Shown here: positions 1 to 64,000 of the stretch, piece by piece | Layout: every line of letters starts with the position of its first letter | Position numbering within the stretch: the stretch's first letter is position 1 | Assembly: GCF_002192415.1 (NCBI RefSeq) | Contig: NZ_CP021780.1 | Coordinates: 6,634,001 to 6,698,000 of the forward strand | Direction: 5' to 3' | Length of the DNA: 64,000 bases | Source of the DNA: Paenibacillus donghaensis | GTDB taxonomy: Bacteria; Bacillota; Bacilli; Paenibacillales; Paenibacillaceae | The notes under the pieces: generated by a model | What the model was told of the DNA's origin: nothing | The model's input: the letters and a program-made list of their open reading frames with translations, nothing else | The model's database searches: none | Translations under genes and position numbers: made by a program

Positions 1-90
1 GTCGTCCATTTATTCATTACAGGTTTACCCCCATTTTTTTAGGAACAATATATCATCCATTACCGGATACAGCAATCTTTAAATTTTTGT

Positions 91-96
91 TATAAT
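91..96 (+). promoter_or_regulatory. -10 box upstream of the ECF genes
   Basis: A perfect TATAAT lies 46 bases before the first start codon. I see no convincing -35 hexamer 17 bases upstream, so only the -10 element is supported. It would drive the two overlapping ECF transporter genes. Confidence 0.4.
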
Positions 97-141
97 CGTT
101 AGAATTATTGATTACAGCTGTGGTGGAAAGCAGGCACGAGT

Positions 142-954
142 ATGATTGAGGCAAAAGATCTGACACTCTTCTTCAGGGATGGCCAGCGGAAGCTGCCGGT
201 TCTGCAAGGAGTTACAATACATATTGGACGGGGGGAGTGGGTCGCTCTCACCGGCTCGAACGGCTGCGGTAAATCATCGCTAATCCGCACGTTTAACGGG
301 CTGAACCTACCGGCCTCCGGCAGTCTGATTGCCGCAGGTCTTGATCTGCGCGAGCCGAAGAACCGCATGGCGGTCAAACAGCAGATCCAGCTGGTGTTCC
401 AGAACCCGGAGGCGCAGACTGTCGGCTCTACTCCGTTCGAGGATGTGGCCTTCGGCCTGGAGAACCGCGGCTACCCGCAAGCAGAGATGGGAAAGCGCAT
501 CAGGCAGGTGCTGCGGCAGGTAGGCTTGGAGCATAAGGCGGACGAGTCTGTGTCCACGCTCTCCGGCGGTGAACGGCAGCGGCTGGCTATCGCCAGCTGT
601 TTGGCTTTGGAGGCGGAGATGCTGATTTTTGACGAGGCCACCTCCATGCTGGACCCGGCCGGTCGGCGGGAGATCGCTGCGCTGGCCCATGAACTGTGGA
701 AGCAGGGCACCACGGTGCTCTGGGTGACACAGCGGATGGAGGAATTGGCGCAGAGCCCGCGTGTTGCCGTGATGACAGCTGGCCGGCTGGTGTTCGATGG
801 CGAGCCGCGCAAGCTGTTCTATAGCTCCGACTTGCCGCAGGCCTTGGGCTGGCAGACTTCCACCGCCGTTCAGATCGGACAGCTTCTGCTGGAACAGGGC
901 TGGCCTGAGCAGCAGTTGCCCCTGACGGAAGCAGATCTGGAGGCGCTGTTATGA
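142..954 (+). CDS. ecfA: ECF transporter ATP-binding protein (EcfA type)
   Basis: This is the ATPase subunit of an energy-coupling factor importer for vitamins or metal ions, acting on the inner membrane face. Walker A is GSNGCGKSS near residue 38, the Q-loop Gln is near 87, the signature LSGGERQ is at 140-146 and Walker B LIFDEATS is at 161-168. The H-loop reads WVTQR, so Gln197 stands where the switch histidine normally is; one of the two ATP sites may be slow or inactive. The length of 270 residues is normal. A GGTGG-type ribosome binding site precedes the ATG. The stop overlaps the next gene by four bases (ATGA), so the two are translationally coupled. No substrate-specific S component is visible, so the substrate is unknown. 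Confidence 0.88.
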   Translation: MIEAKDLTLFFRDGQRKLPVLQGVTIHIGRGEWVALTGSNGCGKSSLIRTFNGLNLPASGSLIAAGLDLREPKNRMAVKQQIQLVFQNPEAQTVGSTPFEDVAFGLENRGYPQAEMGKRIRQVLRQVGLEHKADESVSTLSGGERQRLAIASCLALEAEMLIFDEATSMLDPAGRREIAALAHELWKQGTTVLWVTQRMEELAQSPRVAVMTAGRLVFDGEPRKLFYSSDLPQALGWQTSTAVQIGQLLLEQGWPEQQLPLTEADLEALL

Positions 955-2831
955 GTATTCGGATTCAAGATGTAACTTTCCGGTATGACGGCAGGACCGC
1001 TCTGGACACAATCTGCCTGGATCTTCCCGAGGGCGGACTGACTGTACTCTGCGGAGTTACCGGCAGCGGCAAATCCACGCTGCTGCGCGTGATCTCCGGA
1101 CTGGTGCCGCCCGCTGCGGGAAGTGTAACCTATGGAGACGGGCCAAGAGACCCAGGTGTGGTTTCAATTGTGTTCCAGCAGCCCGAAACCCAGCTGTTTG
1201 CAGGCACCGTCTATAAAGATATTGAATATGGTCTGGAGCAGCGCAAGGTGCCGAAGGCGAGCCGCCCGGAGCTGATCCGAAACGCTTTGGGCAAAGTGGG
1301 GCTTGCCTATGAGGAGTTCAGCGAACGTTCGCCCTTTCTGCTAAGCGGAGGCGAGAAACGACGGCTCTGCATCGCCGGAGCTATTGCCGCGAATCCGCAG
1401 CTGTTGATCCTGGACGAGCCAACAGCCGGCCTCGATCCCCAGGCCGCCCAATCGCTACTGGAGATGATTGCCGGGCTGAAGCAGAACGGACTAACTGTCG
1501 TAGTCGGCACCCATGATCTGGAGAGCTTCTTCCCGCTGGCCGATCAGGTGGTTGTGATGTCGCAGGGCTCCGTCTACTACAGTGGCCCCGCAGGTCCGCT
1601 CACCGCTGACCCTGCGCTGCTGGGCACAGCCGGGCTGGAGCTGCCCGCCTATGCGCGGATCGGCAACACCCTGCGGCAGCGCGGGCTGCTGGCCGGCCAA
1701 CCCGGCAGCACGGCGGAGCTGCTCGCCGCACTGCGCGAGCAGCCAATTCCGCGCACGGCTGCTGCCGGGACGCCCCCTGCAGCGGTCCGTTCATCGTCCG
1801 CTGCGGACAGCCTTGCCTCTGCTCCTGCTTCGGTACCGACACCGGCATCTGCATCGGTGACTGCTTCGGCAACTGCATCTGCTCCTGCTTTGGCATCCGC
1901 ACCATCAGCGGCATCTATACCTGCTTCAGCATCTGTACCGGCATCTGCATCGGTGACTGCTTCGACAACTGCATCTGCATCAGCTTCAGCATCCGCACCG
2001 GCATCTGTACCCGCACCGGCAGATGTACCGGCACCCGCAACCATCCACGCCAAGCCAGCACCAAAAACCACCGGCACAGCACGGTGGCAACGGCTCGACC
2101 CCCGGGTCAAATGGCTCGGGATGGTCCTCTTCTCGCTGGTGATTCTGGGGATGCACAGCTTGCTTCCGCTGCTGGGTGCCGCAGCGCTGCTGGCCGGTCT
2201 GCTGAGTTCCGCAGACATTTCCTGGCGGCGGATGGTCTGGTTCTTCCGCCCTTTTGTGATCATGTTCCTGTTCCTCTGGATCCTCTCTTCGCTGTCCTGG
2301 CGGTCGCCCGACTTCAGTATAGGCCCGCTGGGCTTCTCCACGTCGGGTTTCCTTCAGGGAGGCATCAGCATCTCGCGGTTTCTGCTGCTGATCGGTCTCG
2401 GCTTCCTGTTCACCGAGACTACAACCGGCTCTCCGCTGCGCGAAGGCCTGGAATGGGCGATCGCTCCACTGGGCAAGCTGGGGCTTGCCGTACGTAACGT
2501 TTCCTTGGCTGTCTCCATCACCTTGCAGTTCGTGCCCTGGATTCTCGGCAAGCTGTCACAGCTGCAGCTCGCCCTGAACTCCCGCGGCAGACAAGGCAGC
2601 AGGCTGAAGCGCTGGACGCCCCGGCAGGTCTTCCTGCTGCTGGTGCCGCTGTTGATCCTTGTCATTAGCATGGGGGATGAGCTGTCTTCCGCCATCGAAT
2701 CACGCGGATATGATCCGCGCAAGAAACGCACCCCCTCCTATATTCTGGTCTGGAGGCGGACAGATACTGTGGCAGCCGTATCCATCCTGCTCGCTGCCGC
2801 CCTGCTGCGCTGGTTATCGCTGGCTGGCTAG
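951..2831 (+). CDS. ECF ATPase fused to the EcfT transmembrane subunit
   Basis: One polypeptide of 626 residues joins two ECF subunits that are usually separate. Residues 1-255 are a complete ABC ATPase: Walker A GVTGSGKST at 35-43, signature LSGGEKRR at 131-138, Walker B LLILDEPT near 151 and H-loop histidine 188. Residues about 270-373 are a low-complexity linker of Ala, Ser, Pro, Thr and Val. Residues about 380-626 are the EcfT membrane domain with several hydrophobic helices and a basic coupling region. With the preceding ATPase it would form the energizing module, lacking only an S component. The gene ends inside a CTAG shared with the stop of the convergent nitroreductase. The fusion reads through without a frameshift. 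Confidence 0.85.
   Translation: MSIRIQDVTFRYDGRTALDTICLDLPEGGLTVLCGVTGSGKSTLLRVISGLVPPAAGSVTYGDGPRDPGVVSIVFQQPETQLFAGTVYKDIEYGLEQRKVPKASRPELIRNALGKVGLAYEEFSERSPFLLSGGEKRRLCIAGAIAANPQLLILDEPTAGLDPQAAQSLLEMIAGLKQNGLTVVVGTHDLESFFPLADQVVVMSQGSVYYSGPAGPLTADPALLGTAGLELPAYARIGNTLRQRGLLAGQPGSTAELLAALREQPIPRTAAAGTPPAAVRSSSAADSLASAPASVPTPASASVTASATASAPALASAPSAASIPASASVPASASVTASTTASASASASAPASVPAPADVPAPATIHAKPAPKTTGTARWQRLDPRVKWLGMVLFSLVILGMHSLLPLLGAAALLAGLLSSADISWRRMVWFFRPFVIMFLFLWILSSLSWRSPDFSIGPLGFSTSGFLQGGISISRFLLLIGLGFLFTETTTGSPLREGLEWAIAPLGKLGLAVRNVSLAVSITLQFVPWILGKLSQLQLALNSRGRQGSRLKRWTPRQVFLLLVPLLILVISMGDELSSAIESRGYDPRKKRTPSYILVWRRTDTVAAVSILLAAALLRWLSLAG
1841..1978 (+). repeat. Internal 42-bp repeat in the Ala/Ser/Pro linker
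   Basis: A 42-base segment at 1841-1882 recurs at 1937-1978 with one mismatch, a shift of 96 bases or 32 codons. The frame is kept, so the linker probably grew by tandem duplication. Shorter GCATCTG/GCATCGG units fill the rest. Confidence 0.8.
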
Positions 2832-3685
2832 CTGAGCTTCATGCTCACAATATATTCTGCCAGCGGATTCTGCCCGAGCTGCGGATCATTTACGCTCCAG
2901 ACACCTGCGATGCCCAGCTCGCGGCAGGCCAGATCAAAGTTGCAGACCGCAATGCCGATATCAATCCGCTGCATCTCGAATCCGATTTTGTTGCCTCCAT
3001 AATTCGGATTGGGCACTAAATAGAAGTGAATCTGCCGCCGGTCCGGAGAGATCACCAGCCTCCAGGGCTGCTTGTTGGAAGCCGACGGGCCAAGCCTAAC
3101 CATCTCCAGTGGCGCTGCCAGGGAGCCTGCATGCTCAGGAAGCAGCGGCGTTCCATATGCGGCATCGAAGAATAGCTCCTGCCACGGTTTGCGGTGATCG
3201 GCCTTGACCACATAACGCATCGTCGAATCCAGCAGCCGCTGTTTCTGGCGCGCATAACCTACCGGAGTGATGCAGGGGATAATCTCATCTTGCGCAAGCT
3301 CGATCTCGCGGGCGAAGGAATTGCGGCTGAAGGTGCCTCCGATCCAGCAAGTGCCCAGACCCAGGGCGGTTGCGTGCAGGATCAGTTTTTGAAAAATATA
3401 ACCAAACTCCATCAGCCCCTGGTTGTCGTTGCGAATTCTGCCCACCAGGTACGCCTGGGGATTCTGGATCACACCGTACGTCCCCAGCTTAATCCCTTTG
3501 CCGCTGTCCGACCCTTTAGCCGGAACCCATTCGATATGGGCTCTCCCGCCCAGCGGACCACGCAGATTCTCCTCGTCCCCCAGGTATGCCTTAACCGAAT
3601 TCCGCACCTCTTCACTGATAGGCAGTGGTTCATACGTCCGTACGGATTTGCGCTTCTCCATCATTTCAATTACCGAGATTGCCAT
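2828..3685 (-). CDS. Putative nitroreductase (TM1586 type)
   Basis: The product of about 285 residues resembles the TM1586-type branch of the nitroreductase family, FMN-dependent NAD(P)H oxidoreductases. The N-terminal MEKRKSVRTYEP is the typical family opening (KR-S-R-Y), and a second flavin-fold half contains the motif GPSASNKQPWR. The start is the ATG at MAISVIEMM, because GAGGAGGGG lies seven bases before it; an upstream in-frame ATG overlaps that ribosome binding site. The gene is monocistronic and converges on the ECF fusion gene, sharing its stop bases. The substrate is not evident. It is not obviously the mhqN-type nitroreductase, although quinone-stress genes lie 4 kb away. Confidence 0.75.
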   Translation of the reverse strand: MAISVIEMMEKRKSVRTYEPLPISEEVRNSVKAYLGDEENLRGPLGGRAHIEWVPAKGSDSGKGIKLGTYGVIQNPQAYLVGRIRNDNQGLMEFGYIFQKLILHATALGLGTCWIGGTFSRNSFAREIELAQDEIIPCITPVGYARQKQRLLDSTMRYVVKADHRKPWQELFFDAAYGTPLLPEHAGSLAAPLEMVRLGPSASNKQPWRLVISPDRRQIHFYLVPNPNYGGNKIGFEMQRIDIGIAVCNFDLACRELGIAGVWSVNDPQLGQNPLAEYIVSMKLS

Positions 3686-3923
3686 CCTTATTCCCCTCCT
3701 CATCGATCCGGCTCAACCTGTTCATTCCCCTATTTTACAAAAACAGCCCCCGCATCAAGCAGGAGCCGTCCTCGCACCAAATCATTATGGCAGTCCGCTG
3801 CACCGCTCGCTGACAGCACCACAGAATCGATCTGCCGCTTCATTGATTTTATGTAATTATTTCCACATCCTAATCTTAACATTTGAAATAGTTACTGTAT
3901 ACATTCAGAAAGCGGAAGTGAGG

Positions 3924-4829
3924 CTAACGCCCGGCCTGTTTCTGGGTCTCGGTGAGACTGCCGCCTTTGGGGCGGTTTGGCCGATTCACCAGCGTTACAC
4001 TGAGCAGGATGATGACCAACCCAACCACCGTATTGACATACACCGGCTCGTCCAGCAGCAACACTCCCCACAGAATTCCGAATACCGGTACCAGAAAAGT
4101 TACACTTACTGTCTTGACCGCCCCCACACTGCGGATCAGCCGGAAATACAGCAGATAGGCAACCGAGGTGCACAGCAGCGCCAGCCCAATGACCGACAAA
4201 ATAGCAGCCGAGGAAGGCATCTCCCGGGGAACAAATATCACCGCAAGCGGCAGCAGCACCACACTGGCTCCCAACTGCTGGCCGATGGCCAGGCTTAACG
4301 GTTCAAGTCCCCGGCCCATGCGTGAGGCATACAAGCCCCCGAAGCCATAAGCCAAGGCAGCTCCCAGCGAAAAGATCACAGACAGCAGCACCCGGCCCTC
4401 CAGCGGAACCGGACTCCAGCCGACCAGCACCGCCACACCGGTCATGCCGATGATCAGACCGATGATTCGGGACCAGCCGGGCTTCTCCCCCAGGGTGCCC
4501 CAGGCTGCCAATGCCGTGAACATCGGGGTGGTCGCATTCAGAATGGCCGCCAGCGAGGCATTTAGGTGCAGCTCGGCCATGCAGATCAGCGTAAACGGCA
4601 GTGCAGCGTTCAATGCCCCCAGGATCAGAAAGGACTTCCAGTGCTTCAGAATCCCCAGCTTGCGCCGGGTCAGTAGAGCATACAGGAGCAGGGCGGCAGC
4701 AGCAAGCGTCACCCGCAGCTCCGTAGTAAAGACCGGCCCGAACTCAGGAGAGGCGATCCGCATGAACAGAAAAGAAGCGCCCCAGGCCAGGGCCAGCGAT
4801 ATCAGAATAGACAAATCCTTGCGGCTCAC
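3924..4829 (-). CDS. DMT superfamily transporter (EamA family)
   Basis: A membrane protein of 301 residues with about ten hydrophobic helices in two EamA repeats, the usual size and layout of drug/metabolite exporters. Family motifs include SFLFMR and LNATTPMFTALAAW in the first half and SVTFLVPVFGILWGVLLLDE in the second. The start is GTG, preceded by AGAGGAGAG at good spacing. It stands alone between a nitroreductase and a divergent glycosyltransferase gene. Substrate cannot be told from sequence; relatives export amino acids or metabolites. Confidence 0.85.
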   Translation of the reverse strand: MSRKDLSILISLALAWGASFLFMRIASPEFGPVFTTELRVTLAAAALLLYALLTRRKLGILKHWKSFLILGALNAALPFTLICMAELHLNASLAAILNATTPMFTALAAWGTLGEKPGWSRIIGLIIGMTGVAVLVGWSPVPLEGRVLLSVIFSLGAALAYGFGGLYASRMGRGLEPLSLAIGQQLGASVVLLPLAVIFVPREMPSSAAILSVIGLALLCTSVAYLLYFRLIRSVGAVKTVSVTFLVPVFGILWGVLLLDEPVYVNTVVGLVIILLSVTLVNRPNRPKGGSLTETQKQAGR

Positions 4830-5032
4830 TTTACACTCTCCTCTTTTAAATTAGTAGATTGCCGGACAGGAGAGCCATAAACTGCTGCCCTCCCCGGCAC
4901 AAGTATTCTTATAGTAACATACCGCAGCACCCACACCCCCTCTTCAGGGTATTTTCAGCTGGACTGTTCATAATAGGCTCCAGCCCCGCATGCCGGCGGC
5001 AATTCGGTACGGTACGAGAGGAGCGGAATTCA

Positions 5033-6781
5033 TTGTCGTTCATCCATCATCACAAGCTCAAAATCATCCTCAGCCTGGTTCTGCTGTTCTCCCTTGGATT
5101 AAGCCTCTATTCATTGGCCCATGTTGATCCGGACGTCTCCTCCGCATCCTTCGGCGCGGGGGGAGGTGGAAGGCCCGGGGGATTCAGCCCGGGCAACAGG
5201 ACCGTCCCCGGCACGCCTGGCGCAGCCGGGGAGGAGGGTGCTGCCGGGGGATCGGCAGCACCCGGTTCAGATGCCTCCGGTGCAGCGCCGGAGGCAGGAA
5301 GCGGAACGGGCGGCGGGGAGGACGCCGCCCAGGGTGACGCCGGGCGGGGCACGCCCGGCTCCGGGTTTACCCGCCCCGGCGGCGGAGGTGGGTTCGGCTT
5401 TGCCGTCAGCGGGCAATACGGCACGCTGCTCGGCTGGTATGCGGCGCTGTTCGCAGGCTTATTCGCCGCAGCCTTCTATTGCATGCGGCGCGGGAAGCTG
5501 CGCCTTCAGGAGAGCCGACCGGGGGTGATCCTTGGCCTGCTGCTGGCGGCAGGGCTCTGCCTGAAGATTGCGGCCGCCCCCTGGATCGACGGATATGTGA
5601 CTGATATCAACTTCTTCAAGACCTGGGCTACGCAAGCCGCGGAGAGCCTCGGCAGCTTCTATCTGAACAGCTCCAGCGACTATCCGCCCTTGTACATCTA
5701 TGTGCTCTACCTTACCGGCAGAATCGTCGAGCTGCCCCTGGCGGCCCCCTATTTGCTGCCGCTGATCAAGCTTCCTTCGATTCTGGCCGATGCAGCCACC
5801 GCTTATCTGCTCTATACAGCGGCACGGCGTTATTTTACGGTAGAAACCGGTCTGCTGATCGCAGCCTTCTATATGTTCAATCCGGCTGTGCTGATCAACT
5901 CCACCTTCTGGGGTCAGGTGGACTCCTTCTTCACCCTGATTGTAGCTGCGGCAATCTGGCTGCTGGTCAATCGCAAATTCGGATGGGCCACTGTCCTTCT
6001 CACGCTGTCCGTCCTGATGAAACCGCAGGGGATGATCTACGTGCCCGTTCTGTTCTTCGCACTGCTGTTTACGGGATCGCTGAAATCGTGGCTACGGGCT
6101 GCGGCAGGCGGTATCCTCACCTTGCTGATCGTTGTGCTGCCCTTCTCCTCCGGCCAGGGTCCGCTCTGGCTGTACCAGCTGTACACCGGCACTGTGAACG
6201 AATATCCCTATGCCTCAGTCAACGCCTATAATTTGTTTGCGCTGATCGGAGCCAACTATACCGAATCCTCCTCCACATTGGCTTTGTTCAGCTACCATAC
6301 CTGGGGCATGATTTTTATTGTTCTGGTTACACTCTATACCGGCTGGATGTACCTACGCAGCAGGGATGCCAGATTCGTCATACTTGGAGCGTTGATGCAG
6401 ATCGCCGGAGTGTTCACCTTCTCCTCCAGCATACATGAGAGATACCTGTTCCCGGCGGCAGCCCTCTCCCTTCTCGCCTATGCCTGCTGGCGGGATAGAC
6501 GTCTGCTGTGGCTGGGCTTCGGCTTCAGTGCGACCGTGTTCCTGAATACCTATGCCGTCTATTACGGTTATCTCAGTCGGGGCAGTACCTACGGATTCAC
6601 AATGTTTACAGCTTCGCTGCTCAACCTGGCCATGTGCCTGCTGCTGGGCAAGCTGATGTGGGAGCTGTCCCGCCGCCCGCAGGCGGCAAGCACTGTGGCT
6701 CCTCCTGCCGCAGATGACATTATGCTGCCGGACTCTGTGCCGGTGTCCCTGACAGGACAATCGCCGACACTTTTACAGTAA
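5033..6781 (+). CDS. Membrane glycosyltransferase (Gpi18/GT-C mannosyltransferase-like)
   Basis: A polytopic GT-C type glycosyltransferase, probably using a lipid-linked sugar donor at the outer membrane face. After an N-terminal signal-anchor helix there is an extracytoplasmic stretch of roughly 80 residues almost entirely Gly, Ala, Pro, Ser and Glu, then about ten helices. The loop after the next helices holds VTDINFFKTWA with its acidic D, followed by SSDYPPLYIY, as in Gpi18-related mannosyltransferases. The best start is TTG at 5033, because GAGAGGAGCGG sits seven bases upstream; the frame is open further upstream but without a site and with unlikely composition. Product is about 582 residues. 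The acceptor is unknown. Confidence 0.72.
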   Translation: MSFIHHHKLKIILSLVLLFSLGLSLYSLAHVDPDVSSASFGAGGGGRPGGFSPGNRTVPGTPGAAGEEGAAGGSAAPGSDASGAAPEAGSGTGGGEDAAQGDAGRGTPGSGFTRPGGGGGFGFAVSGQYGTLLGWYAALFAGLFAAAFYCMRRGKLRLQESRPGVILGLLLAAGLCLKIAAAPWIDGYVTDINFFKTWATQAAESLGSFYLNSSSDYPPLYIYVLYLTGRIVELPLAAPYLLPLIKLPSILADAATAYLLYTAARRYFTVETGLLIAAFYMFNPAVLINSTFWGQVDSFFTLIVAAAIWLLVNRKFGWATVLLTLSVLMKPQGMIYVPVLFFALLFTGSLKSWLRAAAGGILTLLIVVLPFSSGQGPLWLYQLYTGTVNEYPYASVNAYNLFALIGANYTESSSTLALFSYHTWGMIFIVLVTLYTGWMYLRSRDARFVILGALMQIAGVFTFSSSIHERYLFPAAALSLLAYACWRDRRLLWLGFGFSATVFLNTYAVYYGYLSRGSTYGFTMFTASLLNLAMCLLLGKLMWELSRRPQAASTVAPPAADDIMLPDSVPVSLTGQSPTLLQ

Positions 6782-6840
6782 ATGATAAGATTAAGCGGCT
6801 CAGCCATGCCTGAATGGACGGCATCCACTTGCGAGACATC

Positions 6841-6942
6841 TATAAGATGAATTTAAGAATGAAACGGTGGATTGTCAGAAAGCCTGGTGCATAGGACGAT
6901 CGGACAACTCCGAATATAACATTCTTAAGTTCACGTTCTATA
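6841..6942. repeat. MITE-like element E, copy 1
   Basis: An 84-bp core at 6849-6932 begins GAATTTAAGAATG and ends CATTCTTAAGTTC, an inverted repeat that extends outwards to TATAAGAT on the left and CGTTCTATA on the right. Inner arms GGATTGTC and GGACAACTCC add a second stem. A second copy of identical core length lies at 37100-37183 in the opposite orientation. It contains no coding capacity. Confidence 0.7.
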
Positions 6943-6975
6943 GCTAGATAAAGTGCAACTTATAGATTTTTATGT

Positions 6976-7357
6976 GGTTACTACACAGGTCCCGCTTTTT
7001 TCAGTGTTACTCGTCCGAACCTCTATACAATACCGCGAGACAAGTAGGCTAAGCATACCCAATGAATGCCGTCGCCAGTAACTAGCGCTTACCTTTCAGA
7101 CTGTTGCGGACTCAGGAGCCCCTATTTGCTGTAAAAAGGCTGTTAAACAGGATTAACGGACTCAGCAGCTCTTATTCCGGCGAAACTCCTCTGTGTAAAG
7201 CATGTTCTGATGATATAGCGGCTATACAGTCCGCAAGAATTAAAAATATCGCAGAAACGAGGAAATAGCGGCTCTGGGGGGACGCAAGGGAGTAGGTTAC
7301 CTAAAATTCAAGTGGAGAGTTGTTCGGGTACATCGTCGCAGAGTCCTAAGTAGTAAC
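6976..7357. repeat. Dispersed repeat family A, copy 1 (TIR-bounded)
   Basis: The left end GGTTACTACACAGGTCC and right end GTCCTAAGTAGTAAC form imperfect terminal inverted repeats. The interior from 7058 to 7312 matches two other places in the window (35310-35609 and 54682-54967), including TTGCGGACTCAGGAGCC near 7104 and TACAGTCCGCAAGAATTAAA near 7226. The interior is rich in GCGGAC...AGCC...CTATTT half-sites in both orientations. Together with element E and the terminator it fills the 880-base gap between the glycosyltransferase and mhqD. Confidence 0.75.
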
Positions 7358-7465
7358 TATTCTCGTAACTAATTCGGTGGATTGAACTCTAGGTGGCGAT
7401 TAAGAAGCTAAGCTTTGATGCGCTTATCCTACGGAGGCTCCAGCAGTAACCTCATATTTGTTCAA

Positions 7466-7516
7466 AAAGGACCGGGGGCACACTTCCATCGAAGTGTGTT
7501 TCCCGGTCCTTTTTTG
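7466..7516. terminator. Bidirectional terminator between glycosyltransferase and mhqD
   Basis: Stem AAAGGACCGGG...CCCGGTCCTTT with an inner CACACTTC/GAAGTGTG stem and a CATC loop. T runs follow in both directions. It lies between two convergent genes. Confidence 0.85.
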
Positions 7517-7661
7517 TTAGCCTGGTGTGCTTGGAATTTGCTAGTTTCCAAACTATTGCTGGATCTGCCACGGTACCGCCGTCAAATAAATGTGATTCTG
7601 CACTTCATTTCGCCAAATGAGGCTGCGGCGGGCAATTAAGTGCTGTTCCTGCAACCATACA

Positions 7662-8264
7662 CTACCGCTGCTGCAGCCAATCTCCGGCCGCTTCGGCTTC
7701 GCCACTGCTCAGACGGTGGCCCTGGTTGCTCCAATAGGTGGTAACGCTGGCTCCTGCCGCTTGCAGCAGGCCCTCCAGCTCCTCTGTTTCGGCTGCGGCT
7801 GCAATCGGATCATTCGTGCCTGCTCCGATGAATACGGCTGTGCTTGCCAGGTCCGGCAGCTTGATGCCGCGCAGGGGAACCATCGGATGCAGCAGCACGG
7901 CGCTGCGGAAGATATCCTGATAATGAAACAGCAGGCTGCCCGCTATATTAGCTCCATTGGAATATCCGACTGCCGCCAGATTAGCAGCGTCGAAGCCGTA
8001 TTTCACCGCCGCTTCCTCCAGAAAAGCCTTCAGCTCCTGCGTACGGAACACCAGATCTTCCTCATCGAATACGCCCTCAGCCAACCGCCGGAAGAACCGG
8101 GGCATTCCGTTCTCCAGCACATTGCCGCGAATGCCCAGCACCGACGAGCCTGGCGACAGCAGATCAGCCAGCGGCAGCAAGTCCTGCTCATTGCCGCCGG
8201 TGCCGTGAAGCAGAATCAGCGTCGGTTTCGTATCATCTGTTCCTTTGCGGAAGACATGGATCAT
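7662..8264 (-). CDS. mhqD: Carboxylesterase/hydrolase of the quinone-resistance module
   Basis: An alpha/beta hydrolase of 200 residues close to Bacillus MhqD, a putative phospholipase/carboxylesterase induced by hydroquinones. The oxyanion region is LLHGTGGNEQD, the nucleophile Ser102 sits in GYSNG, and Asp152 (TNDPI) and His183 (QGHRLS) complete the triad. The ATG overlaps the mhqO stop by four bases (ATGA) with GAGGTG upstream, so the genes are coupled. It is the last gene before a strong terminator. Its exact substrate is unknown in the family. Confidence 0.85.
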   Translation of the reverse strand: MIHVFRKGTDDTKPTLILLHGTGGNEQDLLPLADLLSPGSSVLGIRGNVLENGMPRFFRRLAEGVFDEEDLVFRTQELKAFLEEAAVKYGFDAANLAAVGYSNGANIAGSLLFHYQDIFRSAVLLHPMVPLRGIKLPDLASTAVFIGAGTNDPIAAAAETEELEGLLQAAGASVTTYWSNQGHRLSSGEAEAAGDWLQQR

Positions 8265-9211
8265 GACTGCTTCACCTCGATTTCACGGATTTCAAACGGA
8301 GTCAGATTCCCTTCGATCACCGCACGGTGCGGCTCGAACCAGGTTGGAAGCATCAGCTTTTGTCCCAGAGCATCCGGGGCTTCGTCACGGGCAAAGCCCG
8401 GAGGATCAGTCGCAATCTCGAACAGGATTCCGCCTTCTTCACGGAAGTAGATCGCGTTGAAATATTGGCGGTCCTGCACTGGCGTAGGCTGGTAGCCGTG
8501 ACTCTGCACATGGCGGCCCCAATCGAGCTGCTGTTCATCATCCACTGCACGCCAGGCAATGTGGTGGACTGTGCCCGTGCCTCCGGCACCCATCGGAACC
8601 GGGGTAGCCTTCAGATCAATGATATTGCCGATGTCTGCAGATGTTCTGTAACGGATATAGCCGTCGCCTTCGGCAATCTTTTCCATACCTAATGTGCGGC
8701 TCAGTGTGTCAGCAGTATGCGCCGGATCGGTGCTGTAGAGTACGGCTCCGCCGAAGCCTTTGATGGCATGCTCGAATGGTACTCCCCCGAAGGACCACGT
8801 GCTGAGTGCACCCTCTTCCCGCTCTACCAGCTCAATTCTCAGCCCGTCGTAATCGGCGAAGGACAAGTAAGACTCCGAGATCCGGGTGACCTTGGTCACC
8901 GGAATCTGGTAAGCGGCAAGCCGCTGCTCCCAGAAGGCCAGCGATCCGGCAGGAACCGCGTAAGTGGTCACTCCCACCTGTCCGCCGCCAATCCGGCCCT
9001 TGCGGCCCGTGGACCACGGGAAGAAGGTAATAATGGTACCCGGTGCGCCGCCTTCATTGCCGAAATACAGATGGTAGACCTCGGGTGCGTCGAAGTTGAT
9101 CGTTTTTTTGACCAGCCGCAGGCCCAGAATGCCCGCATAGAAATCCACATTGCGCTGAACATCACCTACAAAAGCTGTAATGTGGTGAATACCTGAAGTT
9201 TGAAGTGTCAT
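8261..9211 (-). CDS. mhqO: Ring-cleaving (hydroquinone) dioxygenase
   Basis: A 316-residue glyoxalase-fold extradiol-type dioxygenase of the MhqO/LinE family, which opens hydroquinone-type rings. Two vicinal-oxygen-chelate modules are seen: the first starts GIHHITAFVGDVQRNVDFY with metal ligand His9 or 10, and the second contains GTVHHIAWR and later RDRQYF...GILFEIATDPPGF. AAGAAAGGGG precedes the ATG. It is translationally coupled to mhqD. No copy of the palindrome seen upstream of mhqP and mhqR is visible before this gene, so its own control is unclear; it could be read through from mhqP. Confidence 0.88.
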   Translation of the reverse strand: MTLQTSGIHHITAFVGDVQRNVDFYAGILGLRLVKKTINFDAPEVYHLYFGNEGGAPGTIITFFPWSTGRKGRIGGGQVGVTTYAVPAGSLAFWEQRLAAYQIPVTKVTRISESYLSFADYDGLRIELVEREEGALSTWSFGGVPFEHAIKGFGGAVLYSTDPAHTADTLSRTLGMEKIAEGDGYIRYRTSADIGNIIDLKATPVPMGAGGTGTVHHIAWRAVDDEQQLDWGRHVQSHGYQPTPVQDRQYFNAIYFREEGGILFEIATDPPGFARDEAPDALGQKLMLPTWFEPHRAVIEGNLTPFEIREIEVKQS

Positions 9212-9335
9212 TTGAAAAGACCCCTTTCTTGGATAGGAAAATTTGTGAATAGCAGTGGCTACCTATAGTAATCAATTAGCAATTTAGTCCGTAAACAATC
9301 CGTAATCCGTCGTATTAGTTAAGTTGAAAGGGCTT

Positions 9336-9462
9336 CGCTGCCCTCAGCAAGAGCGTATGCTTCCGAAGCAGCGATACTACGTATCGCTTTCAGGCATCCG
9401 TTTCTGCGGGAAATAGAAGGATAATTTAAGGCGTGAAACATATAAATTCTTATATTTTAAAG
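9336..9462. repeat. Repeat family C, copy 1, overlapping the 3' end of mhqP
   Basis: The stretch from about 9395 (CATCCGTTTCTGCGGG, then AAATAGAAGGATAATTTA, then GTGAAACATATAAATTC) matches 9945-10012 and, reversed, 45889-45960. Small hairpins GGGCTTCGCTGCCC and GCGATACTACGTATCGC precede it. The last codons and the TAA stop of the DoxX gene lie inside the repeat. Confidence 0.65.
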
Positions 9463-9854
9463 AATAATGCATCCAGTGACAGGCTGCCTGCACCCGTCAG
9501 GGCGACAGCAACGGCAACTACCAGCAGGGTTAAAGGGAATTCGTAGCCGTTGGCGGTGGCCCAGAAGCCGTTTTTGCCATGAACCTTGACGATCGCTCCC
9601 AGCATCGCAGCAGCAATTAATCCGCCAGCCAGAGGAGTGAACAGCCCTGCAGCGAACAGCAGACCTCCGCCGAACTCCAGTAGACCGGCCAGCACCGCCA
9701 TCGCCACCCCGGGTTTCATCCCGATCGATTCCATATAGCTGCCTGTGCCTTTGGGACCGTAGCCGCCGAACCAGCCGAACAGCTTCTGTGCTCCATGCCC
9801 GATAAAAGCAACCCCGATAACCAACCGAATCATTAATAGTCCTACACTAACCAT
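9450..9854 (-). CDS. mhqP: DoxX family membrane protein
   Basis: A small four-helix membrane protein of the DoxX family, 134 residues. Motifs include RLVIGVAFIGHGAQKLFGWF and GGGLLFAAGLFTPLAGG. In Bacillus subtilis a DoxX protein (MhqP) is encoded next to MhqO under MhqR control, and the context here is the same. I chose the second ATG because GGAG lies ten bases before it; a GTG three codons upstream is too close. A perfect 18-base palindrome lies 32 bases upstream of the start. The final residues LFFKI and the stop come from repeat C. Confidence 0.82.
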   Translation of the reverse strand: MVSVGLLMIRLVIGVAFIGHGAQKLFGWFGGYGPKGTGSYMESIGMKPGVAMAVLAGLLEFGGGLLFAAGLFTPLAGGLIAAAMLGAIVKVHGKNGFWATANGYEFPLTLLVVAVAVALTGAGSLSLDALFFKI

Positions 9855-9885
9855 TGTGAACACGCTCCATTCTCTTTGTTTTAAT

Positions 9886-9903
9886 TATCTTAACGTTAAG
9901 ATA
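9886..9903. promoter_or_regulatory. Probable MhqR operator upstream of mhqP
   Basis: TATCTTAACGTTAAGATA is a perfect 18-base palindrome. A close relative, TATCTTTAAGTTAAGATA, lies at 10593-10610 before the marR-type gene. B. subtilis MhqR also binds an AT-rich palindrome beginning ATCT and ending AGAT, so this is very likely its site. Confidence 0.8.
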
Positions 9904-9910
9904 TCAGGCA

Positions 9911-10012
9911 AGTGGAAACGGCTTTGCCGTCCTTTTATAAGGACGGTATCGTTTCAGCGAGAAATAGAAGGATAAGTATCGTGTGAAACATATACATTCT
10001 TATATTTCAAGA
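9911..10012. repeat. Repeat family C, copy 2
   Basis: Begins with the hairpin ACGGCTTTGCCGTCC...AAGGACGG and continues into GAAATAGAAGGATAA and GTGAAACATATACATTC. It lies downstream of mhqR and next to the mhqP operator. Confidence 0.7.
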
Positions 10013-10069
10013 AAAAACGATTTCTCCATCCTCAGCAAAAGGCGGCATCAGTCAATTAAAGCCTGCAAT

Positions 10070-10537
10070 CTATACGCCTTTGCCCAGCTTTTTCAGCAGC
10101 AGGATAGCCTGATCCTTCTCCTCCGGGTTAAGCCCGCCCATCATATTGTGAATGGTGGACATATGCTGCGGAAAAATCTCGTCAAACAGCTCGCGGCCCG
10201 CCTCTGTAATCTCTGCATAGGTAACGCGCCGGTCATCACTGCAGGGTACACGCTTCAGAAGGCCTCTCTTCTCCAGCTTGTCGATATTATAGGTAATACT
10301 TCCGCTGGTGACGAGAATCTTGTCCCCGATCTGCTGCAAGGGAATACGGTTCCGCTGGTAGAGCACCTCCAGAATCATGAACTCCGCCGAGGCCAGGCCA
10401 TGGCTCCTCATATCCTTCACCGCCAGGTCCATCAGGCTCCGGTAAGCCTTGGAGAGAACCACGAACAACTTCAGCGAAGCCGCCTGCTCCTTGTCTTGAC
10501 CGCTGATGCTGTTAACTGCAGGTTCGGAATCACCCAT
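10070..10537 (-). CDS. mhqR: MarR-family repressor of the quinone-resistance genes
   Basis: A MarR winged-helix regulator of 155 residues. The wHTH region runs from SAEFMILEVLYQRN through ILVTSGSITYNIDKLEKRGL to the wing VPCSDDRRVTYAEIT. The start is ATG with AAGG eight bases upstream, in preference to a GTG three codons earlier. Its gene stands beside mhqP-mhqO-mhqD, the targets of B. subtilis MhqR, and two palindromes precede it, implying autoregulation. No obvious redox cysteine is present in the translated sequence. Confidence 0.88.
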   Translation of the reverse strand: MGDSEPAVNSISGQDKEQAASLKLFVVLSKAYRSLMDLAVKDMRSHGLASAEFMILEVLYQRNRIPLQQIGDKILVTSGSITYNIDKLEKRGLLKRVPCSDDRRVTYAEITEAGRELFDEIFPQHMSTIHNMMGGLNPEEKDQAILLLKKLGKGV

Positions 10538-10570
10538 TAGGATCACCTTCTTCGTTGTTTTTATGATTTC

Positions 10571-10588
10571 ACTTAAATGTCTTTAAGT
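10571..10588. promoter_or_regulatory. Second palindrome in the mhqR promoter
   Basis: ACTTAAA-TGTC-TTTAAGT has perfect 7-base arms. It is spaced 22 bases, about two helical turns, from the TATCTT-type site at 10593-10610, so two repressor dimers could bind one face of the DNA. Confidence 0.55.
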
Positions 10589-10592
10589 TAAT

Positions 10593-10610
10593 TATCTTTA
10601 AGTTAAGATA
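10593..10610. promoter_or_regulatory. Probable MhqR operator in the mhqR promoter
   Basis: TATCTTTAAGTTAAGATA is an 18-base near-palindrome with 7 of 9 paired positions matching. It shares its outer TATCTT/AAGATA arms with the perfect site before mhqP. It lies about 55 bases upstream of the mhqR start, so autoregulation is likely. Confidence 0.7.
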
Positions 10611-10819
10611 AATATACTACCTCCCACTTCCGTTGTCAACACTTCTGTTCATCCTTTCTGTCGGAGCGGCTGGAGGCGGTGGAATTGACCTGTCCTGCAA
10701 AACGGCGTATCCTTTGGGGGAACCGCCGATGGGCAGGCGAAAGCTGCTTGCCCGTGAGACATTGGAAGAAACTCCTGGATTCCAGAGTATACCTTATTAT
10801 AGAAAGAAGGCAGGGCAAC

Positions 10820-11497
10820 ATGACTTCAACTCAAGCCATGGAGGGACAACCTCCGGCGTCCCGTATCCTGATCGTGACCGCGGTCGCGGCGGAACGGGAC
10901 GCGGTCCTGCACGGCCTGCGGGGCAGCAGCAGGTTCGATGTGGTGGCTGCGGGTGCGGGCACCGCAGCGGCGGCGGCTGGCACAGCCGCCGCTCTGGCAG
11001 CCGGTTCCTACGGCTGCGTCATCAGCGCCGGGATCGGCGGCGGGTTCCCGGGGGCGGCCCCGGTAGGCTCGCTGGTGCTGGCCAGCGAGATGATTGCCGC
11101 CGACCTCGGGGCGGAGACGCCGGAGGGCTTCCGCAGCGCTGCCGAGCTCGGCTTCGGCAGCGTGTCCGTGCCGGCGCACCGCGGCACGGTGGAGGCCCTT
11201 GCGGCCGCGCTGGCAGCGGCCGGCCTTGCCGTAAGCACGGGCAGCGTGCTTACAGTGTCCACCGCGACCGGCACCGCAGGGACGGCCGCGCGGCTCGCCG
11301 CCCGCCACCCGGGCGCGGTGGCGGAGGCGATGGAAGGCCACGGGGTCGCCGTGGCCGCTGAAGCGCGCAGGCTCCCCGTGCTGGAGCTGCGCGCGATCTC
11401 GAACGCGGTCGGTCCCCGCGACCGCGACGCCTGGAAGATCGGCGAAGCGCTGGAGGCGCTGAGCGCAGCGTCCGCAATATTACTGGAGGTGCTATAG
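10820..11497 (+). CDS. mqnB: Futalosine hydrolase
   Basis: A nucleosidase of the phosphorylase/hydrolase fold, 225 residues, which removes the purine base from futalosine in the alternative menaquinone pathway. The N-terminus RILIVTAVAAERDAV and the core VISAGIGGGFPGAAPVGS are family features, and the C-terminal region EAMEGHGVAVAAEARRLPV contains the ME-x-H/G active-site segment; RAISN follows. The chosen ATG has AAGGCAGGG upstream; the frame is open further back but overlaps the region before mhqR. Very GC-rich, Ala-rich sequence. One base separates it from mqnD, so they form an operon. Confidence 0.85.
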   Translation: MTSTQAMEGQPPASRILIVTAVAAERDAVLHGLRGSSRFDVVAAGAGTAAAAAGTAAALAAGSYGCVISAGIGGGFPGAAPVGSLVLASEMIAADLGAETPEGFRSAAELGFGSVSVPAHRGTVEALAAALAAAGLAVSTGSVLTVSTATGTAGTAARLAARHPGAVAEAMEGHGVAVAAEARRLPVLELRAISNAVGPRDRDAWKIGEALEALSAASAILLEVL

Positions 11498-11498
11498 C

Positions 11499-12350
11499 AT
11501 GACAACTGAACTGAACATTGCCTTTTCTCCCTGTCCCAACGATACCTTTGTCTTCCATGCCTGGGCTCACGGGCTTGTGCCGGAGGCTCCCAAGCTTAAT
11601 GTGACCTATGCTGATATCGACATTACGAACACGCTGGCCTCGGACGGGGCCGGACCCGAGGTACTCAAAATCTCCTACGCCGCCCTCCCCTGGGTGCTCG
11701 AACGCTACCGGCTGCTGCCCTGCGGCGGTGCGCTGGGCCGGGGCTGCGGACCGCTGCTGCTGACCGCAGGCGGACCAAACACCGTTAAACGTCCGGGCGG
11801 ACTTGCCGGACGCAGGATTGCCGTGCCCAGCGAACGCTCCACAGCCTACCTGCTGTTCCGCTTATGGGCGGCCCGGCACGTGCCGGGCGGCATCGGCGAG
11901 ATCGTCGTGATGCCTTTTGACGAGATCATGCCTGCCGTCAGAGATGGCAGGATAGATGCGGGACTGGTCATTCATGAAGCCCGCTTCACCTACAAGGACT
12001 ATGGCCTGCAGCTTCTGACTGACCTCGGCAGCTGGTGGGAGCAGGACACCGGACTGCCGATTCCGCTTGGCGCCATCATCGCCCGCCGCGAGCTGGATAC
12101 GGATGCGATTACCGGCTGGATCCGCAGCTCGCTGCAATATGGCTGGGATCATCCCACCGAATCCAGAGAGTATGTGCTTAGCCATGCGCAAGAGCTTTCA
12201 CCAGAAGTAGCCAAGTCTCATATCGATCTATATGTGAACAACTTCTCGATGGACCTCGGAGACGACGGATATGCCGCCATTTCAGCGCTGCTGGAACGGG
12301 CTGCCGCCGAAGGACTGGTCCCTGCCGTAGATCCAGCCCTGCTGCGCTAA
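11499..12350 (+). CDS. mqnD: 1,4-dihydroxy-6-naphthoate synthase
   Basis: MqnD, 283 residues, converts cyclic dehypoxanthine futalosine to 1,4-dihydroxy-6-naphthoate in the futalosine menaquinone route. The periplasmic-binding-protein-like fold opens with IAFSPCPNDTFVFHAW, a hallmark of MqnD, followed by KISYAALPW and GLVIHEARFTYKDYGL. GGAGGTGC precedes the ATG. Paired with mqnB; mqnA, mqnC and mqnE are not in the window and must lie elsewhere if the pathway is complete. Confidence 0.92.
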   Translation: MTTELNIAFSPCPNDTFVFHAWAHGLVPEAPKLNVTYADIDITNTLASDGAGPEVLKISYAALPWVLERYRLLPCGGALGRGCGPLLLTAGGPNTVKRPGGLAGRRIAVPSERSTAYLLFRLWAARHVPGGIGEIVVMPFDEIMPAVRDGRIDAGLVIHEARFTYKDYGLQLLTDLGSWWEQDTGLPIPLGAIIARRELDTDAITGWIRSSLQYGWDHPTESREYVLSHAQELSPEVAKSHIDLYVNNFSMDLGDDGYAAISALLERAAAEGLVPAVDPALLR

Positions 12351-12396
12351 GGCGACAAGGGCAGCGCTTTACAATCCGAATCTCAGGAGGATGAAT

Positions 12397-13242
12397 ATGA
12401 GCGGACAACCCCCTATCCCCACGAACAACAGCAAATCAAACATCGACAGATTCCTTGGCTTTCAGCATGAATATGACCGTTACCGTCCACAAGCTCCGGC
12501 GGTAATCATCGACCTGCTGACTGCCTATCTGGGTTCCCGACCTTCACTGGTTGTTGACGTAGGCTGCGGTACCGGACTGTCCACTGTACTGTGGGCACCA
12601 GCTGCCGATTCCGTGATTGGCGTCGAGCCTAATCCCGACATGCTGAGCAAAGCGCTGGAGAAGCTGGACAAGCACGGCGACGAAGCCGCCCCGCAGAATT
12701 TATCCTTCGTCCAAGGATACTCCAACCAGTTGCAGCTGGAGTCCGACAGTGTAGACATTGTCACCTGCTCGCAGTCGTTCCACTGGATGGAGCCGGTCAG
12801 CACCCTGCAGGAAATTGCCCGCTGCCTTAGAGTCGGCGGTGTATTTGCCGCCTATGACTGTGATTGGCCGCTGCCGCTGCAGCAGGATATCGAGCTGCGT
12901 TACAATCGCCTGATCACCAAGGCTGACGACGTTCTCTCACAGCTAGTGCCCGCAGAAGAAAGAGCGCATAAGTGGGATAAAGCAGGCCATTTAGCAAGGA
13001 TCGAAGCCAGCGGCTGGTTTTCTTTCAGCAGGGAGATTGTATTTCACAACAACGAGGCCTGTGACGCCGAACGTTATGTGGGGCTGACCCTCAGTCAGGG
13101 CGGCATCCAGGCTGTGCTGAAGCACGGTTCCTCCCTGCTGGACGCCGACATTGCCGAGTTCACTGCTGCGGTGGAGCAATATTTTCAAGGACGCACACTT
13201 AAGGTTATGGTCAGCTACCGCATGCGGATCGGTCAGAAATAA
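12397..13242 (+). CDS. Class I SAM-dependent methyltransferase
   Basis: A methyltransferase of 281 residues. Motif I is VVDVGCGTGLST, the acidic residue after strand 2 is in IGVEPNPDML, and SVDIVTCSQSFHWMEP is the typical motif of the ubiquinone/menaquinone-type (UbiE-like and TAM-like) group. The second ATG is chosen since AGGAGG lies directly before the first. A terminator follows. It lies 46 bases after mqnD and could be co-transcribed, but its substrate is not known. Confidence 0.82.
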   Translation: MSGQPPIPTNNSKSNIDRFLGFQHEYDRYRPQAPAVIIDLLTAYLGSRPSLVVDVGCGTGLSTVLWAPAADSVIGVEPNPDMLSKALEKLDKHGDEAAPQNLSFVQGYSNQLQLESDSVDIVTCSQSFHWMEPVSTLQEIARCLRVGGVFAAYDCDWPLPLQQDIELRYNRLITKADDVLSQLVPAEERAHKWDKAGHLARIEASGWFSFSREIVFHNNEACDAERYVGLTLSQGGIQAVLKHGSSLLDADIAEFTAAVEQYFQGRTLKVMVSYRMRIGQK

Positions 13243-13325
13243 TTTGCTCCACACCGCCTAAAAATTGTCACATAAAACACCAGTTAACCGCTGCAGATTC
13301 CCTTATACTTACAATTACAGACGAA

Positions 13326-13372
13326 GAACGTCCCGGATACGCCTCCAGCGAGGTGTTCCGGGGCGTTTTTTC
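13326..13372 (+). terminator. Terminator after the methyltransferase gene
   Basis: Stem AACGTCCCGGA...TCCGGGGCGTT with an inner CGCCTC-CAGC-GAGGTG arm, followed by TTTTT. It ends the mqnB-mqnD-methyltransferase transcript and rules out a start of the next gene within it. Confidence 0.85.
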
Positions 13373-13397
13373 TATTCTCCAGCAAAGGGTGAACGCC

Positions 13398-14069
13398 ATG
13401 GAATTTGAACAAGCACACAGTAACTTTATGCAGCAGCATCTTGCCGGCAGAGCCGGGGAGCGGTTAGGCAGATTGGAACGGGGGCATCATCATGCGGAAA
13501 CCCTGTTTCTGCGCAATGTCTGGTGGCCGCTGATGGGCCATTTGGAGCATCTGCATCCCGAGTATGAGGTGAGTGACTGGCGAGGCCGATCCTATTTCGC
13601 CGACTTCGCCTGGTTGCCGGGCAACGTACGTCTTCTATTCGAAATCAAAGGCTTCGCCACACATGTACGTGATATGGACCGGCAGAAATACTGTAGCGAG
13701 TTGAACCGGGAAACGTTTCTGTACGCGATGGGCTATCAGGTGCTTTCCTTTGCTTACGACGATGTCGAGCAGCGGCCTGATCTCTGCATCACCTTGCTTC
13801 GCCTGGCCCTCGGCAGACATCAGACTGGCAAGGCTCCCACTTCCCGCGTATTGCTTATGGAGAAAGAGCTTATAAAACTGGCCCTCAGCCTCGCCCGTCC
13901 CCTTCGCCCCATTGACGTTAAGCTTCATCTCGGGTTGAACTACCGGACGTCGGCCAGCTTGCTGCACAGCCTGTGCGAGAAAGGATGGATGCGTCCCGCC
14001 CAGCAAGGCAACCGGCAGCGTATCGTTAAATATGAGCTGATGCATGGAATGGTAGACTTCTTGAATTAG
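13398..14069 (+). CDS. Orphan PD-(D/E)XK nuclease-like protein with C-terminal winged helix
   Basis: I do not recognise a named family. Residues 30-130 look like a restriction-endonuclease fold of the Vsr/DUF559 kind: Glu34, Asp69 in YFADFAW, then Glu82-Ile-Lys84 in LLFEIKG, followed by RQKYCSELNRE and a GYQVLSFAYDDV strand-helix element. Residues 150-223 look like a winged helix (LIKLALSLARPLRPIDVKLH, then TSASLLHSLCEKGW, then a basic wing GNRQRIVKYEL). The start is the ATG with AAGGGTG upstream, just after the terminator. The TAG stop lies inside the first palindrome of repeat B copy 1. No methylase or toxin neighbour is present. Confidence 0.6.
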   Translation: MEFEQAHSNFMQQHLAGRAGERLGRLERGHHHAETLFLRNVWWPLMGHLEHLHPEYEVSDWRGRSYFADFAWLPGNVRLLFEIKGFATHVRDMDRQKYCSELNRETFLYAMGYQVLSFAYDDVEQRPDLCITLLRLALGRHQTGKAPTSRVLLMEKELIKLALSLARPLRPIDVKLHLGLNYRTSASLLHSLCEKGWMRPAQQGNRQRIVKYELMHGMVDFLN

Positions 14070-14305
14070 TTGCAAAAACGCATCTAATTCGAAGGTTTTT
14101 TCCGTTTTGGAGCAAATAAGTGCGAAAAGGCATCTAATTTGGTATTCTGAGCGTAATAAGCTTACTTTACTCGAATTTAGTTGCAGATATGCACTTATTA
14201 TCCTGATAATGGGCGTTTCGGCTGAAATTAGTTGCAGTTTCGCATCTAATTACTCCGAAGGTTCCAGGGCAACACTCTAAATCCTGGCTGAATCCTAAGC
14301 AGTAA
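14063..14305. repeat. Repeat family B, copy 1 (left end missing)
   Basis: Four palindromic units of about 27 bases lie at 14063-14090, 14114-14140, 14173-14200 and 14225-14251, each of the form AATTAGTTGC-N5/7-GCATCTAATT. The right end is AATCCTAAGCAGTAAC. It aligns along its whole length with 26330-26583 and with the reverse of 35127-35750. The roughly 70-base left terminus is absent, as it abuts the coding sequence. Confidence 0.75.
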
Positions 14306-14317
14306 CGAAATGTGAGA

Positions 14318-14355
14318 ATAAGCCTCTCTTCCTATAGCGGAAGAGAGGCTTATTT
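14318..14355 (+). terminator. Terminator after the nuclease-like gene
   Basis: AAGCCTCTCTTCC-TATAGC-GGAAGAGAGGCTT is a perfect 13-base stem followed by ATTTG. It lies beyond the repeat B block. Confidence 0.75.
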
Positions 14356-14366
14356 GATGAGGTATA

Positions 14367-14490
14367 GGTTACTACGTAAGGCCCATCTGCCGCCCCGTCC
14401 CTTCCCCTTCATTCAAACCCCACCCCCGTGAGGCTGACCATCGCAAGAAGAAACGGCTTTGCCGTCCTTATAGGGACGGCAGCCGATTGT
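14367..14490. repeat. Solitary TIR motif and partial repeat C
   Basis: GGTTACTACGTAAGGCC at 14367-14383 matches the A/B terminal repeat but has no partner in the right orientation. At 14449-14482 AAACGGCTTTGCCGTCC with TTATA loop and GGACGGC is the hairpin part of repeat C without its tail. Confidence 0.45.
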
Positions 14491-14525
14491 GCGAGGAAGC
14501 GACGGATTTGTTCTTAGCTCCCAAA

Positions 14526-14562
14526 AGAGCACCCCACCGCAAAAATCGCGGTGGGGTGCTCT
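14526..14562 (-). terminator. Terminator of the potABCD operon
   Basis: AGAGCACCCCACCGC and GCGGTGGGGTGCTCT form a perfect 15-base stem with a 7-base loop. On the minus strand it is followed by TTTT. The hexanucleotide array lies between it and the potD stop, so the array is transcribed in the 3' UTR. Confidence 0.85.
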
Positions 14563-14580
14563 CCATATAAGCCTGCAGTC

Positions 14581-14670
14581 TTGCTCTTGCTCTTGCTCTT
14601 GCTCTTGCTCTTGCTCTTGCTCTTGCTCTTGCTCTTGCTCTTGCTCTTGCTCTTACTCCTGCTCCTGCTC
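14581..14670. repeat. TTGCTC hexanucleotide tandem array
   Basis: Twelve perfect TTGCTC units (14581-14652) are followed by three degenerate ones, 90 bases in all. The array sits in the 3' untranslated part of the pot operon, between the stop and the terminator. It keeps all minus-strand frames open (giving meaningless Arg-Ala repeats) but has no ribosome binding site. Confidence 0.9.
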
Positions 14671-14705
14671 TTACCGCTACTTTCCCCAGACTGTTCCGCC
14701 GCATT

Positions 14706-15776
14706 CTACTTATGCATCTTGAACTTCAGGAACAGCTCGTTGTAATGGGCGAGCATTTTTTTGCCGAGGTTATCGTATACCTCCAGGCGGTCGGTTAGCT
14801 CGGCGGGTGGATAGAAGCGCGTATCGCCCGAGGTCTCCTCCGGCAGCAACGCAAGCGCGGGCAGGTTCGGCGAGGAATAACCGACGTAGTCGGCATTCTT
14901 GGCGGCCACATCCGGGCGCAGCATGAAGTTGATGAACTGGTGCGCGCCTTCCACGTTGGCGGCGGTGCGCGGAATAACCATATTGTCGAACCATTTGTTC
15001 GAGCCTTCCTCCGGCACCACATAATCCAGCTTGTCGTTCTCGTCCATAATCTCGGACGCATCGCCGGACCAGACAATGCCTACAGCGGCTTCTTCATTGG
15101 CGAGCAGCATCTTGATCTCGTCGCCGACGATCGCCTTGACGTTCGGCGAGAGTGTGTTCAGCTTGCTGAGCGCTTGCTGCAGATGCTGCTCATTCTGGTC
15201 ATTAACCGAATAGTGCAGACTGTTCAGCGCCATGCCCATCACCTCGCGTGCACCGTCGACAAGCAGAATCTTGTTCTTCAGCCTGCTGTCCCACAGTGAA
15301 TCCCAGCTGCTGAAATCAATCCCTTCGGTCAGCCCGGGGTTGTAGATAATCCCCACCGTCCCCCAGAAATACGGCACTGAGAACTCGTTGCCAGGGTCGA
15401 ACGACAGATCCATGAAACGCGGATCTATATTGCCGAGGTTGCTCAGTTTACTATGGTCGAGCGGCAGCAGCAGCTTCTCTTCTCTCATCTTGGCAATTGC
15501 ATAGTCCGACGGGATCACCACATCAAAGGTAGTTCCGCCCTGCTCCACTTTGGTGAGCATCGCTTCATTCGAATCAAAGGTCTGGTAGATGACCGTAATC
15601 CCGGTCTCCTCCTGGAATTCCTTCAGCAGCTCCGGCTCGATATAATCGCCCCAGTTGTAGATGGTCAGCGTGTTGCCGCCGGAGTAGCCTTCGCTTTTGT
15701 TCATCCAGGAGCCGAGATACATCAGCGCGAAGGCCACGATAAAGATGGCCAGAAACGTGTTTACCAGTTGTTTCAT
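14706..15776 (-). CDS. potD: Spermidine/putrescine ABC transporter substrate-binding protein
   Basis: The extracytoplasmic polyamine receptor, 356 residues, last gene of potABCD. An N-terminal hydrophobic segment (LAIFIVAFALMYLGSW) acts as signal or anchor; there is no lipobox cysteine, so it may stay membrane-tethered. The mature part opens TLTIYNWGDYIEPELLKEFQ and contains DVVIPSDYAIAKM and SVPYFWGTVGIIYN, all typical PotD segments. The start overlaps the potC stop by four bases. Confidence 0.93.
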   Translation of the reverse strand: MKQLVNTFLAIFIVAFALMYLGSWMNKSEGYSGGNTLTIYNWGDYIEPELLKEFQEETGITVIYQTFDSNEAMLTKVEQGGTTFDVVIPSDYAIAKMREEKLLLPLDHSKLSNLGNIDPRFMDLSFDPGNEFSVPYFWGTVGIIYNPGLTEGIDFSSWDSLWDSRLKNKILLVDGAREVMGMALNSLHYSVNDQNEQHLQQALSKLNTLSPNVKAIVGDEIKMLLANEEAAVGIVWSGDASEIMDENDKLDYVVPEEGSNKWFDNMVIPRTAANVEGAHQFINFMLRPDVAAKNADYVGYSSPNLPALALLPEETSGDTRFYPPAELTDRLEVYDNLGKKMLAHYNELFLKFKMHK

Positions 15777-16597
15777 CTAGGCACCCCCACTTCGGCAACC
15801 GATTCGGATACCGCGGCCGGACGGCTTTTGCGGCGGGTCAGGAAATAATAGCCGACCACCAGCAGAATGGTGAACAGGAAGATCATCGTCGACAGCGCAT
15901 TGATGGACAGGGACACCCCTTGTCTGGCTCTGGAATAAATCTCAACCGACAAGGTGGAATAGCCGTTGCCTGTGACGAAGAACGTGACCGCGAAATCATC
16001 CAGCGAGTAGGTCAGCGCCATGAAGAATCCGCTGAAGATCCCCGGCTTGATAATCGGCAGAATGACCTTGGTCAGCACATCGCGGCGGCTTGCACCCAGA
16101 TCACGCGCCGCATCCGTCAGCGTCGGGCTCATCTCCTGCAGATGCGGCAGAATCATCAGCACGGCAATCGGTACACTGAAGGCCACATGCGACAGCAGCA
16201 CGGAGACGAAGCCCAGCTTGACCCCGGCAATCGTGAACAGGATCAGGAACGAAGCCCCGATAATTACGTCAGGGCTGACGATCAGCACGTTGTTCAGTGA
16301 CAGCAGCGAGTTTTTGCCCCGGCGGCTGCGGATGCGCTGGATCGCCAGCGCGCCTACAATAGCAATCAGCGTCGCAATCGAAGAAGACAGCAGCGCGATC
16401 ACCAGCGTATTAATTACGATAATAATCAGCCGTGTATCCTGAATCACCTCACGGTAGTAATCGAGCGTGAAGCCCTCGAAGCCGTGCATCGTACCCCCGC
16501 TGTTGAACGAATAGTACATTAAATAGAAGATAGGCGCATACAGAACGGCAAACACCAGAACCAGATACAGATGGGCGAACCGGTTTTGTTTTCTCAT
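15773..16597 (-). CDS. potC: Spermidine/putrescine ABC transporter permease
   Basis: Inner-membrane permease of 274 residues with about six helices and the BPD transport signature, here [20 protein letters not shown], which docks onto PotA. N-terminus FAHLYLVLVFAVLYAPIFYL is typical PotC. It overlaps both potB and potD by four bases, so translation of the operon is tightly coupled. Confidence 0.92.
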   Translation of the reverse strand: MRKQNRFAHLYLVLVFAVLYAPIFYLMYYSFNSGGTMHGFEGFTLDYYREVIQDTRLIIIVINTLVIALLSSSIATLIAIVGALAIQRIRSRRGKNSLLSLNNVLIVSPDVIIGASFLILFTIAGVKLGFVSVLLSHVAFSVPIAVLMILPHLQEMSPTLTDAARDLGASRRDVLTKVILPIIKPGIFSGFFMALTYSLDDFAVTFFVTGNGYSTLSVEIYSRARQGVSLSINALSTMIFLFTILLVVGYYFLTRRKSRPAAVSESVAEVGVPR

Positions 16598-17400
16598 TTC
16601 TGCACCCCTTTCCGCGAACCGCCCGTTACAATCATGAACAGCGCCATAATGGCAATCAGGAACACGGCAACCGTTGAACCCATGCCCCAGTCCTGGGTAA
16701 CCAGGAAGTGCTGCTCAATCGCAGTTCCCAGCGTAATAACCTGGCTGCCTGCAATCAGGCGTGTAATCATAAACAGCGACAGCGCGGGGATGAACACCGC
16801 CATACAGCCAGATCGCACACCCGAAATCGTCAGCGGAAAAATAACCCTGCGGAACGTCGTCCACCCGGAAGCGCCCAGATCGCGGGCCGCATCAAGCAGC
16901 GACAGATTCAGCTCCTCCAGCGCACTGTAGATCGGCAGAATCATAAACGGGATGAAGATATAAACCGACACAAAGACAAAGCTGAAGCCCGTAAACAGAA
17001 TCTGCTGCTCCCCCATTCCAAACAGGTCAAGGAAAGCGTTAACCGGTCCGAAAGTGCCGAAGATCCCGATAAAAGCATAGGTTTTGAGCAGCAGATTGAT
17101 CCAGGTGGGCAGAATAATCAGCAGCAGCCACAGCTGCTTGTGCTTCGTACGGGTCAGCAGATAGGCCGCCGGATAGGCCACCAGCAGCGAGAACGCTGTG
17201 ATCAGGAACGCATACCAGAACGAATTAAGCGTCATCCGCAGGTAGACGGGTGTGAAGAAGTTGACGTAATTGTTCAGCGTGAAATTGCCGTCCAGATCGA
17301 ACAGGGAATAGTAGATTACCAGCACTACCGGAGCTATGACAAACAAGGCAATCCATAAATAATAAGGGATGAGATAGACCGGCTTGCCCTTATTGTTCAT
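16594..17400 (-). CDS. potB: Spermidine/putrescine ABC transporter permease
   Basis: Second permease, about 268 residues, with the coupling loop [20 protein letters not shown]. The start is the ATG of [10 protein letters not shown], preceded by GGTGGAGAG and overlapping the potA stop by 11 bases; a longer frame upstream would overlap potA by 100 bases and lacks a site. Forms the PotBC channel. Confidence 0.9.
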
Positions 17401-18496
17401 GGCTCTCCACCTCGGCATAAGCTTCCAGTCGTCTGTCGAACTCTTCCTCCGTTTCACCGAAACGCATAACATGAATGGCTTCCGGGTCAAAATAAAGCCC
17501 GATCTCCGTGCCCACCGTTACTTTGCGCGTAGAATGCACCAGCCATTCATGGCCGGACTCATCATAACAGCTGATCTCGTAATGTACGCCCCGGAATAGC
17601 TGGGAATCCACGCGCACCTTCAGCTTGCCCTGCTCTACAGTAGCTATCTCCAGGTCTTCGGGGCGAATAACAACCTCGATCGACTCATTGCGCTTCAGCC
17701 CGGCATCGACGCATTCGAAGCGGTGTCCGTTGAACTCGACCAGATAGTCGTCGATCATCACGCCAGGCACGATGTTGGACTCCCCGATGAAGTCGGCCAC
17801 GAACCGGTTAATCGGCTCATCGTAGATGTCGTTCGGTGTGCCGCTCTGCTCGATTCTGCCTTTGTTCATGACAAAGATCCAGTCGGACATCGCCAGCGCC
17901 TCTTCCTGGTCATGGGTAACGAAGATAAAGGTGATGCCCAGCCGCTGCTGCATCTCCCGCAGAATATATTGCATCTCCGTGCGCAGCTTCAGGTCAAGCG
18001 CCGACAGCGGCTCGTCCAGCAGCAGCACCTGCGGCTCATTGACGATGGCACGGGCGATCGCCACGCGCTGCCGTTGGCCGCCGGACATTTCCGTAATGCC
18101 GCGCTGGTCATAGCCTACAAGGTTAACGAAACGCAGCGCTTCCTGCACCTTTTGGGCGATCACTTCTTTCTTCATTTTTTTGATGCGCAGTCCAAAAGCC
18201 ACATTCTCAAATACATTCAGGTGCGGAAACAGGGCGTAGTCCTGAAATACTGTATTAACCTGCCGCTCATTGGCGGGAATGTGATTGATTACTTTGCCAT
18301 TCAGATAGATCGAACCGGCCGTTGGCTCGGCGAAGCCGGCAATCAGCCGTAGAATGGTTGTTTTTCCGCAGCCCGAGGGTCCCAGCAGAGTATAGAATTT
18401 GCCCCGCTCAATCTCGAAGCTGACGCTCTTCAGTACCGGCTCCTCATCGTCATATTGCTTGACAACCTCTTCAAAGGATATGATCGTTTCCTCCAT
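17390..18496 (-). CDS. potA: Spermidine/putrescine ABC transporter ATPase
   Basis: The ATPase of the polyamine importer, about 368 residues: Walker [10 protein letters not shown], signature MSGGQRQR, Walker [14 protein letters not shown]-loop [10 protein letters not shown], and a C-terminal TOBE region (IRPEDLEI). The exact start is uncertain: GGGAGG lies 18 bases before the ATG used here and directly abuts an in-frame TTG. First gene of the operon, divergent from a FUSC-type gene. Confidence 0.92.
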
Positions 18497-18813
18497 TGCA
18501 GCGATAGCTAACAACCTCCCTTACTTATGTAATACATCTTATTTTACCCGCTTCCTGCGGGCGGCAATCCGGGGTGCAGCCGCAGCCTGCTTAAGCAAAC
18601 AACATAGGCCTGTCCCATCAGGGCACGCCGTATCAGTTATAGCATATAGGATTGCTCCATGATATGCCATAGTTTACAATGTCAAATTCACCGGCTCATT
18701 CTTAACAAGTTCGTAAAATATTAGTCCTTTTTGCCGTGAATTCGAGTGCTATAATGAAAAAGTATGAAAACAGTGCATTTTATCTAAATTTTTCGCGAAA
18801 GAAGCTGACTAAG
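18497..18813. other. Divergent intergenic region, potA and FUSC-type gene
   Basis: A TATAAT at 18750-18755 fits a promoter for the rightward gene and argues against starts before about 18760. On the minus strand a TTGACA lies at 18685-18680 but without a good -10 at proper distance. No repeat or RNA structure is evident. Confidence 0.4.
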
Positions 18814-19914
18814 ATGAACGAGGGGTTACAAGACCGCCTTGAAAAATATGGATTATCCCTGTATATGATACGAATTACACTGGCTGCTTCGTTATCCTGG
18901 ATTGCAGTCCACAGCCTGTATGGTGACGGTTATTTGTATTTCGCGCCACTGGCGGCGATTCTGATTACCCAGAGCACGGTCAAGGCCTCCTTCGAGAAAG
19001 GCATCTACCGCATGATCGGCATCATTTTGGGCGGTGTGGTCAGCCTGGTCGTTGGCCAGTTCCTTGATGTGGGCGCTCTTTCGATTCTACTGATTCTGCT
19101 GATCGGCATCGGGGTGGCCACAGCCTGCCGGATTAATATCCAGGCCGTGTCCCAGGTTGGCGTCACTTCCGTGCTTGCCCTCACCTTCTACCAGGACCAC
19201 TATGTCATGTGGCGGGTCGCGGAAACCTTGATCGGCGTGCTGATCGCATTGGCTATAAATATGATTGTGGTTCCGCCAAAGGGCTTCATCAAAGTCAAAA
19301 GCCTCGTGCTGGATGGAAGCCTGCTGCTGGCGGATGCGCTGCGTGCCTTGGTACCCGGCAGCCGGGACGCTGCGCAGGCCAAAGAGACACTCGCGAAGGC
19401 CGGAGCTCGGCTCTCGCGCAGTGTGCAGCAGCAGAAGGAAATGCATTTCACGGTAGCCCATGTGCAGTGCCGGGGCCAGCTAAGCCGCCTCTCCATTACT
19501 ACAGGCCATATGAAGGTCGTTCAGACCTACGTTCAGGACATTCACACCGAGATGAAGCTTCTGCCCAGACATCATGCCGCATCGGACTGGATGGCTGAGG
19601 TTCTGCAGGCAACCGCCGACTGTATCGGTCATTATGCAACATCAGCCTTCGGCGGTGCGGATAACCAACAGCCGCTGGCTGATGCCCTGCGCAAGGCCCG
19701 CGCTCTGCAGCAGCAGAGCTTCGCAGATCTTCAGGGGAACTGCTCTTTGAATTCGATCCGCGATCTCGGCGCAGTCTTCTCTCATCTCAATCGGGTGCTG
19801 GACGAAATCGAACGCGCCGAATACGCCGCCACCCAGATTGTGCCGCGGCCGGTCGCAGCGGAAGCTGCGCGCGCCCTCTTTTTCCTCAAGAAGGGTCTGT
19901 CCCATAAGCTGTAG
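18814..19914 (+). CDS. FUSC / aromatic acid exporter family protein
   Basis: An N-terminal membrane domain with about six helices (from LYMIRITLAASLSWIAVHSL to ALAINMIVVPPKGF) and a long soluble helical C-terminal half, about 366 residues; this is the plan of FUSC-type aromatic acid exporters. The start at MNEGLQDRLEK is chosen because a TATAAT overlaps earlier candidates. Its ribosome binding site (AGAAG) is weak. Substrate unknown. Terminated by its own hairpin. Confidence 0.7.
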   Translation: MNEGLQDRLEKYGLSLYMIRITLAASLSWIAVHSLYGDGYLYFAPLAAILITQSTVKASFEKGIYRMIGIILGGVVSLVVGQFLDVGALSILLILLIGIGVATACRINIQAVSQVGVTSVLALTFYQDHYVMWRVAETLIGVLIALAINMIVVPPKGFIKVKSLVLDGSLLLADALRALVPGSRDAAQAKETLAKAGARLSRSVQQQKEMHFTVAHVQCRGQLSRLSITTGHMKVVQTYVQDIHTEMKLLPRHHAASDWMAEVLQATADCIGHYATSAFGGADNQQPLADALRKARALQQQSFADLQGNCSLNSIRDLGAVFSHLNRVLDEIERAEYAATQIVPRPVAAEAARALFFLKKGLSHKL

Positions 19915-19940
19915 TATCGCATAGAAGTTGTTAGAGCAGC

Positions 19941-19985
19941 AACAGGCGTTTCTGGAGTTTCCACACCGGAGACGCCTGTTTGTTA
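19941..19985 (+). terminator. Terminator after the FUSC-type gene
   Basis: AACAGGCGTTTC and GAGACGCCTGTT form the stem, followed by TGTT. T run is short but the stem is strong. Confidence 0.75.
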
Positions 19986-20004
19986 TATAATCCAAGATTG
20001 CAAC

Positions 20005-20033
20005 TTGTAAATTAGCGACTAAAGAACTAGAAT
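20005..20033 (+). promoter_or_regulatory. Promoter of the riboswitch-fapA transcript
   Basis: TTGTAA and TAGAAT are separated by exactly 17 bases, a good sigma-A promoter. Transcription would begin about 100 bases before the c-di-GMP aptamer. Confidence 0.6.
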
Positions 20034-20137
20034 AAAGGATGTTTACAAGAATTCAATATAGCTTTTGTACCAGATATACCATCAAAAATGTCGATTTCAG
20101 TCGGAAAATGGTTGTGCTGAGTATAGGATTGATCCAT

Positions 20138-20226
20138 TTATTCAAAGGCAAACTACTTGAAAGAGTAGGACGCAAAGCAATGGGCCTAAAGATGCCAACA
20201 AGGCATTCATGGCTGCCAAGCCGCCA
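20138..20226 (+). ncRNA. Cyclic di-GMP-I (GEMM) riboswitch
   Basis: The conserved GEMM blocks are present in order: AGGCAAAC near 20146, GAAAG closing the first hairpin, GGACGCAAAGC near 20168, GGCCTAA near 20183, a second hairpin, and GGCTGCCAAGCC near 20211 that completes the tetraloop receptor side and the closing helix. It lies 80 bases before the FapA-type gene. Downstream, CATCCG near 20237 can pair with CGGATG near 20267; there is no T run, so control could be at translation or by an untypical terminator. Confidence 0.9.
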
Positions 20227-20304
20227 AGAAGACGAACATCCGCAGATTACTGCGTGTCTTTATGTCCGGATGCCATGATTATACGACAAAGCGAGGGAAT
20301 ATAC

Positions 20305-22155
20305 ATGCCACAGCCCGTCTCGGAAGAGTATTTAAATGAACTCATTGACCAGCTTAAGATCGACGACGACGCTTCCAGCCCTGATGCCGCTTCCCCTATG
20401 CCGGACGGCCCCTCTACCGATGATTCCGCCAATGGGATGATCGTCATTCAGAACAACCAAATCTTCATCACCTCCCCCCTATCCGGCGGCAAGCCGGCTG
20501 TCATTACCGCCATTGCGCCTGTGACCCTGAAGATCGACCAGCAGCCTGTCCTCGAACCTGCCGCAGTTACTTCTGTCAGCAGGCTCAGCTGGGCAATTGA
20601 AGAGCCGCCGCAATACAGCATTTCGGTCTCAGAGGATAAGTTGCAAGCCTTCTTCACCCTGCATCATAAGGACCGCTTCGCCTGGAGGCTGGTCGATTGC
20701 CCTGCGGGCAGCCATGTTTCCGTCCAGGCAGAACAGGATTCCGGGTCACTGATTTCCACGCTTACCCTCGAACAGGTAATCGCTGATTTCGAGAAAACCT
20801 CCATCTCTCATACTCTTAACATTCCTGCACTTTACGCGGAGCTGAGCAGCCCCACCCATCAGCCCGTTTGCATAGCCATGGGCAAGGCTCCTGTTCCTGG
20901 AGCGGATGCCAGACTGGAGCTGTTTTTTGCGGAAACGGTGGAGAACGCCTTCTGTGAAATCGAAGGTTCGGTCGACTACCGCAACCATCTGCGGATTCCC
21001 TCTGCCCAAAGAGGTGATGTGATCGCACGCAAGCACCCTCCTGAAGCGGGCCTCCCCGGGTATGATGTGTTTGGCGGGATTCTGCCTGCAGCCCCACCCA
21101 CGGATATCAAGGTGGTTGCCAAAGATCACACCCTGCTGCTTCCCAGCAACGAGATTACAGCGCTTAGGGAAGGGAGACCCCGGATAACGGGTAATCATGT
21201 GAAATATTTCGACATTTCCACAGCTTATGTTATTCCCGGCAATGTGAACATCAAGACCGGCAATATTGTTTTTTCGGGCGATATCATTGTACATAACGAT
21301 GTTGAGGATAATATGATCCTCGAATCGCTGGGCAACATCTATATCTATGGAAATGTCTATAACTCAACCATTACGGCTACAGGCAGTATCCTTGTACGCG
21401 GCAATGTCGTTAACAGCCAGCTGTATTCCGGGTATTTCGGGGTCCTGTACAACCGCCTCTATACAATCTCCAAGCTGCTGCTTGAGGATAGCCGTCTGTT
21501 GCGCGAGGCCGCACGTGTGCTGACGGAGACACTGGAGTCGCAGCGGCGGACGGTAAAGTACGGGCAGGTGATCCTGCTGCTGCTGGAAAGCAAATTCAAT
21601 ATGATTCCGGGTCTGATTCATGATCTGCTGAACGTGCTCTCCAATATCAGGAACACCTATCATCAGGACACTGACCAACTTAAGCAGCTGCTTGAGGTTT
21701 TTCTGCGGCCGACGCAGCATATCGATTTCTTCCAGGATTCCGTGCTTTCCGCCTTCCTGAAGCTGCTGAAGGATCTGTACAGCGGGGTTGCCCGCATGCA
21801 GGAGGTCAAGGTGCAGATTGATATCCCGCAGTGCAATAACAGCACGCTTAAGTCAAACGGGGATATCTATATTCACAAGGAAGGCATTCTGCAGAGCAGC
21901 CTGTTCTCCTCAGGCGACATTTCGTTCGCGGGGGAAGATGCGGTCTGCCGCGGCTCCAGCCTGGAAGCTGCCGGAACCATAACGGCGCAGACTGTAGGCG
22001 GCAAGTCGAGTGCCCCCTCGGCACTGAAGGCCGGAGAGCAAATCTCCGTCCGCCGGATGTATGAAGGCCGGGTTACGGTGGGACGATATTCGGAGGAAAT
22101 TATCGTGCCTGTCGAGAATACCGTATTTACCGTCCAGAGCATGCGGCGGGTGTAA
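20305..22155 (+). CDS. FapA / DUF342 domain protein
   Basis: A cytoplasmic-type protein of 616 residues of the FapA (DUF342) family. Residues about 220-420 hold the beta-helix core, with GYDVFGGILPAAPPTD, VNIKTGNIVFSGDIIVHNDV and repeated turns such as GNIYIYGNVYNSTITATGSI. A helical insertion follows (residues about 430-540), then a second set of beta turns (SNGDIYIHKEGILQS) and the C-terminal SARRMYEGRVT-like end. The ATG with GAGGG upstream is used; the open frame before it covers the riboswitch. Family members are linked to cell surface, motility or sporulation traits but the biochemical role is not known. c-di-GMP control is a strong inference from the aptamer. Confidence 0.85.
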   Translation: MPQPVSEEYLNELIDQLKIDDDASSPDAASPMPDGPSTDDSANGMIVIQNNQIFITSPLSGGKPAVITAIAPVTLKIDQQPVLEPAAVTSVSRLSWAIEEPPQYSISVSEDKLQAFFTLHHKDRFAWRLVDCPAGSHVSVQAEQDSGSLISTLTLEQVIADFEKTSISHTLNIPALYAELSSPTHQPVCIAMGKAPVPGADARLELFFAETVENAFCEIEGSVDYRNHLRIPSAQRGDVIARKHPPEAGLPGYDVFGGILPAAPPTDIKVVAKDHTLLLPSNEITALREGRPRITGNHVKYFDISTAYVIPGNVNIKTGNIVFSGDIIVHNDVEDNMILESLGNIYIYGNVYNSTITATGSILVRGNVVNSQLYSGYFGVLYNRLYTISKLLLEDSRLLREAARVLTETLESQRRTVKYGQVILLLLESKFNMIPGLIHDLLNVLSNIRNTYHQDTDQLKQLLEVFLRPTQHIDFFQDSVLSAFLKLLKDLYSGVARMQEVKVQIDIPQCNNSTLKSNGDIYIHKEGILQSSLFSSGDISFAGEDAVCRGSSLEAAGTITAQTVGGKSSAPSALKAGEQISVRRMYEGRVTVGRYSEEIIVPVENTVFTVQSMRRV

Positions 22156-22161
22156 TAGGCC

Positions 22162-22190
22162 AAGCCGCCCCCCGAAGGGAGCGGCTTTCG
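22162..22190 (+). terminator. Terminator after the FapA-type gene
   Basis: AAGCCGCCCCCC-GAA-GGGAGCGGCTT followed by TCG. Short but GC-rich stem just after the stop codon. Confidence 0.65.
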
Positions 22191-22249
22191 TTGCTGCGAG
22201 AACCAGAAGGTTCAGATACAGGCGAAATACTTGCTTATCTGCCTCGGTC

Positions 22250-22864
22250 TCAGCCTTCGCTTTCCGGCCGGTACACCGGTCTGTCCATATCAAAAATCCG
22301 CCCAACCGCCGCATATGAAGCCCCGGCCAGACGACTGACCGGCTTCAGACGGCTGATATCGATCCGGCCGTTCTCATACAGCTCCTCTGCAATGTGGAAG
22401 CCGACAACCTCACCGATGATCATATCGCAATGCCCCAGATCCAGCTGCTGCACCAAGCGGCATTCCATGGCAATCCGGCATTCCAGAACCCGCGGAACCT
22501 TCACCAGCTGCCCGGCAACCGGCGTTAATCCGGCCAGCTCCAGCTCACTGACCCCGGCAGGGGCGTTAATCGAGGTATGGTTAACCGCCGCTACGTTCTC
22601 CTCATCCACAACATGAACGACATATTCCTTAGTATGCATAATGTTACGCGCTGTATCTTTCATTTCACCGTCCGGCTTGCGCACACAGGAGAACATCACC
22701 ATAGCCGGATCATCGCTGACAATATTGAAGAAGCTGAACGGAGCGGCATTGACTACCCCCTGCTCATTGATGGAAGTCACGAACGCAATGGGCCTTGGTA
22801 CAATGCTGCCAATAAGCAGCTTGTAATTGTCATGAACGGACTGGTTGGCTGTTTGAATAAACAT
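22250..22864 (-). CDS. Flavin reductase family protein
   Basis: A 204-residue FMN-binding split-barrel protein. The opening YKLLIGSIVPRPIAFVTS and the segment NAAPFSFFNIVSDDPAMVMF are signature parts of the flavin reductase-like family. AGGAGGAG precedes the ATG. It is divergent from an aldo/keto reductase across a 93-base promoter region. Physiological substrate unknown. Confidence 0.85.
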   Translation of the reverse strand: MFIQTANQSVHDNYKLLIGSIVPRPIAFVTSINEQGVVNAAPFSFFNIVSDDPAMVMFSCVRKPDGEMKDTARNIMHTKEYVVHVVDEENVAAVNHTSINAPAGVSELELAGLTPVAGQLVKVPRVLECRIAMECRLVQQLDLGHCDMIIGEVVGFHIAEELYENGRIDISRLKPVSRLAGASYAAVGRIFDMDRPVYRPESEG

Positions 22865-22957
22865 ATGATCTCCTCCTGTAACTCGTACTTCTACATCCTA
22901 AATCCATGTTAAACTATTTGTGAATTGTAGCATAGCGCAAGAAGGAGAGTGAATATT

Positions 22958-23932
22958 ATGAGATACAACCGGTTGGGAAACAGCGGGCTGCAGGTGTCTG
23001 CGCTGGGACTGGGCACGAATGCCTTCGGCAAACGCGCCGACCAGGAGACCTCCATCACCATTATTCACGCTGCAATGGAGCATGGAATTAACTTTATCGA
23101 TACAGCCAATATTTATGCGGGCAGTGAATCGGAACGGATCATCGGGCTTGCCTTGGAGGGTAGACGGCAGGAGGTCGTGCTGGCGACCAAAGCCGGCTTG
23201 CCGCGCCATGACGGACCGGGCGGAAGCGGTTCCTCCCGCCGCCACCTGATGCAAGAGCTGGAAGGCAGCCTCAGACGCCTCAAGACGGATTATGTCGACC
23301 TCTACCAGATCCACACGTTTGATCCTTATACCCCGCTGGAAGAAACGCTGCGTACGCTGGATGACATGGTCTCCTCGGGAAAAGTGCGCTATATCGGGGC
23401 CTCCAACTATGCCGCTTGGGAGCTCATGAAAGCTCTGGGCATCAGCGAGCTGCGCCAGCTGTCCAGATACTGCTCGATCCAGTGCAGTTATTCGCTGGCT
23501 GACCGCACACCGGAGCAGGAGCTGCTGCCGCTCTGCCTGGATCAGGGGGTCGGTATCATCCCGTATTTTCCGCTGGCGGGTGGCATTCTGACAGGCAAAT
23601 ACAGTGCAGACGATCCGGCTCCGGCAGGTTCAAGAGCGGATAAAGACCCCCATTTCGGCCGCTTTCTCAGCAAGGAACGGCTACTACTTGGAGCAGAGGT
23701 TAGCCGGATAGCAGCAGAACAGGGCGTGTCTCCCAGCATGCTGTCTTTGGCCTGGCTGATGGACAGGCCCGCTGTGTCCACCGTCATTGTAGGCGCGTCG
23801 CAGACGGAGCAGCTGCTGCACAATGCGCAGAGCCTTGCGCTTACGCTGGATGAAGCCACGCTGGGCCAGCTGGACGAAGCCAGCCAGCAATTTCGCTCCG
23901 GCGAGCCGTTCGCCTTCTACCGGCTGCCTTAG
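22958..23932 (+). CDS. Aldo/keto reductase
   Basis: An NADPH-dependent aldo/keto reductase of 324 residues with the (beta/alpha)8 fold. The catalytic set is visible: Asp and Tyr in FIDTANIYAGSE, Lys in LATKAG, His in YQIHTFDP. NADP-binding end segment STVIVGASQTEQL is present. AAGGAGAG precedes the ATG. The 3' end overlaps a fragment of an MFS gene on the other strand by four bases, hinting at a junction formed by deletion. Confidence 0.9.
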   Translation: MRYNRLGNSGLQVSALGLGTNAFGKRADQETSITIIHAAMEHGINFIDTANIYAGSESERIIGLALEGRRQEVVLATKAGLPRHDGPGGSGSSRRHLMQELEGSLRRLKTDYVDLYQIHTFDPYTPLEETLRTLDDMVSSGKVRYIGASNYAAWELMKALGISELRQLSRYCSIQCSYSLADRTPEQELLPLCLDQGVGIIPYFPLAGGILTGKYSADDPAPAGSRADKDPHFGRFLSKERLLLGAEVSRIAAEQGVSPSMLSLAWLMDRPAVSTVIVGASQTEQLLHNAQSLALTLDEATLGQLDEASQQFRSGEPFAFYRLP

Positions 23933-24267
23933 CCAGCGTTCGGCGAACGCGCAGCGGCAGAGTTGGATAAGTGCTGTTGCAGACGGGCGCTTCGTCCGAT
24001 CTGCAGCTGCACGCCGATCAGCAGCACGACCAGTACCGCCAGCACTATTAGGGCGGGTCTGAAGCCGCCCCACCAGTCATGCATTTGCCCGACCAGCAAG
24101 GGGCCCATCGCACCCATCAGGTAGCCGCCGCCCTGATTCATTGCCGACAGGGAGCTTACCGCTTCCTTTATAGAACGCTTGCGTGAATATCTGGTAGCCG
24201 GATTATCCTCAGTGTGCTGAAGCCCGACCTTGTTTGACATCAGGCCTTGCTCTGCAGTATGATGCAA
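23929..24267 (-). pseudogene. C-terminal remnant of an MFS transporter (CynX/NimT-like)
   Basis: The frame keeps one or two C-terminal transmembrane segments: SAMNQGGGYLMGAMGPLLVG, then HDWWGGFRPALIVLAVLVV. This is the end of a major facilitator of the CynX type, normally about 400 residues. The first 30 residues (up to about 24190) are unrelated-looking and no ribosome binding site is evident. The other ten helices are missing. I take it as a relic of a deletion. Confidence 0.7.
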
Positions 24268-24279
24268 TCATATTTAAGG

Positions 24280-24289
24280 TTTAAACATT
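24280..24289. promoter_or_regulatory. GTTTAAAC box before the ArsR-type gene
   Basis: GGTTTAAACA here is the exact reverse complement of TGTTTAAACC near 24690, just before the aldehyde dehydrogenase gene. A pair of identical 10-base sites flanking a regulator gene is a candidate operator set; the motif is short enough to be chance. Confidence 0.3.
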
Positions 24290-24347
24290 CGAACATAAGC
24301 TGCACCTCGTGCTTAATGTAATCTTTTTCAGGTCAGGAGACATAATT

Positions 24348-24656
24348 ATGGGTAAAGAAGCTATTGAGCTGTTCCGCACATGCATCCCGGTCTTTCAGAC
24401 CTTAAGCGATCCGCACCGCCAGGATATCCTCTTGCTGCTGTCGGAGCATTCGCGGCTTACGGTTAATGAAATTACGGATTATTCGCAATTATCACGGCCC
24501 GCTATCTCTCATCATCTGAAGCTGCTGAAAGACAAAGGGCTGGTTACGGTGGAGCAACAAGGCACGCTGCGTTATTACTCTTTGGCGCTGGAAGACTCGG
24601 TAGCCTTGCTGAAACAACTGCTGTTTATCGTTGAACGGGACTGTATCAAGCCTTGA
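24348..24656 (+). CDS. ArsR-family transcriptional regulator
   Basis: A small winged-helix repressor of 102 residues: FQTLSDPHRQDILLLLSEH, recognition helix region SQLSRPAISHHLKLLKDKGL and wing VEQQGTLRYYSL. CAGGAGA precedes the ATG. No metal-binding cysteine pair (no ELCVCDL) is present, so it probably does not sense metals. It is 66 bases upstream of an aldehyde dehydrogenase gene, and GTTTAAAC boxes lie before both genes. Confidence 0.88.
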   Translation: MGKEAIELFRTCIPVFQTLSDPHRQDILLLLSEHSRLTVNEITDYSQLSRPAISHHLKLLKDKGLVTVEQQGTLRYYSLALEDSVALLKQLLFIVERDCIKP

Positions 24657-24722
24657 AGCCAGCAGTCCCTGGCTATGCCTTAAAGGTCAATATGTTTAAA
24701 CCCATCGAAATGGAGGCTGCCC

Positions 24723-26114
24723 ATGATACCACAAACCACTGAGAGTATTGGTCATATGCTTGAAGAGCATCGGCAATTTTTTGATAGCGGAAGCACCAAG
24801 GACATTCAATTCCGGCTGCAACAGCTGCAGAAGCTGAGGGACAACATCCGCAGATATGAACAGCGTATTATCACTGCCTTGCACCAGGATCTGCGCAAAA
24901 GCGAGTTCGAAGCCTACGCTACCGAAGTAGGGTTTATCCTCGACAGCATCGGATATATGATGAAGCACCTTAAACGCTGGAGCAAGCCGGTTAAGGTCAG
25001 AACGCCGCTGCATCTATTTCCTTCGCGCAGCTATTTCATCAGTGAGCCTTACGGGACGGCGCTGATCATCGGCCCGTTCAATTATCCGTTCCAGCTACTG
25101 ATTGAACCGCTGATCGGCGCGCTTGCCGCGGGAAACTGCGCCGTGCTGAAGCCTTCGGAGAGTACGCCTGCCGTCTCGGCCGTGATTGAAGAGCTGATCG
25201 GGGAGACCTTCGAGCCGCGGTATGTGAGAGTAGTTCAGGGCGAGAAGGAAACCACCAACTTACTGATTCATGCGAAGTTTGATTATATCTTCTTCACCGG
25301 CAGTGTACCGGTCGGCAAGATTGTCATGCAGGCCGCGGCGGCCAACCTGGTGCCAGTCACCCTGGAGCTGGGCGGCAAAAGCCCGGTCATTGTAGACCGG
25401 ACCGCGAACCTGGACGTCGCCGCGAAACGGATCGTCTGGGGCAAGCTGGTCAATGCCGGACAGACCTGCATTGCGCCGGACTATCTGCTGGTGCATCATG
25501 AGGTTGCAGGCGATTTGCTTGCAAGGATCGAACATCATATTGGCCAGTTCTACGGCCAGGATGCCCAGCACAGCCCGGATTACGGAAGGATCGTCAATGA
25601 AAACCAGTTCAAGCGACTGGCCGACATTGTGGAGCGGGACCGCAAACGGATCGTTATGGGCGGCACCACAGCAGCAGACGATCTGTATATCGAACCTACC
25701 CTTTTCTATCCGGCAACCTGGGAGGATGCTTCGATGGAGGGCGAGATCTTCGGCCCGCTGCTGCCGATCATGGAATACCGCCAGCTGGATGAAGCCATTA
25801 AGTTGATCAATGACCGCCCGAAGCCACTCGCCCTTTATCTGTTCAGTGAAGATTCGCAGGTTCAGCAGGAGGTGCTGGGCAGAGTCTCCTTCGGCGGCGG
25901 CTGCATCAACGATACGATCTCGCATGTAGCCAGCCCCCATCTGCCGTTTGGCGGAGTCGGCCATTCGGGGATTGGCGGCTATCATGGCAAACACAGCTTC
26001 GACGTCTTCTCCCACCGCAAGAGCATCGTCAAACGTAGCTCGCGGCTCGATTTCGGAATCGTGTATCCGCCTTATGGCAACAAGGTGAAGCTCGCGCGCC
26101 GAATTCTGAAGTAG
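24723..26114 (+). CDS. Aldehyde dehydrogenase (class 3 type)
   Basis: An NAD(P)-dependent aldehyde dehydrogenase of 463 residues, the length of the class 3 / YwdH group. The cofactor region has GPFNYPFQL and FTGSVPVGK, the general base Glu is in LELGGKSP, and the catalytic Cys is in NAGQTCIAPDY. The C-terminal half ends in PHLPFGGVGHSGIGGYHGK. ATGGAGG precedes the ATG. Probably controlled by the ArsR-type protein before it. It would oxidise medium or long-chain aldehydes; the true substrate is unknown. Confidence 0.92.
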   Translation: MIPQTTESIGHMLEEHRQFFDSGSTKDIQFRLQQLQKLRDNIRRYEQRIITALHQDLRKSEFEAYATEVGFILDSIGYMMKHLKRWSKPVKVRTPLHLFPSRSYFISEPYGTALIIGPFNYPFQLLIEPLIGALAAGNCAVLKPSESTPAVSAVIEELIGETFEPRYVRVVQGEKETTNLLIHAKFDYIFFTGSVPVGKIVMQAAAANLVPVTLELGGKSPVIVDRTANLDVAAKRIVWGKLVNAGQTCIAPDYLLVHHEVAGDLLARIEHHIGQFYGQDAQHSPDYGRIVNENQFKRLADIVERDRKRIVMGGTTAADDLYIEPTLFYPATWEDASMEGEIFGPLLPIMEYRQLDEAIKLINDRPKPLALYLFSEDSQVQQEVLGRVSFGGGCINDTISHVASPHLPFGGVGHSGIGGYHGKHSFDVFSHRKSIVKRSSRLDFGIVYPPYGNKVKLARRILK

Positions 26115-26117
26115 AGT

Positions 26118-26167
26118 AGCGGCCAGAGGCATAAAGGCCTCTGCTTCACCGTCCGCTGCCGCTTTTA
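26118..26167 (+). terminator. Terminator after the aldehyde dehydrogenase gene
   Basis: Outer stem AGCGGC/GCCGCT enclosing AGAGGC-ATAAA-GGCCTCT, followed by TTTTAT. A 39-base part of it (26128-26166) recurs at 26592-26630 on the far side of the repeat block. Confidence 0.65.
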
Positions 26168-26178
26168 TCAGAATTAAA

Positions 26179-26271
26179 GTTACTGCTTAGGCCTCCGTAT
26201 GATGAGAACCATAGAAGATTTAACTTCGTAGTGGTTTCCTAAGTCTGAGCCATTGAATTAGTTGCAAAAGT
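26179..26271. repeat. Repeat family B, left-end fragment
   Basis: Starts with GTTACTGCTTAGGCC and runs to GAATTAGTTGCAAAAG, the left half of palindrome 1. It aligns with the left end of the reversed copy at 35750-35650. It breaks off in the palindrome loop exactly where the next copy begins. Confidence 0.65.
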
Positions 26272-26583
26272 GGTTACTACTTAGGACCCAATAGGATAGG
26301 AGCATCAAAGTCTGATCGCCACATAAGTCCAATCCAAAGAATTAGTTGCGAAACTGCATCTATTTAGCCGTTTTTTTCTGTTTTGGAGGAAATAAGTGCG
26401 AAAACGCACTTAATTTAGGATTTTGAGCGTAATAAGCTTGCTTTACTCGAATTTAGTTGCAATATCGCACTTAATCGCCTCCTGACAGGGGTTTCAGCTG
26501 AAATTAGTTGCACTTTTGCATCTATATACGCCATCACGTTCCGGAGTAACATTCTAAATCCTCATGGAGACCTAAGTAGTAAC
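26272..26583. repeat. Repeat family B, copy 2 (complete)
   Basis: A 312-base element bounded by GGTTACTACTTAGGACC and GACCTAAGTAGTAAC. Four palindromic units lie at 26339-26365, 26390-26416, 26449-26475 and 26501-26526. No coding capacity. With the fragment before it and the two terminators it fills the 600-base gap between the aldehyde dehydrogenase and GGDEF-EAL genes. Confidence 0.8.
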
Positions 26584-26633
26584 GAATCAAAGGCATAAAG
26601 GCCTCTGATTCATCACACGCAGCCGCTTTTCCC

Positions 26634-26690
26634 AAAAAAAAGGGGGTGTCTCAGCAGCCATTTCACGGCTTGCGGGACACCCCCTTTACT
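26634..26690. terminator. Bidirectional terminator before the GGDEF-EAL gene end
   Basis: AAAGGGGGTGTC and GACACCCCCTTT form a 12-base stem. An A run precedes and T bases follow, so it can work for the leftward GGDEF-EAL gene and for anything read from the left. Confidence 0.8.
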
Positions 26691-26714
26691 TGTGCTGACT
26701 CTTCCATATTGCTG

Positions 26715-29675
26715 TTATCCGGCCTTCCTGTCGGCTACCCAGCCGGCCACCTCATTCTCCGGAATCGGCCTGCTGATGTAGTACCCCTGAATCTTGTCGC
26801 AGCTGGTCCGCTGCAGAAAAGCAAGCTGCTCCGGCGTCTCCACCCCTTCAGCGGTGACCTTCAGGCCCATGTCATGCCCGATGGTCATAATCGACCGGGC
26901 CAGCGACATATTATGCGGCGAATCGATCCCGTCGATAAACGACTTGTCGATCTTCAGCGTGGTGATCGGCAGCTGCTGCAGATAGCTGAGTGAGGAATAG
27001 CCGGTGCCGAAGTCGTCCAATGCGACGCCGATCCCCTGCTGTCTCAGCGCTTTCAGCTTGTTGACAATCACCTCGAAGGATTCGATGAAGATCGACTCCG
27101 TAATCTCAAGCTCCAGGAATTCCGGCGACAAGCCAGTCTCCTGCAGCACCCCCATCACCATCTCCGTGAAATTATCCAGCATCAGCTGAACTACCGAGAT
27201 GTTCACCGAGATATGATACCCTTCCAGTCCCTGCACCTGCAGCGTCTTAATGAAACGGCAAGCGGAGCGCAGCACCCATTCTCCAATCGGCACGATCAGG
27301 CGGCTGTCCTCGGCAATCTTGATGAAAGAGAGCGGGGAGACGAAGCCGAGTACCGGGCTATACCAGCGGATCAAGGCCTCGAAGCCCCAGATTTCGCCTG
27401 AGGCAATATCCACCAGCGGTTGATAATGAAGCGACAGCTCGTTGTTAGAGATCACATTTCTGAGATGCTTCTCAATAATCATCCGTTCATCGAAATGCTG
27501 CTGCATCGCCTGCCCATACATCACATAAGTCCCTTTGCCCGCTTCTTTGGCCTTGTACATCGCAATATCGGCGTTCTTCAGCAGTTCCTCAGCATTGCTG
27601 CCGTTCTGCGGGTAACAGGCAATCCCAATACTGCTCGAGATATGTATCACACTGGTATTCAGCTCAAAAGGTTCCTTGAACACCTGCACCAATGCTTCGG
27701 CATAATCGATCACTTGGTCAATACCGGCGGTTTCCTTAAGCAGGATCACGAATTCATCTCCGCCGAACCGGAAATGCTTGGCCTGGCCGGCCGCCAGCCC
27801 CAGCAACCGCTCGCCCACACAGGCCAGCAGCTGGTCACCGAAGCTATGGCCCATCGTATCATTGATGTATTTGAAGTTGTCGATATCCAGAAAGAACAAG
27901 GCGGCCTGGCCACCCGCATGCTCGGAAATAAACCTCCGCAGCTCCTCAGAAAGAGACAGCCGGTTCGGAAGCCCGCTCAGTACATCATTATAGGCCAGCA
28001 GCCGGTAACGTTCCTCACTGGTCTGCAGCAGTGTCTGGTTCTCGACGACCTTGTTGTATTGCTCCAGCAGCTCATCCTGCAGAGCCGTCAGCTCCTCGTA
28101 GGTAGATTCCAGCTCCTGATAGCTTAATTGCAGCTGGCTCTCATACCCCTTTCGGTCAGTAATGTCGACCATCGAGCCGGCGAAACGGACATAACCGCCA
28201 TTTCCTCCCCGCAGCACCTTGCCCCTGGCCTGAAACCACTTGTATTCACCCGACTTGCTTCGCATTCTATATTCACAATAATAATAAGAGGAAAGGCCAT
28301 TCAGATATTGGGTGCGCGAGCTTTCCTCCAGCTGCACATCCTCCGGATGAATCAAGGTTCTCCAGCCCCCATGACTCTCATCTACTTCATCCCGTTCATA
28401 ACCAAGCAGCTCGTACCAGCTGTCCGAGAAATAATAGATCATCGCAGACATATCGACATCCCAGATCACCGCGTCGGAGCCGTACATAGCCACATTATAG
28501 CGTTCATTGCTGCGCTCCAGGTTATTTCTGATCTTTTTGACCAATTGCACATAGAACAGCAGAATCAGGATAAAGGCCACCAGAACAACAAAAGCAGTGG
28601 CTATGGCAAGCACAAGGGTTCTATACGTTCTATAGAAGGAAAAGGGCTGGTTAATAACCTCGCTGCCCTCCGGCAGCTGATCAAGCGAAACGCCAAAACG
28701 CTCCAGCTCCTTATAATCAAACACCCGACGCGACGTATCCTTGGAGATTACCGGAATCTGATCGGCACTTTCCCCCAGCAGAATACGCTCCGCCATATCG
28801 GCCGCTGCCCTGCCCTGAATCCGGCCGCTGATCAAGCTCCCCCCGAACGCCCCCTGGTTCAGGCCGAAATCATACAGATGATAGACCGGGACGCTGCTGC
28901 TTGCACTCAGATTGCTGGCGAAACGGTCGAATTCGGTAATTCTGCCTGTAGAGTCACTATGGTATGTAGTCAGAAGAATAATGCTATCCGGGGGGAGGGT
29001 AGCGGCAGACAACAGGATCTGTTCATTGGAGAGCCGGTTCATAGGGTTGATCTGCAGCCCCAAGTCCAGGGCGGAGAGCTTCTCCGTCACTATTCTACCC
29101 GTGGACAGCCCGCTTTCGGAGTTATCAAACACCACATACACCTCGCGAAGGGAAGGATTAATCTCGCGGGCCATGCGTATCGTCTCCGAAGGATCAATGT
29201 CTTCAATGACACCTGTGAGGTTGGTCTCTTCTTGCAATTCTTCTGCGCCTAGCTGATTGAGGCCACTGAAAATAATCGGAGCGTCATACAGAATCTCCTT
29301 GCGGTATTGTAGTGCGAAGTTTACTGCGCTGTCATCCGTGGCAATAATCACATCAATCGGAACAGCCTGATATTTAAATTTGATCGTCTTGTAGAACTGC
29401 TCCATGCTGGCGATGCCAGGGTATCGTTTCCAATCCATGTATTCCGTGTAAATGACCGGAACATTCACTGCCTGCTTCAGCTGCTCCTCAATTCCGGCCT
29501 GCTGATCATCCGTCCAGGCGAATCCTTTGTGGTACGAATGCAGCACCAGCACATTCTGGACCGGACCGGGCGCTGCGGCAGCCGGCAACGGCTCATATAG
29601 CCCCAGGCATAATACGAGCAGCAGCACTACCAGCCCGCTTTTATAGAACCGGCCAGGAATTTCTTCGATACCCAT
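26715..29675 (-). CDS. ABC-sub-bind / PAS / GGDEF / EAL c-di-GMP enzyme
   Basis: A large membrane-bound c-di-GMP turnover protein of about 986 residues. Order: signal peptide (1-37), extracytoplasmic ABC-transporter-binding-like sensor (about 40-320, from VLVLHSYHKGFAWTDDQQAG), one transmembrane helix (about 355-380), PAS domain (about 395-515), a coiled coil, GGDEF (RFGGDEF, active site intact) and EAL (GFEALIRWYSP, DDFGTGYSSLSYL, KIDKSFI). Both catalytic motifs are kept, so it may be bifunctional or have one activity dominant. The ATG with GGGAG seven bases upstream is used rather than a GTG two codons earlier. It is monocistronic. The sensor family suggests binding of a small ligand such as an amino acid or sugar. 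Confidence 0.92.
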   Translation of the reverse strand: MGIEEIPGRFYKSGLVVLLLVLCLGLYEPLPAAAAPGPVQNVLVLHSYHKGFAWTDDQQAGIEEQLKQAVNVPVIYTEYMDWKRYPGIASMEQFYKTIKFKYQAVPIDVIIATDDSAVNFALQYRKEILYDAPIIFSGLNQLGAEELQEETNLTGVIEDIDPSETIRMAREINPSLREVYVVFDNSESGLSTGRIVTEKLSALDLGLQINPMNRLSNEQILLSAATLPPDSIILLTTYHSDSTGRITEFDRFASNLSASSSVPVYHLYDFGLNQGAFGGSLISGRIQGRAAADMAERILLGESADQIPVISKDTSRRVFDYKELERFGVSLDQLPEGSEVINQPFSFYRTYRTLVLAIATAFVVLVAFILILLFYVQLVKKIRNNLERSNERYNVAMYGSDAVIWDVDMSAMIYYFSDSWYELLGYERDEVDESHGGWRTLIHPEDVQLEESSRTQYLNGLSSYYYCEYRMRSKSGEYKWFQARGKVLRGGNGGYVRFAGSMVDITDRKGYESQLQLSYQELESTYEELTALQDELLEQYNKVVENQTLLQTSEERYRLLAYNDVLSGLPNRLSLSEELRRFISEHAGGQAALFFLDIDNFKYINDTMGHSFGDQLLACVGERLLGLAAGQAKHFRFGGDEFVILLKETAGIDQVIDYAEALVQVFKEPFELNTSVIHISSSIGIACYPQNGSNAEELLKNADIAMYKAKEAGKGTYVMYGQAMQQHFDERMIIEKHLRNVISNNELSLHYQPLVDIASGEIWGFEALIRWYSPVLGFVSPLSFIKIAEDSRLIVPIGEWVLRSACRFIKTLQVQGLEGYHISVNISVVQLMLDNFTEMVMGVLQETGLSPEFLELEITESIFIESFEVIVNKLKALRQQGIGVALDDFGTGYSSLSYLQQLPITTLKIDKSFIDGIDSPHNMSLARSIMTIGHDMGLKVTAEGVETPEQLAFLQRTSCDKIQGYYISRPIPENEVAGWVADRKAG

Positions 29676-30040
29676 AAGCACACTCCCATTCCTCTAGCTC
29701 AAAGTCATGCTTCAAACTCCTGTTCGGGAAAATTCGGCAATCAGTAGCCGGATTCTGGCATCATCTGTTCTAATTATAGGGGGAAAGCTTATTTTTTAAA
29801 AGATTCATCCTATGATATTTCATAGATTGAACTAAACGGAAGACACAAATTCCCCATGCTTGTTCCATAACGGAATCAACACAAGGTATTTAGGCGGACA
29901 ACATCAAGGATACTATCTTTCTCTAACACTTACTTAAAGTGTGTAAATTATTAAAAATCATGGTATAATAGGCGGGTAGACAGGACTCAACCTGCAAATA
30001 CTGAAGATGATGCGCACGCATCACGAATGGAGGCACTATT
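29676..30040. promoter_or_regulatory. Promoter region of the LLM oxidoreductase gene
   Basis: TATAAT at 29964-29969 is a good -10 box. ACACTT-ACTTA-AAGTGT at 29926-29942 is an inverted repeat placed just upstream of the -35 position and may be an operator. The rest of the gap shows no repeat or RNA structure. Confidence 0.5.
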
Positions 30041-31051
30041 TTGAAGCAATTGCGTGATATCCCAATCTCCGTGCTGGATCTGGCCCCTGTTGTGGAGGGC
30101 GGTACCGCTGCGGATTCTTTGCATAATTCACTTGATTTAGCCCGCCATGCCGAAGCCTGGGGGTATAACCGTTATTGGCTGGCAGAGCATCATAATATGA
30201 CAGGTATTGCCAGCTCGGCCACTTCTGTAGTTATAGGCCACATAGCGGCAGGTACGTCTAAGATCCGTGTAGGCTCAGGTGGCATTATGCTGTCCAACCA
30301 TGCCCCGCTGGTCATTGCCGAACAGTTCGGAACACTGGAATCCCTGTTCCCGGGACGAATCGACCTGGGACTGGGCCGGGCCCCCGGCTCCGACCAGGCC
30401 GCCTCACGGGCGCTTCGCCGCGGTCTTGGCAGCGATGGCAGCGAGTTCCCCGAGCAGCTCAGCGAGCTGAGAGCCTATTTCGACCCTGAAGGCACAGAGG
30501 CCAGACCCCAGGGAGTCCGGGCCGTTCCCGGCGAAGGCTTGAATGTACCGATCTGGCTGCTTGGCTCCAGCGGCTTCAGCGCGAAGCTGGCCGGGCAGTT
30601 GGGACTGCCCTTCGCTTTTGCCAGCCATTTCGCCCCGGAATATCTGCTTCCGGCGCTGGATCTCTACCGCAGCAGCTTCAAGCCTTCAGCCACGCTGGAC
30701 AAACCGTATGTAATGGTCGGCCTGGGCATTACAGCCGCCGATACTGTAGCACAGGCCCGCTGGCTGGCCACCTCCCAGCAGCAGCAATTCCTGAACATCA
30801 TCCGCGGACGCACCGGCAAGCTTCAGCCGCCGGTGGACAGCATGGATGGGCTGTGGTCTGCGCAGGAGCAGGCAATCCTGCTTGATAAGTCGCATTATTC
30901 CATCGCAGGAGACAAATCCGCCATGAAGGAAAGACTGCAGCAGATGAATGAGGAGACACAGGCCGACGAATGGATTATCGCCTCGCAGATTTATGATCAC
31001 AACGCACGGCTGCGGTCTTATGAGATCGTGGCAGAAGCTATTAACTGTTAA
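30041..31051 (+). CDS. LLM class flavin-dependent oxidoreductase
   Basis: A luciferase-like monooxygenase family protein of 336 residues. N-terminus [20 protein letters not shown] and the segments [34 protein letters not shown] and [14 protein letters not shown] are the standard TIM-barrel elements for flavin binding in this subgroup. The start is TTG with ATGGAGGC upstream. Monocistronic. The substrate is unknown for most of this subgroup. Confidence 0.88.
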
Positions 31052-31171
31052 GCTTGCCCGGCGAGATGATCGTTACCGGTAAGGTTACGCTAGTAGCCCG
31101 TTTCATAAGTTCCTTTCCCGTTCTCTCCGTTTCCAAGACCCCGCTGAAGAGACAAAGCGCCAGAAGACGGA

Positions 31172-31363
31172 AGCGGAGAGAAATTCCTGCAATCGTACAG
31201 GTATTTCTTCTCCGCTGTCCCTTTTTCGCTGAATGCCTGCAATAGTGCAGGTTTTTCAGCCATTCGGGCTTTGAACCGGCCTTGGTGGTGTAAATACCTG
31301 TACTTTTGCAGGCTTTGGGTCCCAAAGGATGTTTGTACACACAAAAAACTGCACAATTGCAGG
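31172..31363. repeat. Stack of CCTGCA...TGCAGG palindromes (family D)
   Basis: Four 14-16 base palindromes: CCTGCAATCGTACAGG (31186-31201), CCTGCAATAGTGCAGG (31236-31251), CCTGTACTTTTGCAGG (31297-31312) and CTGCACAATTGCAG (31349-31362), at 50-60 base intervals. The first is enlarged by AGCGGAGA...TCTCCGCT to a 45-base hairpin and the second by GCTGAA...TTCAGC. They lie in the first half of a 1-kb gene-free gap. Confidence 0.7.
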
Positions 31364-31552
31364 AATTTGGTTCTGGAGAGGACAGGGTGATGTCCCGCCC
31401 GAGCTTGAAGCCAGCTGTCCGCGCTGCTCTAAATGCCGTGCCTCGCCAGTGCAAGTTTCAACCCTTACACTCCACCCTACTTTACAGTTCAATCGTATGA
31501 CGGGTAAGAACTTCTGAAACGTTGTACTAGTACAGCCTTTGAATAGATGAAG

Positions 31553-31608
31553 CGGCAAGGAGACAGGAGGACGGAATACCGTCCACGCCTGGCTCCTTGC
31601 CTTTTTTA
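31553..31608 (+). terminator. Strong terminator in the gap after the LLM gene
   Basis: Stem GGCAAGGAG...CTCCTTGCC with inner CAGG/CCTG and GACGG-AATA-CCGTC arms, followed by TTTTTTATTTT. It is 500 bases downstream of the LLM stop, so the palindrome stack may be part of that transcript. Confidence 0.85.
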
Positions 31609-31615
31609 TTTTCAC

Positions 31616-32061
31616 ATCGAATGTTCTCTATAAGATATCTAAACGCTGATAATCCGCTAAATAAAGACTCTGAAGGAGTAATACATAGATAAATAAGAAT
31701 AATGTAATTATAATGGCCCAATATCACTTCAAATCGTCACTTATTCAAGTTTTATTTGTTTCCTTTATTCCTTATACTAAGGATATTATTCGTTATAACG
31801 AACAATTGTGGTATTTCCGTTTGTTGGCTTGACTAACGGCTGCTACTTGCTCTCATTAATGACACTCCTCCAAACTTAGGCTTAAGCAATCCATCCGGTC
31901 ACCTATTTATCCATTTAATAAATAGTGGTACTACAAAAAACCACTACATTCGACAAGCTACAAACGAATATTGGATGTTTTTTTGATTGTTTATGCCGCA
32001 AGAGCGCGAATCCTAGCGGCCGGAAGGTTGATCGGGTACAAGAAGGAAGGGAGCACAAACG
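31616..32061. other. AT-rich upstream region of the surface protein gene
   Basis: No gene is visible. TTCGTTATAACGAA at 31789-31802 is a perfect 14-base palindrome and may be an operator. A GCCGC/GCGGC hairpin lies 70 bases before the start codon. I see no known riboswitch. Confidence 0.4.
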
Positions 32062-33060
32062 ATGAAGAGGATGATCAAACCGGCCGTTATCGCTGCCTAT
32101 ATCCTGATAATTATAACCGGCGCTATCTGGCAAGCCGGAGGAGCAAGTGCTGAGGAAACCATTAAGCTTAAGGTGCATGACCAGGTAACCGATACGGCAA
32201 CCATGGACAATATGAAACCCGGAGACCGGATGCGCTCCGACTATACCATCATTAATGAAGGCAATGGAGGCTTTGATTATGAGGTGGACTTCAAGTTTGT
32301 ATCCGGCGATACGGATTTATATGATATTCTGACCCTGACGCTGCAAAAAGAGGGAGCAACGCTCTATTCCGGCAAAATGAGCGAAGCAGCCGGACGAATT
32401 ACTGTAGGTTATTTAGCTTCCGGTGGACAGCATAACCTGCGGATGGACGTGACCTTCCCGGCTGAAGCCGGAAATGAATATCAGGGCAAGGCCAGCACCG
32501 TTGCCTTTGAATTCTCGGCTGGAGCTTCCACCGGCCCGTCACCCCAGCCTAGCGCCGAGCCTACAGCGACGGCTACCGCGACAGCAGCACCGTCTCCGCT
32601 GCCGTCGTCACAGCCAAGCAGCGGGCCGACCGCTTCACCGGCAGCCTCTGCGAGTCCGGACGCTTCACCTCCCGGGCCTACTCCTGCAGCTACCGCAACT
32701 CCGGGTCCGGGCGGAACCGCAACGGCTGCGCCGCCAAGTTCACCGGGTCCCACAGGTTCACCGACTCCCGATGACACGGTTGTCGATGAACAGATTCCGC
32801 TGGGCGGCTTAGGCAGCCCGGCGCCGGACGCCAGCGCCACGGCAACTCCGCCAGCAGCCACAGGAGAGCCTGACGGCAGCAACGACCCGGAAGAGGACAC
32901 AGATCTCATCGTACCCAATGAAGAGCTTCCCCTGGCCGGACCTGAAGCAGGCGACAGGCTGCCGGGCACAGCTGAACCTTGGTATAACCTGATTCTGATC
33001 AGTCTGGCGGCAGGAATTCTCTGCCTGTTGCTTATCCGCAAGCTGAAATCGAAGAAATAG
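32062..33060 (+). CDS. Sortase-anchored surface protein with TasA/camelysin-like domain
   Basis: A cell-wall-linked protein of 332 residues. Residues 1-30 are a signal peptide ending GGASA. Residues about 31-152 resemble the TasA/camelysin type beta-sandwich (KPGDRMRSDYTIINEGNGG). Residues 153-295 are a Pro/Ser/Thr/Ala stalk. The end is a sorting signal: LPGTA at 300-304, a hydrophobic helix and RKLKSKK. LPxTA is the motif preferred by class D sortases, and a class D sortase gene follows after 30 bases. GAAGGGAG precedes the ATG. The TasA-like call is a fold-level inference. Confidence 0.75.
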   Translation: MKRMIKPAVIAAYILIIITGAIWQAGGASAEETIKLKVHDQVTDTATMDNMKPGDRMRSDYTIINEGNGGFDYEVDFKFVSGDTDLYDILTLTLQKEGATLYSGKMSEAAGRITVGYLASGGQHNLRMDVTFPAEAGNEYQGKASTVAFEFSAGASTGPSPQPSAEPTATATATAAPSPLPSSQPSSGPTASPAASASPDASPPGPTPAATATPGPGGTATAAPPSSPGPTGSPTPDDTVVDEQIPLGGLGSPAPDASATATPPAATGEPDGSNDPEEDTDLIVPNEELPLAGPEAGDRLPGTAEPWYNLILISLAAGILCLLLIRKLKSKK

Positions 33061-33090
33061 AACATTTAACCCTTGTCTGGAGGTGAGAGC

Positions 33091-33771
33091 ATGAAGAAGC
33101 ATACCGGTTGGTTGATTGCCGTGAAGCTGGTCTTCATGCTCTCTCTGGTTGTCCTTGTCTATTCCATCATCCAGGTGGTCAAAGCCCCGCTGGAAGCCCG
33201 CCAGGCCGTCCAGGAGTGGACGAAAAAGAGGGAGGAAGCTGGAAATGTACTCCTAAAAGAAACTGAAGTTCCCTTATCCGCTGAAATGATCTCTTTTGAG
33301 AGTGGGGCGAAGGCAGGGGAAGAGGCGAAGACTGACACTGGCAATATCGAGTATAAAGACGGCGAAATCTTTGGCATGATCTCTTTCCCAAGACTTGGGC
33401 AAGAGGCTGCGATTCTCGAGGGTACGGAAGAACCGCAATTGGACAGGGGAGCGGGGCATTATGCCGGCAGCGCACAGCCGGGCATGTCCGGCAACAGCGT
33501 TCTGGCTGGTCACCGCGATACGGTATTCAGCGGTCTGGGGGAGCTGATGCCGGGAGACCTCATTAAGCTCGAAACTGCCGTCGGGTATTATACGTACGAA
33601 GTCACCGGCAGCGTTATCGTCGATGCAGATGAACGGGGAGCCATCCTATCCAGCGACAGCCCGGTGCTCACTTTAATTACGTGTTACCCGTTCTCTTATG
33701 TCGGGCCGGCACCGGAGCGTTATTTGCTGACAGCAGCTTTAATCGGGCAGGAGCCGCCACAATCACGTTAA
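33091..33771 (+). CDS. Class D sortase
   Basis: A transpeptidase of 226 residues anchored by one N-terminal helix. The catalytic His is in LAGHRDT, the Cys in LTLITCYPF and the Arg in PERYLL. The GGAGGTG site fixes the ATG start. Its presumed substrate is the LPGTA protein encoded just upstream, forming a dedicated pair. Linker residues 45-95 are charged and variable. Confidence 0.88.
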   Translation: MKKHTGWLIAVKLVFMLSLVVLVYSIIQVVKAPLEARQAVQEWTKKREEAGNVLLKETEVPLSAEMISFESGAKAGEEAKTDTGNIEYKDGEIFGMISFPRLGQEAAILEGTEEPQLDRGAGHYAGSAQPGMSGNSVLAGHRDTVFSGLGELMPGDLIKLETAVGYYTYEVTGSVIVDADERGAILSSDSPVLTLITCYPFSYVGPAPERYLLTAALIGQEPPQSR

Positions 33772-33855
33772 CCCGGCAATCTCACTCGCAGGGATGAGAC
33801 CTGCAGCAGATCGTGATACTATAGACATACGATAACAAAGAGGAGATGAACCCAA

Positions 33856-35088
33856 TTGAAGCAAGAGCTTATGGAACGTTTTATATCGTATGCGAAGATG
33901 GATACACAATCCAATGAAGACAATGACACCTGTCCATCCACCCCGGGGCAGATGGAGCTGGCCCACAAGCTGGTGGAGGAACTGAAGGCCATAGGACTTA
34001 CGGAGGTAGAGGTGGACGAGCATGCGTATGTAATGGCCACACTCCCCTCCAACACCAGTAAGAAAGTGCCTGTCATTGGGTTCCTGGCCCATCTGGATAC
34101 AGCGACCGATTTCACAGGCACTGGCGTCAATCCGCAGGTAGTGGAGAACTATGATGGCAACGATATTACTCTGAATGAGGCCTTGAATGTGGTGCTCTCA
34201 ACGGGCAGCTTCCCTGAGCTTACCGAGTACAAAGGGCACACACTGATAACTACCGACGGCACTACCTTGCTGGGCGCAGACAACAAAGCAGGAATCGCCG
34301 AGATAATGACAGCGATGGTCTATTTGCTGGAGCATCCTGAGATCAAACACGGCAAGATCCGGGTCGCCTTCACTCCCGATGAGGAGATCGGCCGGGGTCC
34401 GCATAAATTCAATGTGCCCGCCTTCGGCGCAGTCTATGCCTATACAGTGGATGGAGGCCCGCTGGGCGAGCTTGAATATGAGAGCTTCAACGCCGCTGCC
34501 GCCAAGGTTACCTTCCATGGAGTCAACGTGCATCCCGGAACGGCCAAAGGGAAGATGATCCACTCTTCCAAAATCGCCATGGCCTTCCATCTCCGCCTAC
34601 CTGCAGGGGAAGCCCCGGAATTCACGGAAGGCTATGAAGGGTTCTACCACCTGATCTCCATTCAGGGAACCCCTGAGCACAGCAAGCTAAGCTATATTAT
34701 CCGCGATTTCGACCGCCAGTCATTCGAGGCACGCAAAGCCCATCTGGCCGCGATTGTGGACGAGTTCAAATCCACCTATGGCGACAGCAGCGTCGTGCTT
34801 GAAATGAATGACCAATATTACAATATGCGCGAGAAAATCGAACCGGTCCGCCACATCGTCGACATTGCCCAAGAAGCGATGGAGAACCTTGGCATCACCC
34901 CGGTCATCCGCCCGATCCGCGGCGGTACCGATGGCTCGCAGCTGTCGTATATGGGCATGCCTACACCCAATATTTTCACCGGGGGCGAGAACTTCCACGG
35001 CAAGTTTGAATATGTGTCTGTAGACAATATGCTGAAGTCCGTACAGACAATCGTCGAGATTGCCAAGCTGTTTGAGCAGAAGGCATAA
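33856..35088 (+). CDS. pepT: Peptidase T (tripeptidase)
   Basis: A zinc aminotripeptidase of the M20 family, 410 residues, the usual length. Metal ligands are in [17 protein letters not shown] (bridging Asp) and [10 protein letters not shown]; the C-terminal [20 protein letters not shown] is diagnostic. The start is TTG with GAGGAGATG upstream. It acts in the cytosol on tripeptides. Not obviously linked to neighbours. Confidence 0.95.
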
Positions 35089-35126
35089 AGGATGCCGAGT
35101 CTTCAGAGCCTTTAGGTGCGAAAATA

Positions 35127-35750
35127 GTTACTATTTAGGTCCTAGTGAGGATTAAGAAGGTTACCCTGGAGCGTTCGGAGTAAATAGATGCGAAACTGCA
35201 ACTAATTGCCTCCAGATCCGCCATCAGAGGGTGAATAAGTGCAAATCTGCAACTAATCTTAAGCAAATCAGTCCTATATTGCTCAGAAGCTCAAATTAGA
35301 TGCCTTTTCGGTTACTACTTAGGTCCCCTAGCCCTCTTCGCTCGTAACCCTCGCTTCGATTTCAGATGGTTGCGGACTCAGGAGCCTCTATTTGCTGTAC
35401 ATAGGCCGTTTTGCAGGATTAACGGACCCAGGAGCCTCTATATCACAGAAAACCCTCGCTTTAGAGCCTGTTTTGACGACTTAGGGGCTATACGGTCCGT
35501 AAGACGTCAAAAGATCGCAGATAAGAGGAAATAGGGGCTATACGGTCCGCTAGAATGCAGGTTACCTAGTTCAAGGGCTTGGAGTGTCGCAGGGTCCTAA
35601 GTAGTAACCCTTTTCGCACTTATTTCCTCTCAAACGGCAGAAAGCAGCCAATTTAAGTGCATTTTCGCAACTAATCAATCATTCGAAGTCACTGAAACCA
35701 CGTTGGGAGAATCTTCGATGTTCTGAACATGCCGAAGCCTAAGCAGTAAC
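35127..35750. repeat. Repeat family B, copy 3 (reversed, split by an A element)
   Basis: Outer ends are GTTACTATTTAGGTCC at left and GCCTAAGCAGTAAC at right. Palindromes at 35182-35207, 35233-35258, a split one (35293-35303 plus 35616-35625) and 35650-35676 align in reverse with copy 2. With the A element removed the length is about 318 bases, near the 312 of copy 2. Flanks CGAAA at both sides may be a target duplication. Confidence 0.78.
35310..35609. repeat. Dispersed repeat family A, copy 2, nested in repeat B
   Basis: A 300-base element with terminal inverted repeats GGTTACTACTTAGGTCC and GGTCCTAAGTAGTAACC (16 of 17 match). CTTTTC occurs immediately outside each end (35304-35309 and 35610-35615). 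The interior shares GGACTCAGGAGCC and CTATTTGCTGTA with copy 1. Confidence 0.85.
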
Positions 35751-35828
35751 CGAAAGTGCAACTAGTTCAATCGGCTTGCCAACGGCATAGGCAAAGAATC
35801 CGCCGTCATTAGCCGGTTATACCCCAAG

Positions 35829-35869
35829 AAGCCCTGCCAGAATCCATCGGACTCTGGCAGGGCTTTTTC
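35829..35869. terminator. Terminator between pepT and the OYE gene
   Basis: AAGCCCTGCCAGA and TCTGGCAGGGCTT form a 13-base stem followed by TTT. It separates two convergent genes; on the minus strand the T run is weaker. Confidence 0.85.
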
Positions 35870-35950
35870 ATAAGATAAGACTCCCCGCCCCTTGTAGAGG
35901 ACTACCTAGCCGTTTCTTCTTCATTTCTTCTTCGTTTCTTCTTATGTCCC

Positions 35951-37072
35951 TTAAGCCTTTATCGGCACCCATCCCGGGGTGTTAAGCAGCGCACCCCAGA
36001 GATAATCGGGAATCACCAGCTCGGCCTGGGCAGCAGGGTCCAGCTCCGTCTTGATCTCGTCAGCACGGCCTTCGGCAACCTTCTGCACCCAGTCCGGCTC
36101 AACCAGCAGCGGACGGCCAAGTGCAACCAGCCCCACTCCGCTTTGCAGTGCCTTCAGCGCATCATCCGCAGTGTAGAGCGAGCCGACCCCGATTACCGGC
36201 AGCTTGCCCGCGGCACGGTCCATCAGCTGTTCGATACGTGGGCGGGTGTCTTCCGTCCCCCGGTGGGGCAGTGCCCAGAAATCCTGCAGCGAGACATGCA
36301 GGTAATCCAGCCCGCGGCTGCTGAGCGCATCAACCAGCACAAACGTATCCGCCATGGTAATCCCTGGGGTTTCCGGCTCTTCCGGCGAGAAGCGGTAGCC
36401 TGCCAGGAACGGCGCCTTGGCATGCTCTTTGATGGCGCGCGTGACTTCATCCACCACCGCCAGCGGGAACGTCAGCCGTTTCTCCTGGCTTCCGCCCCAG
36501 CGGTCTTCGCGGGTGTTGGAATGCGGGGAGAAGAACTGCTGCAGCAGGTAGCCATTGGCACCGTGAATCTCCACGCCATCGAATCCCGCTTCAATCGCCC
36601 GCCGCGTCGCCTCACCGAAATCGGCGATGATACCCACAATTTCCGCATCGCTCAGCGGACGCGGAACCGGGCCGTTGCCGCCGGTCGGCAGCACCGCCGC
36701 AACATCGCTTGCACTGACCGTCTGCCGGTCAGGCAGCAGCTCCGGCGGGCACTGGCGCCCGCCGTGGAAGATCTGCAGGATCGCCTTGGCTCCCTGCGCC
36801 AGGCGGCGCAGGCTCGGGATCAGTTCGTCGCGGTCAGCGCCGAACTCGCCCTGGAATCCCTTCCCGCTTGCGTTCACATACACGCAAGCGGTCACCACCA
36901 TACCTGCGCCTGCAGACCGGCGCACGTAATAGGCCAACTCCTCCTCCGACACCGTGCCGTCCGGCAAGGAGGCGAAATTGGTCATCGGAGCCATCACTAC
37001 GCGGTTCTTCAAGGCTACTCCATTCCTGAACGTAAAGGAGTCCAGCAATGGACTATAATCTGTTTTTAACAT
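35951..37072 (-). CDS. NADH:flavin oxidoreductase (Old Yellow Enzyme family)
   Basis: An FMN-dependent enal reductase of 373 residues, TIM barrel. LKNRVVMAPMTN is the typical N-terminal FMN segment, LQIFHGGRQ lies near the substrate, GFDGVEIHGANGYLLQQFFS holds the active-site His-x-x-Asn, and NTREDRWGGS follows. VIGVGSLYTADDAL and LVALGRPLL bind the FMN phosphate. GGAGG lies 11 bases before the ATG. Likely reduces electrophilic alkenes or quinones; it stands downstream of the hxl genes but behind repeat E. Confidence 0.9.
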   Translation of the reverse strand: MLKTDYSPLLDSFTFRNGVALKNRVVMAPMTNFASLPDGTVSEEELAYYVRRSAGAGMVVTACVYVNASGKGFQGEFGADRDELIPSLRRLAQGAKAILQIFHGGRQCPPELLPDRQTVSASDVAAVLPTGGNGPVPRPLSDAEIVGIIADFGEATRRAIEAGFDGVEIHGANGYLLQQFFSPHSNTREDRWGGSQEKRLTFPLAVVDEVTRAIKEHAKAPFLAGYRFSPEEPETPGITMADTFVLVDALSSRGLDYLHVSLQDFWALPHRGTEDTRPRIEQLMDRAAGKLPVIGVGSLYTADDALKALQSGVGLVALGRPLLVEPDWVQKVAEGRADEIKTELDPAAQAELVIPDYLWGALLNTPGWVPIKA

Positions 37073-37089
37073 AACGGCAATCCCTCCAT

Positions 37090-37192
37090 TATAGAACGCG
37101 AATTTAAGAATGTTACATATGGAGTTGCCAGGAAGCCCTGTGCTTCAGCCTTCCGGCAACTCCACTACTCCACTCTTAAGTTCATCTTATAT
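37090..37192. repeat. MITE-like element E, copy 2 (reversed)
   Basis: The core 37100-37183 is 84 bases, same as copy 1, with ends GAATTTAAGAATG and CTCTTAAGTTC and inner stem GGAGTTGCC/GGCAACTCC. Its outer arms (TATAGAACG at left, ATCTTATA at right) are those of copy 1 exchanged, so it lies in the opposite orientation. It separates hxlR from the OYE gene. Confidence 0.7.
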
Positions 37193-37199
37193 ATAATCC

Positions 37200-37592
37200 T
37201 TAGTTTATCTCTTCGCAGGGCTCAACGTCCGGAGGAGCATCCTTCCAGATGACCTTCTCTCCGTAATTTTTGCCCCAATCATACATCATGCGCAGGACAG
37301 GCAGCAGACTATGACCATATTCTGTCAAGGAATATTCCACTTTCGGCGGTACCTCGGCATACACTTTTCTCAGCACCAGCTGATCCTCCTCCAGCTCGCG
37401 CAGCTGATTAGTCAGCATCTTCTGCGTGATATGGGGAATCAGCTTCTTCAGTTCACTGAAACGTAGGGTTCCCTCATGACCCAGATGCCAGAGGATGATC
37501 AGCTTCCACTTCCCGCCTATTACAGCAAGGGTCAGTTCCTTCTCACAATTAATTTCCTTCAGGTTAATGCGGTCTTTAATTTCCGTAGCCAT
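37200..37592 (-). CDS. hxlR: HxlR-type formaldehyde-responsive regulator
   Basis: A winged-helix regulator of 130 residues very like Bacillus Hxl[21 protein letters not shown], then [21 protein letters not shown] and [14 protein letters not shown]. The Cys and Lys two residues apart (CEK) match the Cys-Lys pair through which HxlR is reported to sense formaldehyde. GGGGAGG fixes the ATG; upstream in-frame codons lack a site. It lies downstream of hxlB on the same strand, unlike B. subtilis where hxlR is divergent from hxlAB. It activates hxlAB in that species. Confidence 0.88.
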
Positions 37593-37651
37593 GATTAGCG
37601 GCCTCCCCTCACTATGTATCATACTACACATCCTCCCAGGGCCGCATATAC

Positions 37652-37700
37652 GCAGAGAAACGAATAACCTCCCAGGCAGGGGCGGCATTCGTTTCTCTGC
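37652..37700. promoter_or_regulatory. 14-bp inverted repeat between hxlB and hxlR
   Basis: GCAGAGAAACGAAT and ATTCGTTTCTCTGC are a perfect 14-base inverted repeat 21 bases apart. There is no T run on the minus strand, so it is not a standard terminator for hxlB. It may be an RNA processing or attenuation hairpin, or a regulator site before hxlR. Confidence 0.5.
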
Positions 37701-37731
37701 AGATTATCTTCTTGATTCAAACCGCTCCCCG

Positions 37732-38289
37732 TTACTCCAGGTTGGCATGCTTGCCGAACATTTGCGACGTAGTCTGACCGGTCAGTTCCATCAGGCGCAG
37801 GATTACCGCATCGTAGAACAGCAGTAGGGTCTGCTCGTAGAGAGAGGCCATCGGCTGTATCGTCTGGTAGCTGCCACCGGCCTGATCCTTGGGCGCACCC
37901 GGCAGTTGCACCGTGAAATCCGCCAACCGTCCGAGCGTCGATTCCGTGGTAATGGTCACCACTACCACGGACGCGCCGAGCGACTTGGCCTTTTTGGCCA
38001 TCGCTACCAGCCCTTTGGTTTCACCCGAGCCGGAGCCAAGCACCAGCACATCGCTTTCTTCGATACCCGGAGTCACCGTCTCGCCAACGACATAAGCTTC
38101 TTTGCCTACATGCATCAGCCGCATGGCAAAAGCTCGGCCCATCAGTCCCGATCTCCCGGCCCCAGCCAGAAATATCTTCTTCGAGCGCAGCAGCAGCTGA
38201 GCCATCTGCTCCGCTTCCTGGGCTTTCAGCTGTGACAGCGAGTGCTGCAGCTCCCGTAGGATCTCTTGTGCATAATCCACTGTATCCAT
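37732..38289 (-). CDS. hxlB: 6-phospho-3-hexuloisomerase
   Basis: A SIS-domain isomerase of 185 residues that converts hexulose-6-phosphate to fructose-6-phosphate in the ribulose monophosphate pathway. FLAGAGRSGLMGRAFAMRL and LGSGSGETKG are the SIS phosphosugar-binding elements. It follows hxlA after eight bases; the pair is one operon for formaldehyde fixation and detoxification. Confidence 0.93.
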   Translation of the reverse strand: MDTVDYAQEILRELQHSLSQLKAQEAEQMAQLLLRSKKIFLAGAGRSGLMGRAFAMRLMHVGKEAYVVGETVTPGIEESDVLVLGSGSGETKGLVAMAKKAKSLGASVVVVTITTESTLGRLADFTVQLPGAPKDQAGGSYQTIQPMASLYEQTLLLFYDAVILRLMELTGQTTSQMFGKHANLE

Positions 38290-38297
38290 AATAAGCC

Positions 38298-38930
38298 TTA
38301 GGCCTGGCTAACCAAGCGTCTCATCTCTGCCGCCGCCGCTTTCATGTCGGCTTCTCCCGTAATTCCGCCGCCCACGATCACCAGATCAGGCTGGGCCAAT
38401 ATCACTTCCGGCAATGTGCTTAGCTTGATACCGCCGGCAATCGCTGTTTTGGCTTGTTTCACTACACTTTTGATCGCCTTCAGGTCGGCAAAAGAGTTCT
38501 TGCCCTCTGCCTGATGGTCATATCCGGAGTGCACACAAACATAATCTACACCAAGCGCATCCACTTCAGCCGCTCTCGCTTTCAGATCCTTTACATTAAT
38601 CAGGTCAACCAGAACAGCCTTGCCTGTCTTCTTCGCTTCTTCAACGGCACCTTTAATGGTGGAATCATCGGAAACACCCAATACAGTCACGATATCAGCG
38701 CCCGCTTCCACTGCCTTCATCACTTCATACCCGCCCGCGTCCATAATTTTCAGATCGGCCAGTACGGTCAGGGCCGGAAATGCTTCCTTGATCGCTTTTA
38801 CCGCGTGCAGCCCTTCATTAATCACAATCGGTGTACCAATTTCCACGATATCTATATATTCTGCCACCTCAGTAACAATTTCAATGGCTCCGGGAATATC
38901 TACAAGATCCAATGCCAGCTGTAATTTCAT
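38298..38930 (-). CDS. hxlA: 3-hexulose-6-phosphate synthase
   Basis: A 210-residue TIM barrel of the orotidine-phosphate-decarboxylase superfamily that condenses formaldehyde with ribulose-5-phosphate. LQLALDLVDIPGAIE, VLADLKIMDAGGYE (catalytic DxKxxD-type segment) and VVGGGITGEAD are characteristic. First gene of the hxlAB operon. Confidence 0.94.
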   Translation of the reverse strand: MKLQLALDLVDIPGAIEIVTEVAEYIDIVEIGTPIVINEGLHAVKAIKEAFPALTVLADLKIMDAGGYEVMKAVEAGADIVTVLGVSDDSTIKGAVEEAKKTGKAVLVDLINVKDLKARAAEVDALGVDYVCVHSGYDHQAEGKNSFADLKAIKSVVKQAKTAIAGGIKLSTLPEVILAQPDLVIVGGGITGEADMKAAAAEMRRLVSQA

Positions 38931-39266
38931 AGTTAACAGGTCTCCTCGTCAGTATATTTTAGTAAGTGTTGTACTAATTGTAGGTCCTTACTATCCAAAA
39001 AGGAAGTAGGCACTTTATTGTGTTGTAGTTACCTGAAGGATACTAATGTGCCATCACTGGCTTTGCGGCAAATGCCCAGCCAATATTGCCCTAAGTTATT
39101 ATGATATTTAGCGGCCTATTCTATCCCTCTGACCGTTTTGACACGATTTGAATTTTAAATTGTTTTATTTCAGTAAAGTTACTGCAATTTAGCGGAAGCT
39201 GTGCTAATATTACAATTTGTTTGGATCATTTCGACATTTATTCAGTCTACTAATAAGAGGTGCATA
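38931..39266. promoter_or_regulatory. Divergent promoter region, hxlA and MATE gene
   Basis: TATACT (38957-38952 on the minus strand) fits an hxlA -10 box. TAGTAAG (38960-38966) and CTTACTA (38987-38993) form an inverted repeat over that promoter, and an AGTnnCCTnnAGGnnACT palindrome lies near 39028-39045. These are candidate HxlR sites. TACAAT at 39211-39216 may serve the rightward gene. Confidence 0.4.
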
Positions 39267-40652
39267 ATGGAGCAAAACACACACCAGGAATTCAAGCTCG
39301 TAAAATTGACCTGGCCTATATTTCTAGAGCTGTTTCTGTTCATGCTGATGGGCAGTGTGGATACATTCATGATCAGTACGGTGTCTGACAATGCTGTAGC
39401 CGGCGTAGGTGCGGCCAATCAGATTGTTACCATGGCTATTCTGGTACTCAGTGTAATCGGCAATGGCGCAGCCATGGTTGTCTCACAATATCTCGGCTCC
39501 AGGAAGCCGCTTGAAGCCGCTCGGGTGACCGGCAATGCAATTACCTTGAACCTTGCGGTTGGTTTGATCCTCAGCAGTATCCTATTGCTGTTTGGCGGGA
39601 ATCTGCTGACAGCGCTCAATGTGAAAGGGGACATTCTTGAGCACGCCAGAGTGTATTTGAACATTGTCGGGGGATTTATTTTTCTGCAGGCCTTAATCAA
39701 TGCGCTCGCTACAACGATTCGCACCCACGGCTTCACGAAACAAACGATGGTTGTCTCTCTGCTAATGAATCTGATTCATGTGGCGGGTAATTATCTGCTG
39801 ATCTACGGCCATTTCGGCCTGCCCGCGCTAGGTGTGGAAGGTGCGGCATGGTCCACCGTTATCAGTCGTTTCATCTGCCTGATTCTCTTTTTCCTGCTGC
39901 TGGGCCGTGTATCAGAGGTTAAGGTCCACTTGTCTTTTTACCTTCATCTTTCCAAAAAATACGTCAAGCAAATCCTCAAAATCGGCATCCCGTCCGCTTT
40001 TGAGTCTGTCATCTATCAATCCTGCCAGCTGGTCTTCACCTTATATATCACCTATCTGGGCGCCGAAGCGATGGCTACCCGCCAGTATGCGCTGAATATT
40101 TCCAGCTATATCTTCCTGTTCAGTGTCGCCGTCTCCATGGGAACCTCCATTATCGTCGGTCATCTGGTCGGGGCGAAACGTCCTGAGGAAGCTTATAAGC
40201 GGGTGTTCGCCAGTGTGAAGTGGGCCTTGCTGGTTACAGTCATTATTGATGCGCTGGTGATTATGTTCCGCCTGCCGCTGCTTGGCCTCTTCACAACCAA
40301 TGAGAACATTATTCTTATGGGAGCGCAGGTCATTCTGCTCAGCTTCTTCCTCGAAACCGGGCGTACCTGCAATCTGGTTATTATCAATTCACTGCGTGCT
40401 TCCGGCGACGCGAAATTCCCGGTATACATGGGGCTGATCTCCATGGTCTGCATGAGTCTGCCGCTGGGTTATTTGCTCGTCTTCCAGCTGCACCTTGGCC
40501 TTGCCGGTGTCTGGATTGCTACCGCTGTCGACGAATGGGTAAGAGCCATCATTATGTATTTCCGCTGGAAGAGCAGAGCTTGGCAGAAGCATGGCCTGTT
40601 GGAGCACGAACCGACCGAAGGCAGCCCTGCCGTGGCAGCGGCTGTCCATTAA
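39267..40652 (+). CDS. MATE family efflux transporter
   Basis: A twelve-helix membrane exporter of 461 residues in two MatE halves. LTWPIFLELFLFMLMGSVDT and VAGVGAANQIVTMAI are the family opening; the second half starts LKIGIPSAFESVIYQSCQLV. The ATG with AGAGGTG upstream is chosen. It exports cationic drugs or metabolites by sodium or proton exchange; the substrate is not predictable. Confidence 0.9.
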   Translation: MEQNTHQEFKLVKLTWPIFLELFLFMLMGSVDTFMISTVSDNAVAGVGAANQIVTMAILVLSVIGNGAAMVVSQYLGSRKPLEAARVTGNAITLNLAVGLILSSILLLFGGNLLTALNVKGDILEHARVYLNIVGGFIFLQALINALATTIRTHGFTKQTMVVSLLMNLIHVAGNYLLIYGHFGLPALGVEGAAWSTVISRFICLILFFLLLGRVSEVKVHLSFYLHLSKKYVKQILKIGIPSAFESVIYQSCQLVFTLYITYLGAEAMATRQYALNISSYIFLFSVAVSMGTSIIVGHLVGAKRPEEAYKRVFASVKWALLVTVIIDALVIMFRLPLLGLFTTNENIILMGAQVILLSFFLETGRTCNLVIINSLRASGDAKFPVYMGLISMVCMSLPLGYLLVFQLHLGLAGVWIATAVDEWVRAIIMYFRWKSRAWQKHGLLEHEPTEGSPAVAAAVH

Positions 40653-40720
40653 CCGGCGTTCGCACGAACCTCTCTCTTGCGCATACCTCTTCAATGATCC
40701 AGTTTGTCATGAAAATGGAC

Positions 40721-40750
40721 AAAAAAAAGACTGTCCAATAAAAGGACAGG
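40721..40750 (-). terminator. Terminator after ydjO
   Basis: CTGTCC and GGACAG with an AATAAAA loop; the minus strand continues into a run of eight T. Also lies after the convergent MATE gene. Confidence 0.7.
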
Positions 40751-40774
40751 CGAGTTATCTCTTCCCTTGGGCTA

Positions 40775-41005
40775 TTACGTAATCGTAATGCCCTTTTTAA
40801 TTGCTTTCATTTCGAAATTGGTGTTTACAAGCATAGGAAGTATTTTCATGCTTCTGGACATAGGAGAATTACATTGCCAGCAGGTCGGCACATACTGAAA
40901 GGCGAAATTATCCCGCATCCAGCCGGTACAATCCTCTTTGGTGCATGACCAGATGGCAGTGTCTTCCTGCGGAAGATCCTCTAACGCTTTTTTACGAAAA
41001 TACAT
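40775..41005 (-). CDS. ydjO: Cold-inducible protein of the YdjO family
   Basis: A 76-residue cytosolic protein with four cysteines in two pairs (WSCTKEDCTGWMRDN and PTCWQCNSPM), a probable zinc ribbon, as in B. subtilis YdjO. AGGAGGGG precedes the ATG. It sits directly downstream of a cold-shock gene, which agrees with cold induction. Molecular role not established. Confidence 0.85.
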   Translation of the reverse strand: MYFRKKALEDLPQEDTAIWSCTKEDCTGWMRDNFAFQYVPTCWQCNSPMSRSMKILPMLVNTNFEMKAIKKGITIT

Positions 41006-41039
41006 AAAATACCCCTCCTATTTTGCAATGCATTAACCA

Positions 41040-41079
41040 TAAAAAAAGACTGCCCTTAACTTGTGTTAAGGGCAGTCTG
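41040..41079 (-). terminator. Terminator after the cold-shock gene
   Basis: AGACTGCCCTTAAC and GTTAAGGGCAGTCT form a perfect 14-base stem with a 4-base loop, then seven T on the minus strand. Confidence 0.9.
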
Positions 41080-41089
41080 ATGTTCGAAA

Positions 41090-41290
41090 TTACAGTTTTA
41101 CAACGTTTTCAGCCTGTGGTCCACGAGCGCCTTGAGTTACGTTGAACTCAACGCGTTGGCCTTCGTCCAAAGATTTGAAGCCGTCGCCAGTGATTGCGGA
41201 GAAGTGTACGAATACGTCGCTTCCGCCTTCAACTTCGATAAAACCAAATCCTTTGTCTGCGTTAAACCATTTTACTGTTCCTGTTTGCAT
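41090..41290 (-). CDS. CspA-family cold shock protein
   Basis: A 66-residue nucleic-acid chaperone with a single cold-shock domain. RNP1 is KGFGFIEV and RNP2 is VFVHFSA; the N-terminus [14 protein letters not shown] is standard. GGAGGT precedes the ATG. A minus-strand TACAAT near 41450 with TTTGCT 18 bases further up is a possible promoter and would give a leader of about 150 bases, typical of cold-regulated csp mRNAs. Confidence 0.95.
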
Positions 41291-41552
41291 GTTATTACCT
41301 CCAAAATTTTATTTAACACATGTCCTTTTATTCCTACGTATTGTACGAACAAATAAAAATTCACACATTGGAAAAGGCTTCACACTCACATTGACAACCC
41401 TTTACAATATGTGAATTAAGGTTATTTTTATGACTGACTTCATTGTAGCACACTTATTTTGCGAAAGCAAAGGATAAGCCAAATATTTTATAATTTAATT
41501 ATTTGCCCGGCTCACAACGGCTTCCATAGGCTGTGAGCCAGAGTGCCTGAAG

Positions 41553-41831
41553 CTAATCTACGTAACCCGCCAGCCCTTTATCCATCAGGTAATCCATCTC
41601 GGCATCGAGTATCGTTTCTACAGTCAGCTCATCGAGCTTGACGTCACGCTGGGCGATGACATAGTCGACCAGCTCATCATTGTCGATATCCACCTCGCCC
41701 TCGGCATTGGCCTGAGCCTTGTTAATGAAGGCCTGCTCATGCTTCAGCACCAGCCTGATCGATTCCGCTTCAACCTTCGTTTGAGTCGAGATCACCTCAA
41801 CCATTTCCTTTTCATTTACCTTGTCGCTCAT
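41553..41831 (-). CDS. Small acidic protein of unknown function
   Basis: I do not recognise this 92-residue protein. It is acidic, with a central segment GEVDIDNDELVDYVIAQ and no membrane helix. AAGGAGCG precedes the ATG. It lies 31 bases downstream of a HAD hydrolase gene and probably shares its transcript. A GGCTCACA/TGTGAGCC hairpin follows at 41515-41544 but lacks a T run. Confidence 0.7.
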   Translation of the reverse strand: MSDKVNEKEMVEVISTQTKVEAESIRLVLKHEQAFINKAQANAEGEVDIDNDELVDYVIAQRDVKLDELTVETILDAEMDYLMDKGLAGYVD

Positions 41832-41861
41832 AATTAATGTCGCTCCTTAGGGTGAGATAGA

Positions 41862-42578
41862 TTATTGTTGCCAGCCGGGAATTTTGCGCAAATCACCATC
41901 CCAGATCTGGAATGTGCTCTGAACCGCCATGTCAGTCGGCGATGTAGCTGTATGAATATAACACGAATCTATTCCGCTAATCCGCGCCCCTTCTATATCG
42001 GTGCGCGGATCATTGCCAATCATCAGCGCGGAGCTTAGATCTGCTCCGTAATTGTCAACCAAATAGCGGTAGAACAAAGGGTCCGGTTTGCTTACTCCTG
42101 CTTCGGAGGAGATGGCAATGCCGTCGAACAGCTGCAGGATGCCTAACATGGTCAGCTCTGCTTCAATAAAGGTCCGCTGTCCGTTAGAGAGCAGATAGAC
42201 CTTGCTCCCTTGCGCCCGCAGCGACCTGAGTATCTCCTCCACACCATCATAAAGAGCAATATGCAGCATAGAGAGGGTCCGCAGCCATCTTACCGTCTCA
42301 TGCAGCCAGGCTTGTCCAGGATTGCCGCCAAGTTGAAGGGCCACTGCCCGGAACACCTCCTCCATCACGAAATCAGCGAACTGGCAGCGCTTGGCCGCTT
42401 CAGCCAACTGGCGATCTCGCTCCAGCAGAAATTGCCGTTGCAGTTCTTGCCCAGATATGAACATTCCCTGGTAACCGAAATGCAGAGCGAGACGGGCCCA
42501 CACCTCAGGGTTCTCTTCGTCGGTATGGATGTCAATCAATGTCCCGTACAGATCAAATATATACGTTTGATACATCAT
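41862..42578 (-). CDS. HAD-family hydrolase (YjjG-like)
   Basis: A phosphatase of 238 residues, HAD subfamily IA. Motif I is FDLYGTLIDIHTD (nucleophile and acid/base Asp; Tyr stands where many have a third Asp neighbour), motif II is LLSNGQ, the Lys is in SEAGVSKPDP and motif IV is IGNDPRTDIEGA. AAGGAGGG precedes ATGATG. Similar enzymes are nucleotide phosphatases; substrate not certain. Confidence 0.85.
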   Translation of the reverse strand: MMYQTYIFDLYGTLIDIHTDEENPEVWARLALHFGYQGMFISGQELQRQFLLERDRQLAEAAKRCQFADFVMEEVFRAVALQLGGNPGQAWLHETVRWLRTLSMLHIALYDGVEEILRSLRAQGSKVYLLSNGQRTFIEAELTMLGILQLFDGIAISSEAGVSKPDPLFYRYLVDNYGADLSSALMIGNDPRTDIEGARISGIDSCYIHTATSPTDMAVQSTFQIWDGDLRKIPGWQQ

Positions 42579-42593
42579 TAGCCCTCCTTAGCA

Positions 42594-43031
42594 TCACCAG
42601 CACTTCTGAACTATATCCGTAAAACCGGTGTTAGTAATGGCAACCTCGGAGAACCCGGTCAGAGACTCCGTATATCCACACACCGTTTCCCGGATCACTT
42701 GTCCCTGTGAACCGGTGTATTCCATATATACCGCACCTTCGCCTATCAAGGCAAGGTCCGGCTTCAGTGTTACCTGCTCCCCTATTCCGACCGTTTGCAT
42801 GAATTGATGTCTGGAATCTCCCTTGATGGGCTTGTTCCCTTCATAAGACCCTGCAATCCCCAGCTCTACTACGGTAATCTCCCCGTTCGATTGGTTAGCA
42901 ACGGTTACTCTGAAGCTGCGGAACTGCTTCATGAAGTCTGAATGCGCCAGCAGCAGACCAGAACCTATGAATAGGCCGATTAGCGCCAAGGAACACACGG
43001 CAAGCAGGACAGCCTTCTTATTCTTCTTCAT
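42594..43031 (-). CDS. Membrane-anchored or secreted protein of unknown function
   Basis: I recognise no family. After a basic MKKNKK start and one hydrophobic helix (LLAVCSLALIGLFIGSGLLL), about 110 extracytoplasmic residues follow, rich in beta-type sequence with two cysteines (VCGYTE and the C-terminal KCW). AAGGAGG fixes the start. It is 15 bases upstream of the HAD gene, so the three genes 43031-41553 form a likely operon. Confidence 0.7.
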   Translation of the reverse strand: MKKNKKAVLLAVCSLALIGLFIGSGLLLAHSDFMKQFRSFRVTVANQSNGEITVVELGIAGSYEGNKPIKGDSRHQFMQTVGIGEQVTLKPDLALIGEGAVYMEYTGSQGQVIRETVCGYTESLTGFSEVAITNTGFTDIVQKCW

Positions 43032-43100
43032 ATGGACTTGTCGCCTCCTTATAAGGGAAGACACCCTGCAGCCCAATAATGTATCATCCGAGCCTGGTCT

Positions 43101-44678
43101 TTAGCCACTGTCCTCCAGCCGTCCAATAAGCGGCTCCCGCCCCAGCGTTACCCGGTTCTTACCTGTAGCCTTGGATTGATACATCGCCTCATCCGCCTGG
43201 CGGTACAGATCCTCGAAGGTCACATCACTGCGCTGCGTAAAAGCAATACCAATACTGACGGTAAGCCGAATGCGCTGCCCTTCACTGAGAATCACATGAT
43301 GATCATTCATCGTGGCACGGAAATGCTCGGCCTCCCGGAGTGCGGCCTGCTCGTCGCTGGCGAAGAAGCAGACGGCAAATTCCTCTCCGCCAATCCTTCC
43401 GGCAATACCGCTTGTGGTGTAAATACTAAGGATTTTGTTAGAGAAGTTCACGAGCGCCTGATCCCCCGCTAAATGTCCGTATGTATCGTTAATTAATTTG
43501 AAGTCGTCGATATCCATCAGCAGCAGCGCCATGCCCTCGCCCTCCTGCAAAGCATGCTCCTGAACCTTGCTCATGAAATGCCTGCGGTTGTAGAGGCCGG
43601 TCAGATCGTCCACCGTCGCCTGATGCAGCAGCTCGCGCTCATAACGTTTCTTCTCACTGTGATCACTGAATACCATCAGCATTCCCGTAGCACCAGCTTG
43701 CGCGTGTTCCGTAGTAATCAGGGATACACCGTAGCAGATATCGTCCGTTCCGGGACAATCCATTTCGAAGTGGCCTTCAAGCCTGCGTTCATAATGGGAG
43801 CGGACATCGTCAGACTGCTGCAGCAGACGCTGAATATCGGCGCCTCTCCAGGTCTTGGGCTGCTCTCCTATCAGCTTCGACAGTATGACTTCCCCGGCTT
43901 CGTTCACATCGATGATGTTATCGTAACGGTCCGTCAGCACTACTCCGTCCTTCATGTTGTCGAGTATTTTGCTTTTGGCGAGGGGATAGAGCGAAACGCG
44001 CGGATCACTGAAGATCGTGAAGTAAGCAGCGATAACCGCCGGAAGATACGTGAAGGCCGTGAACCCGGTAATTGTGATCTTGAGCACCGGCAGCAGAAAG
44101 ACAGAAACCACCGGCACCAGCAGCCCGCCCAGCAGCAGCAAATTTCGTTTGAAATACAGCTTGGGCGCATTCAGCAGAGAAACCGCCAGCAAAAAAGCCG
44201 CATATAGTCCGAAGAACTGGTCATAGGCGATCAGAGCCATGCTCAGCAAGGTTGGCTGTACCCAAATACCGCTAATGCCCGCCACCGTAACGATTCCCAC
44301 TTCGCTTCGCATCAGATGATGATAGGAATCGGTAAAGATCAGCAGAATATCGATTACAATCGGTATGGAGAAAATAATAAGTCTCCGCGACAGATGCTGC
44401 GATGACAGTGATACGTATTCATTAACAACGGCATAGGTAAGCAGTGTGCTCCAGAAGAGCGGAGCCTGCTGCACATTTCTCCACCACAGCTTGGCCTGAA
44501 AGGAATCCGACATAATTTCCCCTGCGGTTGCGGCAAACATCAGACTGACGAGCAGCAGCAGGAGCCATAAATAACGCCTTCCTGGAGTATTGCGGTGACG
44601 ATAGGAGCTGCCGCCCATGTAGAGACTTAGAATACTGCCCATTACCAGATAAAACGGATATCCCTGCATCCATGGCAT
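43101..44678 (-). CDS. Membrane diguanylate cyclase (7TM-PAS-GGDEF)
   Basis: A 525-residue diguanylate cyclase. Residues 1-225 have seven or eight helices like the sensor modules of 7TM histidine kinases; about 230-350 is a PAS domain (MKDGVVLTDRYDNIIDVNEA); about 355-515 is GGDEF with the active sequence GGEEF and the upstream RxxD-type inhibitory site not obvious. TAGGAG precedes the ATG. Monocistronic. It would supply c-di-GMP to the riboswitch and polysaccharide operon, as an inference. Confidence 0.9.
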   Translation of the reverse strand: MPWMQGYPFYLVMGSILSLYMGGSSYRHRNTPGRRYLWLLLLLVSLMFAATAGEIMSDSFQAKLWWRNVQQAPLFWSTLLTYAVVNEYVSLSSQHLSRRLIIFSIPIVIDILLIFTDSYHHLMRSEVGIVTVAGISGIWVQPTLLSMALIAYDQFFGLYAAFLLAVSLLNAPKLYFKRNLLLLGGLLVPVVSVFLLPVLKITITGFTAFTYLPAVIAAYFTIFSDPRVSLYPLAKSKILDNMKDGVVLTDRYDNIIDVNEAGEVILSKLIGEQPKTWRGADIQRLLQQSDDVRSHYERRLEGHFEMDCPGTDDICYGVSLITTEHAQAGATGMLMVFSDHSEKKRYERELLHQATVDDLTGLYNRRHFMSKVQEHALQEGEGMALLLMDIDDFKLINDTYGHLAGDQALVNFSNKILSIYTTSGIAGRIGGEEFAVCFFASDEQAALREAEHFRATMNDHHVILSEGQRIRLTVSIGIAFTQRSDVTFEDLYRQADEAMYQSKATGKNRVTLGREPLIGRLEDSG

Positions 44679-44772
44679 GTCTTATTTCTCCTATATTTCA
44701 GCTTCAGGTTGCTTCATTATAGCCTGCCTGTATCTTCAGTTGAATCCTCTTGTGACCTATGACCGCCTGACA

Positions 44773-45294
44773 TCAGGACTTAAACTTGACCCGATTCGAG
44801 AACATATGCTTCCGGGCCACGTCCTTGAAGCCAGCCTTATCCTGCTCCGAATTGAAAAAACGCTTCGGTATAATCAGCGCCCGGTTGGAGGACACAAAAA
44901 AAACAAATAAATTGACAGTCTCGCCAATCTTGAAGATCTCTTCCCATTTCACTTGCCCCGAGCCTGCCTCGGATTCATAATGGATGCCTTCTTCGGTAAT
45001 CGTATAGCTCTGCGGCTGCTGGGCGAGGGCATCGCTCTCAAATGCTTTTTTGGATTTCTTGACTATGCTGGAGCGGTTAATCCACCATAGGACCGGTGCA
45101 AGCGCCACAGACGTAGCGGTAAGGATCGTCAGGCTCTGGGTGCTGTAATCCTTGGTAATCAGCAGCATTACTGCGAAGTAGGCGGCAACGGTAAAGGCAG
45201 TCAGAATAATTCTGCTGTTCAGACTGAACCACAGGTTAAACTCCTGAGAGTCCGTACTCTTGAGGGCAGTTTCTACATTGATTTGATTATCCAT
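44773..45294 (-). CDS. YcxB-like membrane protein
   Basis: A 173-residue protein with two helices near the N-terminus (residues about 30-70) and a soluble C-terminal domain of YcxB type: SYTITEEGIHYESEAGSGQVKW split over strands, then LFVFFVSSNRALIIPKRFF. AAAGGAGC precedes the ATG. Function unknown. Confidence 0.8.
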   Translation of the reverse strand: MDNQINVETALKSTDSQEFNLWFSLNSRIILTAFTVAAYFAVMLLITKDYSTQSLTILTATSVALAPVLWWINRSSIVKKSKKAFESDALAQQPQSYTITEEGIHYESEAGSGQVKWEEIFKIGETVNLFVFFVSSNRALIIPKRFFNSEQDKAGFKDVARKHMFSNRVKFKS

Positions 45295-45379
45295 TCCAAT
45301 GCTCCTTTGGCGGCAAAAATGATATATAGACTGATTTTACCATTATTTATGGAAGATATGTTTGATTCCTTGAGTATAC

Positions 45380-45430
45380 AAAAAAAAGAGACAACCCATG
45401 AAGCTGCGCTTCTAGCGGGGTTGTCCCTTA
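45380..45430 (-). terminator. Terminator after rpmE2
   Basis: GGACAACCCC and GGGTTGTCTC enclose a GC-rich loop, then eight T on the minus strand. Confidence 0.85.
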
Positions 45431-45444
45431 TGAACTCGTGATGC

Positions 45445-45699
45445 TTACTTCTTCTGGGAAGCTGCGAGCCGCTGTTTGAACTTGTCAACACGACCGCCTG
45501 TTTCTGCATCTCTTTGTTTACCAGTGTAAAAAGGGTGGGATGCGGAACTTGCGTCTACACGGATAACCGGGTAAGTGTTGCCGTCTTCCCATTCCATTGT
45601 TTCACCGGATGATTTGGTCGATGAACTCAGGAATTTAAAGCCTACGCTGGCATCCAGGAAAATAACCTGGTTGAATTTAGGGTGTATGCCTTCTCTCAT
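45445..45699 (-). CDS. rpmE2: 50S ribosomal protein L31 type B
   Basis: The 84-residue zinc-independent paralog of L31: [27 protein letters not shown] and [21 protein letters not shown]. There is no CxxC pair. Such copies are usually derepressed by Zur under zinc limitation; no clear Zur box could be assigned here. The ATG at MREG has AAGGAGG upstream, so earlier in-frame codons are excluded. Monocistronic with its own terminator. Confidence 0.95.
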
Positions 45700-45888
45700 T
45701 GTAAAGTCCTCCTTCTGTAATAATTGTTTGGATCTATTATGGTAATTAACCAATTGATCTCTAGGTTTATCTATAAGTATAACCTATTAAGACGTAGGAA
45801 AACGCCAAATCTTACGATTTAGGCCACCACTTTATCATAAGTGAAATGGAGCACCAAAGTCAACCTATAAACTCGACTCCCTGCATTT

Positions 45889-45973
45889 TTTTAAAATATA
45901 AGAATTTATATGTTCCACGCTATAAATTATCCTTCTATTTCTTGCAGAGGACTGCGAAGCCGTTTCTACTTGG
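45889..45973. repeat. Repeat family C, copy 3 (reversed)
   Basis: Reads TATAAGAATTTATATGTTCC...ATCCTTCTATTTC on the plus strand, the reverse of copies 1 and 2, and ends with GCGAAGCCGTTTCTACTTGG, the hairpin side. It lies just downstream of the degenerate GGDEF gene. Confidence 0.7.
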
Positions 45974-45982
45974 AACAGAAAT

Positions 45983-46837
45983 TTATACGTCATATTCCAG
46001 CTGCTTCTTGGCCTGGACAATGAAGTCGAATGGATTCTCGATGTTGTCGGCCTGATATTCCACAGCTCCGATCTTGAGTCCCAGATTCACTTTGTATTTG
46101 CTGGAGAACCCGGTATCATTCAGCTCCTGCAGCTTGTATTTGATGCGCTCAATGACGATTTTGGCCCCGTCGCGGTCTGTGAACAGCAGCAGCCCCCAAG
46201 TGGCATCCTCCTTATCGAGCAGATACAACGCATCGTTGGTACGGATGCTGGTTTGGCTGAGTTGGGAAACATCGTAGATCGCCTCCGAGAGCTGATCCTC
46301 AGGAATCAGGCGGCGGATTTCTTTCCAATATTTCACCTTCACCACCAGCAGGGTGAGCGGAATCTGATAGCGGGTAGAGATGCCGATGAACAGCACCGCA
46401 TCTTTCTGGAAGGAGATATTGTTCCGCAGATCGGTGTTCTCATCTACACTTGCCAGGCTGGCTGCCTTCTTCTGCAGGACCGCATTCTCCTCCTGAAGCT
46501 GGCGGTTGCCCAGCGTTAAGATCCAGACAGCCATGGTAAGCAGCGGCGTCATCAGCAGCCAGAAATACGTATTGACGCCAATAGTAGCTCCCTCCGAAAC
46601 GGTCTGGTACAGGACGAAGAACCCATAGAGGAAGATGAAGGCCAGATTCAATACCAGACCTACTGTCACATTCGTGAAATAAGTGATGACAGCCAGCAGA
46701 AACGCCACATTCAGAATAATAATATTCTGGGTATAGTGATCCGGAGCCCCTGCAATGAAGATGGCACAGATGTAGATCAGTACCAGGAAACCCAGAAAGG
46801 CCACATCTGATAATAAACTGCTGCGGTTTCGTCTCAC
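45983..46837 (-). CDS. ydaK: Degenerate GGDEF membrane protein (YdaK-like)
   Basis: Four or five helices (residues 1-110), a short coiled coil (GNRQLQEENAVLQKKAASLA) and a GGDEF-like fold in which the GGDEF motif is lost (about residues 125-284, DENTDLRNNISFQKDAVLF). This is the plan of YdaK, a c-di-GMP receptor of the B. subtilis ydaJKLMN exopolysaccharide operon. It starts with GTG overlapping the stop of the BcsB-like gene (GTGA). Here it is the last gene of the operon, whereas in B. subtilis it is the second. Confidence 0.78.
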   Translation of the reverse strand: MRRNRSSLLSDVAFLGFLVLIYICAIFIAGAPDHYTQNIIILNVAFLLAVITYFTNVTVGLVLNLAFIFLYGFFVLYQTVSEGATIGVNTYFWLLMTPLLTMAVWILTLGNRQLQEENAVLQKKAASLASVDENTDLRNNISFQKDAVLFIGISTRYQIPLTLLVVKVKYWKEIRRLIPEDQLSEAIYDVSQLSQTSIRTNDALYLLDKEDATWGLLLFTDRDGAKIVIERIKYKLQELNDTGFSSKYKVNLGLKIGAVEYQADNIENPFDFIVQAKKQLEYDV

Positions 46838-48918
46838 GCACCATCACCACGTTTCTTCATATGTTTGCGAAGCAGCAGAATCAGCGACACAAGGACCAAG
46901 GTGAGCACCAGCAGCAGCGCCGCGATAAAGCCAACTACATCACTGCGCTCTATGACCTGCCGGACGATGGAATCGTCAGCGGCGCCGGAAATCGTCTTGA
47001 AGCGGTGTGCGCTGACATTTCCGTCCTTATCGGCAGCCACGCCGTCGCCAAACACCTTCCATTTATCCTTCTCGCTGGCAATCAGCCTGGAGGCGACATA
47101 TGCATTCTCCGTGCTGGCGCCGGTTACGGCCAGCAGCCCGCGTCCGCTGGCGTAAGGCGACTCGATCAGCTGAAGTGTACCCAGCTGCGCTCCGTAGCTG
47201 TCCTCAATACTCATCTTCTCATTGGAGACCAGCCGTGAGCCGTCCTTGCTGAACCGGAAATACAGCTTGTCATTGTTGTCCCGGATCAGCTTGTTGTTGC
47301 TGTAGGAGCCGATAGCAATAATGTTATTATTGCTCAGGTTGCCTTCGCTCACACTATCGCTGTAGAAGTGAATGTCACCTGTATTGCCTGAAGCGTATTG
47401 ACCCAGCAGATTAAACACATTGGACAAGCTCAAAAAGGAATAGTCGTCCATTTCCTGCGGCAGTACAACGGCTACATGGTTGAAGATTTCATCGCGCAGG
47501 AACGGGTAGGGATAGTTGTTGAACAGCAGATCGGTACGGTCCTTCGTATTCAGCTGCAGCACCGAATCCTTGCTGATATAGGCCCACGGCATCTGCTCTG
47601 TATTAGGGGTACAGATCGCACCTGCCAGCTCCAGATCAAAGGCAACCGTAACCGAGAAGTTTCCCGATATATTCAGGCTCTTAGGCACCGTGAAATTAAG
47701 CGTATCACCATTGGCCAGCTCCTTCGCCAGCTTCTTGCTGCCGATCGGCGTATCGTTGATGCTTACCGTAACGAGTGAGCGGTCGAAGTCCAGATTCTGC
47801 GCGTAGCGGTAATCCAGGCTGATTCTGCCGGAATCGGCAAGCGAACGGTTGGAAGGAAGCGAGACGAAATAGGTCTGCTCCTGATGATACGGCCCGCTCA
47901 GCTTATCACCCGTTTCGGTGAAGGTGATGGTCGAGCTGATGGACAGCGGCGGCGTAGCCACCTCCGTGGTATCGTCCACCACCTTCAGCTCACTGCTGAT
48001 CTGGCTGGTCAACTCGGCATTGGCGAGCAGTCTGCCTGCTTTGATCAACAGGCTCTCATCCTTCGAAGTGACCACAAGCGTGGGCTGCCCAGCTGCATGG
48101 ACCAGCTGAATCAGCGCATGACCGCCCAAGTCGTCCTGTTTGCTCAGTTGGGCCTTCAGCGCTGCCGGCACCCGGTCATACATCGCAACCAGCACTACCG
48201 CCTGTTTATCCTTAACCGTATCTGCCCGGTAAGGCAGCAGCGGAATGGGCTTCTCCTTAAGCTTGCTGGTCTGCACGAAACCGGAAAGAGCATAGGCTGC
48301 TGCTTCAAGCTCTGCTCCGGTACCACCCTCCGGCACAGTCAGAATGCTCTCTGCGCGCTGCAAGGTATCGATCCCGCTGAATCTTTGTGTGAAATCACGG
48401 ATGCCTCCATCCAGCGCCTGATTCGTGTACAGCACCTGCACACTTGAGGTGTTGAACAGATGCAGCCAATTATCCGGCGCATTGTCGACATAACAGAGCT
48501 GATCCTTGATCGCCGTTGTCCGCAGGTACCCCTGAATGGACAAGGTGTTGGTCCCCTTCTTCAGGAATCCCTTCGGAGCCGGAATGCTCAGCTGCTGCTT
48601 GCCGTCGTTCCCAAGCTTCGGCCTGAAAGTGTGAAACGGACTGCCGTTTAATGACAGCGTGATGCTGGAGTCCTGCTCGTCGGTAATCTGGGACACCTGA
48701 AAGCTGAGGTTGATCCGCAGCTCATCGACGTTCCAATAGTCCATCACCTCGAAATACTGCTGCCGGGAGCCGGAGCCGGTCAGAGAGGTATCCGTTCCGG
48801 TAAAGGCTGTCTCATAGCTCATCCGGCCATCCTGCGGGGCCGGCGCAGCACCGGCCGTCTGAAGCTGAATGAAGAAAAGGGAGAGGCAGAGCGTCCATAT
48901 TGCCATTTGTTTTTTCAT
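46834..48918 (-). CDS. ydaN: BcsB-like exopolysaccharide export/synthesis subunit (YdaN-like)
   Basis: A 694-residue protein with signal peptide, long extracytoplasmic beta-rich region and one C-terminal helix (GFIAALLLVLTLVLVSLILL) before KHMKKRGDG. This is the topology of BcsB, the partner of cellulose-synthase-type transferases, and of YdaN. Segments DELRINLSFQVSQI and SLDYRYAQNLDFDRSLVTVS resemble the carbohydrate-binding repeats. It would guide the polymer from the YdaM-type synthase. Confidence 0.82.
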   Translation of the reverse strand: MKKQMAIWTLCLSLFFIQLQTAGAAPAPQDGRMSYETAFTGTDTSLTGSGSRQQYFEVMDYWNVDELRINLSFQVSQITDEQDSSITLSLNGSPFHTFRPKLGNDGKQQLSIPAPKGFLKKGTNTLSIQGYLRTTAIKDQLCYVDNAPDNWLHLFNTSSVQVLYTNQALDGGIRDFTQRFSGIDTLQRAESILTVPEGGTGAELEAAAYALSGFVQTSKLKEKPIPLLPYRADTVKDKQAVVLVAMYDRVPAALKAQLSKQDDLGGHALIQLVHAAGQPTLVVTSKDESLLIKAGRLLANAELTSQISSELKVVDDTTEVATPPLSISSTITFTETGDKLSGPYHQEQTYFVSLPSNRSLADSGRISLDYRYAQNLDFDRSLVTVSINDTPIGSKKLAKELANGDTLNFTVPKSLNISGNFSVTVAFDLELAGAICTPNTEQMPWAYISKDSVLQLNTKDRTDLLFNNYPYPFLRDEIFNHVAVVLPQEMDDYSFLSLSNVFNLLGQYASGNTGDIHFYSDSVSEGNLSNNNIIAIGSYSNNKLIRDNNDKLYFRFSKDGSRLVSNEKMSIEDSYGAQLGTLQLIESPYASGRGLLAVTGASTENAYVASRLIASEKDKWKVFGDGVAADKDGNVSAHRFKTISGAADDSIVRQVIERSDVVGFIAALLLVLTLVLVSLILLLRKHMKKRGDGA

Positions 48919-48957
48919 GTTCTCATACTCCTGTACTCATTTTCTCTTACTCAGGCG

Positions 48958-50208
48958 CTAGTAGCGCTCGGTCTTGTACCATTTCGCTTCCCGTTTGAAG
49001 AACAGGTCTTTGAGATAGGTGTATAAGCCGTAGGCCGCCACAAGCATCCAGAGCTGGCAGTAGGATATATACATCAGCAATATAATCCATAGATTGGACA
49101 GGCTCATCTCGCCCTTCTCTGTGGTCAATGTAATGAAGGTGCCTACTACAAACAGCACGATGGCCAGCAGCCACAGAAAGCTGCTCAGCCCGGCGATGGT
49201 GGTATGAACATACCCCAGCGCATTAAGGATCAGCAGTGTATCCGAGGTAAGCAGCGACATCAACAATAGGAAATAGATCGACAGGTAATAGAGAATGTCG
49301 AAGCGGATTCTGGCTGCTGCCGGATTGAAGAGCAGCGGAATGTTTTTGACAATCACATAGATATTGCCCTTGGCCCAGCGTGTGCGCTGCTTGAACCAGA
49401 CCTTCAGCGTCTGCGGCTCCTGCTCCCAGGTGACCGATTTCGGCTGGAATTTGATCCGGTAGCCCATCATGTAGATTCGGAAGCTGATCTCCGTATCCTC
49501 GGCAATCGCCTTCACATCCCAGCCGCCGATGCTCTCGACAATGGATCTGCGCATAATGAAATTGGTGCCGGGAATAGTGCAGAGCTTGAACAGCTTCCAG
49601 CGTCCCGCCTGCGCCATCCACTGAAAGGACAGGGTTTCAATATTGATGAACCGGGTCAGCAGACTCGCATCCCGGTTGCGGGTGCGGAATTTGCCAATCA
49701 CAGCGCCCAGGCTGGAGTCATTGACGATCTCGGCCACCAGATAACGCAGCGCCGTTTTCTCCGGAGTATTGTCTGCGTCGTAGATGGCAATCAGCTCGCC
49801 CCGGCTGTGGGTGAAGCCGATGTTGAGGGCGTTGGACTTGCCTTTGCCTCCCGTCACAGCGTCCGTATTGATAATGATCAGATTGCGCCCCGGATTGCGG
49901 TCCTTGATATGGCCCAGCAGCTCATGGCTGTTGTCGGAGGAATTATCATTAATGACAATAATCTCGTAACGGTCGTGCGGATAATCAAGCTCCAGCAGCG
50001 ATTCTACCGTCTTACTGATCACTACCCCTTCGTTATGGGCCGGAACCATAATCGTCACAAACGGCATTTCACCTGTAATCTCTGGCATGTCCTCATTCTC
50101 AATTTTGATGTAATACAGGTAGCCTGCAATAATCAGCGTCACATTGACCAGCAGCAGGGACCAGATGCAGATTACCGCAATTACCATCAATACGTCAGGG
50201 ATTGTCAT
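48958..50208 (-). CDS. ydaM: Processive family 2 glycosyltransferase (YdaM-like)
   Basis: The polymer synthase, 416 residues. An N-terminal helix, then the GT2 catalytic domain: TIMVPAHNEGVVISKTV, VINDNSSDNS, IAIYDADNTPE (DxD), AIAEDTEISFR (catalytic base) and KQRTRWAKGN (QxxRW), then three or four helices. No PilZ domain is present; c-di-GMP control would come through the degenerate GGDEF protein. TAGGAGC precedes the ATG. Confidence 0.9.
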   Translation of the reverse strand: MTIPDVLMVIAVICIWSLLLVNVTLIIAGYLYYIKIENEDMPEITGEMPFVTIMVPAHNEGVVISKTVESLLELDYPHDRYEIIVINDNSSDNSHELLGHIKDRNPGRNLIIINTDAVTGGKGKSNALNIGFTHSRGELIAIYDADNTPEKTALRYLVAEIVNDSSLGAVIGKFRTRNRDASLLTRFINIETLSFQWMAQAGRWKLFKLCTIPGTNFIMRRSIVESIGGWDVKAIAEDTEISFRIYMMGYRIKFQPKSVTWEQEPQTLKVWFKQRTRWAKGNIYVIVKNIPLLFNPAAARIRFDILYYLSIYFLLLMSLLTSDTLLILNALGYVHTTIAGLSSFLWLLAIVLFVVGTFITLTTEKGEMSLSNLWIILLMYISYCQLWMLVAAYGLYTYLKDLFFKREAKWYKTERY

Positions 50209-50223
50209 AGCTGTCTTAAGCTC

Positions 50224-51789
50224 CTATTTCAGATATTTTCTGCGGTACATCCGGTAACCGATAATCAGCAGTCCGCCAAAGAAGAGCAGGGAAATCAGGA
50301 TCACAACAATAAAGAACTGATTCTGGACGTTAAACAGTCTGGAGAAGCTCTTCTGCTGCTCTTCCTTGTATTGATAGTCGTTGTCGACAGTCTCGGGAGC
50401 ATAATCAATGTTCAGCGGCTGCCCGTTTACAGAAATACTGCCCTGGGAGGAAGTAATGGTGTTAAGGTCGGTTACAACCTTATGATCCCCCTGCTTATAG
50501 TCGGCAAAAGAAATCCAGTACCCCTCCACCGCCGCCAGCAGCTGTTCAAGCCCTGCCTCATCCTCAGGGAAATCAACCGTGAGGGCGGCATCCAGCGGAA
50601 AAGATGGCATCCGCTTGCCTGACGGCTCAACCTGCTCCAGAAACTCCAGCGGCAGACTGTAGAGAGAGGAGCTGAACGCCTTGGACTGGTTGGTCGGCTC
50701 CATATGCATCACCCGGTCATCCGGGTAGAGCACCGCAGAGTCGAAGAATCCCATCCCGGCTGAGGCATACTCCTTATCGTAAGCCCAGTGGCGCTCCGCG
50801 CCGATCCCAAGCGGCGTGATGCCATTATCGACCAGCAGATTGATGAATCCGTTCATCTTGGACTGCAGCGTATGGTCGCTACTATTAATCGATGGCATAA
50901 CCACTGGTGAGTTCACCAAGATGCTGCCATTACGTGACTGCACCATGCGGAGTGCTTCGAGATAACGCTGCATGGCCGGATAATCGGTATTGCTGAACAC
51001 CGGCCGTACGCTGGCAATAAAGGGAATGCCGTTCTGATACAACCGGTCAGCCGCTTCTTCCAGCAGGTCCAGATCAGAGAAGGGATAAATCTCCTTCAGC
51101 ATCAGATAGGTCTGCGGCGCCGCCTCTGCTCCCAGCCAGTCCCTCAGCACATAGGCCATACCCAGCACACTGATATTGCTCTGCTCCAGGTAAGGCACAT
51201 AGATATATCGCCCGTTGCCTGCGGCATAGGGCACCGGCTGGGTGCTGCCACGAATCGACAGCGTACCGTAAGTGCGGACCGCTGTACTTGCCTTGATATA
51301 CGGCAGCTGTGTCACCCGCTGAATTTCACCCTTGAATTCCCCGATCTCCAGCTCGGCGGTTACTCCGTACCCGATTCCTTCTTCCAGCTTCAACTCCTGC
51401 TTCAGGTTCTGCGGCGCATGATAGCCGACATGCAGGTATTGTCCGCTGAATTGCAGCAAGTCTTGGAGGTAAGCCTGGTTATCGACAGTCAGGTCAGCCG
51501 CGTTAAGTACTGTGATCACCCTGGAGTAATCGTCCATCATTCCCGGCGTATATTGATCCAGAGCAAGCAGCGTCACCTGAACATGGTAGGCAGCTAGCAG
51601 CTGCTGAATCTCTGCTACATTGCCTTCGCTCGGCGTGCCCTTGGCCAGACTGTCGAACAGCAGCAGCACCTGCTGCGGCGGTTTCGCAGCTGCCACGGCA
51701 GTACCCTCACTGGCAGCAGCCACGGGTGCAGCTTGTATCAGCAGCAGCACAGCCAGCCCCAGCAGCCATAGTGCAAATCTTCTGCCCAT
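50224..51789 (-). CDS. ydaL: DUF2334-type polysaccharide-modifying protein (YdaL-like)
   Basis: A 521-residue protein with signal peptide (to about residue 25), an extracytoplasmic part with a deacetylase-like NodB-fold half (YLMLKEIYPFSDLDLLEEAA, IPFIASVRPVF) and one C-terminal helix. It matches YdaL of the B. subtilis operon. Whether it is catalytic is unclear; a typical metal-binding His-x3-His is not seen. Its ATG overlaps the stop of the upstream gene (TGATG). Confidence 0.75.
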   Translation of the reverse strand: MGRRFALWLLGLAVLLLIQAAPVAAASEGTAVAAAKPPQQVLLLFDSLAKGTPSEGNVAEIQQLLAAYHVQVTLLALDQYTPGMMDDYSRVITVLNAADLTVDNQAYLQDLLQFSGQYLHVGYHAPQNLKQELKLEEGIGYGVTAELEIGEFKGEIQRVTQLPYIKASTAVRTYGTLSIRGSTQPVPYAAGNGRYIYVPYLEQSNISVLGMAYVLRDWLGAEAAPQTYLMLKEIYPFSDLDLLEEAADRLYQNGIPFIASVRPVFSNTDYPAMQRYLEALRMVQSRNGSILVNSPVVMPSINSSDHTLQSKMNGFINLLVDNGITPLGIGAERHWAYDKEYASAGMGFFDSAVLYPDDRVMHMEPTNQSKAFSSSLYSLPLEFLEQVEPSGKRMPSFPLDAALTVDFPEDEAGLEQLLAAVEGYWISFADYKQGDHKVVTDLNTITSSQGSISVNGQPLNIDYAPETVDNDYQYKEEQQKSFSRLFNVQNQFFIVVILISLLFFGGLLIIGYRMYRRKYLK

Positions 51790-53327
51790 CAGATGCTCAC
51801 ACCCTTTTGAGCCTCTGCCGGGAAGTTGTTCTGCTTCGGCACGGCAGGTTCACGGCGTCTCGACCATCTGCGCTTGATTACACTGGAAGCCGCCAGGAAG
51901 GTTACCAGATCGAACGACTGGGTAAACAGGAATTCGTGCTTGGAGATATCGGCATCGCCCGCTCCGATAATCGATACCAAAATGCCGGATAATCCCATGC
52001 CCATCACAGCCAGGATCAGCACCATCCGCTGCATTCCACGGTAGTCCCTTGCCTTGATAGCCCGCACAAACGATGGCGTATAGAGACTGCAGATCACGAT
52101 CATCCACAGCACGATGAATCCGAAGGTCTTCGGAGCCAGCTTCTCCTTCACCAGACTGTAGGTGGCGAAGAAATGGCTCTGCGCCCGAAACTCCTTGCCG
52201 GCAGCTTCCTCATAGTTGCCCATGGCGGCCGGTTTAATGGAGAAGGCGCTTTTGGCTGCCACATTCAGAATCGAGCCGAGCTGGTCCGGGTGGGTCAGAT
52301 AATATTTCAAAATGGAGCCAAACCCATAGCGGCTGTAGAAATTTTCATCCAGAATGTCCGAATCGACATCGACCGTACCGTATTGCTCATAATAAATATT
52401 TCCTTTGAGAATGGCGTATTGTTCATTGATTCCGAAGGTATTCAGCGCGCTCTCCGGGTTGGATGCTTCTTTCAGCACCCCGCGGGTCATGGCATGATAC
52501 TGGTTGATGTTCACGAATTCCTTCGAGATGTTCAGATAGGTGGCAATCCCGGCAAACATCATCAGCCCTACCGAGATAACCGTCAGAATCCGGAATATGG
52601 AATCCCGCCGAATCCACAGCAGCGTAAGCGCAAGCACGGCAAGAATCATGCCCACAGGCGCATTTTGTTGTTTGGAGGTCGTGAGGAACAGACTACTGAC
52701 TACAAGCAGCGCCAGCATGGCGTAATCGTTGTATCTTCTGCGGTAGAGCGACAGCCAAGCCGCGAACACGAAGATCATCATGATCATGACTACACTCTCA
52801 CTGTAGAATGAATTGAAATAAGCCGTATATCCGGTATCGCCGAAGATGACAATGGCCATCGCCGCGGTAATGAGTCCTTGCTTGCGGGTCATTTTCCAGG
52901 TAATCACTTCTATCAGCAGATAGATTGCAATCACATAGAGTAGTGTATAGATGGCAGCCTGAATGCGGATGTCGAAGACTTCGCTGCTGAACAGCAGCTT
53001 GTTGATTCCAAGTGCCAGCTTGATAAACAGGGACTGGGAGGAATCCAGCGTCGCCCCGTTCTCATTGAAGTATTGATAAATGCCATATTGCTTCACGAAA
53101 TAACCAAAGTATTTGCTGTCGTAATCAGGAAGGTTGAAGTAGATTCCATTGCTGTATATATTGCGGAAAAAGTCGCCGTTATCCGCCATCCCCAGATAAG
53201 GTGCGGTGAATAAGGCAATCGATGTGATGAGCAGTACCCCGAAGGCTGCAATGACGGCAGGCGATAATTTCAAGCTAACTAGTGTCAGGCCCTGCAGCAG
53301 ACGCGGGTTCAAAGGGATGTCTCTCAT
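51789..53327 (-). CDS. Polytopic membrane protein, GT-C glycosyltransferase-like
   Basis: About eleven to thirteen helices in 512 residues, with an extracytoplasmic first loop containing GMADNGDFFRNIYSNGIYF (acidic residues after helix 1, as in GT-C enzymes) and YFNSFYSESVVMIMM. I do not find a counterpart in the B. subtilis ydaJKLMN operon. Its place between ydaJ and ydaL, overlapping ydaL by one base, implies a role in assembling or decorating the same polymer. Function as a transferase is inference. Confidence 0.65.
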   Translation of the reverse strand: MRDIPLNPRLLQGLTLVSLKLSPAVIAAFGVLLITSIALFTAPYLGMADNGDFFRNIYSNGIYFNLPDYDSKYFGYFVKQYGIYQYFNENGATLDSSQSLFIKLALGINKLLFSSEVFDIRIQAAIYTLLYVIAIYLLIEVITWKMTRKQGLITAAMAIVIFGDTGYTAYFNSFYSESVVMIMMIFVFAAWLSLYRRRYNDYAMLALLVVSSLFLTTSKQQNAPVGMILAVLALTLLWIRRDSIFRILTVISVGLMMFAGIATYLNISKEFVNINQYHAMTRGVLKEASNPESALNTFGINEQYAILKGNIYYEQYGTVDVDSDILDENFYSRYGFGSILKYYLTHPDQLGSILNVAAKSAFSIKPAAMGNYEEAAGKEFRAQSHFFATYSLVKEKLAPKTFGFIVLWMIVICSLYTPSFVRAIKARDYRGMQRMVLILAVMGMGLSGILVSIIGAGDADISKHEFLFTQSFDLVTFLAASSVIKRRWSRRREPAVPKQNNFPAEAQKGVSI

Positions 53328-53358
53328 GAGGATTCACCTTCACTACTTTCGGTTTTAA

Positions 53359-54489
53359 TTAATAGGCGTAAGCCAGCAAGGCCATCAGGTTGTCAAAAGA
53401 ATAGGCTTGTCCGTCAGCTTCATTGCCAAATCCGCCCATAAGCTCACTGCCGGGCGTGGTCACCTGGAACTCGCTCATTCTGGCAATACTGCTGCTGTAA
53501 AGAGCAGGATCACCGATCTCCACACCAATCATTGCAGTAATGGCGTAAATAGCCGTGGAACGAATGTCATTCGCCGGTTCACCTTCGCGGGTATATTGTC
53601 CATACAGCGTTCCGGCCTCTACCTGAGTTCGGATGAATTGAATACTGGCAGGCTTCTGCAATCCAACTTCCGCCAGCGAGAGGATGCTCAGCAGCGATTC
53701 CACTGTATTGATAGGCTCGGAGCTGTACTCACCAGTCTTATAGTTATACCTGGTTTCATAGAAAGGGAAGGTATCACCCAGGTATCCTTCTTGCACAATC
53801 CGGCTCATATTTCGGCTTAATGTATCACGTAATTCACCATCAATTGACAAATTTCGTAAAGAGCCCAAACTAGTATAGCATAAAGTAATAAACTCATTGG
53901 TTACTTTGTAATTGAAATCATAAAAATCATACATATATCCATCCATCACATTATTTTCATAAAATATTTCGCTATATTTCTTGGCAGCATTGGTGTAAGC
54001 GACATTCCCAAACGTTTGTCCCGCTTCATCCAGCGCACGGATCAATCGCAGATCATCAACTGCCGCATTCAGCGGATAATGCTTGTCCAGCTTGGGGCTG
54101 TAGCGGTAGCTGAAGCCCTGTTTCTGTGCAAAGGTAGCTTCCGCCTGCTTCCAGCTGGCTGCAAACAGCGCCTCATCGCCTTCAAGCACAGCCACCCGCA
54201 TCAGAATACCCGACGATTCGCTCAGCACCTCATGTCCGGTAGCCACCTCAGCCGACTGGTCCGTCTCCAGCAGATTGGTATAGATTCCGTGCGTGCCGGA
54301 TAGTTTTGCAAGAATGAACTTCATTAGGGCTTGCTGCTCATTGTGCACATTGTTTTCGTCCTTTTGCTCCTGCCTTACTGGTGCTGAAGTCGGCTCTCCG
54401 GCTTGCGGCGAGGGGGTGGGCGAGCTGCAGGCTGCCAGCAGAATCAGGATCAGAAGCAGCGGAAGGGCTGCTTTTCCATTGTACCTCAA
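53359..54489 (-). CDS. ydaJ: Lipoprotein, glycosyl hydrolase-like (YdaJ-like)
   Basis: A 376-residue lipoprotein: signal peptide with lipobox LLAACSS (Cys21), a short Ser/Pro linker, then an (alpha/alpha)6-type domain (GFSYRYSPKLDKHYPLNAAV, DDLRLIRALDEAG) resembling family 8 hydrolases and YdaJ. It probably trims or processes the polymer at the cell surface. The start is TTG preceded by AAGGAGGTGG. First gene of the operon. Confidence 0.78.
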   Translation of the reverse strand: MRYNGKAALPLLLILILLAACSSPTPSPQAGEPTSAPVRQEQKDENNVHNEQQALMKFILAKLSGTHGIYTNLLETDQSAEVATGHEVLSESSGILMRVAVLEGDEALFAASWKQAEATFAQKQGFSYRYSPKLDKHYPLNAAVDDLRLIRALDEAGQTFGNVAYTNAAKKYSEIFYENNVMDGYMYDFYDFNYKVTNEFITLCYTSLGSLRNLSIDGELRDTLSRNMSRIVQEGYLGDTFPFYETRYNYKTGEYSSEPINTVESLLSILSLAEVGLQKPASIQFIRTQVEAGTLYGQYTREGEPANDIRSTAIYAITAMIGVEIGDPALYSSSIARMSEFQVTTPGSELMGGFGNEADGQAYSFDNLMALLAYAY

Positions 54490-54538
54490 GACGCCACCTC
54501 CTTCAGCATACGAATATATTCTTCATATATATTCTTCA

Positions 54539-54567
54539 TATCTATATAACGGTAAAATAAATCACAA
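54539..54567 (-). promoter_or_regulatory. Putative promoter of the exopolysaccharide operon
   Basis: On the minus strand TTGTGA and TAGATA are 17 bases apart, about 50 bases before the ydaJ start. Near-repeats of ATATATTCTTCAT lie in the leader. I see no c-di-GMP aptamer here, so control of this operon by c-di-GMP is probably post-translational. Confidence 0.45.
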
Positions 54568-54681
54568 AGTTTACTATGAATATGATTATTCGGTGACTTT
54601 TTTACTTTTTTATACAAAATCAACTTTAGATTCTCACCGTATTCAGATAGCCCATAGTTTATTCAGTATTTGGTTGATTTA

Positions 54682-54967
54682 GGGCTACTCTTTAGGCCCC
54701 TTTCAAAGTTAACCAATGAAGACCGTCGCCAATAACCAGCGCTTAACTTTCGGACGATTGCGGACTCAGGAGCCCCTATTTGCCGCAAAAATGCGGTTTT
54801 GCAGGTTTAACGGACTGAGGAGCCCTTATCCCAGCGAAACCCCTCTGTTTGGAGCCTGTTTTGACGATATAGCGGCTATACAGTCCGCAAGAATTAAAAA
54901 CACCGCAGGAATCAGGAAATAGCGGCCATGGGGAGACGCAGTAGAGTGGGCTACCTAAAGTTCAAGT
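54682..54967. repeat. Dispersed repeat family A, copy 3 (right end missing)
   Basis: The left end GGGCTACTCTTTAGGCCCC is a decayed form of the GGTTACTACTTAGGTCC terminus. From 54712 the sequence follows copy 1 closely (TGCGGACTCAGGAGCCCC; TACAGTCCGCAAGAATTAAA) until TTCAAG at 54967, where the right terminus is absent. It fills most of the gap between the exopolysaccharide operon and the K+ channel gene. Confidence 0.75.
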
Positions 54968-54982
54968 TATGATTCAGACAAC

Positions 54983-55033
54983 AAAAAGAGCGGGTAGCCA
55001 GAGCCTCTGTCCGAGACCTCCGCTAACCGCTCC
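54983..55033 (-). terminator. Terminator of the K+ channel/ATP-grasp operon
   Basis: AGCGGTTAGC and GCTACCCGCT pair around a GC-rich loop, followed by TTTTTG on the minus strand. Confidence 0.75.
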
Positions 55034-55063
55034 TGTTCGAAGTAATACTTAGCTTAGCCTAGC

Positions 55064-56077
55064 TTACCCCTTAATCCGCCGATACGTTGCTTCATCCGCC
55101 ACGATGTAGAGGCGTGCATCCGCCGGGATCGGCTGATCCAGCTTGCGGTTGATCCCCAGATCATTACGGTCCGACAACAGTGTCGCCCCCTGCAGCAGCA
55201 GCTGCTGAAAAGCATCTCCATAGGTCTTCCAGCTCCGCTCCAGCGGAATTTCATAGATATCATCGCCATGCTGACGGCTTAGCAGCTGGGTAATCACCTC
55301 AGAGTTGCCTTCCTGCAGCGCAGAGCGGACAGCCAGCCGGGAGATGGCATCATGGGACAACACGAACTCGTTGACATGCACATGCCGGAAGTTCTTGATA
55401 TTCTTCTCCAGCATAATTTCCACGGTAGTATGCACCTGCGGGGCCATACGTTCAATGCTGGAGGCAATTAAAAGCGATTTGCCGTCGATCAGCGAAGCTT
55501 CGTCAATCCGCGTGTCTCCAAACACAATCGCCGCCCTGGCTTCAGCAATGTTGGCCTGCTGCAGGACCTCGTCGCTGGAGGCATCTCCGCTGATGAAATG
55601 GACCTGCTCCAGCTGCTCCAGCGGATGCCGTCCGGTCTCATCAATAATGACAATCTGGCAGGAAGGTATGTAGCAGAGCACTTCTTCTACGGCAGACTGT
55701 GTTTTTTTGCTCCAGTTAATCAATACAACATGACCCTTGCCACGGAAAGTCAACGTTCCCGCCCCCCTTCTTCGCTGCAGCTCTGAAATTGAATCAATCA
55801 CCTTGCCAATCACCAAGCTGAGCAGCCCGATGCCAAAAATATAGAGGAACATGGTGAACAGCTTGCCTACAGGCGTTGCCGCGAAATAATCGCCATACCC
55901 GACCGTAGCCATTGTAGTCATAACCCAGTAGAAGGCGTTAAACCAATTATGAAAGGTATCCGGCTCCAGCAGAAAGGCAACGCTCGCGCTCAGCACAATA
56001 AAACCCAGAATTACCAGTCCGATCGACCGCTTGCGCATACGCATCATTCTGGTGGATAGCTTCAGGAAGAAATGCAC
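55064..56077 (-). CDS. K+ channel with RCK (TrkA-N) domain
   Basis: A 337-residue potassium channel of the MthK/YugO plan: two helices around a pore loop with the selectivity filter TVGYGD (residues 58-63), then an RCK domain opening HVVLINWSKKTQSAVEEVL. The Rossmann glycine motif is altered (INWSKKT, as in MthK GWSEST types), so the ligand may be an ion rather than NAD. It is the last gene of a six-gene operon with DUF350 and an ATP-grasp enzyme. Confidence 0.88.
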   Translation of the reverse strand: MHFFLKLSTRMMRMRKRSIGLVILGFIVLSASVAFLLEPDTFHNWFNAFYWVMTTMATVGYGDYFAATPVGKLFTMFLYIFGIGLLSLVIGKVIDSISELQRRRGAGTLTFRGKGHVVLINWSKKTQSAVEEVLCYIPSCQIVIIDETGRHPLEQLEQVHFISGDASSDEVLQQANIAEARAAIVFGDTRIDEASLIDGKSLLIASSIERMAPQVHTTVEIMLEKNIKNFRHVHVNEFVLSHDAISRLAVRSALQEGNSEVITQLLSRQHGDDIYEIPLERSWKTYGDAFQQLLLQGATLLSDRNDLGINRKLDQPIPADARLYIVADEATYRRIKG

Positions 56078-56106
56078 TGCCCCACCCCCGTCACTCTTTC
56101 GGACAA

Positions 56107-56508
56107 TTAAATAATCAGACTGCTGACGGCAAAGGCCGTTCCGATAAATACCAGGCAGAGAAAGGCGCCCACAGCGACATTGCCCTTCTGCAGATGCTCG
56201 GAAATGGTGAATCCGGGAGTTACCAGCTCAAAAATCCAGTAGGCCGCCACCAAGCACAGATACCCTACAGCGAACCAGAGCATCATGAACCAGATGGAGG
56301 TATTCGTATAGGCCGCTACACCAAGAATAATGGCCGTAGCCAGAAACTTGCCGCCCAGAGCGAGGGCTACTGCTACATTTCCCTGCTTCAGCTCCTCCAT
56401 ATCCTTAAATGGCGTCATCAGACTGAAGATGAACATACCGAGCAGCTGCAGCACAATAATTACAAGTATGCTTACCGCCAGATTCACAACAATTGTCACT
56501 TTGCCCAC
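56107..56508 (-). CDS. DUF350 membrane protein (YjfL-like)
   Basis: A 133-residue protein with four helices made of two DUF350 repeats; each helix pair carries the phrase LKQGNVAVALALGGK or LQKGNVAVGAFLCLV. E. coli YjfL belongs here. It starts at GTG, overlapping the lipoprotein gene by 13 bases, with CGGGGGTGG upstream. The family has no firm biochemical role; it repeatedly accompanies the ATP-grasp genes. Confidence 0.88.
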   Translation of the reverse strand: MGKVTIVVNLAVSILVIIVLQLLGMFIFSLMTPFKDMEELKQGNVAVALALGGKFLATAIILGVAAYTNTSIWFMMLWFAVGYLCLVAAYWIFELVTPGFTISEHLQKGNVAVGAFLCLVFIGTAFAVSSLII

Positions 56509-57161
56509 CCCCGAAATTTAGCATAAGCCGAATCATAATCGGCAAAATCATGGACTTCCTCCAGCACTACGGAAGCTGTTTTGGCCTTCTCCAGTGCGGT
56601 GTAGCGCTTATCGTCAATCGGCTGCTTGATCCGGTTACCGGAAGGCAGCTCAAGCACGGCGAAGTTCCGTGTCTTGTCGTTATATTTAGTCTTGTATACG
56701 CCTACCAGATCCACATCGGTGGTAATCGACACCTTCAGGTTGGTCAGATCGTTGGCAGCAGTCTTCTGATCTGCATACGATTTGATCGTCGACCAGGAGG
56801 ACAAGCGGATCTCATTGCGCTGCTCCGCATCTGTTGTCAGCTCAGCATCCATAAACTGCAGGGTCCAGATCTTGTCTCCTGTTGCATAATTGCCGTCATT
56901 GGGCAGCAGCTCGTTATCCGGCAGCACGGTCATATCGCTGCCGATCAGATCGCCCACCGTACTCTCCACCACCCGGTAATCCCAAGGGACACGGGATACG
57001 CTGTCCGACGTTTCTGCCGGCTGTGTGCTGAACACGCTGTCCGCTTTCCCGGAGCAGGCACTCAGCAGCAGCACCGACAGGAGCAGCAGACACAAGCCAG
57101 CTATCAGCCGGGGTGGCCGCGCTCCTGCGCTGCGCTCTTTTCTACCGTTGTTCATCTCCAA
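56496..57161 (-). CDS. Lipoprotein of unknown function
   Basis: A 221-residue lipoprotein: basic N-terminus, helix, lipobox LLLSACSGK, then a soluble domain with WDYRVVESTVGDLIGSDMTV and DKIWTLQFMDAELTTDAEQR. No family recognised; in position it corresponds to YjfK (DUF2491) of the E. coli yjf cluster, but I cannot show homology. The start is TTG, one base after the stop of the ATP-grasp gene, with AGGAG inside that gene. Confidence 0.72.
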   Translation of the reverse strand: MEMNNGRKERSAGARPPRLIAGLCLLLLSVLLLSACSGKADSVFSTQPAETSDSVSRVPWDYRVVESTVGDLIGSDMTVLPDNELLPNDGNYATGDKIWTLQFMDAELTTDAEQRNEIRLSSWSTIKSYADQKTAANDLTNLKVSITTDVDLVGVYKTKYNDKTRNFAVLELPSGNRIKQPIDDKRYTALEKAKTASVVLEEVHDFADYDSAYAKFRGWAK

Positions 57162-58364
57162 TTATCTCACTCCTAGCGCGATAAAATGACTGGTATTGCC
57201 TGTGATCGGTCCACCGGCGCGGCCCAGCAGCCCGCAAGGCTTGCCGTTCAGTACGAATAATCCTGTCAGCAGGTGAAGCTCGCCTTCCGGCCGCATGATG
57301 CGGGCCATTTCCGCCCTTTTTTGATATACCGTCGGGAACATCACACTGCCGTCGAAGCCGTCTTCATCCTCAAGCTCCAGCCGGCCGCTGTCATCGAAGA
57401 GACGGACAGAGCCGCCTTCACGGCCAAACACCGATTTGGACACAAAATTGCCGGAGAATACGGGTTTGTTGTATGTAGGCAAAATATACCGCTCAATCGC
57501 CTCACGTTCCACTGGGTCAAATAGCAGGCCCAGCTCATACATGCCCCAGACGGCAGCAATCAGTCCCTTGGACTGCAGCAGAATGCTGTGCGGACCGTTG
57601 AACAGTTGAAGATGCCCCTTCTCCACAGCATAGGCAAGCGCATCTCCGCCCTCGTCTACGGCCATCCACTCCTTCGGGTAGAGCGCAAACATCCGCTTAA
57701 TAACACGGTCCTGCCCGTCCTTTACAATTCCGTTATCAATCCATAGATCCAGGCAATCCACACACTGAATATCAAGCCCGCTGTGGCGGACCAGCGCTTC
57801 AATGGTGCCGGAATCCTCAAGATGGGTGCCGTAGGCAACACAGGCTGCCGTGTCCGGACGTTCCTCCTGCCAGGCTGCCGCCAGCAGTTCCTTCATGGCG
57901 GTGTTAGGGCTGTCGATACCGGCCTCCTTGCAGATCCAAGGAGTAGCGATCGAAGCCTCCACATAACCCGTTGGTGTATCCGCATTCAGCTCCAGCAGCT
58001 TGATTACCCCCTGATCCGATACGGCAAAATCAAATCTCGCATACCGGCTGATCCGTCCGGGTTCGGGAAGCGGCGATGTATCCAGCATCTCCCATAGTAC
58101 ATCAGGGATTCCGAGCAGATCGTACAGATCATGTCTGCCATGCACATACCGCACAGCCTTATCCAGAATGGTCCATAACTTCACGGCCGCCTGCTCCAGC
58201 TCCTGATAAGTCTCTCTGCGCATCACCGCGATGGCATCCAGCCAATACTCTTCATCCTCCAGATCTGCCCAGGTGAAGCCCAGCTTATGCAGCTCCGCTA
58301 CCCGGGGAGCACGCTCCCGCGAGGACTGGTCCAGCAGCTCAAATACAGAGTAGCTGCCGGTCAT
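57162..58364 (-). CDS. Glutathionylspermidine synthase-like ATP-grasp ligase (YgiC/YjfC-like)
   Basis: A 400-residue ATP-grasp enzyme like the synthetase half of glutathionylspermidine synthase and E. coli YgiC/YjfC. Seen: FDFAVSDQGVIKLLELNADT with PTGYVEAS (substrate and metal region), YPKEWMAVDEGG, and LPTYNKPVFSGNFVSKSVFG, FDGSVMFPTVYQ (ATP-binding). It would form an amide bond with ATP. The true substrates are unknown; the adjacent Gly/Ser-tailed protein is a candidate acceptor. Overlaps that gene by four bases (ATGA). Confidence 0.85.
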   Translation of the reverse strand: MTGSYSVFELLDQSSRERAPRVAELHKLGFTWADLEDEEYWLDAIAVMRRETYQELEQAAVKLWTILDKAVRYVHGRHDLYDLLGIPDVLWEMLDTSPLPEPGRISRYARFDFAVSDQGVIKLLELNADTPTGYVEASIATPWICKEAGIDSPNTAMKELLAAAWQEERPDTAACVAYGTHLEDSGTIEALVRHSGLDIQCVDCLDLWIDNGIVKDGQDRVIKRMFALYPKEWMAVDEGGDALAYAVEKGHLQLFNGPHSILLQSKGLIAAVWGMYELGLLFDPVEREAIERYILPTYNKPVFSGNFVSKSVFGREGGSVRLFDDSGRLELEDEDGFDGSVMFPTVYQKRAEMARIMRPEGELHLLTGLFVLNGKPCGLLGRAGGPITGNTSHFIALGVR

Positions 58365-59062
58365 CCGCCGAAACCGCCGCTCTTGCTGGAGCCGGAACGC
58401 GAGGAGGATTTTGACCCGGAGGACGATTTCGAGTTTTTGCTGGAACCCAGTCCGCTCGAATTGCCGCCAATGCCCCCTGTTTTCGAGGTAGAGCCTCTTC
58501 GTGTAATTGACCCGGTAGAGGAAGTGGAGGTCTTCGGCTTAACCACTGACCCGGGAACCTTCTTATTCTGGAACTTCTCGCTGCTGTAGGCCGGCGGTTT
58601 GTAAGTGGTCCGCGTTCCTCCATAATACGTCGGCCGATCATTGTACCAGCCCCGCGAAGAGTAGTTGGAGCCGCTGTTGAAGAGCATGTGGTACAGCAGC
58701 AGATCATCCCAGCCGAACCCGGAATTATAGCCTCCGTAATTGTTGACTACCGTTGTTCCGCCCGAGGTGACGGCACCCTGTCCTTCCTCCACGACCTCTT
58801 CCTGCTCGGGATAAGGAATGTTCCAGTCTACATTTTTGTCAAAATAAGCTTTAACCTCTTCCGTGGACCATGATACCAGCTGCGGCTCCTCACCGGACGA
58901 ACTGGCGCTTGCGGCCGTACCTCCGGGAATAAACATCGCATTGGCCAGCAGCGCTATGCCAAGCGACGTTGACAGCACACGGATCGGCTTGCCGTCCGCA
59001 TTGAACAGTCTGGATCCACCCGGCTGCTTGGCATTCTCATCTTTTTCCTTGTCTCTAGACAA
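58361..59062 (-). CDS. Secreted/anchored protein with Ser/Gly tail (YgiB/YjfM-like position)
   Basis: A 233-residue protein with a hydrophobic segment at about residues 28-50, a negatively charged part, a Tyr/Gly-rich middle (NNYGGYNSGFGWDDLLLYHM) and a basic Ser/Gly tail ending SKSGGFGG. E. coli YgiB and YjfM, partners of the YgiC/YjfC ligases, have a similar plan with low-complexity, Gly-rich C-terminal sequence; direct homology is not proven here. The start is TTG with AAGGAGG eight bases upstream. Confidence 0.7.
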   Translation of the reverse strand: MSRDKEKDENAKQPGGSRLFNADGKPIRVLSTSLGIALLANAMFIPGGTAASASSSGEEPQLVSWSTEEVKAYFDKNVDWNIPYPEQEEVVEEGQGAVTSGGTTVVNNYGGYNSGFGWDDLLLYHMLFNSGSNYSSRGWYNDRPTYYGGTRTTYKPPAYSSEKFQNKKVPGSVVKPKTSTSSTGSITRRGSTSKTGGIGGNSSGLGSSKNSKSSSGSKSSSRSGSSKSGGFGG

Positions 59063-59088
59063 CGTGAGGTCCTCCTTTCCTGATCTGA

Positions 59089-59304
59089 TTATTCAGTGCG
59101 CATCGGCACCAGCAGCAGCTCCAGCTTCCCTTCGTCCACGTTCAGCCGACCCTCCACCGTCTCGTATTCCTTGCCGCTCACCACCAGATAATTCACATGC
59201 TCCAGAGCAGCAACCATATTCATACTCCAGACACGCTCTTCAATGACACGCAGCTCTCCTTCCGGCATCTTCTCAAACAGGATCACGCTTAGCCCGTTGT
59301 CCAT
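59089..59304 (-). CDS. Small protein of unknown function, operon leader gene
   Basis: A 71-residue soluble protein (LSVILFEKMPEGELRVIEER, then GRLNVDEGKLELLLVPM). GGAGAAAGGATGG precedes the ATG. It begins the six-gene run that ends with the K+ channel. No family recognised. Confidence 0.65.
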   Translation of the reverse strand: MDNGLSVILFEKMPEGELRVIEERVWSMNMVAALEHVNYLVVSGKEYETVEGRLNVDEGKLELLLVPMRTE

Positions 59305-59364
59305 TATTACCCATCCTTTCTCCTCTATGTTCTCCTTGTGATACGGATTTGGAGAATTTTCGTT

Positions 59365-60708
59365 TCATCCCTGAACTTGGGCCGATGAACCAGCGGTATG
59401 CTTCGCTTTGGAACGGCTGTAGAGCAGCAGCACGCCAAGAGAACAGAGACATATCACCAGCAGCAAGCCGTAGATATGCTGGTAGGCCCTGGCAGGCGCC
59501 AGATCACGCTGGGCATGCAGCAGCAGCCCGCAAAACGCCACCGAAACCGAACCTCCAAAGAACTGAACCAGCTGCAGCAGCCCCATCCCGGAGCCAATCC
59601 ATTCCCGCGGAAGCACCGATGTGGCTTCATTGTTGAGCGAGGCCATGGTGGCCGAGAATGCCGGAGAGAAGCATAAATAGCCGATCAGCAGTACAAACGG
59701 TGAGGCGGCCAGATCCAGCGCATACACCGCCATCACGGCAGCAAGCAGCCCATGCCCGATCAACAGGAAGCGCAGGCTACCGTAACGGTTGATCCAGCGC
59801 CCGACATAGCGGGTCATAAAAGCCGAAAAAATCGCCCCCGGCGCTATAAAAAGTCCGATTACGAGCGCTGACTTGCCGAACAGATTGGCGAGCGCGAGCG
59901 GCATCAGGAATAAATTGCCCAAGTTGAGCACCAGAATACAGAATCCGATGGCGACCAGCTTCAGGTAGCCGGGCATTCTCAGCAGCAGCGGATTGATGAA
60001 CGAATCCTTCGCCCGCTTCAGTTGCCAGGCATGAAGAGCGAAGGAGATCACGCTGACCGCCAGCCAGATCAGCGACTGGGTCGTAACGGCTACCAGAAGG
60101 CTGGCTGCGTTCACAACCGTCAGCGCCGCACCGAGCAGATCGAAGGTGGAGGGCTTCGGCTGTTCTGCAGGCAGCAGCCGCAGCAGCACTGGCAAGACGA
60201 TCAGCACCAGACAGGTAATGCCGAATAATCCATTCCAGCCGAAATACTGGCTGATGACCCCGCCCACAATAGGGCCTAGACCGAACGCCATCGCGCTGCC
60301 CGCCGAGATCATCGAGATGGCTCCGGCCCGTCTCTCCCGCGGCACATAACGGCTGGCCAGCACAAGGCCCAGGCCAGCCATCGCTCCTGCGCCGGCCGAC
60401 TGGACAATTCTTGTAATCAGCAGCATAACAAAATTGTGGGCAAACAGTCCAAACAGAGAAGACAAGCCAAGAGTCATCAGACCCACCATAAGCAGCTTGC
60501 GGATCGGCACGGTATCCGACAGCCTGCTGTAAATCACTGTCGATAAGGCATAACCTATCGAATAGCTAGAAATTACCCACGAACCCAGATCGGCGGAAAT
60601 GTCCAGATCGTGAATAATTGTGGGAAGTGACACATTAAACATCGTGGTGTTCATCACCACGATAAACAGGCAAAAGGTCCATAACGGCATTACTGCTCTA
60701 TCGTTCAT
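59365..60708 (-). CDS. MFS multidrug exporter (DHA2-like)
   Basis: A major facilitator of 447 residues. MNTTMFNVSLPTIIHDLDIS (motif D1), SRLSDTVPIRKLLMVG (motif A) and MISAGSAMAFGLGPIVGGVI (motif C, antiporter signature) mark a proton-coupled drug exporter; the count of helices looks like twelve to fourteen. Tetracycline- or multidrug-type substrate is possible but not shown. Stands alone, codirectional with its neighbours. Confidence 0.86.
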   Translation of the reverse strand: MNDRAVMPLWTFCLFIVVMNTTMFNVSLPTIIHDLDISADLGSWVISSYSIGYALSTVIYSRLSDTVPIRKLLMVGLMTLGLSSLFGLFAHNFVMLLITRIVQSAGAGAMAGLGLVLASRYVPRERRAGAISMISAGSAMAFGLGPIVGGVISQYFGWNGLFGITCLVLIVLPVLLRLLPAEQPKPSTFDLLGAALTVVNAASLLVAVTTQSLIWLAVSVISFALHAWQLKRAKDSFINPLLLRMPGYLKLVAIGFCILVLNLGNLFLMPLALANLFGKSALVIGLFIAPGAIFSAFMTRYVGRWINRYGSLRFLLIGHGLLAAVMAVYALDLAASPFVLLIGYLCFSPAFSATMASLNNEATSVLPREWIGSGMGLLQLVQFFGGSVSVAFCGLLLHAQRDLAPARAYQHIYGLLLVICLCSLGVLLLYSRSKAKHTAGSSAQVQG

Positions 60709-61087
60709 TCTACTTCATCCCATCTATTACTTTATCTATATACCCATCTATTAATTCTATGCCTCTGCAATTAGTTTGGCAATTGGAATAGATGGAATAG
60801 ATGGAGGCAGCGGCGGCGGTCTGCTGTTCAAGCTGCTGCCGTGATATAGACAATACGGATATTGCGGTCCAGTTCTATAATATGCTCTGCCGCCTCCAGT
60901 CCATTCATCTCCAGTAGTAACCTTCTATTTTAACTAACCCGTCAGGATAAATGCCTGCGGGTTAGTTGGTTCTGTTTATGAAGTTGCGCCAGTACGTCCT
61001 TCCCGTGTCATCCAGTAATCGGCAATAGCCTCGGCGATCAGCCGGGGTGTGAAGCATCTCATAGAAGGTGCTTGGCCAGCTGTGAGG
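60709..61087. other. Gap with gene remnants upstream of the MFS gene
   Basis: Besides the response-regulator relic there is a hairpin AACTAACCCG/CGGGTTAGTT (60932-60967) and a 28-codon open frame on the minus strand (60976-61062, RCFTPRLIAEAIADYW) that may also be a relic. GGTTACTACT at 60922-60913 matches the start of the A/B terminal repeat. Confidence 0.4.
60828..60914 (-). pseudogene. Remnant of a response-regulator receiver domain
   Basis: The minus strand reads LEMNGLEAAEHIIELDRNIR followed by IVYITAAA and a stop. This is the alpha3-beta4 part of a CheY-like receiver (MNGLEAA...IVYITA), cut off at the conserved Thr/Ala. The phospho-acceptor Asp and the output domain are missing and there is no start. 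Confidence 0.65.
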
Positions 61088-62410
61088 CTATTGTGCTTCT
61101 GAAGCAACTACAGGGACAGCGGCAGGCGCAGCAGCGGGAGCGGCTGCATTCTCCGGCCCTCTGGAGAGGCAGATATTAAGCACAATGGCCGTAATTGAGC
61201 CGGAGACGATGCCGTTCTGCAGCAGCATCCGGGCGAATTCCGGCAGCTGGTCGAACATGGACGGCAGGGTAGCCGAGCCAAGGCCGACAGCGATACTGCA
61301 GGCGGCGATCAGCAGATTGCTGTCCTTGCGCAGGTCTACCTCGGAGAGGATCGACATGCCGGAAGCAGCGACGGAACCGAACATCACGATCATGGCGCCG
61401 CCCAGCACTGCGTTCGGCACGACCGTAGTCAAGGTAGCCAGCTTAGGCAGCAGACCAAGCACAATCATAATTCCCCCGGCGGCAAAAATAACATTGCGTG
61501 TCTTCACACGGGTCAGCGAAATCAATCCAACATTCTGGGAGAAGGCGGTATAAGGAAAGGCGTTAAATATCCCGCCCAGCATAATGGCCAGTCCTTCCGA
61601 GCGCAGTCCGTTTACAATCTGCTTCTGCTCCACCTTCTGATCAATTGCACGGCCTACGGCAAAATAAACGCCCGTAGACTCCACCATGCTGACAATGTTC
61701 ACGATAATCATTGTGAGGATAGCAGTGAGGCTGAACTGCGGCCAGCCGAAATAAAACGGCTTGGCAATGCTCAGCCACGAGGCATCGCTTACGGCAGCGA
61801 AATTCACGATACCCATGCCGTAGCCGATGGCGGTTCCTACAAGCAGCCCTACCAGCACGGACACGGAACGCAGGAATCCTGTCGCCAGGCGGTTGACAGC
61901 CAGGATAACCAGCAGGGTAATCAGGGCCAGCAGCAGATTGCGGGGTTCTCCGAAGTCAGGGCTGCCTTCACCACCCGCAACATTGTTCATAGCCACGGGA
62001 ATCAGGGACAGTCCGATGATGGTTACCACGGAACCGGTAACCACCGTTGGGAAGAACTTCAGCAGCTTCCCGTACAGTGGAGCCGCCAATACCACGAACA
62101 GACCAGAGATGATAATGGCTCCATAGGCGGTCGCCAGGTTGTGGGCGGAGGCTATCGCAATAATCGGACCGACGGCAGTAAAGGTACAGCCGAGAATGAC
62201 CGGAAGGCGGCTGCCGAAATACTTGGTGCCCATAATCTGCAGCAGGGTTGCCAAACCGCAGGTGAACAGATCGGCTGCGATAAGGTAGGCCATCTGCGTG
62301 CCGTTCAGTCCCAGCGCTCCTCCTACGATCAGCGGTACAATAACCGCTCCGGCATACATGGCCAGCACATGCTGAAGCCCTAAAGTGAATATCTTCTGCT
62401 TGCTTAACAT
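61088..62410 (-). CDS. pbuX: Xanthine permease
   Basis: A nucleobase/xanthine permease of the NCS2 family, 440 residues with about twelve to fourteen helices. QHVLAMYAGAVIVPLIVG, ESTGVYFAVGRAID and AFSQNVGLISLTRVKTR are diagnostic. The C-terminus is a short Ala/Pro tail. Its start overlaps the xpt stop by seven bases. Imports xanthine for salvage. Confidence 0.94.
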   Translation of the reverse strand: MLSKQKIFTLGLQHVLAMYAGAVIVPLIVGGALGLNGTQMAYLIAADLFTCGLATLLQIMGTKYFGSRLPVILGCTFTAVGPIIAIASAHNLATAYGAIIISGLFVVLAAPLYGKLLKFFPTVVTGSVVTIIGLSLIPVAMNNVAGGEGSPDFGEPRNLLLALITLLVILAVNRLATGFLRSVSVLVGLLVGTAIGYGMGIVNFAAVSDASWLSIAKPFYFGWPQFSLTAILTMIIVNIVSMVESTGVYFAVGRAIDQKVEQKQIVNGLRSEGLAIMLGGIFNAFPYTAFSQNVGLISLTRVKTRNVIFAAGGIMIVLGLLPKLATLTTVVPNAVLGGAMIVMFGSVAASGMSILSEVDLRKDSNLLIAACSIAVGLGSATLPSMFDQLPEFARMLLQNGIVSGSITAIVLNICLSRGPENAAAPAAAPAAVPVVASEAQ

Positions 62411-63018
62411 CCCGCACTCTCCTTTACTGGTTCTAAGGTTTGACTGTTCTCTATAAAATGAATCTCTCCCGGAGACATCGAGGCGATCCGGGCCAGCGAA
62501 TGAACGGAAATGCCTTGGCTCTCCAGCAGGCTGCGCCCTTCCTGGAAGCTTTTTTCAATCACACACCCTACCCCCAGCAGCTCGGCGCCAGCCTGCTTCA
62601 CGATATCCACCAGTCCGACAAGCGCAGCTCCCGTTGCCAGGAAATCATCCACGATCAGTACCTTGTCCTCCGGCCCGAGATATTTCTGCGAAATACTGAT
62701 CAGATAATCTTCCTGCCTTGTAAACGAATGCACCGGCGCCGAATACACGGCTTCCGCAAGGGTTACCGCCTTCTTTTTCTTGGCATAGATGAACGGAACT
62801 CCGAGTGCAATGCCGGCGGCCATGGCAAACTGGATCCCACTGGCCTCAATCGTCAGAACCTTCGTGATCGGCTGGTGCCCGAATATGGCCTTAAACTCCT
62901 GTCCAATCTGCAGGGCCAGCTCCGTGTCCACCTGATGATTCAGGAAGGAATCCACCTTCAGCACTGTATCCGATAGGATCAGGCCTTCCTGTCTAATTCG
63001 TTCTTGAAGTTGTTTCAT
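62404..63018 (-). CDS. xpt: Xanthine phosphoribosyltransferase
   Basis: A purine phosphoribosyltransferase of 204 residues that makes XMP from xanthine and PRPP. The PRPP loop is VLIVDDFLATGAALVG; LTIEASGIQFAMAAGIALG is typical Xpt. AAGGAGCG precedes the ATG. With pbuX it forms the salvage operon controlled by the purine riboswitch. Confidence 0.95.
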   Translation of the reverse strand: MKQLQERIRQEGLILSDTVLKVDSFLNHQVDTELALQIGQEFKAIFGHQPITKVLTIEASGIQFAMAAGIALGVPFIYAKKKKAVTLAEAVYSAPVHSFTRQEDYLISISQKYLGPEDKVLIVDDFLATGAALVGLVDIVKQAGAELLGVGCVIEKSFQEGRSLLESQGISVHSLARIASMSPGEIHFIENSQTLEPVKESAGC

Positions 63019-63052
63019 CGTAATCTTGATCGCTCCTTCTTCATGTGAACAA

Positions 63053-63102
63053 CAAAAAAGGACAGATTCCTTGAGCGGCTTCTCTCAAGTGAATCTGTCC
63101 TT
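63053..63102 (-). terminator. Riboswitch-controlled terminator before xpt
   Basis: AAGGACAGATTC and GAATCTGTCCTT with inner TTGAG/CTCAA pairs, followed by TTTTTT on the minus strand. It lies between aptamer and start codon, so guanine binding should let it form and stop transcription. Confidence 0.9.
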
Positions 63103-63207
63103 CTGGGTTTTTGTCCCTGGGTGGTGTAACACTGTGCAGTGTCCGCATCGCTTGGACCAGTCCTTCTTCACGTCAGCAAAAAAACGGAACCCTAGATGCG
63201 CTATTTC

Positions 63208-63278
63208 ACTCATAGTCGGATAATTTCAGTGGTTATCCGGTAGAAACTTATGGGCCATATTCCCAAGATTATATGAGT
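63208..63278 (-). ncRNA. Purine (guanine/xanthine-class) riboswitch aptamer
   Basis: On the minus strand: ACTCATATAATC closing helix, GGGAATATGGCCC hairpin, GTTTCTACCGG, second hairpin GGATAACC...TTATCC, and CCGACTATGAGT. All conserved junction bases (TATAATC, TTTCTACC, CCGACTATG) are present. The C in GACTAT is the guanine-type specificity base. Confidence 0.95.
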
Positions 63279-63310
63279 TTTAAAGTATAAACAGTTGAAA
63301 ACCTTTGTAT

Positions 63311-63339
63311 ATCTTACACGCTCTGTACATTCCTTTCAA
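63311..63339 (-). promoter_or_regulatory. Promoter of the xpt-pbuX operon
   Basis: On the minus strand TTGAAA and TAAGAT are separated by 17 bases, 33 bases before the aptamer. Confidence 0.75.
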
Positions 63340-63410
63340 GCAAAAAGTTCAGCATACCTGCAGGTTTCCCTTTGTTTCCTCTATCGTCTGCACTTTATTG
63401 CCCGTATAAG

Positions 63411-63540
63411 TGAACTACACGCCACCTAAGAGGTGGGTGCTTCTTGGTCAATAGAGCTACTGCTCCAAGTTTACCCAAGCTTATAGGCTAGTTCCTAGCC
63501 CAATCGTTGCCATCTTATATGGCTAATTTTAGTAGGTTTT
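63411..63540 (-). ncRNA. Probable TnpB reRNA (omega RNA) scaffold
   Basis: The non-coding segment between the tnpB stop and the right end contains several hairpins, including GGGCTAGGAACTAGCC and the terminal CCACCTCTTAGGTGG. By family rule the scaffold ends here and the guide is copied from flanking DNA at about 63395-63410. Position is inferred, ends are approximate. Confidence 0.5.
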
Positions 63541-64000
63541 TAGCTGCGTTTACATCTCTATCGTGTGGGGCACCACATTCAGGACAAGTCCATTCACGTA
63601 CAGCAAGGTTCTTCACTTCTGCGTTTTTGTAGCCGCAGCAGGAACATAGTTGGCTACTTGCCAAGTGTTTGGGTGCTATCATCAAGGTTCTCCCGTACCA
63701 CTTTGCCTTATATTCGAGCATCGCTCGAAACAGGCTCCACGATACTTCTGAAATGGCTTTAGCTAATTTGTGATTCTGCATCATGTTCTTTACACGCAAG
63801 TCTTCCATCACGATCACTTGGTTATCGCGTATCATTTGGGTTGACGTTTTGTGCAAGAAGTCTTTACGCTGATTCGTTATTTTTTCATGAAGCTTGGCTA
63901 CCTTCAGCCTTGCCTTATTTCTGTTATGGCTTCCTTTCTTCTTTCTCGACAAGTTCTTTTGCAGCTTGGCTAATCGTTGTTCAGATGTACGAAGATGCTT
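63515..64000 (-). CDS. tnpB: RNA-guided endonuclease TnpB, C-terminal part (continues beyond window)
   Basis: The frame is open to the edge of the window, so the N-terminal part is not seen. Visible: helical [20 protein letters not shown], RuvC II with Glu in [12 protein letters not shown], the zinc ribbon CSCCGYKN...CPECG, and RuvC III Asp in [10 protein letters not shown]. All three visible signature parts are intact, so the nuclease may be active. The TAA/TAG stop leads directly into the reRNA region. Confidence 0.88.

Follow-up and report, generated by a model that had tools for sequence, protein, structure and literature searches.

A short non-coding element at the centre of a palindrome carried by a second element in Paenibacillus donghaensis, and its probable relationship to an IS66-family transposase

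Bacterial MITEs are short, non-coding, TIR-bounded elements that are present in many copies and are flanked by target duplications. IS elements that insert into REP palindromes include IS1397, ISKpn1, IS621 and ISPpu9/10 among others, and those that target such palindromes are placed, in the accessible part of the source, in the IS3, IS110, IS4, IS256 and IS5 families (PMC1525189). Palindrome target choice is thus already known in five other IS families, and the case described here is one in IS66. REPs themselves have been tied to tyrosine transposases (title of PMC2817692), and two Paracoccus IS66 elements appear with 8-bp repeats in the accessible part of PMC3281130. A limited literature search returned no report of palindrome targeting by an IS66 element.

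The locus lies in a 64,000-nucleotide stretch of the P. donghaensis genome (NZ_CP021780.1, positions 6,634,001 to 6,698,000; ‘the window’) and consists of one element, A, inside another, B (Table 1). The near-perfect 17-base inverted ends of A reported in the initial annotation are as described, but the length of 300 bases given there has to be reduced to 298 bp; read from the flanks, the C and the G at the two edges of the palindrome loop are target DNA and not the ends of A. CTTTTC is present on both sides of A, as had been noted, and is the inner part of an 8-mer, CCTTTTCG, that is identical to left and right. The target duplication is therefore 8 bp and the 6 bp originally proposed is wrong, the C and G of the loop having been taken for element ends. 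Joining the flanks of A over one copy of the duplication gives AAATTAGATGCCTTTTCGCACTTATTT, the reverse complement of 14114-14140, and the rejoined site as first written, AAATTAGATGC-CTTTTC-GCACTTATTT, is identical to that reverse complement. The unfilled palindrome there is real, but it belongs to another B copy at a different locus, so that the window does not hold the filled and empty states of one site. Apart from its one wrong number, the duplication length, the earlier observation was correct and sharp, and on the available sequence A is best read as a non-coding relative of an IS66-family element, inserted at the exact dyad of a B palindrome.

With A and one copy of the duplication removed, element B is 318 bp long and contains four palindromes spaced 51-61-51 bp, of which A occupies the third. 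From its flanks B itself looks like an insertion nested in an older, partly decayed target of the same kind (TTTAGGTG-CGAAAATA / CGAAAGTG-CAACTAGTT). In the second nested case in the window the right flank of the B element carries no matching duplication, and similar stretches (GGCATAAAGGCCTCTG...), perhaps a duplicated terminator, are found on either side of the nested B elements at 26128-26160 and 26584-26625. Inspection by eye of the B copy on the other strand placed the start of its first palindrome at the apparent stop codon (GAATTAG) of an upstream frame (14059-14086) and a terminator-like hairpin after the element. Three A-type sites spaced 50 and 62 bp were also seen at 54758-54890, with no paired ends around them and only a 3-mismatch end-like match at 54684. 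A promoter and terminator scan of 35000-36100 returned nothing by its criteria, and the only Rfam matches in the window lie away from the locus, a purine riboswitch at 63193-63296 (-) and a c-di-GMP-I riboswitch at 20137-20228 (+).

Table 1. Features of the nested locus and of related elements in the window
Feature	Position	Strand	Remarks
Element A, 298 bp, putative MITE	35311..35608	+	TIRs GTTACTACTTAGGTCCC / GGGTCCTAAGTAGTAAC; four internal A-type sites
Target duplication, left 8-bp copy	35303..35310	+	CCTTTTCG
Target duplication, right 8-bp copy	35609..35616	+	CCTTTTCG
Palindrome P3 (filled by A), left half-site	35297..35302	+	TAGATG
Palindrome P3 (filled by A), right half-site	35617..35622	+	CACTTA
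Four A-type sites within element A	35370..35552	.	35370, 35420, 35482, 35532; spacing 50-62-50; 9 bp between half-sites, by-eye reading
Element B (outer, holds A)	35127..35750	+	Ends GTTACTATTTAGG / CCTAAGCAGTAAC (A-like)
B left flank	35119..35126	+	CGAAAATA, adjoins half-site TTTAGGTG; differs from right flank at 2 bases, probably an old 8-bp duplication
B right flank	35751..35758	+	CGAAAGTG, then half-site CAACTAGTT
B palindrome P1	35185..35204	.	Unfilled
B palindrome P2	35236..35255	.	Unfilled
B palindrome P4	35654..35673	.	Unfilled
Palindrome of another B copy	14114..14140	-	Unfilled; reverse complement equals the rejoined target of A
B copy	14067..14306	-	Four unfilled palindromes (14067, 14117, 14178, 14229); one recognisable TIR (14294-14306)
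Complete B element, second nested case	26273..26583	+	Adjoins, at its left end, loop CAAAAGTG of a palindrome in a B fragment (26179-26272)
Longer A-type element, 381 bp	6977..7357	+	Flanks differ at 5 of 8 bases

Pairing of element ends in the window and in six stretches of 400 kb each, together 2.464 Mb or 29% of the genome, gave 89 elements, and further loci from searches brought the number of distinct elements to 145. Among the 89, an exact duplication extends to at most 8 bp in 34, to 7 bp in 1 and to 0-2 bp in 54, and both palindrome arms are present around 54 of the 89; in the set of 145 the corresponding numbers are 60 (8 bp), 2 (7 bp) and 83 (0-2 bp). Among the 60 elements with an exact 8-bp duplication, 46 lie between both arms (one mismatch per arm allowed), with 18 distinct duplicated 8-mers, and 14 do not. 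Non-palindromic sites show 8-bp duplications (for example ATAAATCC, CAAGATAC and GAATTTAG) beside ends GTTACT...AGTAAC, and it is because of these that the length is set at 8 bp. Transposition into the loop of a B palindrome, as first suggested, is upheld by this survey in that palindrome-loop duplications recur throughout the genome, at 8 bp rather than the expected 6 bp, and hundreds of palindromes are unfilled.

The end motif GTTACTRCTTAGG (one mismatch or fewer) occurs 592 times in the 8.54-Mb genome compared with 38 times for the reversed control, which is well above chance. The strict B palindrome TARDTGC-N6-GCAHYTA (found on both strands) has 823 occurrences compared with none in the control, and in the 59 other genomes among 60 searched (one genome per species) it occurs 0-3 times per genome. 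The gap between the B arms is fixed, with 312 occurrences at a gap of 6 and 0 or 1 at every other gap from 0 to 15. For element A the same 60-genome set, which includes P. donghaensis, gave weak, partial matches in 3 other genomes. BLAST found at least 40 copies of A (40 of 274 first-look candidates were scored), and 27 of the 40 listed, with A itself counted in, show 97% or higher identity to A, judged by which the A copies are young. A pattern scan of a wider contig collection gave five stretches with one match each (three Paenibacillus, one Limosilactobacillus and one Flavobacteriales MAG), with both ends at L094 and one end at the other four; the half-site is present at L094 and L091 and shifted by one base at L093 (by eye), and the flank of L091 (P. 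monticola) is the same as that of L164 from G018.

Clustering by sequence separated three types that share their TIRs, are short, lack a transposase ORF and have a target duplication like that of the IS described below. A-type elements number 29, of which 27 have both arms and one more has the left arm and a 7-bp match; C-type elements (about 280 bp) number 13, nine of them with both arms; and B-type elements number 22, with both arms in 7, one arm in 6 and no arm in 9. Internal sites in this genome are laid out at 50-62-50 in A (28 elements), at 51-61-50, 50-61-51 or 50-61-50 in B (21 elements) and mostly at 51/52-59-51/52 in C (13 elements), and the gap between half-sites is 9 bp in A, 8 bp in B and 7 bp in C (A and C by eye). 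Three composite structures were also seen. At G000:C1:130320-132512 the fourth A-type site of an A/B hybrid (A-type left part, B-type right end) is interrupted by an ORF for what is presumably a transposase of the IS110 type. An A-type element at G000:C1:2037453-2038037 holds in its fourth A-type site another small element, which has inverted repeats at its ends (around CTGTCGATTCATTGTGG), is flanked by ATACG to left and right and possibly represents a second family using A-type sites. Finally, an element with these TIRs and C-type sites at G000:C1:4457856-4459687 carries a long transposase-like ORF with inverted ends of its own, which by eye we take to be IS4-like.

A 1627-bp element with the same ends as A (G000:C1:7570585-7572211) is filled almost completely by a 509-amino-acid ORF, its single transposase gene. 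The product was assigned as TnpC from matches above cut-offs to Pfam PF03050 (E 6.3e-50) and PF13005 (1.4e-9) and to the NCBIfam IS66 model NF033517 (E 4.3e-94), and so has both the IS66 DDE domain and the IS66 zinc finger. Three TnpC genes were found in the genome, and all three elements have TIRs like those of A (one mismatch or fewer between ends), exact 8-bp duplications (CACTTTTG, CGATATCG and CAAAAAGG) and a position at a palindrome centre. By eye, some long A-type elements have 26 bp at one end in common with the TnpC-encoding IS. A, B and C are accordingly best read, as far as sequence can tell, as MITEs of an ISBst12-type IS66-family element of this genome, and their shared ends and shared target suggest that TnpC mobilises them in trans.

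We consider it highly probable that A is a MITE of the resident ISBst12-type IS66 element, inserted by TnpC with an 8-bp stagger between outward half-sites, and that B is a sister MITE carrying four targets. TnpC would act on the TIRs common to the IS and the MITEs, cut the target with an 8-bp stagger and insert the element. The target would be read as two outward-facing half-sites, N3-[C/T]TA-[A/T]TT, 8 bp apart, and the 8 bp between them would become the duplication. The interior of B would present four ideal two-sided targets and each B copy would therefore offer four landing pads, allowing the family to nest in itself. We infer that the half-sites are read by TnpC rather than by a bound host protein. 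Counting against this mechanism is that B elements are themselves often outside palindromes, both arms being present in just 7 of 22.

The half-site is often kept at targets other than the B palindrome. A weight matrix was trained on the 46 palindromic sites, with positions slid along the same flanks as the null, and the 14 non-palindromic sites of this genome scored above the slid positions (Fisher p 1.3e-6), although the local p of individual sites exceeds 0.05 in 6 of the 14 and 0.3 in 4 of these 6; three sites from relatives gave p 0.019. In 11 of these 17 sites (8/14 own and 3/3 relatives) one side or both have the trinucleotide [CT]TA at outward positions 4-6, compared with 7% expected; the eight own sites keep one half-site and the other six have none on either side. 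As [CT]TA had been noticed in those 17 sites it was then tested on others. Homologous transposase genes (E 1e-100 or better) are present in 16 of 295 genomes of the family, P. donghaensis included, and 28 of 30 new places together with five earlier loci gave a sample of 33 elements from relatives (of the family genomes, G348 is probably Cohnella cholangitidis, G324 probably C. herbarum, G250 probably C. abietis, G203 probably P. beijingensis and G346 probably P. faecis). An exact duplication was found in 25 of them (8 bp in 18 and 9 bp in 7, the latter length being allowed only after it had been noticed in these data) and none in 8. At outward positions 4-6 [CT]TA is present on at least one side in 18 of the 25 and on both sides in 11, against a local null of 5%; without the three sites in which the motif was spotted the figure is 15 of 22 (p 4e-15 if independent, although copies within a genome are not fully so). 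Seven elements have no half-site on either side, namely the full set of four from G346, which have another target in common, two of those from G144 and the one from G203. Half-sites stand on both sides, 9 bp apart, in six of the seven 9-bp cases (for example AATAGCGG-[CACCGCGTG]-CCGCTATT in G348) and on one side in the other; among elements with an exact duplication both-sided half-sites are found in 4/5 in G270 and 2/2 in G348. Judged by these flanks, the half-site of P. donghaensis recurs, with duplications of 8 or 9 bp, beside IS66 relatives elsewhere in the Paenibacillaceae. The idea that the palindrome arms are copies of the element ends was rejected: 7 of 10 bases agree, but shuffled ends equal this identity in 10% of cases and the matrix score in 16%.

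Palindromes of related form also occur in arrays. ATARCGG-N9-CCGYTAT is found 163 times in G348, 73 in G346, 54 in G270 and 51 in G324, and 0-1 times in the six other genomes searched, P. donghaensis included (control 0-1). TARHTG-N8-CADYTA is found 437 times in P. donghaensis (control 15) and 100 times in G270 (control 17), and in the other eight genomes is near or below control, at most 17 compared with 10 in G348. At the array loci that were read, units mostly repeat at 50-52 bp. Loci L285-L294 and L300-L312 (G348 and G270) show palindromes every 51 bp as well as sites at the B-quad spacing with mostly unrelated spacers, and by eye a terminator-like hairpin follows the array at L285 and L286 at least. 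For sites with an 8-bp gap in G270 and G348, all four positions of 51-61-51 were recovered by pattern at L294, and at other loci two or three sites at B-quad distances were, with the remaining ones placed by eye. The quads read in relatives are without IS66-type TIRs; a search with up to 3 mismatches in the 23 stretches L292-L314, some of them only 401-451 bp long, gave a single match, in L307. By comparison, when TIRs with up to 3 mismatches were sought no further than 140 bp from the 43 intact B quads, 18 quads had one on each side, 17 on a single side and 8 none. For the DNA between sites, eight quads were compared in 28 pairs, and 26 pairs had z below 3 relative to shuffles (five of them 2.0-2.9), the others being L312/L294 (3.7) and L299/L300 (10.8), in a comparison that is approximate in that L305 P2 and P4 were misplaced and some sites of L302, L307, L309 and L312 were off by at least one base. 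No Rfam family reached its gathering score on 18 array loci.

The array spacing corresponds to about five or six helical turns, which suggests a protein assembly, and the IS66 ends may have captured an existing kind of array. We tentatively extend this to a possibility that we lean slightly against, namely that some Paenibacillaceae genomes have an undescribed class of nucleoprotein arrays in which two-sided [CT]TA sites of about 20 bp, with gaps of 7, 8 or 9 bp, repeat at 51 or 61 bp, distances close to 5 and 6 helical turns of 10.2 bp, and in many cases form 51-61-51 quads. As spacing is kept despite mostly unrelated spacer DNA, it would on this reading be fixed by protein assembly, perhaps of the IS66 transposase or of a host factor; the arrays would serve IS66/ISBst12 elements as addresses, with the duplication equal to the gap between half-sites, and in P. 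donghaensis the IS66 ends would have captured a quad, producing a transposon that spreads its own landing pads.

The nearly perfect palindromes of the G348 and G270 arrays, together with the IS elements known to target palindromic repeats (PMC1525189, accessible part), might indicate that the target is a DNA hairpin or cruciform and that the secondary structure of the loop, not the half-site sequence, attracts insertion. We regard this as quite unlikely, because just 35 of the 308 palindromes tabulated for this genome have 7-base arms that match exactly (TAGATGC 27/122, TAGTTGC 3/87 and TAAGTGC 5/82) and half-sites are kept at 8 of the 14 sites without a palindrome. Selection for a hairpin in the B palindromes was set aside because of the same 35/308. 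Junctions of tandem ends were also discarded as a source of the palindromes, the sampled 2.46 Mb having three pairs of ends joined end to end at 40 bp or less, the spacers measuring 37, 30 and 7 bp.

Insertion could instead be random, the copies in B palindromes being the survivors in harmless intergenic DNA. Genes were convergent around 32 of 76 top-level elements compared with 202 of 986 background gaps longer than 100 bp (crude ORFs), and one of the 76 lies inside an unbroken crude ORF, in a test that is blind to genes broken by an element. Selection may well influence which copies remain. Survival cannot, however, explain why insertions are found precisely on the dyad of a 20-bp site and not elsewhere in the same 300-bp element, and half-sites are seen again at non-palindromic targets and in other genera; random insertion is therefore very unlikely as the explanation.

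A further alternative is that composite B+A cassettes were copied by recombination rather than formed by repeated insertion. The flanks of 88 palindromic insertions were compared with P1-P4 of the 43 intact B quads, and for 55 a palindrome of origin could be named to the left as well as to the right. Both flanks come from one palindrome in 41 of these, 39 of which have two or fewer mismatches in the 8 bp, and from different palindromes in 14, with three or more mismatches in 6 and 0-2 in 8. The unlike 8-mers and the flanks drawn from two palindromes in some elements speak for this alternative, and recombination among copies has probably occurred; as flanks from different palindromes are often mismatched, unequal duplications would often mark later recombination or deletion between copies. 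Three or more mismatches in the 8 bp were seen in 31 of the 89 end-paired elements (both arms 14, one arm 11, none 6), some of which are probably mispaired ends. The 41 concordant insertions nevertheless use all four palindromes (P4 18, P1 8, P2 8 and P3 7), and this and the 18 distinct 8-mers at the 46 palindromic sites make cassette copying extremely improbable as the general origin. A 6-bp duplication with C and G as element ends, formally equivalent to 8 bp at palindromic sites since the loop almost always lies between a C and a G, is next to impossible and already refuted by non-palindromic 8-bp duplications that are not framed by a leading C and a closing G (ATAAATCC, GAATTTAG, AATTTAAG and TCTATTTC), by the absence of any longest exact match of 3-6 bp among the 145 elements and by the 8-bp repeats of described IS66 elements (PMC12898284 and PMC3281130, accessible parts).

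If insertion by TnpC between outward half-sites is correct, a large transposase family would have a readable target code (half-site, gap and duplication length) that is directly testable, and a mobile element that brings its favoured targets along with it would offer a natural model for a transposon that limits harm to its host by nesting. The arrays of sites at 51 and 61 bp with mostly unrelated spacers call for a binding protein.

A, B and C have the general traits of bacterial MITEs but differ in that each holds four internal two-sided sites, at spacings of 50-52, 58-62 and 50-52 bp. They resemble BIME/REP arrays and REPINs in being associated with extragenic palindromes in regularly spaced clusters of high copy number (PMC2817692 and PMC3116915), whereas mobility here would be that of TIR elements with target duplications. 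The ISBst12 group, as represented by ISDge4 of Deinococcus geothermalis, has a single transposase ORF within TIRs and an 8-bp direct repeat, and the ISDge4 TIRs (GTGACTACTCAGCA / GTAACTGCTCAGCA) are by eye similar to GTTACTACTTAGGA here; the accessible text on ISDge4 makes no mention of a palindrome preference (PMC12898284), whereas the present family has many non-coding derivatives and nests in itself, and 7 of 25 duplications in the relatives’ elements are of 9 bp. As for elements of the IS1397/ISPpu9 type, several copies of one IS lie in members of a repeated extragenic palindrome family (PMC1525189, accessible part), and insertion at a fixed point of such a palindrome is found here in 46 of the 60 elements with exact duplications; the difference is that the word IS66 does not occur in the text of that paper and that many of the palindromes in P. 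donghaensis are carried by MITEs with the ends of the inserting element.
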